From positions 1 to 34,635 of IMG/VR virus record IMGVR_UViG_3300049043_000089: 34,635 bases of DNA; one strand, given 5' to 3'. This DNA is from a virus. This document shows positions 1 through 34,635 of this stretch, piece by piece. The position numbers and the translations under genes were made by a program. Every line of letters starts with the position of its first letter. Position 1 is the first letter of the stretch. The notes beneath the pieces were generated by a model. That model was not told the origin of the DNA. It did no database searches and worked only from the letters and a program-made list of their open reading frames with translations.

Positions 1-265
1 CTTTTGTTAGACGATTTGCAACCAACGTTGCATACCCTGCAATGTCAATCCAGCTATCTGCATAATTTGGATTGCCGTTGATAATGCGTGCTATTTTGTG
101 GCATATCATATCGAGCGCTTCTTTTTGATCGGATGCCAACACAATACCGTGCGCCAAACGATGACTTTCAATAGACACTTTCAATACTTGTGAAATGTAC
201 GCATGGCTTTCAAATTCGCCATATTGCGCTCCACGATTTTCTAATACGTCATTTATATTGTTCAT
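1..265 (-). CDS. DUF6378-like phage protein, C-terminus cut by window edge
   Basis: Reading leftward from the ATG at 265, 88 codons are open and run off the window. The visible protein starts MNNINDVLENRGAQYGEF and has a core ALDMICHKIARIINGNPNYA followed by DSWIDIAGYATLV. I recognise this as the DUF6378 family of small phage proteins, usually about 90-100 residues, so only a few residues are missing. The function of the family is unknown. The start overlaps the stop of the PhoH-like gene as ATGA, which indicates translational coupling. If the window ends join (see findings), the next gene downstream is the partial one at 34410-34635. Confidence 0.75.
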   Translation of the reverse strand, partial: MNNINDVLENRGAQYGEFESHAYISQVLKVSIESHRLAHGIVLASDQKEALDMICHKIARIINGNPNYADSWIDIAGYATLVANRLTK

Positions 266-950
266 GAATAAGCCCTCAAAATATCTTTCACAATTCCGCT
301 TCTAACAACGTCATTAAGTGAAAACTCAATAATCGCGACACGTCTAATGCCCCTCAAGCGCTTTACTGCGTCCATTAGTCCACTCATTCCTTTAATGTCT
401 TGCTGTGTCATATCGCCATTGATAATGACCTTACAGTTTTCGCCAATTCGCGTAAGGAACATCTTCATTTGAACTGGCGTTAGGTTTTGGGCTTCGTCAA
501 GAATAATGATACTGTCTTGGAATGTTGAGCCTCTCATGAATGCGACAGGTCTAAACTCAATAATTTTTCTTCTAATAAAATAGTCAGCATTACCTGATCC
601 CAAAATTCGCTTGAGCGTATCCTTAATTGGGATATAATACGGTTCTAAGTTTTTCATCTAATTCGCCAGGTAAGAATCCGTAATTCTCACCGCATTCAAC
701 ACCAGCACGGGTAAAGACAATCTTATGGATTCTTTTATCAATTAATTCATCGGCTGCATAAGCAATTGCAACATAACTTTTCCCTGTGCCTGCCGCTCCG
801 ACGCTGATTGTAATAATGTTCTGGTCAATTGCGTTCCAATAGTCTTTTTGTGCTTTTGTCAAAGGCACAAATTCTTTTTTGATAAACACATCTGGTTCGC
901 TAAAACTCAATTTCGTGATTTATTTTTTTAATTCGTTCTTTTTTTGACAT
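262..950 (-). CDS. phoH: PhoH-like ATPase (frameshifted)
   Basis: This is a phage PhoH-family P-loop ATPase. Its role in phages is unclear but it often sits beside recombination or nucleic acid genes. The N-terminal part has Walker A (GAAGTGKSYVA, about residue 51) followed by FTRAGVECGENYGFLPGEL, the typical PhoH signature. The C-terminal part (262-657) has Walker B as IIILDEAQN and the conserved INGDMTQQD. Two frame breaks are visible. A four-T run near 901-905 separates the natural ATG at 950 (MSKKERIKK) from the body. A five-A run near 652 separates the two halves. Removing one base at each restores one protein of about 229 residues. Confidence 0.85.
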
Positions 951-1021
951 TTGATTTTGATAGGGCACTGTCCATAAATTAATTGGCGGTAAACTGTCGC
1001 ATCCCATAGAATATTATTCAT
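920..1021 (-). CDS. Small ORF upstream of phoH
   Basis: This is a 33-codon ORF starting ATG at 1021 (MNNILWDATVYRQLIYGQ) and ending in a Lys-rich stretch. It overlaps the proposed phoH start by about 30 bases and begins just after the stop of the coiled-coil gene at 1037. Tight packing and an ordinary non-repetitive N-terminus favour a real small gene. No family is recognised, and its end may be displaced by an indel in the A-runs. Confidence 0.4.
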   Translation of the reverse strand: MNNILWDATVYRQLIYGQCPIKIKCQKKNELKK

Positions 1022-1036
1022 CGTTTTTTAGTAACA

Positions 1037-1267
1037 TCATTCATCCCATCGCTTAAAGGTTTCTATTACTTCTTGCCAACCCTTATTTTCATTTGCTATC
1101 ACGTGAATTAGATACATTCGGTCAATTAGTTTATTGACCTTTTTATTATGCTTTTGAATATTCAGTTCTATTTCTTTTTTTAAGAGTTCTAACTGAATAG
1201 CAAGCATTCTATTTTCAGCTTCTAACTCATCAATTTTTCTTAGTCTTTCTTCCAAATCATCACTCAT
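1037..1267 (-). CDS. Small coiled-coil protein
   Basis: This intact 76-residue ORF starts MSDDLEERLRKIDELEAEN and continues as a heptad-patterned, charge-rich helix (LELLKKEIELNIQKHNKKV), so residues 1-50 should form a coiled coil. The C-terminal part is aromatic and acidic (GWQEVIETFKRWDE). The ATG overlaps the stop of the upstream small gene within ATGAGTGA. It lies between recT/DUF1064 and phoH in the left early operon. No function can be assigned. Confidence 0.6.
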   Translation of the reverse strand: MSDDLEERLRKIDELEAENRMLAIQLELLKKEIELNIQKHNKKVNKLIDRMYLIHVIANENKGWQEVIETFKRWDE

Positions 1268-1463
1268 TCTCCCATAGTTTCAGTTTTCTATTACTTCTTC
1301 TGGATTCTAAATCAACGATACATAAATGATAATCTCTCGTGTTTGCAATTATTTAAAATGCAAATGCAATCATTCAGTTGTAGTACAATGTTACTCCAAT
1401 TACATTATTTAAATTAAATATAATTGGGCTATCATTATCTGTAAATTGCAATTTAAGTTTCAT
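1260..1463 (-). CDS. Small hypothetical protein, two compensating frame breaks
   Basis: The ATG at 1463 opens MKLKLQFTDNDSPIIFNLNN, then meets a stop near 1376. The same frame resumes further on as DYHLCIVDLESRRSNRKLKL and ends at TGA 1260-1262, overlapping the next ATG. Between the two segments a different frame is open (LNDCICILNNC). This is what two compensating single-base indels would give, so I read it as one protein of about 67 residues. No family is recognised. Confidence 0.4.
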
Positions 1464-1780
1464 TTCATCACCCACATTTAGAATCACCATAATTTTCAGT
1501 ATCAAAAGGAAACTCTAGTGCAATGCCATAACAACAATTTTCTGGTTCTATTTTCCAGTTAAAATATCGCTAGATTTCCAAAGTTCTATACTAGCTACAC
1601 AAGATTGTTTAGCTTGTTTAAAGTTTTTTCTAATTCAAAACCATCTTCAGTATATAAGAAAAAAGTATGTACTATTTATAGATAGTTTTTACATAATTCT
1701 AAACTCTTCATCAGATAAGTTTTTATTACTTCACTATAACGCCAATCATTTATTCCATTTCATCACCCACATTTAGAATC
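1461..1780. repeat. Pair of 25-base direct repeats encoding a CxxxxC tail and stop
   Basis: The 25 bases at 1461-1485 recur exactly at 1756-1780, 295 bases apart. On the minus strand both copies encode GDSKCG followed by TGATGAAATG, that is the end of one small ORF plus the spacing to the next ATG. The copy at 1756 is preceded by TCLNC, making a possible zinc-knuckle-like CxxC-x4-C end. This suggests duplication of a small gene end or its translation signals. Confidence 0.7.
1468..1758 (-). CDS. Hypothetical protein ending GDSKCG, frameshifted
   Basis: From a possible ATG at 1758 the fragments MEINDWRYSEVIKTYL, HTFFLYTEDGFELEK, QSCVASIELWKSSDILTGK and EPENCCYGIALEFPFD follow one another in changing frames. 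They end in TENYGDSKCG and TGA at 1468-1470. At least three indels are needed to join them into a protein of about 97 residues. The terminal GDSKCG module is repeated at the end of the preceding ORF (1763-1780), encoded by a 25-base direct repeat. No known family is recognised. Confidence 0.35.
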
Positions 1781-1813
1781 GCCGCAATTTAAACACGTTA
1801 AAGCAGTTATCCA

Positions 1814-2255
1814 TCACAATAGCTGCTTTGACATTTTTAGTGATTTTTGTCTGTCGCGAAAGCGTTTAGCCGCTAATTTAATTTGTTCTTTTTCGTTTTT
1901 GATAAAAGAATTGATCATTTTCGATTTTTTGATATTTTTTTGATTGTAGTCTGATGATGATGTGTGAGATTTTGTTTTGTCTTGATTTGGGTAATGAAGA
2001 TTCCGCATATTTCGGATGATTTTACAGCGTTCTGCATAATGATTGAGATCGTGCATAGTAATTTTTTCGATACGTTTTAAATTTTTCTGAGTTAATTTTA
2101 TGATAATGCTTATGATACGCTTTGCGATAGCGAAATTGAATTTCAAGGATTTCATCCGGTATTGGCGCCATGCTTAAAAGATCACGTTTGATTTCAACAA
2201 AACTAATGTTTTGCTGAACGTAATAATCAATATTGACTTTGTAATGTTCGCTCAA
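1814..2255 (-). CDS. Lys/Tyr-rich hypothetical protein, frameshifted
   Basis: Two overlapping ORFs appear to be one gene. The first starts at 2255 (TTG start, SEHYKVNIDYYVQQNISFVE) and carries the Tyr/Lys-rich segment YRKAYHKHYHKINSEKFKTY. The second, in a neighbouring frame, ends at 1814 with KLAAKRFRDRQKSLKMSKQL. They meet near 2030-2050. The basic composition suggests nucleic acid contact and resembles linkers seen in some phage homing-type proteins, but no catalytic motif is visible. Function unknown. Confidence 0.4.
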
Positions 2256-2466
2256 TTGCGGTTTCTGTGTGTTTTTCAGCTTTTTTAGCTTCGGCTTTTT
2301 CAGCCATTAATTTTTTCTTTTGGCGCAAAAGTTGTTTTTGTTTTTTAAGTTTTTCGTTATTTTCAAGATTGTATTTTCGATAATATTCACGCTTTTTTTC
2401 TTTTTTAATTTCGTCGGGTGTTTTTTCTGAAACGTTTTTGTTGAAGCGTGAGTGCATTAAGTGCAT
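2227..2466 (-). CDS. Lys-rich helical hypothetical protein
   Basis: This 79-residue ORF starts at 2466 (MHLMHSRFNKNVSEKTPDEI). Its middle is almost entirely Lys, Glu and Gln (KKEKKREYYRKYNLENNEKL), so it is predicted to be helical and highly basic. The stop overlaps the start region of the next ORF. It follows the DUF1064 gene directly. The start is uncertain because an ATG at 2487 opens a different frame. Function unknown. Confidence 0.4.
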   Translation of the reverse strand: MHLMHSRFNKNVSEKTPDEIKKEKKREYYRKYNLENNEKLKKQKQLLRQKKKLMAEKAEAKKAEKHTETAIERTLQSQY

Positions 2467-2492
2467 ATTGCAAAACTAAATCGGTACATTTT

Positions 2493-2863
2493 TCAAAATT
2501 CCTCAATTGTCCAATTTTTGCGAATCTTTCTGACTTCTCTAAAAATTAAGCGTGGGTATTTAAACAGCAGGATCTTTCGTTTAGCAAATAGACATCGGTT
2601 TTGACGCCTTTTACATCTTCTGCAATGATTTGTTCGTTTTCTTCGTACACAAAATCAGAAATGTAGTGAATGGGTCGAATAAATTTGTGTCGTTGATAGC
2701 CGTCTTGCAATAAAAACTTTTTCTGCAATTCTCGGGCGCTAATTTCGCCATCCTGCTCTTTTGCTTTTAGATATAGATACCTGTCTCGTTCCACAACGCT
2801 GTCAAACACACGCTTGACGCCATTGACTTCATAAGACACTTTTCGAGAATTGTATTTGCTCAT
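2493..2863 (-). CDS. DUF1064 family protein (frameshifted at C-terminus)
   Basis: The ATG at 2861-2863 gives MSKYNSRKVSYEVNGVKRVF, then YLYLKAKEQDGEISARELQK and the conserved DFVYEENEQIIAEDVKGVKT. This is the PF06356 (DUF1064) signature of phage proteins often compared with Holliday-junction or endonuclease-like folds. After DVYLL the reading frame fails at an A-run near 2577. In the next frame the family C-terminus continues (KRKILLFKYPRLIFREV) to a TGA at 2493-2495. Length about 124 residues is normal for the family. It lies just downstream of the recT terminator, so it may need readthrough or its own promoter. Confidence 0.8.
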
Positions 2864-2950
2864 CTTGTATTTATCGTTGATGATTAGGCATGGAGGATTT
2901 AAACGACTGAATAGCGCCACAATCAATACATTGCTTAATTGATCTGCTGT

Positions 2951-2979
2951 AAAAAAAGCCCACACATGGTGGTGTGGGC
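2951..2979 (-). terminator. Rho-independent terminator after recT
   Basis: On the minus strand a perfect 8-bp stem GCCCACAC/GTGTGGGC with a 6-base loop is followed directly by seven T. It lies about 20 bases after the inferred recT stop, so it separates the exonuclease/RecT part of the operon from DUF1064 and later genes. Readthrough would be regulated if the operon uses antitermination. Confidence 0.85.
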
Positions 2980-2999
2980 GAGTGGGACGAGGCAATTCT

Positions 3000-4074
3000 T
3001 TAGCTTTCGGTAGATTCATAAACAGGATTGGCTTTAATTTCAGCCTGACGCTGCGTAATCAGCGGCATAAGTTCAGGTTTGATTTTGGGCGGTAAATCGC
3101 TTAACAAGTACGCAATGTCGCTAAGTGACTGACAATCTGTCACGCGATCTATCCATCGCTTTGTAAGGATCGTCAATTACCAGCAGCTTCTTGTTGATAT
3201 AGTGCTTTGTGGTCTTTGCAAGTTCTTCTGGCTAATTTCAATTTCTTATTAACTGGTGGCGCTGCTTCGTCATTAGGCAACGTCAATAATGTACACCTGT
3301 TTGCGAGCGATTTTGGGTAATCAATGATTGCGCCGCGCTTCGGTTTTATCATCCATTGCAAGGGCAGTGTGCGTATCTCTATCGCCAATGGGTAACATTC
3401 TTAGCTAACCGTTTAATGGCTTTGGCTTGCGCCATTTCGATATACCAATCCGCCCAGATCGCCACATTGAGCAATCCTTGTTCAAGCATCGTTTAACATT
3501 TCGATCGGGTTTTGTGATATTTCCCGATTTTTTGATTGTTTGCAATTTAATCGTAATTTTTCAACGATCTTTTCTACGACAAACGTACTGTATTCATCGT
3601 TTGTGTGTGAATGCCGCACAACGACATAAATGCCTCGAAAATTCTACAAAGCACCACGTTTTATACGCCTTCATCGTCGCTCGTCAATGGCAGGTACAAA
3701 ATCCACTTGGTTATCCCAACCATCAAAACGCATTTTAAAATTATCGCAAGCAAACACTGGAAAGGCTTTGACTTTCCAGCCTGGCATAGCAATTGAATAT
3801 AGCCTTTATAGCCGATCTGCAATTGCACATTGCCGTTATAAGGCACTAAATAACAGTGACCGATTGTTTTGATCAACGCTCAAATCAAGCATTGGCAATA
3901 CCGATCATGGCTTGCACAATGCTTCGGGTTTACAGTTTGCAACGCGCTGTGATAACTTCAACCAACTGCCTGCTGCCGTAAAGCGGTCGGCTGTTTTCTT
4001 TGTCGGCTAACAAAGATTTTATTTGCTTGTGCGCGGGCACAAGTTAATGTTTTAATTTCGTATTGTCGGTTCAT
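3000..4074 (-). CDS. recT: RecT-family single-strand annealing protein (many frame breaks)
   Basis: RecT proteins bind ssDNA and promote annealing during phage recombination, working with a partner exonuclease. The start ATG at 4074 (MNRQYEIKTLT) overlaps the exonuclease stop as ATGA. The RecT core is clear: GHCYLVPYNGNVQLQIGYKG around 3795-3870, then VKAFPVFACDNFKMRFDGWD in a second frame. Further on come EYSTFVVEKIVEKL and a downstream WADWYIEMAQAKAIKRL-like segment. The C-terminal part reads SLSDIAYLLSDLPPKIKPEL and ends YESTES at TAA 3000-3002. At least seven single-base indels separate these pieces. The restored length of about 358 residues is plausible for the family. Confidence 0.85.
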
Positions 4075-4883
4075 AAAAATTGCTCCACGACTGCCCAACG
4101 TGGCAGGTGAGTAATTTGACAATGCTGCTCGCAGTAGCCTTCCCAGCTCTTGGTTAGCATGCAGTCGTTTGTAGATATTCAACGTGCTTCGTTGATTAAG
4201 TTTTACTGCCCAATTTCAATGGCTGTCGTTCGTCGAGTTCATAACAAGCCAACTGAAAACGGCGGCGTCTATTTCAATTACCAAGAAAGATAAAACCGCT
4301 TTATGTGTTTGCCAGCAGCTTGCAAGGCAATCTAAATACCAGGCGGCTTGTTGATGGTATCTGTAGGTAGCAATTGAACGATTTCATAACGCCGTTTGGG
4401 ACTAGCATCTTCTGTTGTTTTTAAGATCAAATAATCAGCCACGATTCCATGCGTAGATAATCACACTTTGCATTTAGCAGGCGTCCACGTCATATAGACG
4501 GGTGTAGATTTCCTCTTCAGCAATAATGTCGTCTAATAATTAGCTTTGAAGCAGTACTGTGCGATCAGTGACCGCATGTTCAATAGACCGTATGTTTTCT
4601 GCAAATACTTCATTAAACGCAGCGGTGTTTTTCCGCTAGTTTCTAACTCCGCCCACAACGCCTTGCCTTCTTTTGTGCGTTTGTCAAACTCAGGTGCTGA
4701 CAATGTAGCGTTCATCAAACGCTTGCGGCTCTAGCACCACAGCAATGAAATGCACTACCAAATGACGATGCGCAGTCTGTTTCTTTGCGTGGCTCTTTTA
4801 GTGACCATTGATAATGCAGCGGGACTTTTTAGCAGTATTTTTAAGCTGCTGAAATTTAATGCAGGATTTTCAAAATAATTCAT
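4071..4883 (-). CDS. PDDEXK exonuclease, DUF3799/RecE-like (frameshifted)
   Basis: This is the partner nuclease of RecT and would resect dsDNA ends to expose ssDNA. The start ATG at 4883 gives MNYFENPALNFSSLKILLKS, followed by PAAL. The family landmarks follow in shifting frames: an FGSAFHCVVLEPQAFDERY-like segment, PEFDKRTKEGKALWAELETS, the nuclease motif FDLKTTEDASP near 4395-4435, then YRYHQQAAWYLD. The C-terminus SWEGYCEQHCQITHLPRWAV is typical of RecE/DUF3799 proteins (WxGY...LPxWA). The stop TGA 4071-4073 overlaps the recT start. About five indels break it. It starts at a TAATG overlap with the SleB-like gene. Confidence 0.8.
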
Positions 4884-5256
4884 TAATAAAATACCAGTTT
4901 GCCAAGTACAATAGGCGTCGCTTTTGTTTTGAAGCGGATGCCCATTGTTGTGTTGTTGAAGTAGACGTGCTGAGGGGTGATGCCTCGCACGTTTATTTTT
5001 TAATGTCATGCGCAATTCGTTTGGTTTGCTGCCAAACGCAATCATCAATTTTGCCGTTTGCATCCGGCGTTACCACTTTGTACTTCTTTACCCACGCCCA
5101 CTGATAGGCTTTTTCTAACGCTTTGCAGGGCGTTATCTTCTCTTTTACTGCTCGATTCATTAACACTTTTGCAACGGCAATTTGCGTGCTGATGGGCTCT
5201 GAGCGTGCTTCGCGGTACATTGTGATTGCCAGGCAAAGCGCAATTGTTTTCATCAT
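4883..5256 (-). CDS. SleB-type cell wall hydrolase (frameshifted near 4995)
   Basis: Hydrolase_2 (SleB, PF07486) proteins cleave peptidoglycan. The N-terminus MMKTIALCLAITMYREARSE and following PISTQIAVAKVLMNRA match the family, with the YxEARxE motif at about residues 14-20. The frame ends early at an A-run near 4995. Adding one A gives the expected family ending GITPQHVYFNNTTMGIRF ... VLGKLVFY, stopping at TAA 4883-4885 where it overlaps the exonuclease ATG. The mature length is about 124 residues. The start overlaps the upstream membrane gene as ATGA. Its place in an early recombination operon rather than the late lysis cassette is unusual. Confidence 0.75.
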
Positions 5257-5432
5257 GCTTTTGACCGTCTTTGTGTTTGTGACATTGCCACAAACAGTTT
5301 TTCAAGTAATTTGTGTTTGCGATGCGCAATGCGTTCGTCGTGCATATCGCCTAGTAAAGCAACCATTAAAAATCCACTGGCAAGGCAGATAGAGCCTAAG
5401 ATTGCAAAAATTAACTCGTGATAGGTTTGCAT
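5253..5432 (-). CDS. Small membrane protein upstream of the SleB-like hydrolase
   Basis: The start at ATG 5432 is chosen because AAGGAA lies 7 bases upstream. The longer reading crosses a terminator hairpin. The 59-residue product begins MQTYHELIFAILGSICLASG and has one strong transmembrane helix (about residues 8-27). A short basic tail follows (HRKHKLLEKLFVAMSQTQRR). The stop overlaps the hydrolase start, so the two are coupled. It could be a membrane partner or export helper of the hydrolase, but that is inference. It has no clear family. Confidence 0.6.
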   Translation of the reverse strand: MQTYHELIFAILGSICLASGFLMVALLGDMHDERIAHRKHKLLEKLFVAMSQTQRRSKA

Positions 5433-5445
5433 AAGATTTCCTTTT

Positions 5446-5470
5446 AAAAAAACGCCCTGACAAGCAGGGC
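5446..5470 (-). terminator. Rho-independent terminator in the left operon leader
   Basis: On the minus strand GCCCTG-CTTGT-CAGGGC is followed by G and seven T. It lies between the left promoter and the first translated gene, about 210 bases after the expected transcript start. A terminator here would block the operon unless it is read through, as at lambda tL1. Confidence 0.85.
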
Positions 5471-5651
5471 TAAGTGCTGGAGATACGCCGATTGAGTTAC
5501 AATCGCAATGCACACTCTTGCAAAATGTGCATTACGCTTGATCTTGTGATGAGCCATGCGCATTCGAGCTGTTTACGATCCGTGCTGATCTTTTTTGCTA
5601 ACGCAATGTCGCTTGCGAACGTTTTAGCAATAAAGCCTTCCGTGTTCTGAG

Positions 5652-5664
5652 TTTTTAAAGAGCG
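5652..5664 (-). promoter_or_regulatory. boxA-like element in the left leader
   Basis: The minus strand reads CGCTCTTTAAAAA, close to the boxA core CGCTCTTTAACA of rrn and lambdoid nut sites. It sits about 13-25 bases after the predicted transcript start and upstream of the leader terminator. No convincing boxB hairpin follows. A role in processive antitermination is inferred from sequence and position only. Confidence 0.5.
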
Positions 5665-5683
5665 CCCGTTTGGGTTGGTGTTA

Positions 5684-5712
5684 ATGTTAAGCACACTTAA
5701 CACATAAGTCAA
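5684..5712 (-). promoter_or_regulatory. Left early promoter (PL-like) with operator
   Basis: On the minus strand TTGACT (5712-5707), a 17-base spacer and TAACAT (5689-5684) form a sigma70-type promoter. The perfect palindrome GTTAAGTGTGCTTAAC at 5686-5701 overlaps the spacer and -10, so repressor binding would block RNA polymerase. The same design occurs at the right promoter (7195-7223). It should drive the whole minus-strand operon from the membrane protein to phoH and beyond. Confidence 0.8.
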
Positions 5713-5762
5713 CAAGATTAACGAATTATTTTAAGTTTAATTAACATTAAATTTTTGACAAT

Positions 5763-5782
5763 AAAAAACCGCATTGAAGCGG
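5763..5782 (-). terminator. Terminator, copy 1 of a tandem pair
   Basis: The minus strand reads CCGC-TTCAAT-GCGG followed by six T. It lies downstream of the repressor/toxin operon and upstream of the left promoter, so it ends the lysogenic transcript before it enters the left operon. Confidence 0.7.
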
Positions 5783-5797
5783 CTGATGGCAGGCAAT

Positions 5798-5816
5798 AAA
5801 AACCGCATTGAAGCGG
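5798..5816 (-). terminator. Terminator, copy 2 of a tandem pair
   Basis: This has the same stem and loop as the copy at 5763 (CCGC-TTCAAT-GCGG), followed by five T, 34 bases away. The near-identical flanks show a local tandem duplication of the terminator. The bases from here to 5961 hold nothing else that I recognise. Confidence 0.7.
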
Positions 5817-5961
5817 CTGGTTAGTGATTAGTGGTGGGAAGGTTATTTAACTTCTGATACTTTACTAAAAATCTGCGTCGCCTTTTAGTGAACACAACAT
5901 CCCACGACAGGCATACCCTGCCGATGGATTAATGGCTATTAATAAAGTGTTTTGTGAATTT

Positions 5962-6230
5962 TTAAAATAGGTCTGCGTGCGTGCCTGTGCGCATAAACTC
6001 TATTTTGTCATCGTCTATCAATCTGTAAATAAGCAGCCAATCAGGGCGCATATGCAATTTCTACAGCCAGCGTAATTACCAATTAGCGCATGGTCTTTAT
6101 ACTTTGCTTCTATCTGCTCATCCATGCCAAGCCTTAACAACATTGACTTTAAATCATTAATTGGCAATCTTCTAATTTCACAGCGCCGCATATCCTTTTT
6201 AAATTTGTTAGTAAATTGTGGCGTTCTCAT
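5962..6230 (-). CDS. YafQ/RelE-type toxin (frameshifted)
   Basis: YafQ-type toxins are ribosome-dependent mRNA interferases. The start ATG at 6230 (MRTPQFTNKFKKDMRR) overlaps the antitoxin stop as TAATG. The fold's landmarks are visible: KYKDHALIGNYAGCR, then in the next frame LHMRPDWLLIYRLIDDDKIE and the terminal RTGTHADLF. These include the His, Asp-Trp and final His positions conserved in YafQ. One indel near 6055 splits it, and without it the product is about 90 residues, normal for the family. The stop is TAA 5962-5964. It lies in the repressor operon, which fits a lysogen-expressed addiction or anti-phage module. Confidence 0.75.
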
Positions 6231-6436
6231 TAAATGCCAAGTTTTTTAAACATGTCGTCAAAATCAGTGCATTTAACAACATTAATACCTCTGCTTGCTT
6301 CATTAATGGTTTGCATCGTTTCAGCATTAGGAATGTGTGAGTAACCATAAGCGCATTTGTTATGGCTTGATAATACTTTGAATCGTTCATTTAGCTTACG
6401 TGGATGTCTTTGTCTATTTGAGAGTTGAATGTTCAT
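6230..6436 (-). CDS. Antitoxin of the YafQ-type pair
   Basis: AAGGAAAACAAAATG gives a good ribosome site and sets the start at 6436. The 68-residue product ends HIPNAETMQTINEASRGINV and then KCTDFDDMFKKLGI, the typical toxin-wrapping C-terminus of RelB/DinJ-type antitoxins. The N-terminus (MNIQLSNRQRHPRKLNERF) is short and basic and lacks a recognisable ribbon-helix-helix, so DNA binding and autoregulation may be lost or carried differently. It begins 10 bases after the repressor stop, so the pair is probably co-transcribed with the repressor. Confidence 0.65.
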   Translation of the reverse strand: MNIQLSNRQRHPRKLNERFKVLSSHNKCAYGYSHIPNAETMQTINEASRGINVVKCTDFDDMFKKLGI

Positions 6437-6446
6437 TTTGTTTTCC

Positions 6447-7223
6447 TTACAAAAGTACGCTGTACCAAAACAGCCGCCCTAAAATTCTAATGTCATGCGT
6501 GTCTTGGTAAATTTCCTCAGGGTATTCGTCCGCGTTATAGCTGCGCATTCTGATGCCGCCGTTGGGTAATTTGTACAAAATTTTTAATCGCAAATCACCC
6601 GCGTGATTAATCGCATAAATCTTGCCGTCAACAATGGTTTTTTTTGATTCATCAATGCCTACGGTGCAGCCATCAGGAAGCATCGGCTCCATGCTGTTAC
6701 CAATGGCAGTAAAGCACACCGCGCTGTCAATTTGCACGTTTTGACGTTTAAGCGTGGATTTTGAAAACCGCAATTTTAAATGATCTCTGCCAAGTGAATC
6801 GCACAGTTTGCCATCGCCAGCCGCAAACTCAACGTCTTTATAAAATGGGATTTCTACATCATCTTCATCGAGCGGCGTTTGACTATCCCATAAATCAATA
6901 CTGCCTGATGGCTCTGCGTTCGCTTCAGGCATTGGTTTATCTGTTTTTCGTATATCGCCTTCGCCAGTTATCAGCCACTGAGGATTAATTTTAAAAAATT
7001 CTGCGACTTTATACGCATTGGCGCCTTCGATATTCCCGACTCCACCGTTCATCCATCCCGAAACCGATGCTCTTGACACTTTAGCAAATTTAGCTAAATG
7101 CGCAGGTTTAGCGGTTGGGTTTTCTTTAAATAATAATTTGATTCTGTCTTGTAAGGTCATCCTTACATTATGCACTAAATTATGTTCACTGTGTTTGACT
7201 TGATTGTTAGTTATGCTTAACAT
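6447..7223 (-). CDS. CI/LexA-type phage repressor with S24 peptidase domain
   Basis: This is the lysogeny repressor. The N-terminal helix-turn-helix spans about residues 24-85 (LAKFAKVSRASVSGWMNGG). The C-terminal S24 domain has the nucleophile Ser177 in AIGNSMEPMLPDG and a general-base Lys214 in LRLKILY. A candidate self-cleavage Ala-Gly bond lies at 135-136 (FAAGDGK), so SOS-type induction through RecA is expected. AAAGGA lies 10 bases before the ATG at 7223. An inner ATG at 7160 (MTLQDRIKLLF) is closer to the usual family N-terminus. The first 60 bases overlap the operator and the divergent right promoter, allowing autoregulation. Confidence 0.92.
   Translation of the reverse strand: MLSITNNQVKHSEHNLVHNVRMTLQDRIKLLFKENPTAKPAHLAKFAKVSRASVSGWMNGGVGNIEGANAYKVAEFFKINPQWLITGEGDIRKTDKPMPEANAEPSGSIDLWDSQTPLDEDDVEIPFYKDVEFAAGDGKLCDSLGRDHLKLRFSKSTLKRQNVQIDSAVCFTAIGNSMEPMLPDGCTVGIDESKKTIVDGKIYAINHAGDLRLKILYKLPNGGIRMRSYNADEYPEEIYQDTHDIRILGRLFWYSVLL
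7195..7223 (+). promoter_or_regulatory. Right early promoter (PR-like) with operator
   Basis: TTGACT (7195-7200), a 17-base spacer and TAACAT (7218-7223) form the promoter. The 16-base imperfect palindrome GTTAGTTATGCTTAAC at 7206-7221 overlaps spacer and -10. It matches the left operator at 13 of 16 positions, including the whole TGCTTAAC half. It drives cro, the small regulators and rep. It lies at the 5' end of the divergent repressor gene. Confidence 0.8.
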
Positions 7224-7259
7224 TACGCCATTATCCTTTAATTTTATTTAACAAGCGAT

Positions 7260-7451
7260 ATGGAAAAGAAAACGTTTAAAGATGTCATTATCAAAAAGAA
7301 AGATGCAATTGCAGCAGCCGGCAATGCGGCTGAACTAGCGCGATTATTAGGTATTAGCAGGGCATCCATCAGCGAATGGGGTGATGAGGTGCCAAGATTA
7401 CAAGCGTTTAGACTAAAACAAGTTTTTCCAAAATTAGGTGATTTCAAATGA
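7260..7451 (+). CDS. Cro-like HTH protein
   Basis: This 63-residue protein (MEKKTFKDVIIKKKDAIAAA) is transcribed divergently from the repressor. The helix-turn-helix is AAELARLLGISRASISEWG at about residues 22-40, and the C-terminal LQAFRLKQVFPKLG fits Cro/YdaS-like proteins. It is the first gene of the right operon and presumably competes with the repressor for the shared operators. The leader between the promoter and ATG is about 30 bases, with no strong ribosome site. Its TGA overlaps the next ATG. Confidence 0.85.
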   Translation: MEKKTFKDVIIKKKDAIAAAGNAAELARLLGISRASISEWGDEVPRLQAFRLKQVFPKLGDFK

Positions 7452-7645
7452 AAGGTTATGAGAAATGCACTAAAGATATAAAACTTCATGTTGAACCATC
7501 CTTATTTAGTTTGCTGGCCGAGTTAGCCCATCAAGAAGATAGAACGCTAACGGATTACGTGCATCACATCGTTAAAGCACACGTTTTCGGCTCTAAATAT
7601 AAACTTGATCGCGCAGATGTAAATCAAGCGAATAGGGACTATTAG
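7448..7645 (+). CDS. Small ribbon-helix-helix-like protein
   Basis: This 65-residue protein starts at an ATGA overlap with the Cro gene. The pattern DIKLHVEPSLFSLLAELAHQ followed by EDRTLTDYVHHIVKAHVFG looks like a beta strand plus two helices, as in Arc/MetJ/CopG DNA-binding proteins. This is a fold guess from pattern only. The position is that of lambda cII, so a regulatory role is possible. Confidence 0.6.
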   Translation: MKGYEKCTKDIKLHVEPSLFSLLAELAHQEDRTLTDYVHHIVKAHVFGSKYKLDRADVNQANRDY

Positions 7646-7653
7646 GGGCTGGC

Positions 7654-7809
7654 ATGAGCAATGACATCGTTGATTATTTATTTAAAGCTGGCGCTTTTAA
7701 GGAAAAGAAAGTCAAACGCAAAACCTGGAAACAGAAAAAATTTGCCTGTAAGCAATGCAAGCCTGATTACGTCTGTCCGTGCTGTGAAGCAAGGAGGGCG
7801 TTCAAATGA
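7654..7809 (+). CDS. 51-residue basic Cys-rich protein, zinc-ribbon-like
   Basis: The start ATG at 7654 follows AGGGG and is preferred because it uses the full small gene between neighbours. The TGA 7807-7809 overlaps the next ATG. The N-terminal half is basic (KEKKVKRKTWKQKKFA). The C-terminus carries C32-x2-C35-x5-C41-x-C43-C44, which could bind zinc. Small basic zinc proteins occur among phage transcription factors, and this gene lies in the early right operon ahead of rep. It is one candidate for the antiterminator the leader layout would need, but nothing proves it. Confidence 0.6.
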   Translation: MSNDIVDYLFKAGAFKEKKVKRKTWKQKKFACKQCKPDYVCPCCEARRAFK

Positions 7810-8135
7810 AAAGACCCGCGTATATAAAACAATTCCAAGCGCTTAATTGCGCGACGTTCAAAGTTGCTGTTGTTTTCTATGGCAGCGAGGCATGGTCAGC
7901 AAAAGATCAGCCGTTTTTTTCGTATTGGGGATTAGTCATCCCACCGCTTGAAAATCCGCTGACGTTTGATTTTTCAGCGCTGAAAGATTGTTTGGTCTAT
8001 GGCTGCAAGCTGGGGACGGCTAACCGAATTTACCGCGAAGATGTGGCGGTGGCTGTCATGTTAGGCGGGGCGCATTCATTTAAGACGTTCACCGATAACC
8101 CTGTTGCAGAGGAGCGTTATGGAAATGCCGCCTGA
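7806..8135 (+). CDS. Hypothetical protein upstream of rep
   Basis: This intact 109-residue ORF begins MKRPAYIKQFQALNCATFKV at an ATGA overlap with the Cys-rich gene. It contains aromatic and hydrophobic strands (FFSYWGLVIPPLENPLTF) and a globular C-terminal part. It overlaps the rep start by 17 bases. The arrangement shows it is translated as part of the right early operon. I do not recognise a family. Confidence 0.65.
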   Translation: MKRPAYIKQFQALNCATFKVAVVFYGSEAWSAKDQPFFSYWGLVIPPLENPLTFDFSALKDCLVYGCKLGTANRIYREDVAVAVMLGGAHSFKTFTDNPVAEERYGNAA

Positions 8136-9267
8136 AAATATTATTGATGTTGCAGAGCTGATGCGTAGGCGCAATTTAAAGCCAACGCAAGAACCTGCAG
8201 TTTTTAACGCTGACATTTCAGCAGCTAATGGATAAGCAGTTTACTGAAAACTGGATTATCCAAGACGTTGTTGAAGCGGGCGACTTAGGGCTGATTTTCG
8301 GCGCACCCGCGAGCGGCAAGAGTTTTCTGGTTCAAGATATGTGCTATTGCGTGGCAGCGAATATCGGCAAATTTCACGGCAAAAATACAGTATCTGGCAA
8401 CGTGCTGTATATCTGCGGGGAAGGCTATAGCGGCTTACAAAAGCGCTTTAGAGCTTTGCGCGAAAAATACGGTGTTGATGCAGAGCGCTTGCACATCTCT
8501 ATGCAATCGGCTGATTTGATGAGCGAGCAGAGCGCCATTTTAGTTAAAAAGAAGATGGATGAGATCGGCGATGTACGTTTGGTTGTCATTGACACGCTGC
8601 ATCGCAACATGGGTGCGGGCGATGAAAATTCGTCTAAAGATTTTTCAGTGTTTTTATCGAATTTAGATTGCTACATCAAAACCGAGCATTGTGCCGTGCT
8701 GATCGTTCATCACAGCGGACACGGTGCAAATGATCGCGCACGCGGCACGTCGGCGATCAGAGGCGCGATGGAAGCAGAATTTGGCGTCACAAAAGATGAA
8801 AACACGCAAGTGATTACGTTTAAGTGCCACAAAATGAAAAATCATCAAGAGCCCGTGCCGATGTGCTTTGAGATGAACACCGTCGGTGACAGTGTGGTGT
8901 TGACGCGAAAAGCGTATGACAGCGACAAAAAACAAAAACTCAGCGAACGCGCAACCTTAGCGTTTGATGCGCTGATCGACATTGAAGATGAAAAAGGCAT
9001 TGCGCCGCCCTATGAAGTCCAAGCATTGTTTCATGTTGATCCAAAAAAGCACCAAAACGTGTCGTCCGTTTTGAGGATTGGCGACCGTTGATTTATGACA
9101 TCATTGAGGAGTCAGCGGAAAAAGGAAAGACCGTTCCAGATGCCACTAAAAGAACCGCAACGCTTCGCATTAAAAAAGAACTTACCGCTCAGTATTACAT
9201 TGGTCAAATAGAGTCAAAAAACGGTGCAAAAACAGGCGGTTATGTTTGGATTATCAAGCGTGATTAA
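8119..9267 (+). CDS. RepA-like AAA helicase, replication protein (two frame breaks)
   Basis: This is an AAA_25/RepA-type hexameric helicase or primase-helicase expected to start phage DNA replication. GGAG precedes the ATG at 8119 (MEMPPENIIDVAELMRRRN). Walker A is GAPASGKS (about residues 60-67), Walker B VVIDTLHRN, and HHSGHGANDRARGTSAIRG is the conserved motif of this family. A T-run near 8206 breaks the frame after residue 30, and an A-run near 9057 breaks it before the C-terminal winged-helix-like segment DWRPLIYDIIEES. Correcting both gives about 382 residues, ending at TAA 9265-9267. An iteron-rich segment follows directly. Confidence 0.85.
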
Positions 9268-9277
9268 ATTTAATTTA

Positions 9278-9376
9278 ACCGTTTCATTTTTTTATTGAAA
9301 CGGTATGAAACGGTTGGAACGCAGTCAAAATGTCACCGTTCCCACCGTTCCCCCTCCCTTTAGGGAGGGAACGGTG
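9278..9376. repeat. Iteron-like ACCGTT/AACGGT cluster with two hairpins, possible origin
   Basis: Six copies of ACCGTT or its complement lie in about 100 bases: 9278, 9299, 9309, 9335, 9344 and 9370. One pair forms a perfect 9-bp stem (ACCGTTTCA/TGAAACGGT, 9278-9304). Another pair (CACCGTTCC ... GGAACGGTG, 9343-9376) encloses a C-rich then G-rich stretch. The position right after the helicase gene fits a replication origin. A regulatory or terminator role cannot be excluded. The rest of 9268-9434 holds no gene. Confidence 0.5.
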
Positions 9377-9434
9377 AAACGCACGATGACTCAACTTTAA
9401 AAATAATCGGATTGAGATTAAATGAGAATTGAAA

Positions 9435-9719
9435 ATGACGAACACCAAAGAGATGAGCGAATTTGAAGCGTTAATTAAAACGGTGGCAAACGAGGAAATT
9501 GCCGCTAAAGTGATTAATAAAATAATTGCGGTCTACGGCGGACAGCAGCTTTATATTCCAAAACGGTTATCGTGCATTAATCGTGACAAACAGATTTTTG
9601 AAAATTTTGACGGAAAGAATTTGCGGGAGCTGTGCCGAAAGTATGATCTATCAGCACAGCACGTTTATAAGATCATCCGCCAAGAGCGAATCAAGAAACA
9701 AATTGATCTGTTTGATTAA
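9435..9719 (+). CDS. Mor-family transcription activator
   Basis: This protein of about 94 residues (MTNTKEMSEFEALIKTVANE) has the Mor/C signature VYGGQQLYIPKRLS. A C-terminal helix-turn-helix (NLRELCRKYDLSAQHVYKII) follows. Mor and C of phage Mu activate middle and late promoters. Here the gene stands last in the right early operon just before the late cluster, the place of lambda Q, so it is the best candidate for the late activator. The ATG at 9435 is preferred to an upstream TTG in the same frame. It is intact. Confidence 0.85.
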   Translation: MTNTKEMSEFEALIKTVANEEIAAKVINKIIAVYGGQQLYIPKRLSCINRDKQIFENFDGKNLRELCRKYDLSAQHVYKIIRQERIKKQIDLFD

Positions 9720-9728
9720 TTTTATTGC

Positions 9729-10360
9729 TTATCTAGCCGCGTCTAAAATTTCTGTTATCCAAACTGATAACTTTTTTTTATTTGCTGCTAGCAAATACGT
9801 TTTCTTTTGTTCTTTGCTCACTCTTATGTGTAAGAATGAATCTTTTTTGCCGTCATCCTTGACAGCATTTGTATTATTTAGAGGTGCGCTCATTCGTCGT
9901 CCCTCTATAAATTTTCCAATTCGTTTATCGAATTTTCTAATTTGCTTTTTTGCCCACTTTTTATACTCTACAAGTTTTACTTCGTAGAAGTCTTCATCAC
10001 TTGCATAACCGCCATGCACAACAGATGTATACAAATGATTTAGATAATCTTTTTCAAGAAAATCAATCGCTCCGCTGTTTAAATACTGCGTAACGATAAA
10101 ATCTTTCTCTTCTTCAGAGAAAGTAATCTTTATCGTTAATTTTTTCTAAAAATTCTTTTTTTGGAGATGAACTCCAATGCATCTCATAGCATAAACTTTG
10201 AATCAACTGATATTCTTCTTCAGTCATTTTTACGACGCGCATTAAATACGCATCTTCGTCATCTTGTGAGTGAATAAAATCTTTTGCTTCTTGATAAGAA
10301 TCAAAAGTTTCATCTAATACTTCCGCCATTGTCGTTTATTGCAAAAATTTCTTTTTTCAT
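9729..10360 (-). CDS. Accessory protein with RHH-like C-terminus, probably one frameshifted gene
   Basis: Two reading segments adjoin. MAEVLDETFDSYQEAKDFIH lies at 10114-10329. SEEEKDFIVTQYLNSGAIDF continues to the end at 9729 and meets the first near 10115 in a neighbouring frame. Removing one base in the TTTCTCT run joins them into about 200 residues. The C-terminus, SFLHIRVSKEQKKTYLLAAN then KKKLSVWITEILDAA, resembles an Arc/CopG ribbon-helix-helix. An ATG at 10360 has a good ribosome site (GAGGATTAAGACAATG) but a different frame. They could instead be two coupled genes, as in a toxin-antitoxin pair. It is transcribed against its neighbours, like a moron. Function unknown. Confidence 0.55.
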
Positions 10361-10401
10361 TGTCTTAATCCTCAAAATTTCTGGTATCTGCCAGTTCAGC
10401 G

Positions 10402-10456
10402 CGTCACTTTTTTGTGACGTCGCAAGTATCTTATTCAATGTATTTTGTTTTGTCAA
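10402..10456 (-). promoter_or_regulatory. Promoter and palindromic operator of the accessory gene
   Basis: On the minus strand a consensus TTGACA (10456-10451), 17 bases, then TAAGAT (10433-10428). The expected transcript start is near 10421, and immediately after it lies the perfect palindrome CGTCAC-AAAAAA-GTGACG (10402-10419). The layout suggests autorepression by the RHH-like product of the same gene. The remaining bases up to 10570 are AT-rich and may hold the late promoter, but I see no clear one. Confidence 0.7.
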
Positions 10457-10570
10457 CACAAATTAAAATAATTTTGAAGTCATCGTTTTTCGCAAAAATA
10501 CTAAATTAAAAGATTTTAAAAAATAAACTCGTCGGTTGACAATTCACGCCAAAGAAGCCGGGAGGAGAAG

Positions 10571-11020
10571 ATGTCACCGAATCTAAAAGCATTTTTAGAC
10601 ATGATCGCCATCAGTGAAGGCACGCACGGCAAAGGCGATGATGGCTATAACGTCATTGTCGGTGGTGGTCTTTTTCATGATTACGCTGATCATCCGCGTG
10701 TGAAAGTTGATTTGCCACGCTTGCATATCAGATCAAGCGCTGCTGGTCGCTATCAAGTGCTAGAGCGCTATTTTGACGTTTACAAAAAACAATTAAAGCT
10801 GCCCGATTTCGGCAAAGACTCACAAGACAAAATCGCAATTCAACTTATCAAAGAATGCCATGCGCTTGATGACATCGAAGCAGGACACATTCAAAACGCG
10901 ATTAAGAAGTGTCGCAGCCGCTGGGCGAGTTTACCAGGCGCAGGTTATGGACAGCATGAGCATGAACTAGAAACACTGGTGCAGGCTTATAAAGACTGTG
11001 GAGGTGTATGTGCAGGCTGA
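10571..11020 (+). CDS. Endolysin, lambda R-type lytic transglycosylase
   Basis: This 149-residue enzyme is close to lambda R: MSPNLKAFLDMIAISEGT, then GYNVIVGGGLFHDYADHPRV, AGRYQVLERYFDVYKKQL and SRWASLPGAGYGQHEHE. The catalytic Glu is residue 16 in SEGT. There is no signal peptide, so release from the cell needs a holin, most likely one of the next two genes. GGGAGGAG precedes the ATG. It is the first gene of the late cluster. Confidence 0.95.
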   Translation: MSPNLKAFLDMIAISEGTHGKGDDGYNVIVGGGLFHDYADHPRVKVDLPRLHIRSSAAGRYQVLERYFDVYKKQLKLPDFGKDSQDKIAIQLIKECHALDDIEAGHIQNAIKKCRSRWASLPGAGYGQHEHELETLVQAYKDCGGVCAG

Positions 11021-11288
11021 AGAATCACTGTCGGTCTTTAATCAATACGGCTTGCCTGGCATTGTTATTTTTGCATTGTTCGCAATTATTTGGCAGTTCA
11101 TCAAAGAACTCAAAAATATCTCAGACTCAAACAACAACAAAATCGAAACGATTTTAAAACATCATAACGAGCGCATTGATGAGATTTATGAACAGCACCG
11201 TGACGAGCGCGAAAAGTGGCTGGAAGCGTATCAAGAAAACACGGAAGTGCTGAGGGCGTTTTTAGAGAAACTAGGCAGAACGCAATGA
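11010..11288 (+). CDS. Small membrane protein with coiled coil, lysis-associated
   Basis: GGAGG at 10999-11003 points to the GTG at 11010. In-frame GTG codons at 10998 and 11004 are alternatives. One transmembrane helix (GIVIFALFAIIWQFI) near the N-terminus is followed by a long charged coiled coil (HHNERIDEIYEQHRDEREKW). This topology resembles an Rz-type i-spanin or an accessory holin. No outer-membrane spanin lipoprotein is seen embedded in it. It overlaps the endolysin end by 11 bases and the next ATG by 4. Confidence 0.65.
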   Translation: MQAEESLSVFNQYGLPGIVIFALFAIIWQFIKELKNISDSNNNKIETILKHHNERIDEIYEQHRDEREKWLEAYQENTEVLRAFLEKLGRTQ

Positions 11289-11515
11289 CAGACGATGAAC
11301 TGAAAGCATTTATTGCACAAGCAATCGCTCAACAGCAGCCAGTCAAACGTTCTTTTTTAGACAAGATTGGTGAGTGGTTGTCACAGCAGGGCACACAGCG
11401 TGGTGCGATTTTCGTGATTGCGCCGGTTTTAATTCATTTTGGTATCGATCAAGAAACCGTCATGCAACTAGCGATGCTCGCTTATGGGGCGCATAACGCG
11501 CTGACTGAAGGGTAA
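11285..11515 (+). CDS. Small protein with one hydrophobic segment, holin candidate
   Basis: This 76-residue protein starts at an ATGA overlap. The sequence MTDDELKAFIAQAIAQQQPV precedes a segment GAIFVIAPVLIHFGIDQETV that could span the membrane, then LAMLAYGAHNAL. I recall similar short proteins next to phage lysozymes that are annotated as holins, but the evidence is size, position and one hydrophobic stretch only. Confidence 0.55.
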   Translation: MTDDELKAFIAQAIAQQQPVKRSFLDKIGEWLSQQGTQRGAIFVIAPVLIHFGIDQETVMQLAMLAYGAHNALTEG

Positions 11516-11537
11516 TCGCACAGTGAGATAATATGCG

Positions 11538-11813
11538 ATGGCAATCGGTAAAAGAACTGGGGGAGGAAATAGAAAAGGAGTTCCAAACAAAGTAACTAAA
11601 GAACTCAAAGATATGATCTTGGGGGCTTTGGATGATGCGGGCGGTCAAGTGTATCTTGCGCGACAAGCTGACGAAAACCCTGCTGCATTTTTAGCGTTAC
11701 TTGGCAAAGTGTTACCAAAAAATATTGAAGCAACACACATTATCAATCAATTAAGCGATGCAGAGCTAGACGCCAAAATCGCGGCTTTAAATGAGCAATT
11801 AAATGTACGTTGA
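11538..11813 (+). CDS. Putative terminase small subunit
   Basis: This 91-residue protein has a basic N-terminus (GKRTGGGNRKGVPNKVTKEL) of the DUF5681/small-terminase kind and a helical remainder (ENPAAFLALLGKVLPKNIEA). The position directly before the large terminase and the 11-base overlap with it support a DNA-recognition role in packaging. It is short for a TerS, and sequence identity to proven TerS proteins cannot be judged here. Confidence 0.65.
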   Translation: MAIGKRTGGGNRKGVPNKVTKELKDMILGALDDAGGQVYLARQADENPAAFLALLGKVLPKNIEATHIINQLSDAELDAKIAALNEQLNVR

Positions 11814-13234
11814 AAACAAACAGCACTTACTTGAATTATTGACTGAAAAAGCGTTGCGGCAAAAACGTCAGAAAATTTCGTCATATTTTCCTGACCAAGG
11901 CGAGTTTAGACGTGACTTGTACGCCAAACATTTGTCTTTTTTTGAAGCGGGCGCGACGTATCGTCAGCGCTTAATGCTTGCCGCGAATCGCGTTGGTAAA
12001 ACAGAGAGCGGTAGGCTGTTATGAACTTAACGTTGCATTTAACGGGCGATTATCCGCACTGGTGGCAAGGTCGGCGTTTTGATAAACCAATCAAAGCGTG
12101 GGCAGCGGGTGATACGGGCAAAACCACCCGTGATATTTTGCAAGAGAAGTTACTAGGCAAAGTGGGCGAGTTTGGCACAGGCGTTATTCCCCATAAATCG
12201 CTAGGACGTTTAAGCGCGAAAGCAGGGATTGCAGATGCAATAGAGATTATTCAAGTCAAGCATCAGTCAGGTGGTTTTCGACGCTCAACTTAAAGTCTTA
12301 TGACCAGCGGCGTGAGGCGTTTCAGGGGAGCGAACAAGACGTCATTTTACTGGATGAAGAACCACCGCTTGAAATTTACACTGAATGTCTTTTGCGAACA
12401 ATGACAAACAACGGAATGCTAATGCTGACATTCACGCCATTGATGGGGATGTCGCAAGTGGTGTTGGCATTTTTACCCACAGGGCAGATCAGCGAAGAAC
12501 AAACCGACAAATCAAAGTTTGTTGTGACGGCAACTTGGGACGATGTGCCCCATCTAAGCGATGACGTTAAAAAAGAACTTTGGGATTCTATCCCACCGTT
12601 TCAGCGTGATGCACGCTCCAAAGGTGTGCCGCAACTTGGCGCGGGGGCAATTTATCCTGTGCCTGAATCTGATTTTGTGGTGGATGATTTTGCAATTCCC
12701 GAGCATTGGCAAAAAGTGTATGGCATGGACGTGGGGTGGAATCGCACCGCGGTTGTGTGGGGTGCAATTGATAGAGAAAACGACACGATTTATTTATTTA
12801 GTGAGCATTATCGCGGACAAGCCGAGCCCATTATTCACGCAGACGCGATCAAATCGCGTGGCGATTGGATCCCTGGTGTGATTGACCCAGCGTCACGCGG
12901 CAGAAGTCAAAAAGATGGTGAGCAACTCTATGACCAATATTTACAAATGGGTTTACACATATCAACGGCAATCAACGCCAGAGAAGCGGGCATCTATGGG
13001 GTATGGCAGCGATTATCAAGCAGCAAACTCAAAGTGTTTCGCTCACTGTCAAATTGGTTAGCAGAATTCAGACTTTATCGGCGCGATGAGAAAGGGGCGA
13101 TTGTCAAAGAAAACGATCACTTAATGGATGCCACACGGTATTTGGTGATGTCAGGCACTTGCTTGGCACAAACCGCACCGTCCAAAAAACCAAAATACAC
13201 TGAACACGCATATAACGGCGGGTGGATGGGATGA
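11803..13234 (+). CDS. terL: Terminase large subunit (frameshifted)
   Basis: This is the packaging motor ATPase and nuclease. The N-terminal segment has Walker A at residues 60-69 (AANRVGKTES). The second segment reads LHLTGDYPHWWQGRRFDKPI, then WAAGDTGKTTRDIL. The third has Walker B VILLDEEPP and the nuclease region VYGMDVGWNRTAVVWG, GVIDPASRGRSQ and HLMDATRYLVMSG. Breaks lie near 12012-12030 (two inserted bases restore GGCYELTLHLTG) and near 12281 (a T-run). The restored length is about 477 residues. The ATG lies inside the end of the small subunit gene, and the stop overlaps the portal ATG. Confidence 0.92.
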
Positions 13235-15265
13235 ACGACGAACAAGCTGAAAACCTCGCAGACGACAATACGCCTGATGATATTTTAGAAGACGCAAAAG
13301 AGAAATTTCAACGCGCCAGTGACGCAGAGGCTGACAATCGACGCGATGCTTTAGATGATCTGCGTTTTGCAAGACTCTCGCAACAATGGCCCGACGCTAT
13401 CAAAAAGAGCGCGATCGTGAACAACGCCCCTGTCTTACCATCAACCGTTTGCCCGCGTATATCCGTCAAGTCGTCAATGACGCGCGACAAAATAAACCCG
13501 CAATAAAATGCCATCCCGTTGATGAAAAAAGCGATCAAGAAACGGCAACGATATTGAACGGTTTAATCAGAAACATTGAATATACCTCAGATGCTGATGT
13601 GGCGTATGACACAGCGCTAGAAGCAGCGGTCACGTCAGGCTTTGGCTATTGGCGCGTTAATATCGAGTACACGCATGACGACACGTTTGAGCGCGATTTG
13701 ATTATTGAGCGCATTAATAACGCGTTTAGTGTTTACGGTGATCCTGACAGCACTGCGGCGGATTCTAGCGATTGGAACTATTGTTTTGTGACAGAGATGA
13801 TCACTAAAGAAGAATTTAGTCGGCGCTGGAAAGATAACAAACCGGTTGACTGGTCTGTCAGCGGCTATAAAGCGCTGTCGTCCCCATGGTTTGATGATGA
13901 AAATGTCTTGGTGTGCGAGTATTGGATACGCGAGCCAATCACACGATCTATTTTTCAACTCAGTGATGGCAGCACGATTGACGCGACGGTGTTTGATCAA
14001 TCAAAAGACATTTTTTCAGCCTTAAATTTGACCATTGTTCAACAACGCGACGTGTTAAGTCATCGGGTTGTGCAGTATTTAATGACAGGCGCTGAAGTGC
14101 TAGAGCGAAACGTGTGGGCGGGGCGATACATTCCGATTGTGCCTGTGTATGGCGATGAAGTGAATGTTGAAGGCGTGCGCTATTTTCGCTCGTTGATTCG
14201 TGACGCAAAAGACAGCCAAATGATGTTTAACTACTGGCGCACCACGGCAACAGAAATCATGGCATTGTCGCCAAAAGCGCCTTTTATTGGCAGAAAAGGG
14301 TCGTTTAATTCTGACATTGACAAATGGTCAACAGCCAATACGACTAACCATGCGTTTATTGAATACGACGGTCAAGAACCGCCCCAACGCCAAGCCATGC
14401 CGCAACCTGCCACAGGCATGCTACAAGAAGCCGTGAATGCGTCGGAAGATATTAAAGCGATTATTGGCATTTTTGATCCTGCGTTAGGTAAGCCCAACAA
14501 CGAAACCAGCGGCAAAGCGATTCTTGCGCGTCAACGTGAAAGTGATACATCGACGTTTCATTTTATCGACAATCTTAATCGCGCTATTCGTCACACGGGC
14601 AGAATTTTGGTGGATTTAATTCCCAGTGTCTACAACAGCCAGCGCATCATTCGCATTTTAGGCGATGACGAAAAACCGCAAAATATTCCTATTGGTCAAC
14701 CGACAATTAACCCACAAGGCATTGAGCGCATCTATGATTTGACGGTGGGTAAATATGACGTCACGGTGGAGTCGGGCGCATCGTTTACAACAAAACGCGA
14801 AGAAGCAGCCAATCAAATGTTGGAGTTTATGCGCATCATGCCGCAATCAGCACCGATGATTGCTGACCTTTTAGCCAAAAATTTGGACTGGGCAGGCGCG
14901 ATGAAGTGGCGCAACGTTTTGCAGCGCTATTGCCGCCACAAGCCATGGGGCAAAATCCACAAGTGATGCAACTGCAACAGCAACTTCAACAGCAGCAACA
15001 ACAATTCAGCCAGCAAATGGGGCAAATACAGCAAGATTTGCAGATGACCAAAGGGCAATTAGCCGCGGCTGCCACCGAGTTACAAAAGAAAGAACTTGAT
15101 AAACAAGTGGACATTCAAAAACTGCAAATTGACGGTTTTAAAGCGGAAACCGATCGGTTAAAAATCACGCAAGTCGCCATGTCACCTGAGCAAGTGCAAG
15201 CATTGGTCAATCAATCCGTGCAGCAAATTTTAAATTCACCTGATGTTTTACCTATTACGCCTTAA
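13231..15265 (+). CDS. P22-like portal protein (two frame breaks)
   Basis: The portal forms the dodecameric DNA channel at the head vertex. The N-terminus MNDEQAENLADDNTPDDILE and DDLRFARLSQQWP leads, after a break near 13390-13410, into a 526-codon ORF. There RPCLTINRLPAYIRQVVNDA and SGFGYWRVNIEY are diagnostic of the P22_portal family. A second break near 14898 separates the Gln-rich C-terminal domain (LQQQLQQQQQQFSQQMGQI), which may form the coiled-coil barrel seen in P22. The total of about 678 residues is close to P22 gp1 (725). Confidence 0.92.
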
Positions 15266-15287
15266 CAATTAAAAAAGGATAAAAACC

Positions 15288-16112
15288 ATGAGCGAACAAT
15301 CTCTTGAAGAACTCGCAAACCCAGAAGTGATAGAAGAATCCATCGAACACGTTGACGATGAGCCAACACTCGATGATGTTGACGAAAGCCCCGACGACGA
15401 CGGCGAAGAACTCGAACACGAAGGGCAAAAATACCGCATCCCTAAAGAGCTTAAACCGCTTTTAATGATGCAGTCAGACTACACCAAAAAGACGCAAGAG
15501 TTAGCGGATCAGCGACGCAGTTTTGAAACTCATCAAAACCAAGTGAACCAAATCATTCAGCAAAACTTCACGGATGCGTCAAAAGTGGTGGCAATGGATG
15601 AGCGGTTAGCGTCGTTTAAAGCAGTCGATTGGACAACGTTGAGCAATCAAAACCCATTGCAAGCTCAACAGCTTTGGTTTGAATTTCAGCAACTCAAAGA
15701 AAACCGCGACACACTTGCCAATTCTGTTATCGCGCGTGAACAATCGCGAATCAATCAAGAACGCGAACTCACAGCCCAACGATTAGCCGAAGGCAATGCA
15801 CAACTCGCAAAAGAAATTCCTGGCTGGAGTAATGAACTTAAAAGCAAATTAGTGGCGTTTGCAATTTCAAATGGCATTAATGAACAGGAATTGTCACAAG
15901 TGACCGATCCGCGATTTGTGAAGTTATTGCATTCTGCGTATGTCGGCGCACAAGTGCTTAAAAAAGGTAAACCCGCGCCCGCTGAGGTGGACGCAAAACC
16001 CGTTAAAACCGTTGGCAAATCGTCGTCAGCAACTAACACAATGGAGCGAATGCCGATTGATAGTTGGATGAAAGCGCGTAACAAACAAACACAGACCAGA
16101 CGGTCACGTTAA
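15288..16112 (+). CDS. Scaffolding protein
   Basis: This 274-residue acidic, helical protein lies between portal and coat, where scaffolds occur. It has a very acidic N-terminus (DDEPTLDDVDESPDDDGEEL), long Gln/Glu/Lys-rich helices and a basic C-terminal tail (KARNKQTQTRRSR) that could bind coat protein, as in P22. AAAAAGGA precedes the ATG. The reading frame is intact. Identity is inferred from position and composition. Confidence 0.8.
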   Translation: MSEQSLEELANPEVIEESIEHVDDEPTLDDVDESPDDDGEELEHEGQKYRIPKELKPLLMMQSDYTKKTQELADQRRSFETHQNQVNQIIQQNFTDASKVVAMDERLASFKAVDWTTLSNQNPLQAQQLWFEFQQLKENRDTLANSVIAREQSRINQERELTAQRLAEGNAQLAKEIPGWSNELKSKLVAFAISNGINEQELSQVTDPRFVKLLHSAYVGAQVLKKGKPAPAEVDAKPVKTVGKSSSATNTMERMPIDSWMKARNKQTQTRRSR

Positions 16113-16140
16113 ATAATTTATTTTTTTAGGAGTTAATCTC

Positions 16141-17334
16141 ATGGCAAATACATTACTCACCCCAAGCATGATCACAAGGGAAGCCTTGCGCATCTTGCAT
16201 CAAAAACTAACATTTATTGGCAATATCAATCGTCAATACGATGACAGTTTTGCAAAAACGGGTGCCAAAATTGGTGACACACTGAAAATTCGTCTACCTA
16301 ATCAATACACCGTCAGAACTGGCAAGACGTTATCTACCCAAGACACCACCGAGCAAAGCGTCAGTTTAACGGTGGGCACACAAAAAGGGGTTGATGTTAA
16401 CTTTTCAAGCGCTGAATTAACGTTGTCTTTAGATGATTTTAGTTCGCGTATTTTAGAGCCTGCGATGGCTGTTTTAGCGTCGTCTATTGAAGCAGACGCG
16501 CTTACTATGCACAAAGATGTGTATAACTTGGTTGGGTCAGCGGGTACGACACCCAATGCATTATCAACGTTTTTACAAGCACGTCAAAAACTCAATGAAA
16601 ACTTGGCACCCATGGACAATAACCGCACTTGTCATTTGTTGCCAGCAACAAACGTATCCATTGTGGACGCGTTAAAAGGGTTATTTCAAGACAGCGCAGC
16701 GATCAGAGAGCAATACCGAGAAGGCATGATGGGGCGCACTGCGGGTTTTGATTGGTATGAAAACACGTTACTGCCAACGTTTACGGTGGGCAATAAAGTA
16801 TCAGGGGTGACAGTCAACGGGGCATCTCAAACAGGTGCGACGTTAAACATCGGCGGTGTGGCAGCGTCTGATACGTTTAAATACGGGCAAGTGTTCACCA
16901 TCGCTGGGGTGTATCAAGTTCATCCTGAAACCAAAACCACGATGACAAACTTGCAACAGTTCACTGTCACCGCGGATGCAACCATGGCAGGGATAACAGG
17001 CTCTGTTACGATTAGCCCCTCCATTGTGACGTCAGGGGCGTTACAAACGGTTAATGCGTCGCCTGCCTCTGGTGCGGCGTTAACGCTTGTGGGCAGTGCA
17101 TCGACTGGTTATGGACAGAACTTAGCGTTTCATCGTGATGCGTTCGCTTTTGCGACGGCTGATCTACTCATGCCAAAAGGCGTTGATTTTAGCTCACGCG
17201 AGCAATATGACGGCATCTCAATGCGTATAGTTCGGATGTATGACATCACCAACGACAATTTCCCTTGTCGGATTGATGTGTTGTATGGCTATAAAACCAT
17301 TCGTCCGCAATTGGCGTGCCGTATTACTAACTAA
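16141..17334 (+). CDS. Major capsid protein, P22 coat-like
   Basis: This intact 397-residue protein begins MANTLLTPSMITREALRILH and has FIGNINRQYDDSFAKTGAKI near the N-terminus, as in the P22 coat family (PF11651). A glycine/threonine-rich insertion-like domain lies around residues 220-310. TAGGAG precedes the ATG by a good distance. A terminator follows, which may set high coat expression relative to downstream genes. Confidence 0.93.
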   Translation: MANTLLTPSMITREALRILHQKLTFIGNINRQYDDSFAKTGAKIGDTLKIRLPNQYTVRTGKTLSTQDTTEQSVSLTVGTQKGVDVNFSSAELTLSLDDFSSRILEPAMAVLASSIEADALTMHKDVYNLVGSAGTTPNALSTFLQARQKLNENLAPMDNNRTCHLLPATNVSIVDALKGLFQDSAAIREQYREGMMGRTAGFDWYENTLLPTFTVGNKVSGVTVNGASQTGATLNIGGVAASDTFKYGQVFTIAGVYQVHPETKTTMTNLQQFTVTADATMAGITGSVTISPSIVTSGALQTVNASPASGAALTLVGSASTGYGQNLAFHRDAFAFATADLLMPKGVDFSSREQYDGISMRIVRMYDITNDNFPCRIDVLYGYKTIRPQLACRITN

Positions 17335-17339
17335 GATTG

Positions 17340-17370
17340 AACGGGCAGCGATGCCCGTTTCTTTTTTGAG
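17340..17370 (+). terminator. Terminator after the coat gene
   Basis: AACGGGCA-GCGA-TGCCCGTT, a perfect 8-bp stem with a 4-base loop, starts 5 bases after the coat stop and is followed by TCTTTTTT. It should partly attenuate transcription into the tail genes. Confidence 0.8.
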
Positions 17371-17383
17371 AAAAGGGGTTTTT

Positions 17384-17587
17384 ATGATAGTGCAAGATTA
17401 TCCAAAAATGTTGTATCGCACGGTTGATACTTATTTGATTGTGGACAATGACGAGCAAGAAATCAACGCGCGAAAAGACGGTTTTCAAGACTATGCAGAC
17501 GTGTTAAACCCAAAACCTAAAGCGACCAAAGCGCCTAAATCTAATACGCAAGAAGCGGTTGACGGCAATGGCAATAGCAACGTATAG
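17384..17587 (+). CDS. Small head-associated protein
   Basis: AAAAGGGG lies 6 bases before the ATG at 17384, which fixes the start. The 67-residue product (MIVQDYPKMLYRTVDTYLIV) has an N-terminal beta-rich part. A Pro/Lys/Ala-rich tail (PKPKATKAPKSNTQEA) follows. It overlaps the adaptor gene by 20 bases. Small proteins of this kind commonly follow coat genes, but the role is unknown. Confidence 0.65.
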   Translation: MIVQDYPKMLYRTVDTYLIVDNDEQEINARKDGFQDYADVLNPKPKATKAPKSNTQEAVDGNGNSNV

Positions 17588-18206
17588 CGACTTAATCACG
17601 TCGGTGGGCAATTGGCTGCATCGCAGCGATTTAGCAGCGCAAATTCCCGATTTTATTACTTTGTGCGAATCTCGCTTAAATCGACTATTACCCACACGCG
17701 GCACCGAAGCAGACACGACGCTGACCGCAACGCTTAACAGCGCTTATATCACGCTGCCCGCTGATTTTAATACGCCCGTTGCGCTGTGGTTAGAAGCATG
17801 GGTACCACGGCGTGAGTTAGTGTTTGTGGCGCCAACGGAGCTGCCTTATATGCCCATTGCGACTTATCCGACTTATTGGTGCTTAAAGAAAAATCAAATT
17901 CAATTTGATCGACTTGCGAATGCAGCGTTTAATTTAACGCTGCGTTATGTGCAATTATTAACGTTATCTACTAGCAGCAGCAATTATGTATTAAGCAACT
18001 ACCCCGACGCCTATTTGTATGGAACGTTGTTAGAGTCCGCACCGTATTTGCGTGATGATGGACGGGTGGCGCTGTGGCAAGATCGGTTTGATCGCGCCAT
18101 TAACGAAATTTTAAGCAATGAAAATCAATATAAATCCAACACGGTTTTATTAACAGAAACCGCCAAAATGAATCGTCCACGCACGTTTAATATTTACGAG
18201 GGTTAG
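17568..18206 (+). CDS. Head-tail adaptor protein, SU10-adaptor/gp4-like
   Basis: This intact protein of about 212 residues is read from the ATG at 17568 (MAIATYSDLITSVGNWLHRS), preferred over the upstream TTG. The helical N-terminus with FITLCESRLNRLLPTRGTEA and the beta segment ITLPADFNTPVALWL match phage adaptor proteins that join the portal to the tail. Its order after coat agrees. It overlaps the previous gene. Confidence 0.82.
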   Translation: MAIATYSDLITSVGNWLHRSDLAAQIPDFITLCESRLNRLLPTRGTEADTTLTATLNSAYITLPADFNTPVALWLEAWVPRRELVFVAPTELPYMPIATYPTYWCLKKNQIQFDRLANAAFNLTLRYVQLLTLSTSSSNYVLSNYPDAYLYGTLLESAPYLRDDGRVALWQDRFDRAINEILSNENQYKSNTVLLTETAKMNRPRTFNIYEG

Positions 18207-18208
18207 CG

Positions 18209-18804
18209 ATGGGACTTGAAACAGCAACGTATCTAACACAACTGGTTAACACTAATCCGACCAGTACCGATCCTAAATCACAAGGTGATGATCATCTGCG
18301 ATTAGTAAAAAGTGTTTTACAAAACAGTTTTCCCAATATTTCGGGTGCGATGACGGTTTCGCACACGGTGCTAAATTATTTAGCAAACGTGACCAGTGAT
18401 GTGCAGGCGCAGATTAACGCTAAAGGCTGCAACTGCAGGGCAAGCGCGGACTGGCACGCATAATTTTACAGCATCAACAATCACGGTTCCAATCGCAATC
18501 GGTGGGCGATAGCTCAACGAATGCGGCGTCAACTGCTTGCACGCACTGAATTTGCGCCAGTCAGTCAACCCAGCATTAACGGGCGTACCGACCACGCCAA
18601 CCGCGTCGGTTGCGAACAAATTCAACGTAATGCGGCATCCACGGCGTTTGTGGCCGCAACGGCGTTTTCTGCCGCATTGCCTTCACAAACAGGTAACGCG
18701 GGTAAATTTGTCACAACGGACGGCACAAATGCGAGCTGGGCGGCAATGTCCAACTCCAGCAGGTGCAACAATTTATCACACAACAGAATTTCGGAGCATT
18801 TTAA
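18209..18804 (+). CDS. Tail or head fibre protein with repeats (frameshifted)
   Basis: The N-terminus MGLETATYLTQLVNTNPTST and DDHLRLVKSVLQNSFPNISG is a common attachment domain of phage fibres. After DVQAQINAK the frame fails. Repeated fibre segments continue in other frames (NPALTGVPTTPTASV, then ASTAFVAATAFSAALPSQTG and NAGKFVTTDGTNASWAAM). The end reads VQQFITQQNFGAF with TAA at 18802-18804. At least four indels occur. The stop touches the next ATG. The restored length is about 198 residues. Confidence 0.7.
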
Positions 18805-19279
18805 ATGGCAGCAAATACAACACCGATTTTTCCATTAACGCCTAATGTTGGCGTAATGAACGCATTGCTGACGACAGCAATGACAAACACAAAAGCCTTT
18901 GATGCGTACCGACATCGCAGGAACAGCCTTAGTCCTTGCATATACAGCAGGATTAAATGGCTCTCGTGTTGACCAATGCAAAATCCGTTATACATCGACA
19001 AACGGATTAGCGGCTTCTGGTACAACTAACCCAACTGTGATTAGATTGTTTCAAAACAACGGCGCAGTTAATACCACAGCAACCAATAATAAATTTATTG
19101 GAGAAATCGCTATTCCAGCGCAAACCGTCACGGCGTTAGCGACAGGAACGATGCCTGAGTATCAATACAATTTAGATTTGGATATTCCAGCAGGTCACAA
19201 GATTTATGCTGGGTCAACAACAGCGGTTGGCGGTACGAATTGCGCCTTTTTAGTTGATGTTACGGGTGGGGATTACTAA
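18805..19279 (+). CDS. Beta-rich virion protein (one frame break)
   Basis: From the ATG at 18805 (MAANTTPIFPLTPNVGVMNA) the frame breaks near 18904 inside AFDxTDIAG and continues as AGTALVLAYTAGLNGSRVDQ to a stop at 19277-19279. Restored it has about 157 residues with alternating beta strands (VIRLFQNNGAVNTT, HKIYAGSTTAVGGTNCAFLV). It resembles small phage proteins found among fibre genes whose role is unknown. The stop overlaps the next start as TAATG. Confidence 0.65.
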
Positions 19280-20248
19280 TGAGCAGAGCATTCGATTTAG
19301 GAAACAAAATCCGAAAACAAAAAAACGGCATTGCGAATCCACCTAATGAGCAGTTGCGTATTGCACCGCCTGAATGGAAGCGATTTAAGATAATCACGGC
19401 AACAACATCAGCCGAAACCGTACCGCAAAATGTTTATCAGGTGCTGGTTATGGTGTTTGGTGGTGGCGGGAATGGTTCAGCTACTGCAGGACAAGGATAC
19501 GGCGGCGGCGGTGGCGGCTTTGCAATGGGCATTATTGATGTAGTGCCTAATGCGATTATTTCCTACGATTACGGTAGGCGCGCAGGGCGGAACGTCAAGT
19601 TTTGGGACGCTATTGACTGCAACAGGCGGGACTAATGCCAGTGCAGTAGCGGCTGGAACAGGCGGGACAGGAACGGCGGTAAGCCTACGCGGTGCAATGA
19701 CTGCAACAGGTGGAACTGGTGGCAATGCTGGGGGTAATGGTGGCGGAGGCGGCGCGGCAGGTTCAACGTATGGCAATGGCGGGTATGGCGCGGTATCAGG
19801 AGGTGGCGGTGGTATTGGCTCTGGCAATTCCCCAATAACGGGAGCTTATGGGGGAGGTGCAGGATTTCCTGGCTCGAACTCCTCAGCGGCTGGAACAGCG
19901 GGTAGCGGCGGTGGCGGATTATCGGTTACAGGGATTGCAAAATCGCCCCTTTTGAAACTAATTGATAAATCACTGAGCGGAGCGGGGGCTACTAGCACAA
20001 CACCAGCAGGAGAAGGCGGAGGTGGTCATGCTAATACAGCATATAGTAATGGAGGCTTCGGCGGAGGTGGTGGAGGTAGTGCAGGCGGGGCAAATATGGG
20101 CGGTGTTTTAGGCGGTGGTGGTGGTGGCAATACCTCAGCTGGCGGAAACGGCGGCTTTGGCGGCGGTGGCGGCGGCGGCGGCGGTGGACTTGCGGGCGGC
20201 ACGGGCGGAGCTGGGCTTGTGGTGTTGGTTTGGACAGAGGGCTACTAA
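19279..20248 (+). CDS. Glycine-rich tail fibre / receptor-binding protein (one frame break)
   Basis: The N-terminal part is ordinary (MSRAFDLGNKIRKQKNGIAN ... PEWKRFKIITATTSAETVPQ, VYQVLVMVFGGGGNG). After a break near 19567 the remaining 230 residues are over one third glycine, with runs such as GGNGGGGGAAG and FGGGGGGGGGG. It ends GGAGLVVLVWTEGY. Such domains form polyglycine-II helix bundles in adhesins like phage S16 gp38, and GAGLVVL...W is a typical end strand. It probably contacts the host surface. The restored length is about 323 residues. Confidence 0.78.
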
Positions 20249-20656
20249 ATGAAATACGCATGGATTGAAAACAATAAAATTCGTGATATTGCACACGATG
20301 AGCCTACTGCAATTTATCATCCTGACATCGCAAAGTTTTACGATACGCTTGTTGATGATGATATTCAAAACGGTTGGGAGCGTAATGAACATGGGCAGTG
20401 GGTAGAACCTGAAAAGCCGATCATTGAGATACCACCACCGCCTAGAATTATCACGCCGTTTGATGTGCGTACCTGTTTGACGTTTGGTGAGAAAGTGGCT
20501 TGGGATAATGACTTAGACCCTGCCATTAAAACGGCTAAAACGGAATTGCAAAAAGTAAACATGACAAGATCAGAAGCGCAGGAAATCATTGATTGGTTAG
20601 TGAATAAAGGCATATTGTCGCAAGACAGTGGTGTTAAAGTGTTGGAGTTATATTAA
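20249..20656 (+). CDS. Tail fibre-associated protein
   Basis: This intact 135-residue protein begins MKYAWIENNKIRDIAHDEPT, directly after the fibre stop. It has a beta-rich N-terminal half ending in a proline spacer (IIEIPPPPRIITPFDVRTCL) and a helical C-terminus. The start YAWIENNKIRDI and the position behind a fibre gene resemble small tail-fibre-assembly or accessory proteins. A chaperone role is a guess. The stop overlaps the next ATG. Confidence 0.6.
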   Translation: MKYAWIENNKIRDIAHDEPTAIYHPDIAKFYDTLVDDDIQNGWERNEHGQWVEPEKPIIEIPPPPRIITPFDVRTCLTFGEKVAWDNDLDPAIKTAKTELQKVNMTRSEAQEIIDWLVNKGILSQDSGVKVLELY

Positions 20657-22233
20657 TGACATTGGTTCGCGTGCCATCGGCTGGTCAATATGGGGTTAAT
20701 AAAGACCTAAGCCAAGCCAATACGCCCATTAACATTTGGACGGACAGCAAAAACGTTCGATTCATGAATGGCAGTGTTAATGCGTTGTATGGCTATGATG
20801 CGTGCTATAACACACCCACGGATGTGCAAGTGATTCCTTATCATTTGATCGGCTGTTTATCGGGCAGTCAGCGTTACTGGTTGTATGCTGGCTTAAATAA
20901 AGTCTATGCCACCACCATCAGCGGCACCAGTGCGGCGCATACCAATTTGACACGGCAAACGGCAGGCGTGGATGTGGATTATTCAGCAACCGCTAATTCG
21001 TGGACGTCTACGTTATTAGGCGGCATTCCTATTTTAAACCCTGGCAATTTAGTTGATCCCCCACAATTTTGGAATTTAAACCCTGCAACTCGTTTAAGCG
21101 CGTTGACTAACTGGCCTGCTAATACTTATTGCAAAGCGTTGCGCTCTTATAAAAACTTTTTAATTGCGTTAGGGGTGACAAAATCGGGGACGTCGTATCC
21201 GTTTATGGTGAAGTGGTCACATCCTGCTGATCCTGGCGCGGTGCCCTCAAGTTGGGATCCTGCGGACGCCACCAAAGATGCGGGTGAAGCGGATTTAGCA
21301 GAAGGGTATGACATCATCATTGACGGGCTGCAATTGCGCGACAGTTTTATTGTCTACAAACAAGCCAGCGTGTGGCGCATGGATTTTGTAGGCGGCGTGT
21401 ATGTGTTTAAATTTCAAAAAGTGTTAGGCATGACGGGTGCGTTGAATCGCAATTGCATTGTGGAATGTGACGGCTTTCATTTTGTGTTAACGCAAAATGA
21501 TGTGGTGTTTCATGACGGCAATCAAGCGGAAAGTGTTTTAGATAAGCAATCGCGTATCTTTTTATTTCGCGATATGGACATTGACAATTATGTTAAAGCG
21601 TTTGTGGTGCGTAATCCGATTTTTAATGAAGTGTTTGTGTGTTATCCAAGCGTGGGTAGTACGGTTTGCAATCGGGCGTTGGTGTATAACTACAAAGATA
21701 AAACAGTGGGCTTTTTTGATATGCCCAGCGTTCATCACGGGTTATGCGGCGCGATTGATAACACTTTAATCTCGAATTGGGCGCAAGATAATACGCCGTG
21801 GGCGTCGGATTTATCGCTTTGGAACTCGTTTGACGTCACGATTCCTGAGGGGCGAGTATTGTTTGCAAGTAATGATCAGAAACTGTATTTACTGGATTCA
21901 AGCGCAAGTTTTAACGGGGCAACGCGTACCTCGTATGTTGAGCGGCGCGGGTTGACGTTTGATCAACCTGAAAAGCGCAAATTATTAAAAGGCATTCGCC
22001 CGCGCATCACAGGAAACATTGGCGAAACGGTCACTATTAAGGTGGCGGCTACAACGGATATGTATGACGACCCAGTGTATAACATATCAATGACGCACAC
22101 CATTGGCTCAACCTTGGTGAATGATTGTTTGATTGATGGACGATATTTGTCGGTGCGATTTGAAACGGGCAGCGCTTATCAATGGAAATTAGACAGTTAT
22201 GATTTAGACATCGACATTGTGGGGGATTGGTAA
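20656..22233 (+). CDS. Tail hub/stabilisation protein, P22 gp10-like
   Basis: This intact 525-residue protein has many short beta strands. Motifs include NKDLSQANTPINIWTDSKNV, NALYGYDA, YKNFLIALGVTKSG and DGFHFVLTQNDVVFHDGNQ. This layout matches the phage stabilisation proteins related to P22 gp10, which build the short tail hub as a beta-propeller-like fold. Order (adaptor, fibres, hub, then ejection proteins) supports it. The start overlaps the upstream stop as TAATG. Confidence 0.78.
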   Translation: MTLVRVPSAGQYGVNKDLSQANTPINIWTDSKNVRFMNGSVNALYGYDACYNTPTDVQVIPYHLIGCLSGSQRYWLYAGLNKVYATTISGTSAAHTNLTRQTAGVDVDYSATANSWTSTLLGGIPILNPGNLVDPPQFWNLNPATRLSALTNWPANTYCKALRSYKNFLIALGVTKSGTSYPFMVKWSHPADPGAVPSSWDPADATKDAGEADLAEGYDIIIDGLQLRDSFIVYKQASVWRMDFVGGVYVFKFQKVLGMTGALNRNCIVECDGFHFVLTQNDVVFHDGNQAESVLDKQSRIFLFRDMDIDNYVKAFVVRNPIFNEVFVCYPSVGSTVCNRALVYNYKDKTVGFFDMPSVHHGLCGAIDNTLISNWAQDNTPWASDLSLWNSFDVTIPEGRVLFASNDQKLYLLDSSASFNGATRTSYVERRGLTFDQPEKRKLLKGIRPRITGNIGETVTIKVAATTDMYDDPVYNISMTHTIGSTLVNDCLIDGRYLSVRFETGSAYQWKLDSYDLDIDIVGDW

Positions 22234-22502
22234 TGCGAACACCAACGATTAATTCTGTTTTTTATAGCCCTGCGCCACCGCCAAATAATTCAGAAGATTG
22301 GCAGCGGTATGCTTATGATGAATTTATTAAGCTGCAAGGGGCGATTGTTGCGTTGGCGCAAGGGCATTTGGACATGGTTTACAGTGCGCCGAGCAAACCG
22401 CGCGAGGGTGACATACGACTAGCCGACGGCACGTCTTGGAATCCTGGCAGTGGGAAAGGGGTTTATTGTTATTATGGCGCTGTTTGGCATTTGCTGGGGT
22501 AG
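22233..22502 (+). CDS. Small virion protein
   Basis: The start at ATG 22233 overlaps the hub stop (TAATG). The 89-residue product (MRTPTINSVFYSPAPPPNNS) has a proline-rich start, a helix (YDEFIKLQGAIVALAQGH) and a terminal domain GDIRLADGTSWNPGSGKGVY that looks like a small beta domain seen at the end of tail proteins. The role is unknown. Confidence 0.65.
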   Translation: MRTPTINSVFYSPAPPPNNSEDWQRYAYDEFIKLQGAIVALAQGHLDMVYSAPSKPREGDIRLADGTSWNPGSGKGVYCYYGAVWHLLG

Positions 22503-22505
22503 GTG

Positions 22506-22981
22506 ATGGTAGAAGATATTGTTAAACAAGCCATTTTAAAAGCCGCAAACGGCAATGAAGATGCCGTGTCATTTTTGAGTGAAATTTATGAAGTTTTGCA
22601 CTTATGGGATGATTTGATCGACAAAGACAAGCCAATTACACAAGAGGATATTCATCACGGTTTTCAAACATTGTTGTTTTCATTGCCTTGTAATCCTTTT
22701 TATGTCACTAATTTTCATTATCTAAATGCCATTCTTTCTATGTCTGTGCTGAATTGGCAAGCATCTATTAAAATTGAAAGACAACCACAGACTATTAATG
22801 ATTTTATTATTGCTTTTATTATTCGCAGTCAGTATGTGGATTTGTTTGGCGCGTGTGCTTATTTAACGCATGACGACAAACAAGAAGCAATTTCATTAAT
22901 TGTTGAATTTCGTCGTTTAGTGCATTGTGAAGGAATTGAAAATTATTTAACCGCTCTCAAAAGAAAAAAACACATGGATAA
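22506..22981 (+). CDS. WDDLxDKDK phage protein, paralogue A
   Basis: This helical protein carries LHLWDDLIDKDKPITQEDIH and FSLPCNPFYVTNFHYLNAIL, a pattern seen in unnamed proteins of many tailed phages near tail genes. It is about 158 residues. In the sequence given the frame runs on into the next gene, but one base more or less in the seven-A run at 22964-22970 ends it at TAA 22979-22981, overlapping an ATG as ATGGATAA. Function unknown. Confidence 0.6.
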
Positions 22982-23415
22982 TTTAGTTTTGTTTTGTGGT
23001 AATCATGAGTTAAATGAAATGCACGCATTGTTTTCAGAGCTTTTGCATACTTGGGATGATTTAGTTGATAAAGATAAAGAAGTGACAGAATTAGAAATTA
23101 ACAGGGCATTTTTAATTTGTTTCAGTGGATTTGCCCGCCAATCTTATTTATAAAAAAATTAGTGACGATATAAGACCGCTGTGGCTTTCAGTTGTGTCTG
23201 CTTATTGTGTCGCCAATACCTATGAAGCCAAAAAGAAAGAAAATTTATTAGATATTTCACACGGTTTGCGTTATGCCGCGGGTCATATTATGGCTTATGC
23301 GACTATTCGGGAGTTTGGTTTAGAAAAAGCTAACGACATAATGGGCGACGTTTGGCAACACATTTTTGAAAACCTTGATGAATATAAAACAGAACATCTT
23401 TGTCAGAAGGATTAG
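22974..23415 (+). CDS. WDDLxDKDK phage protein, paralogue B (one frame break)
   Basis: The ATG at 22974 opens MDNLVLFCGNHELNEMHALF and then LLHTWDDLVDKDKEVTELEI, parallel to paralogue A. The frame breaks near 23128 and resumes as VDLPANLIYKKISDDIRPLW. It continues through AYCVANTYEAKKKENLLDIS to the stop at 23413-23415. It is about 147 residues. The two genes are a tandem duplication with strong divergence. No catalytic motif is evident. Confidence 0.6.
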
Positions 23416-23417
23416 CT

Positions 23418-25625
23418 ATGTTAATTTTAAAAAAGCTTTTTAATTTTTTAGTGCCGCGCTTAAATTATGCGCCCAGTAGCGGCGGTTCAACCACAACGGT
23501 GCAAAAAGCGGATCCGTGGGTTGGGGTGCAACCCTACATTAAAGATTTAATGAAACAAGCAGAGGATTATTACAACAGCACAAATAATCTATCTGACGAT
23601 CAAAAAAAGCTCATTGCCGATCAGCAAGCTAAATTACAAGCGCAAGGCAGTGATGCGTCGTATCAAAACGCTGCAAAAGATATTCTCAGTGGGAAATATA
23701 ATACAGATCGTCAAAATGTTGCGGATGCTCAACAAGGCGATAAGATTGCGTACAATAATGCTCAACAAGGCGATAAGATTGCGTTTAATGATGCAAAAGC
23801 AACAAAATCACAATATAAAGGCATGGGCGATGCTGAACACGCATTAAGTGCCGCCATCAACACAGATACGTTAGGTAAAAGTGACTATAACGACATCAAC
23901 CAAACCAAATTGCCAGATGCAACATTGATGAATAATGCGGCATTTGATCCGCAATCAGCTGTCAATCAATTAACAAAAAGCATTGCGGGGCAAGCTTCAA
24001 ATCAATTCATCACAGACAGCGACAAAATTTCAAATCAAGTTGTCAGAAACCAGCAAGCGTCTGTAACAAATGCAGGATTAGATTCAGCGAATGGTATTTT
24101 TGCTAAAAATCCGTTTCTTTCACAATTAGTAGCCGCTCGTCAATCGCAAGGCAGCGTGGATCCGACCGCAGCATTAAAAGAACTTTTAACAGGTTCAGTG
24201 GATAACCCGTATTTGGCGGCGGCAAATAAAGCCAATATTGATCAATCCATGCAGGGCTATAATGATATGTTGCAAAAATTGCAACAAACCGTTTTGCCAC
24301 AAATTGGCGATCAAGCGGTGGCAAATGGGCAATATGGCTCAAGTCGTCACGGCATAGCAGAAGGATTAGCGTTGCAAGAAGCGCAACGCACTGCACGAGA
24401 TTTAACGCAATCTAACGTGGGGGCGGGCAGTAAACTGTATGCAGACGCTTACAACCAAGCGCAAAATCAAAAAGCACAAACCGCGTTGGAACTTAATCAA
24501 CAAGCAGGGCAGAATTCTCAATTTAACGTTAATAATCAAAATCAAAATCAACAGTTTTATGATCAATTGTTGCAACAAGTTAATTTAGCTAATCAAGCCG
24601 CAGCAAATCAAAATCAACAATTCAATGCATCCAATGCAAATGATTTGTCAAAATTCAATGCGCAATTAGGCTTAGATGCAAGTAAAACCAATGCAGCCAA
24701 TAATTTAGCCGCTCAACAATTTAATGTTTTGCAGCAAAATGACATTAATAAACAAAACGCGCAAAACTTTAATAATATGTCGCAATTTAATGCGCAAAAT
24801 AACACACAAAACAGTCAATTTAATGCAGCACAAAGCAATAATATTTTTAACCAGTTAACAAATCAAAATCTGCAAAATCAACAACAAGCGTATTTAACCA
24901 ATGCACAAGCGCAAAATAATTTTGCGTTAAACCAAGCGCAATTAGACGCGGCACGAAATACCACCAATGCGGCAAATCAACTGCAAAATTCACAGTTTAA
25001 TGCCACTGCGTTAAATAATGCCATGAATCAAAATGCCAATTATTTGCAACAAACTGGTATAGCTAATATGCAAGCCGATAATGCCCAAAAACAATTTGAT
25101 GCCAATAATTACATGGCAAATTCACAATTTAATGCTGGGCAAGCTAACAACATGGCGCAATTTAACGCTCAAAATAACTTGGCAGCAAATCAATACAATT
25201 CACAGCAGCAGCAGCAGAATAATCAATTTAACGCTCAAAATAACTTAGCAGCAAATCAATACAATTCACAGCAGCAGCAACAGAATAATCAATTTAATGC
25301 CAATTTAGGTTTGCAAAACAATAATTATGCTTTGCAACAAAATGCTCAAAACATGGGCAATCAACTGACAGGATTAAACACGCTCAACCAAGGCTATCAA
25401 ACTCAAAATCAAAATTACAATTCTTTAATGTCTTTAGCCAATGCACCGCAAGATCAAAGATTAAATGCGTTAAATGCGTTTAGTGCGTTAATTAACGGTG
25501 GCACGTATGGTGGACAAACCACAGGACAAACCACGCAATCGTTAGGCAGTGGTGGCATGATCGGTAATTTGTTAGGCGGTGGTTTAGGCGCTGCGGGCTT
25601 GGGCAAAGTGCTTGGGTTATTTTAA
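23418..25625 (+). CDS. N/Q-rich ejection or internal virion protein
   Basis: The start at ATG 23418 (MLILKKLFNFLVPRLNY) is preferred to 23400. The N-terminal part GGSTTTVQKADPWVGVQPYI is found in phage internal or DNA-ejection proteins. From residue about 340 to 680 it is dominated by Asn and Gln, built on the repeating unit QFNAQNN. The C-terminus is glycine-rich and hydrophobic (GGGLGAAGLGKVLGLF), suitable for membrane insertion. It is intact at 735 residues. It contains two internal DNA repeats listed separately. Confidence 0.75.
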   Translation: MLILKKLFNFLVPRLNYAPSSGGSTTTVQKADPWVGVQPYIKDLMKQAEDYYNSTNNLSDDQKKLIADQQAKLQAQGSDASYQNAAKDILSGKYNTDRQNVADAQQGDKIAYNNAQQGDKIAFNDAKATKSQYKGMGDAEHALSAAINTDTLGKSDYNDINQTKLPDATLMNNAAFDPQSAVNQLTKSIAGQASNQFITDSDKISNQVVRNQQASVTNAGLDSANGIFAKNPFLSQLVAARQSQGSVDPTAALKELLTGSVDNPYLAAANKANIDQSMQGYNDMLQKLQQTVLPQIGDQAVANGQYGSSRHGIAEGLALQEAQRTARDLTQSNVGAGSKLYADAYNQAQNQKAQTALELNQQAGQNSQFNVNNQNQNQQFYDQLLQQVNLANQAAANQNQQFNASNANDLSKFNAQLGLDASKTNAANNLAAQQFNVLQQNDINKQNAQNFNNMSQFNAQNNTQNSQFNAAQSNNIFNQLTNQNLQNQQQAYLTNAQAQNNFALNQAQLDAARNTTNAANQLQNSQFNATALNNAMNQNANYLQQTGIANMQADNAQKQFDANNYMANSQFNAGQANNMAQFNAQNNLAANQYNSQQQQQNNQFNAQNNLAANQYNSQQQQQNNQFNANLGLQNNNYALQQNAQNMGNQLTGLNTLNQGYQTQNQNYNSLMSLANAPQDQRLNALNAFSALINGGTYGGQTTGQTTQSLGSGGMIGNLLGGGLGAAGLGKVLGLF
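23727..23792 (+). repeat. 33-bp tandem duplication
   Basis: Two adjacent 33-base copies (23727-23759, 23760-23792) encode AQQGDKIAYNN and AQQGDKIAFND in frame in the ejection protein. The copies differ at a few bases near the end. Confidence 0.9.
25158..25289 (+). repeat. 66-bp tandem repeat in the N/Q-rich region
   Basis: Two 66-base copies (25158-25223, 25224-25289) encode QFNAQNNLAANQYNSQQQQQ plus NN. They differ by very few bases, and a partial third unit follows at 25290. The length being a multiple of 3 keeps the frame. Confidence 0.9.
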
Positions 25626-26028
25626 TGAAACATTTAGACGCGATTTTTGCAGCGGAGAAGTTATTGCTCGATTATCCGCAAGTCACTATGAATGCACAGC
25701 ATTATCAAATTGATGGTGTGTATGTGCGATCGTTGTTTATTCCTAAGATGTGATTTTAACTGGACGGATTCATAACAAAGCATCTATTGCTATTCTTGCG
25801 CAAGGCAGCATGAAAGTTTGCAATGGCATGGAAACAAAAACGCTTACCGCGCCGCATATTATGATTGATCAGCCAGGCGTTAAACGGATTGGGTATGCGT
25901 TAGAAGATTGCACATTTATAACAGTGCATCGCACAGACGAAACAGAGCTTTCACAAATTGAAAATGAATTAACGTCATTAACGTTAGATGAATATGTGCA
26001 GAAAACAACACGATTGGAGGCAGTATGA
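25625..26028 (+). CDS. Cupin-like phage protein (one frame break)
   Basis: The ATG at 25625 overlaps the upstream stop. MKHLDAIFAAEKLLLDYPQV and VYVRSLFIPK are followed by a break near 25750. The next frame gives LTGRIHNKASIAILAQGSMK, then HIMIDQPGVKRIGYALEDC and FITVHRTDETELSQIE. This beta-barrel pattern with His and Glu positions matches the cupin-like proteins often found in podovirus late regions. It is about 134 residues. The role is unknown, possibly a head decoration or sensor. Confidence 0.65.
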
Positions 26029-26760
26029 CATTTGCAATTGCAGGTACATTAGGCACAACCATTGCAGGCGGTTTGAGCGCAGCGGGTTTAGGCGCCGCCA
26101 CCGCTGGCGCAATTGGTAGTGTATTGGGTTCAGGTATTGTGGGCGCAGGCTTAGGCGCGGGCGGCAGTGCGTTGTTAGGGGGCGATCCAGGACAAGGCGC
26201 ATTAATGGGCGGATTAGGCGGTGGTTTAATGGGCGGGTTAGGTGGTTTAGGTTCGGCAGCTGCCGGAACCCCAACCGCTGGCACCATTGGCACCCTTGGC
26301 ACACAAACGGCCGCGGCTCTCACACCAGAACTGTCCTCAATTGGCGCGAGTGGCGCAGGAATGTTAGGGAATGCGAGTGGTGCAGGCGGTTTGTTGGGAA
26401 GTTCTGCAATAAATGCTGCGTCAGCGAATGCGTTAACGCCCGCGTTGAGTTCATTCAGGAAGCGGCGCAACATCTGCTGGCGCGGCTGGTGCAGGCGGTT
26501 TGTTGGGAAGCTCTGCAATGAATGCTGCGTCAGCGAATGCGTTAACGCCCGCGTTGAGTTCATTAGGATTGACCGCGGCGAAAACTGCACCAGGCGGTTT
26601 GTTGGGCAATTTAAACCCAGCTCATCTGCTGCTTGGAAAAATGGGTTTAGACATGATGAACAGTGGCGCACCCCAACAAAATTCAGTTGTTAGTGCGCCA
26701 ACGATTCCGCAATCACGCAATTTTCAAGCCGCGCAATTACGACCAGTTGGGAGGATTTAG
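26025..26760 (+). CDS. Gly/Ala-rich hydrophobic virion protein (one frame break)
   Basis: MTFAIAGTLGTTIAGGLSAA and GALMGGLGGGLMGGLGGL form a long Gly/Ala/Leu-rich, probably membrane-active region. After an indel near 26456 the second frame continues GLLGSSAMNAASANALTPAL. It ends SRNFQAAQLRPVGRI at 26760. The break lies between two copies of a 77-base repeat. Restored it has about 245 residues. With its neighbours it probably belongs to the set of ejected proteins that form the trans-envelope channel. Confidence 0.65.
26379..26564 (+). repeat. 77-bp direct repeat, 109-bp period
   Basis: The 77 bases at 26379-26455 recur at 26488-26564 with only a few substitutions (such as ATA to ATG). Both copies encode GAGGLLGSSA[IM]NAASANA plus LTPALSS. 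The 32 bases between them contain the frame break. Confidence 0.9.
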
Positions 26761-26762
26761 CC

Positions 26763-28235
26763 ATGGGTTTACTGACCGAAAATTTACAAGACCCGCTAAC
26801 ATTAGGTTTGTTGTCGGCGGGAACAAACATGATGGGCAATAATCAAGGAATTGGTGCCGCTATCAGTCATGGCTTAAGCGGGTTTTTATCGGGCATCTTG
26901 CAAGCGCAAAGTTTACAGCAACAACAAGCCGATGAAGAATTAAACAGACGCTATAAAGAAGCGCAAATCAAACATTTGTTGGGCGGTGATGATATTGAAA
27001 ATCGTTTAAAATTGGCGCAGGCAATGCATTATGAGAATATGGCAAATGATCCCAATCACGGGGTGGCACCTTATTTTTCAGCATTACCCCCAACGCCAGA
27101 AGGTTTAATGCTTCTTGATAACAGAACTGGCAAAATAATTCCTGCATTGGTTAATAATAAACGGTTGACGGCGGCGCAATATTCACCCGAAACTCTTGGC
27201 GCGGTCGAAGCCGCAAAAACGGCAAATAAAACGGATGAATTTACAATGCCAGATGGGTCAAAAGTAAAAACGACCAATGCACAAATGATTTCGCCATTAC
27301 AGCCATTTGCGGCACAATTACCGTTAAACCAACTAAATGAATTAGCAAAACAAGATCCACGAAAAGCCGCTCAAGCATTATTGCCCAGTTTAATGAACGT
27401 TGAATCAAGCGGCAATCCTTTGGCGGTATCGCCCAAAGGTGCACAAGGTTTATATCAACTTATGCCAGAAACTGCAAAGAATCCTGGTTTTGGAATTACG
27501 CCGCTTCAAAATCAATCCATTGAAGAGCAACAACGTTTTGCAACGGATTATCTTGCCGAAATGATTGCACAAAATAATGGCGATGTGGCAAAAGGATTGT
27601 CGGCTTATAATCAAGGGTTAGGAAACTTACAACACAATGGCATCACAAATTCTAATTATGTAAATAATGTTTTGAGTGGTGTTAATTCATCAAAACAAGG
27701 GCAAAGCACCTATGACAAAAAATCTCAAGAATCACTTGCTGAAGCGAACGTCAAACAAAATCAAGAAAATCAACAAAAAGTAGAAAATTCACAATTGGCA
27801 TTGCAAGCCCTTGATCGGTTGGCACCGTTTCTTTTTGAAAGCAAAAAATTTGAATACGACAACGACGGCAATCTTGTTGTTCCTAAAAAACAGATGATTG
27901 TCGGCAATACGCCAATTGATCAAGCAAAAATAGGATCCGCAAAATATTTTGGCGTAAATTATCCAGAAGTTAATAATCTTGCGGGTTTGCATCAAGGTAT
28001 TAAACAGCTTACTGTTGATGCGGCGGGTGGAAAGCTAGGGTCAGGCATTTCAGACAGCGACATAAAAGTTCTACAAGACACCACAGGTATAACAGGTGAG
28101 ATGCAAAGCACGCCGCAAGTTTATCAAGCAATTGGACAATTATTGAAACGTCATAATGATATTATCAATCGGTATGCAAAAAAGCCCATTGCAACGGACG
28201 TTGATGCGTTAGTGAAACATTATAGGGGTCAATAA
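26763..28235 (+). CDS. Ejection protein with SLT lytic transglycosylase domain
   Basis: This intact 490-residue protein has a hydrophobic N-terminus (GIGAAISHGLSGFLSGILQA) and an SLT domain at about residues 205-300. There MNVESSGNPLAVSPKGAQGL and YQLMP are followed by NGDVAKGLSAYNQG. The catalytic Glu is residue 214. It would open the peptidoglycan during DNA entry, like gp16 of T7 or the transglycosylase of other podoviruses. The stop overlaps the next ATG. Confidence 0.88.
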   Translation: MGLLTENLQDPLTLGLLSAGTNMMGNNQGIGAAISHGLSGFLSGILQAQSLQQQQADEELNRRYKEAQIKHLLGGDDIENRLKLAQAMHYENMANDPNHGVAPYFSALPPTPEGLMLLDNRTGKIIPALVNNKRLTAAQYSPETLGAVEAAKTANKTDEFTMPDGSKVKTTNAQMISPLQPFAAQLPLNQLNELAKQDPRKAAQALLPSLMNVESSGNPLAVSPKGAQGLYQLMPETAKNPGFGITPLQNQSIEEQQRFATDYLAEMIAQNNGDVAKGLSAYNQGLGNLQHNGITNSNYVNNVLSGVNSSKQGQSTYDKKSQESLAEANVKQNQENQQKVENSQLALQALDRLAPFLFESKKFEYDNDGNLVVPKKQMIVGNTPIDQAKIGSAKYFGVNYPEVNNLAGLHQGIKQLTVDAAGGKLGSGISDSDIKVLQDTTGITGEMQSTPQVYQAIGQLLKRHNDIINRYAKKPIATDVDALVKHYRGQ

Positions 28236-30210
28236 TGGCAACGTTAGAAGAAATTGGTCAAGCGCTTAAAAATGCGCATGATGCTGGCGATATAGACGCG
28301 GCTAAAAAACTAGCCGACGCTTATCATGCACAACAACAGCAACAAGAGAAAAAAACATTAAATCCAACATCGCAAAACGAATCACCCGTTGATGTTGCCG
28401 CGCGAATGGGTGTGCGCACATTAGCGGCATTTCCTGAAACGGTTATTGATATGCCATTAACCGCAGGGAATTGGATAGGAAACAAAATTGATGCTGCTGT
28501 TAACTTACCCCCAGCAGATTTTAATACGCATCCAGTCAAAGATTTAGCGGATAAAGCCATTTCAATGATGGGCGTTTCACCACAATCAAGCGGATCCACT
28601 GAAAATATTGCCCAAGCAGGTTTGTCTGCGTTAACTGGCGCAGGTTTAGCAAAAACATTACGATCTTCTTTAGGTAAATACGCTATGCGACAAGCCGCAG
28701 GCGCTGCATCGGCGCAAACGGCTAATGAAATTACTCAAGATTCCGACTTATCCGACGAGCTAAAAATCGGATTAGGCATTGGCGCAGGAATGTTGGGGTC
28801 AAATATGATGGGTGCCGCCTGAATCCGGAATTAAATTACCCACCCAAACGATGAATTATGTTTTTTCACCGAAGAACGTAAAAACGCGGCAGGTCGAGCA
28901 TTATATCGACAAACCGCCAATCCAGAGTTAGTGATAGAACGTTTACAAAATCCCAGTTTGCGCGAAACGTTTGTGCCGAACAGTTTACCAACAACGCCTG
29001 AAATTGCATACGATACGGGATTATCTCAATTAGGAAGAGCATTAGCCGCTAATCCTTATGCAAACTCAACGGGCGCATCAGAAGTCTTTAACGCCAGACT
29101 AGGGGATATTTCAAAACACGCAGATGATTATCTTCAGCAGATGAATCGTCAAAATTTATCGTATGATCCCGCTGTTGTAGTCCGCGATTATCGTCAAAAT
29201 GTGATGACACCGTTTCGCGCCGAAAACGATTTGAATGCCATAAATATCAATCCTGATTCCTTGAAAAAAACGTTTGAAGATTTGTTATCAGCGCATTCAG
29301 GCAATGAGCAAATACAAGGGTTTATTAAAAGCAACGTTAAAAATATTTTTCCAGAATCAACGATTAATCGTTTGCCTAACGAAACGTATGAAATTGCAAT
29401 TAGTGATGCACCCACGTTTAATCGGGTTTGGAATGCGCGACAAGGCGTAGATTCAACTTTGTTTTCACCTGAATTTGCAACATTAGCGCGCGATAAATAT
29501 TCAAGTAATGCCCTTAATAATGCAGCCATGAAAATGCGCACCGCCATGAACGAATCGTTGGTTGATGCTAAACCTGAATTTGCTGATAACTTAAAAAATA
29601 TCATGCGGCAGCCAGTTATGAAAATGCGTTATTAACAGGTCGAAAACTTGCTAATCAATTATTTAATAATCCGACAGTCGGCGTTGATAACATAGACGAT
29701 ATTGCGGGCGTTAATCGAATCAGTACAGCTAAAACGTCGAATTTAGGGGATAAATTAAAAAATTCGTACGGCGAAGATTCAACATTGACACAATCGTTAT
29801 TGCCTGATCAAGTTCAAGGTTTTGAAAATTTAGCCAAAGAAATGCAACGCGCAAAAGCACTTGAAACATTAGGCGCAGCGCAAGGATCTCCAACTGCATC
29901 GTATTTAGGGCGAGGAGGATTATTAAGAAATGATGTTTTAGATTATGCGTGAGGCACGCAGGCATCTGAAAATCCTGGTGTGCTTAGATTGGTTGGGTCA
30001 TCTATTAGCGCACCCATTGAAAAATTGGGTTTTCTTGCGCCTTTTGAAGAAGATGTTATGCGTGAAATTAAAAACGGTCTGCTTTCGCCAGATTACGGTT
30101 TAGATTTGTTAAAACGCGGAAAAGCCACTGTGCAAGGGCCGATGGACGTCCGAAAAGCATTAATAAATAATACAGGCGCTGGTTTGACTGGTCTTCTTTA
30201 CAATAGGTAA
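28235..30210 (+). CDS. Large ejection / internal virion protein (frame breaks and an in-frame stop)
   Basis: MATLEEIGQALKNAHDAGDI and DAAKKLADAY is the N-terminal motif of many phage ejection proteins. Alanine/glycine-rich segments follow (LSALTGAGLAKTLRSS, GIGAGMLGSNMMGAA). Breaks occur near 28820, where EERKNAAGRALYRQ resumes the frame into NPELVIERLQNPSLRETFVP, and near 29605, where NALLTGRKLANQLF resumes. An in-frame TGA at 29950-29952 interrupts VLDYA/GTQASENPGVLRL. The rest is open to 30210. Restored it has about 658 residues. Confidence 0.75.
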
Positions 30211-30216
30211 GAACAA

Positions 30217-30576
30217 ATGGATCAATTAATTGGATTGTTGTTTTTAGCGCGTGATTTAGCGCATCGAGAACATTTAAAAACTACAAGTTTTGCTGAACAC
30301 ATGGCGCTCAATGATTTTTATCACGATATTATTGAAGCGGCAGATGAATTAGCAGAAGCTTATCAAGGCTGCTTTGGTGAATTGATCGGTGATTTTAAAA
30401 TATTCAATAATGAATTTGAAGTGTCAATTTTAGATACGTTTAAAAATCAAACGCAATGGATAAAGGCAAATCGTTATCAGATAGTTGATCAATCTGAAAC
30501 AGCATTGCACAATTTAATTGATGAAGTGTTAGCGGTGTATTTTAAAGCGATGTACAAACTTAAATTTTTAAAATAG
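30217..30576 (+). CDS. DUF5856-like helical protein
   Basis: This intact 119-residue, mostly helical protein has conserved HREHLKTTSFAEHMALNDFY followed by HDIIEAADELAEAYQG. I recognise the DUF5856 type of phage protein, with His and Glu spacing that recalls ferritin-like bundles. The function is unknown. It is the last standard-sized gene of the late cluster. Confidence 0.75.
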   Translation: MDQLIGLLFLARDLAHREHLKTTSFAEHMALNDFYHDIIEAADELAEAYQGCFGELIGDFKIFNNEFEVSILDTFKNQTQWIKANRYQIVDQSETALHNLIDEVLAVYFKAMYKLKFLK

Positions 30577-30585
30577 GAGGCTGTA

Positions 30586-30627
30586 ATGGCAAAAGGTAAA
30601 GGTAAAGGTGGCGGGAAGAAGTGCTAA
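30586..30627 (+). CDS. 13-residue Lys/Gly peptide
   Basis: TAGGAGG precedes an ATG at 30586 by 6 bases. The ORF encodes MAKGKGKGGGKKC and stops at TAA 30625-30627. The optimal ribosome site and basic composition suggest a translated peptide at the end of the late operon. I recall similar tiny Lys/Gly peptides at this place in related podoviruses but cannot name a function. Confidence 0.55.
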   Translation: MAKGKGKGGGKKC

Positions 30628-30629
30628 TG

Positions 30630-30749
30630 AGCGTGTGTCGTCATTGTGACACACCGCTAAAATATCACTGTGTTTTGTGACATTGTGTCACTTCTTGCTA
30701 ATAGTAAGTGATTGTTTTTGTTGTTGTTGTATAATTAAATGTTTAATTA
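30630..30749. other. Intergenic palindromes between late genes and int
   Basis: Three inverted repeats stand here. The first, at 30630-30658, pairs AGCG-TGTGTC with GACACACCGCT. The second, at 30677-30691, is a perfect GTGACA-TTG-TGTCAC. The third, at 30732-30749, is TAATTAAA-TG-TTTAATTA. They lie where the phage attachment site and integrase arm sites would be expected. None can be proved to be the core. Confidence 0.45.
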
Positions 30750-30756
30750 GTAATAC

Positions 30757-30777
30757 AGCCGCTTCATGCGGGCTTTT
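30757..30777 (+). terminator. Terminator at the end of the late operon
   Basis: AGCC-GC-TTCAT-GCGGGCT followed by TTT forms a hairpin with one bulge. It closes the plus-strand late operon before the convergent integrase gene. Confidence 0.6.
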
Positions 30778-30865
30778 CATCTATCTGAAATAGAACCTAA
30801 GAAGTTGATCTTAATTGTTTATTTATATCTACAAGCTATGACTGCTTGTGCCGAATTTGTACCAT

Positions 30866-31845
30866 TCAGTTTTGAGTTTTTTGAGTCAGTACGCTATCAG
30901 CAAAATGTCCAAGATGTTTCGCTGCTTAAGTGGGCATAGCGTATCACCATAGTTAACCATCATGCCCATCCGCCCAATTCTTTGATCGCGTTTAAGTGGC
31001 GTACCATTCTGAACGTGCCAGCTTGCCCAAGTATGACGTAAGATCGTGCCATCTAAAATCTTCAATCCCTGCACGTTTTAGTGCTTTAATCGCCAGGCAT
31101 GTTGATTAGCACGCGAAACCGGATTTTCCGTTTCGTAAGTAAACACTCGAACGTTTTATGATTTGCCAATTTGCAGCTCTAATACATTGCACAGCGATCA
31201 TCATTGAGCGGCACAGCATATGGCCTTTCCGAGATTTTGATTGATCTAGCATGAATCCAAGCACAGCGCCTTTGCAAGATCAACCTGCTGACCATCTCCA
31301 AGACCGGTGACGTTCGATTCACGCAAGCCTGTTGCCAGTGTAAACCAGACCATTGATTTTAAATGATCGACGGTAGTTGCTGCAGATTAGCGTTTGTGCT
31401 TGCTCTTTCGCGTAATCATTGTACGACTCGCTTTTGCGGCTCATTAATGGTGAAGTTTTAATGTATGGCATATCTATAGCCACTGCCATTCATTTTGTAA
31501 GCTACGATTCAAGTACGGACGTATTAACACGCCAACATTCTGATTAACGGACGCGTTGCTTAACGCCTGATTCGCGTCTTTTGGATCTTTAATTGATCAA
31601 CGACGCTCGCGCGTTAATCTGTGCACAAGGCTGATGTCGCTAAATGCGGATCTAAGATAGCGAAAATGCACCTGCATTGTCGCAGCGCAGACTTTTTTAT
31701 GCGCCATCTTCGTCACTACGATAACGAACAACGGCTTGCTGCCAAGTATATCTTGGCCGCGCACCCAGTTTTGCTTCGTCCCACGACTGTGTTTTTAAGG
31801 CGATCGTGCAATTCTTGCGCTTTGCGTTTGTCTTGCGTGCCAGCA
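30866..31845 (-). CDS. int: Tyrosine integrase (many frame breaks)
   Basis: This is a site-specific recombinase for prophage integration. Reading minus-strand fragments in order gives an arm/core part (GTQDKRKAQELHDRLK, EAKLGARPRYTWQQAVVRY). Then comes TLATGLRESNVTGL with the first catalytic Arg. The box-II region reads ILRHTWASWHVQNGTPL in one frame and DFRWHD in another, supplying the H-x-x-R. RYAHLSSE follows with the nucleophilic Tyr. The tail FADSVLTQKTQN ends at TGA 30866-30868. At least ten indels separate the pieces. An ordinary integrase N-terminus is absent, and upstream the sequence runs directly into the HTH protein. Confidence 0.85.
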
Positions 31846-32131
31846 GCTTTGTCGTATGCGCTCGCCGTTTGCGCTGGTGAAATCGAGCCACCAGGTTTGT
31901 CCTCTTTTGTAGATTGCCATAATTTAACCTCTGGTTTGATGACAACCGACTTACTATCAGCGGCTTTATAATACTGCTCGCTAATAAAATCGGCTGAGAT
32001 GTTCTTTTGACAAAAACCCAACGCCTACCAATTTTTCGCGCGGGAATTTGACCCGATCGTGCTTTTTGCATGATTGTGCATTTGTGGCAATTTAAAAATT
32101 GCGCTGCCTGTTCAATTGTCAGTGTTTCCAT
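31845..32131 (-). CDS. Excisionase-type HTH_17 protein, apparently joined to int
   Basis: The ATG at 32131 (METLTIEQAAQFLNCHKCTI) starts a MerR/excisionase-like winged helix (MQKARSGQIPARKIGRRWVF). The next frame continues DISADFISEQYYKAADSKSV and KLWQSTKEDKPGGSISPAQT. This is typical of small HTH proteins encoded beside integrases. It may act as recombination directionality factor or as regulator. The C-terminus ASAYDK is followed without a stop by the integrase-like TQDKRKAQELHD, so the two appear fused. A frame break lies near 32005. Confidence 0.65.
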
Positions 32132-32189
32132 TTTCTTTACCCAATAAAACATCCTATCGATGTCTCAATAGGGTTTGTTTCGTAACACA

Positions 32190-32269
32190 TCGCCTCGCCT
32201 TGCCTGTCCTTGCCTCGCCTTGCCTGTCCTTGCCTCGCCGTGCCCATCCTAGCCCCGCCTTGCCGCTCC
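32190..32269. repeat. Pentamer array A: 16 in-register NNNCC units
   Basis: From 32190 the plus strand can be read as 16 consecutive 5-base units without a slip, such as TCGCC, TTGCC, TGTCC, GTGCC and CATCC. Every unit ends in CC and most have G or T at position 3. On the minus strand this is a run of GG every 5 bases. It lies in the leader of the HTH/int gene. Confidence 0.9.
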
Positions 32270-32270
32270 C

Positions 32271-32313
32271 TGATTGAATATCAATCAAAATACCGACTCA
32301 AAGAATCGGTATT
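32271..32313. other. Two hairpins between the pentamer arrays
   Basis: TGATTGA-ATA-TCAATCA (32271-32287) and AATACCGA-N9-TCGGTATT (32289-32313) are perfect inverted repeats placed head to tail between the two arrays. The second could act as a weak terminator in either direction, but neither side has a strong T-run. Confidence 0.75.
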
Positions 32314-32323
32314 AAGTTTAATA

Positions 32324-32419
32324 CTGCCCTTGCCGTGCCAATCCTTTCCTTGCCGATCCATGCCCTGCCCGTCCCCGCCGATCCCTGCCACGCCCCGCCT
32401 ATCCATGCCTAGCCGCACC
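32324..32419. repeat. Pentamer array B: 18-19 NNNCC units
   Basis: Units from 32330 to 32419 (TTGCC, GTGCC, AATCC, TTTCC, GATCC, and so on) keep a strict 5-base register for 18 units, all ending CC. One more unit (CTGCC, 32324-32328) is offset by one base. It is the same type as array A, with different unit order. No ORF in this segment looks genuine. Confidence 0.9.
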
Positions 32420-32440
32420 GTGATCTTTTAAATCAATTCA

Positions 32441-33083
32441 TCAAGACCATTCTGCAATGTCAAATTTGCCAAACACACCGCGAAATGTGCCTAATCCGAT
32501 GGCAATACCACCATCGAGTATTAAGTTTTTAATCTCGGCTTCTTTAATTTCTTTATTGGGAAAAATTGACAGATTAAATGTCAAGTCCCACGACAGTGGT
32601 AACACTGGTCGTTCTTTGGGATTTGAATAGTTTTCTCTAGCCGCGCTACGCTTCTGTGCAAATACAAGCCAGATGTTTTATCTTCAGTGTTACCAAAAAC
32701 GCCAATTTCAATTTCTTCGCCATCACGGGTAAACGGGATGTACTGTCCACCGTCAGGTGCTGCGAAATTGACAAAACTCAGACAAGCGTTGCAAACATCC
32801 TTGTAGGCGCGTTTGTCCCGTAAGCGTTTCGGTGCGCGTGTTGGTGTTGTGCGCTCATGAAGGATGATAAATTCGTGGTTGGTAAACTCACGATGTTCGT
32901 GCCAGGTTTTAAATAAATTTTCTCGTGCCATTGTAGTGTCGTTTTGTTATCGCCAGGATACCGATCAAACATGACCGGCGTGATACCTCTTAGTGTGACC
33001 TTTCGTGTCACGATTTTTAATCGTGTATCTGATTCGGTGCTGATAGTGACGTTTTCTGTTTCGATTTCGGATTTTTTTGCCAT
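32441..33083 (-). CDS. Conserved phage protein with RAMP-like C-terminal motif (frameshifted)
   Basis: The ATG at 33083 follows AGGAAACAACA. The protein reads KVTLRGITPVMFDRYPGDNK and KPGTNIVSLPTTNLSSFMSA in one frame. The next has GGQYIPFTRDGEEIEIGVFG and SGLYLHRSVARLEKTIQIPK. After another break it reads WDLTFNLSIFPNKEIKEAEI, then LDGGIAIGLGTFRGVFGKF and DIAEWS at TGA 32441-32443. I recognise it as an unnamed family found beside phage SSB genes. The final GLGTFRGVFGKF resembles the glycine-rich loop of RAMP proteins such as Cas6, but homology is unproved. Breaks lie near 32860 and 32585. It is about 215 residues. Confidence 0.7.
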
Positions 33084-33092
33084 TGTTGTTTC

Positions 33093-33404
33093 CTAAAAAA
33101 AAGCCCCTTGCGGGGCGGGTTTTGTTTTACGTTTGCTTAGTGATGTTTGCCAGTCAAAACGTAATTCGCTTTTGTAAGCGACACATGATCGCCCACCGAC
33201 GCTAGACCATAAGCCAAATTGTTTTTCCAGATCAGGCTTGTATTCAAACCAAAACCATGTGCCGCTCAAATCCTGCGCCAGCCAATTTGCCCACGCAGGT
33301 GCTATGTCCCATGACGGACGATTAGGCAAGCCGCCTTTTTGAGCAATTCTAAAGACTTCAAATACGTCATAAATGAAACGGCACGCGTTAGAAAGGAATT
33401 TCAT
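33093..33404 (-). CDS. Trp-rich small phage protein
   Basis: From the ATG at 33404 (overlapping the ssb end) the product is MKFLSNACRFIYDVFEVFRI, then PSWDIAPAWANWLAQDLSGT, WFWFEYKPDLEKQFGLW and LRFDWQTSLSKR. The pattern D-x-APxWA-x-W-x-AQD followed by paired aromatics and a terminal DWQ-x-SL is a known type of unnamed phage protein of about 100 residues. The reading continues through the downstream terminator hairpin to a TAG at 33093-33095, so the true stop may lie earlier and be hidden by an indel. Confidence 0.6.
   Translation of the reverse strand: MKFLSNACRFIYDVFEVFRIAQKGGLPNRPSWDIAPAWANWLAQDLSGTWFWFEYKPDLEKQFGLWSSVGGRSCVAYKSELRFDWQTSLSKRKTKPAPQGAFF
33095..33116 (-). terminator. Rho-independent terminator
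   Basis: Minus strand GCCCC-GCAA-GGGGC is followed by eight or more T. It lies between the Trp-rich gene and the RAMP-motif gene. The ribosome site of the latter begins right after the T-run. Confidence 0.85.
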
Positions 33405-33821
33405 CGTCATAGTCAGCGCTGTAGGCTTGTTTGGGTGATGACGCTTGTTGCTGCCGTGCGGCTGGCGCCGATGATGGTGTTGCTGGTGTTGTTTGTTCTT
33501 GTGGTGCGGTTTCTTTTTTACCACATAGTTCAATCATTTGGCATTAAGTGTCAGCGTGCTTTTGTTGGTGCCGTCTTTGCCTTGATATTCGTTAAGATCA
33601 AGCTCACCCGATACGAACACTTTCGTGCCTTTTAGCAGATAATCGCCTAATGCACCTTCGGCGCGTTTTCCCCATACTTGGCAGCGCACCCACAAGGTTT
33701 TTTGCTTATCGCCGTAGCCAATGTTATTGGCAACCGCGAATTCTAATAGTGTAAAGCCTGAAATGTTTTTTCTTTCAGCATCTCTACCCAATGTTCCCGT
33801 AAAACTAAACACATTACTCAT
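33388..33821 (-). CDS. ssb: Single-stranded DNA-binding protein (one frame break)
   Basis: GGAGGG precedes the ATG at 33821. The OB-fold reads MSNVFSFTGTLGRDAERKNI, then VRCQVWGKRAEGALGDYLLK and VFVSGELDLNEYQGKDGT. A missing base near 33532 ends the frame after LTLNAK. The next frame supplies MIELCGKKETAPQEQ, a Pro/Gln-rich linker and the acidic tip DYDDEIPF that recruits partner enzymes. The stop is TAA 33388-33390. It is about 144 residues, normal for a phage SSB. It coats ssDNA in replication and in RecT-dependent annealing. Confidence 0.92.
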
Positions 33822-33900
33822 CAATTCCCTCCAGTTGCTGTGTCGCCCATTCTGAAATGCGATGTGCCAAGGCCCCAATTGGCTCAATTAGCACATACAT
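33814..33900 (-). CDS. 28-residue ORF overlapping ssb
   Basis: The ORF from ATG 33900 (MYVLIEPIGALAHRISEWAT) ends QQLEGIDE and stops 7 bases inside ssb. It is helical and amphipathic. It also overlaps the upstream hydrophobic ORF by 17 bases. Gene packing favours translation, perhaps to couple ssb expression, but a chance ORF is possible. Confidence 0.35.
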   Translation of the reverse strand: MYVLIEPIGALAHRISEWATQQLEGIDE

Positions 33901-33964
33901 TAAATAGAATGAGATAGACGACTAAAAAATAAAAACTAAATTTAATAAACTTTATGATTATCAT
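33884..33964 (-). CDS. 26-residue single-pass membrane peptide
   Basis: AAGGTGG lies 8 bases before the ATG at 33964. The product MIIIKFIKFSFYFLVVYLIL continues FNVCAN, so it is nearly all one transmembrane helix. An ATG 21 bases further upstream in the same frame (MKKVVIK) is another start option. It is probably a small membrane peptide; its role is unknown. Confidence 0.45.
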   Translation of the reverse strand: MIIIKFIKFSFYFLVVYLILFNVCAN

Positions 33965-34029
33965 TTTGATGACCACCTTTTTCATAAAGATTTACAATGT
34001 ATTTTTGCTAATAAATAATACGAAAGCCG

Positions 34030-34045
34030 AATGCCTAACGGCATT
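34030..34045 (-). other. Hairpin between HNH gene and small ORFs
   Basis: AATGCC-GTTA-GGCATT on the minus strand is a perfect 6-bp stem with a 4-base loop about 20 bases after the HNH stop. Only a short T-rich stretch (GGCTTTCGTATT) follows, so it may be a weak terminator or a processing site. Confidence 0.5.
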
Positions 34046-34063
34046 TCATTAACTTTTGCATGA

Positions 34064-34408
34064 TTAAGCATAAGATTTTCTTTTTCTTGTCACCAAAACA
34101 AGATTGTTGATGTCAAAATTGCGTTTATTACCATCTAAAAACCTAATCAGGCAATTTTCTGGTACGGTTTGAAGATGATGTGTTTGCCAAATTAAAACGT
34201 GTTTTTTTATCCAAAATTTCCCATTGTTTAATCGGTTTTCAACGCGTACTTCAATTAAACCATCTTTGTTAATTCGCTCAGACCCTATTGCTTTTTCATT
34301 GAAATTGTTTAGCTGTCCTTTTTTAAACAAAGTATTTGGTGATAAACAAATGCCTTTTAAATTTTTGTTCCAGGGTTTATGACCTTTTTTAAATTGACCG
34401 CTGTTCAT
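34064..34408 (-). CDS. HNH endonuclease
   Basis: This intact 114-residue protein begins MNSGQFKKGHKPWNKNLKGI and has the DNA-binding and HNH signature GSERINKDGLIEVRVENR. Then come KKHVLIWQTHHLQTVPENCL and IRFLDGNKRNFDINNLVLVT. The first His (KKHVLIW), the central Asn in DGNKRNFDINN and the beta-beta-alpha order fit phage HNH proteins, often free-standing homing or packaging-related nucleases. It starts at the end of the upstream gene (TGA and ATG two bases apart). There is no sign of an intron here. Confidence 0.82.
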   Translation of the reverse strand: MNSGQFKKGHKPWNKNLKGICLSPNTLFKKGQLNNFNEKAIGSERINKDGLIEVRVENRLNNGKFWIKKHVLIWQTHHLQTVPENCLIRFLDGNKRNFDINNLVLVTRKRKSYA

Positions 34409-34409
34409 T

Positions 34410-34635
34410 TCATTCTAAAAAACTAGGCAATGGTTTTGAAATAACCGCATCGGCGTGTTTTAGATTTGCATCTAAACACCAATCTTGCGTTACTGATAAT
34501 CTCTTTTGCAACAGATGTCATTGCTTTGGATCGTTCTGATTCAAATTCAAGCTGTTCTTTTGTTAGCGTTTCATCATTAATGCGCTCTAATTGCGTAAAA
34601 TAAATGATTGTTTAAATCTGATAATGTATTTTTCA
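34410..34635 (-). CDS. Phage protein, 5' end cut by window edge (frameshifted)
   Basis: Pieces NTLSDLNNHLFYAIERINDE, TLTKEQLEFESERSKAMTSV and AKEIISNARLVLDANLKHAD follow one another with two indels (near 34590 and 34480). They end in AVISKPLPSFLE at TGA 34410-34412. I recognise a type of small phage protein with LxDLNxHLF...ERLxDExLTxEQL, usually about 75 residues; its function is unknown. The start codon lies at or beyond the window edge and would be supplied by joining to position 1. Confidence 0.65.

Follow-up and report, generated by a model that had tools for sequence, protein, structure and literature searches.

The window analysed here spans an entire IMG/VR virus record (34,635 bases). 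The portal, S24 repressor and terminase identify a temperate P22-like podophage, whose closest portal relative (52% identity) is found in a Chlorobiaceae phage that carries no arrays of the kind described below. On the minus strand, a predicted gene for a RAMP protein (vipr) is followed by two arrays of GG-containing pentamers, labelled vrRNA 1 and vrRNA 2 after the guide RNAs they are predicted to encode, and then by an HTH gene and an integrase (Table 1). Elsewhere in the window, a 66-bp tandem repeat (2.1 copies; 25158–25297) was noted in a gene for a Q/N-rich protein.

Table 1 Features of the predicted vipr locus, in minus-strand order.
Feature	Position	Strand	Basis or remark
Intrinsic terminator-like hairpin	33092–33116	−	GCCCC-GCAA-GGGGC then T run; directly upstream of vipr start
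vipr gene (RAMP protein, phrog_4652)	32441–33083	−	Family HMM and tblastn; frame broken near 32835 and near 32650
Predicted vrRNA 1 guide tract, 18 GG-N-NN repeats and terminal GG	32328–32419	−	Sequence
Predicted vrRNA 1 structured 3′ tail, holding both inverted repeats	32270–32327	−	Fold z = −4.9; predicted extent
Predicted vrRNA 2 guide tract, 16 GG	32193–32269	−	Sequence
Putative vrRNA 2 3′ tail hairpin, overlapping HTH gene start	about 32135–32192	−	Fold z = −3.3; predicted extent

On the plus strand, block 1 (32190–32269) comprises 16 NNNCC units with zero exceptions, and block 2 comprises 18 units (32330–32419) together with an extra in-register CC at 32328–32329, giving 19 CC. A preliminary description of this DNA had reported blocks of 16 and 18 units in strict 5-bp register, with a CC in every unit, two freely varying positions and mostly G or T at position 3, and all of this was confirmed, with the one further CC as an addition. 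The 16 and 19 CC in strict register compare with a maximum of 5 among 100 simulated 34.6-kb sequences from a first-order Markov model, each scored for its longest period-5 CC/GG run (simulated maxima were 2–5, and 3 in most). Read on the minus strand, each unit takes the form GG-C/A-NN, with free variation at two positions only: the GG is kept in 35/35 units of the window, and the next base is C in 22, A in 10 and each of the others in 1–2. From 5′ to 3′, the NN dinucleotides of vrRNA 1 are GC TA AT TA GG GT AG TC GG CG AG AT TC AA AA TT AC AA, and those of vrRNA 2 are GC AA GG TA TG AC GA AA CA AA GA AA CA AA GA, with a last CGA before the tail. An internal 20-nt duplication makes up the 3′ half of the vrRNA 2 tract (block 1).

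Coding read-through of the array was considered and rejected, as some frames are open merely because such repeats contain no stops. The array is non-coding, as first proposed, and we also agree that it is neither a CRISPR nor a simple microsatellite: its units are 5 nt long with two variable bases, no array of near-identical 20–40 nt repeats and spacers was found in the window, and the units vary around a constant register and CC pair. A blastn search of the array against phages returned weak chance matches only, and the literature searched on pentanucleotide or pentameric phage repeats yielded nothing relevant. A comparison with Rfam gave no convincing match in the vicinity of the array, and none of 12 relatives had a match at gathering level.

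The two inverted repeats reported between the blocks are present, and the stretch that holds them folds at −18.8 kcal/mol. Both this stretch and the one that follows block 1 in the minus-strand sense fold far better than shuffled sequences (Table 1), whereas the tracts themselves show no notable folding (z = −0.5 and −1.5). Two unstructured tracts followed by well-folded tails match a guide-plus-tail plan. The tails differ in sequence from each other; that of vrRNA 1 begins GCAGTAYT, resembling the post-array stretch in the Paraburkholderia locus L129, and the putative vrRNA 2 tail contains a terminator-like stem (32172–32153). At the other end of the locus, the terminator-like hairpin ends about 8 bp ahead of the vipr start codon, with no room for a promoter between. 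Transcription from the ssb operon would be kept out of vipr by this hairpin or would need antitermination to pass it. A consensus scan found no sigma-70-like promoter.

This organization resembles that of VIPR (Viral Interference Programmable Repeat) systems as set out in a preprint (bioRxiv 10.64898/2026.04.26.720920; PMC13142463), in which the type example is Escherichia phage SUSP1 and seven types (I–VII) are given. According to the preprint, a system consists of Vipr, a small RAMP with an RRM core, a glycine-rich loop and a thumb, and of vrRNAs that comprise 9–16 YNNGG repeats and a folded 3′ tail and are encoded in intergenic regions on the flanks of vipr, mostly in phages. The repeats alternate GGY and hypervariable NN, with "a related consensus" in some types; hammerheads are mentioned in some arrays, and a vap accessory gene is typical, not universal. 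The NN dinucleotides are described as reading double-stranded DNA with a one-base skip, aligned to codon wobble positions, and the Vipr–vrRNA ribonucleoprotein (RNP) as a reprogrammable repressor of transcription that is directed in nature against competing phages and satellites (PMC13142463). Like the SUSP1 system, the window locus combines a RAMP Vipr, tandem GG repeats that are sense to vipr and intergenic beside it, a structured 3′ tail, variable NN and a phage genome as its carrier.

The vipr gene and its protein family

By sequence, the gene upstream of the arrays is a member of the phrog_4652/Vipr family. The family HMM matches it in two frames (E = 7e-13 and 1.6e-5), and in a tblastn comparison with the intact relative L090, residues 5–202 align over three frames. 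A glycine-rich loop, GLGTFRGVFGKF, is found at its C-terminus. The family, phrog_4652, is listed as of unknown function; it was matched by 52/52 aligned members, and it has no Pfam counterpart. When the family profile was compared with the PDB, the sole significant match was entry 36pp, "SUSP1 Vipr protein" (E = 2.4e-36), and a structural model of a family member (pLDDT 91) has Csm3/Cas7-type RAMP subunits as its top structural matches. Across the family alignment, the C-terminal glycines are invariant and an R, a P and an F nearly so, a pattern that we take to be the RAMP glycine-rich loop. Sequence divergence is large, with the clade Vipr L090 showing only about 14–25% identity to most other aligned members.

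The window vipr carries two frameshifts within 650 bp, and in its deposited form the locus would yield no Vipr protein. One explanation is decay of a VIPR locus, in which the vrRNAs are real and vipr has been inactivated, leaving them as relics or served by a Vipr that some co-resident element supplies. Such decay falls within the VIPR explanation and differs only on whether the system works. The recent 20-nt duplication in block 1 would fit it. However, other genes of the window are also split across frames (262–910, 12021–13234, 13222–15265 and 31000–31600, among them a PhoH-like ATPase, the terminase, the portal region and the integrase), which suggests assembly indel errors, and both tracts keep a perfect 5-nt register across about 170 bp. 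Because reading frames are fragmented elsewhere in the window, sequencing indels in an error-prone contig are the likelier cause of the vipr frameshifts, and decay of the locus is unlikely, although a realistic prospect.

Association of arrays with vipr across viral loci

The association between array and protein was found to be reciprocal. An array-first scan of IMG/VR (at least 9 CCNNN units and a composition filter) yielded 110 loci, 83 of which have a phrog_4652-family protein beside the array, and the G-rich strand was sense to vipr in 80/80 members examined. A protein-only search yielded 80 viral loci and a further 4 in genome assemblies, 84 in total; sense arrays lie within 700 bp of the gene in 80 of the 84 and antisense arrays in none, so that the pattern is indeed present in loci with relatives of the adjacent protein. 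Arrays are ~42-fold denser near vipr (188 in 165 kb) than elsewhere in the same loci (16 in 587 kb). The suggestion that the minus-strand RNA is a relevant molecule is upheld.

Among relatives, arrays occur both upstream and downstream of vipr; in the window, both are downstream and sense. Clade arrays of at least 8 units extend up to 42 units, with C after the GG in 2096/2239 units and A in 71/2239 (3%), compared with A in 10/34 units (~29%) in the window. A at this position is commoner in the nearer relatives of the window, e.g. L137, L129, L151 and L154, in counts uncorrected for kinship. The close relatives L148/L150 and L166/L167 differ by whole 5-nt units with the GG kept, and between L137 and L170 (15 GG each) there are changes in NN (2) and in the third base (1) and none in GG. 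Many clade arrays end in GGCAAGGCAAGG or GGCAAGGCGAGG, and the 3′-terminal units may be constant.

The preliminary description had placed the arrays in the leader of the int/HTH transcript and had proposed a nucleoprotein site of the Int/Xis or IHF kind, in which a GG at each half turn would position protein on alternating DNA faces beside int. An HTH gene and an integrase-like sequence do lie just downstream of the array. However, the arrays track vipr across relatives, always in the sense orientation and on either side of the gene, whereas a DNA-binding site would need no fixed strand relative to vipr. Clade gene-neighbourhood clusters around vipr include no int cluster, the HTH gene of the window falls in no cluster common to the neighbouring genes of the clade, and the near-vipr genes common to the window and other clade loci amount to ssb only (6 loci). 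The arrays are more aptly regarded as the 3′ flank of vipr, which lies upstream of them, than as a leader of the HTH gene and integrase, which merely follow, and an Int/Xis/IHF-like site is very improbable given that arrays go with the Vipr RAMP protein over many loci.

The same description had raised a second function for a leader RNA, namely two-tetrad G-quadruplexes with 3-nt loops that regulate the HTH/int transcript. The sequence GGNNNGGNNNGGNNNGG fits the two-tetrad motif, and a quadruplex may form in vitro, but quadruplexes require neither a fixed register over as many units as the longest clade arrays contain nor the prevailing C as first loop base, and they do not explain the co-occurrence with a RAMP protein. 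As the array matches the published vrRNA architecture, we consider the chance that quadruplex formation accounts for it to be close to nil.

Other features were observed around clade loci. Very long or multiple GG arrays are present in L029 (6310–7012), L080 (7607–9150), L166 (just downstream of 5327) and L188, with runs that reach 42 consecutive units and as many as 11 matches in one locus; these may represent several guides or fused guides. A recurrent inter-array element ending GGTGGAAACACCAA lies downstream of arrays in L161, L147 and L156 and is possibly a processing or self-cleaving motif, with no Rfam match at the gathering threshold. A second family, phrog_15946 (function unknown; motif like DPxSPLHxxFEWDDxxAA), occurs near vipr and GG arrays in 23 loci, e.g. 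L104 (14012–14659), and is a candidate vap accessory protein.

Guide code and target searches

The NN dinucleotides of the arrays were compared with the codon composition of neighbouring genes, omitting the last three units of each array and using no target. Across 3368 NN dinucleotides from 157 loci, codon positions 1–2 fit better than positions 2–3 (delta lnL 94) and 3–1 (delta lnL 426), and they were the best fit in 999/1000 bootstraps over loci. Guides that skip the wobble base would be expected to give such a fit, and base-composition biases could contribute. In a skip-length test on a small set (1.9 Mb of collected loci), skips of 0–3 were indistinguishable.

Targets of the window guides were sought by exact pattern. 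No match in IMG/VR was found for the 12- and 10-NN patterns or for the 9-NN pattern of vrRNA 1. The 9-NN pattern of vrRNA 2 had one match, in L216, where it lies in codon frame within a phage gene for DNA polymerase I; the next NN matched at 0/7, and this candidate was set aside because about one chance hit is expected, by an estimate that takes 18 fixed bases and assumes tens of Gb of sequence. A search of 369 genomes from the class of a Methylococcaceae MAG that carries a relative likewise gave no target match. The relevant rivals may be absent from the collections searched.

Relation to known systems and proposed mode of action

We conclude, with little room for doubt, that each of the two blocks is a vrRNA and that both belong to a VIPR system, a new instance of an already known kind. 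The hairpins between the blocks are the vrRNA 1 tail, with predicted boundaries. Differences from the published systems are seen in several respects. The unit of the window is GGM rather than GGY, with a strict Y in roughly two thirds of units; the tracts, with 18 full repeats in vrRNA 1 and 16 GG in vrRNA 2, reach or exceed the upper end of the published range, and a long tract may contain two or more guides; and no vap-like accessory gene common to the clade was recognised among vipr neighbours. It is conceivable, although doubtful, that the window represents a subclade of VIPR with the post-GG base relaxed from a pyrimidine to C or A and with no recognisable accessory gene. If this is true and the subclade lies beyond the seven published types, it would represent a variant in which GGM is accepted by a Vipr that acts unaided, through binding. 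Relaxation of the third base is a modest variation, and the locus needs no new mechanism.

The class 1 CRISPR RAMPs (Csm3/Cas7) share the fold of the protein and a plan of guide tract and handle. Unlike class 1 CRISPR, however, the window has no repeat-spacer array and uses a pentamer code rather than a contiguous spacer, and no cas genes were recognised near the locus. TIGR-Tas systems, like VIPR, have a phage-borne guide array that is read in short pieces, but their proteins are Nop-domain proteins of a different family from Vipr and their repeats are longer.

RNP formation, the one-base skip, double-stranded DNA binding and repression are taken here from the other VIPRs of the preprint. By this analogy, transcription of the minus strand immediately beyond vipr would give the two vrRNAs, each made up of a GG-Y/M-NN repeat tract and, after it, a folded 3′ tail. 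Vipr would bind along the tract, most simply with one subunit per 5-nt repeat, and would keep the GG and the next base unpaired while presenting the two N bases. Successive NN pairs would read double-stranded DNA with one unpaired base between them (NNxNNxNN), and each guide would specify a 3-bp-periodic target, tolerant at codon wobble positions. Once bound, the RNP would presumably repress transcription in a rival, be it a phage, a prophage or a satellite.

VIPR, a class of RNA-guided DNA recognition first described only months ago, is proposed to predate CRISPR. The locus and its relatives (83 found by array and 84 by protein) extend VIPR to a divergent clade with a relaxed third base. The resemblance of NN to codon positions 1–2, obtained free of any target, gives independent, if indirect, support to the one-base wobble skip, and the array pattern alone is a good finder of Vipr loci.
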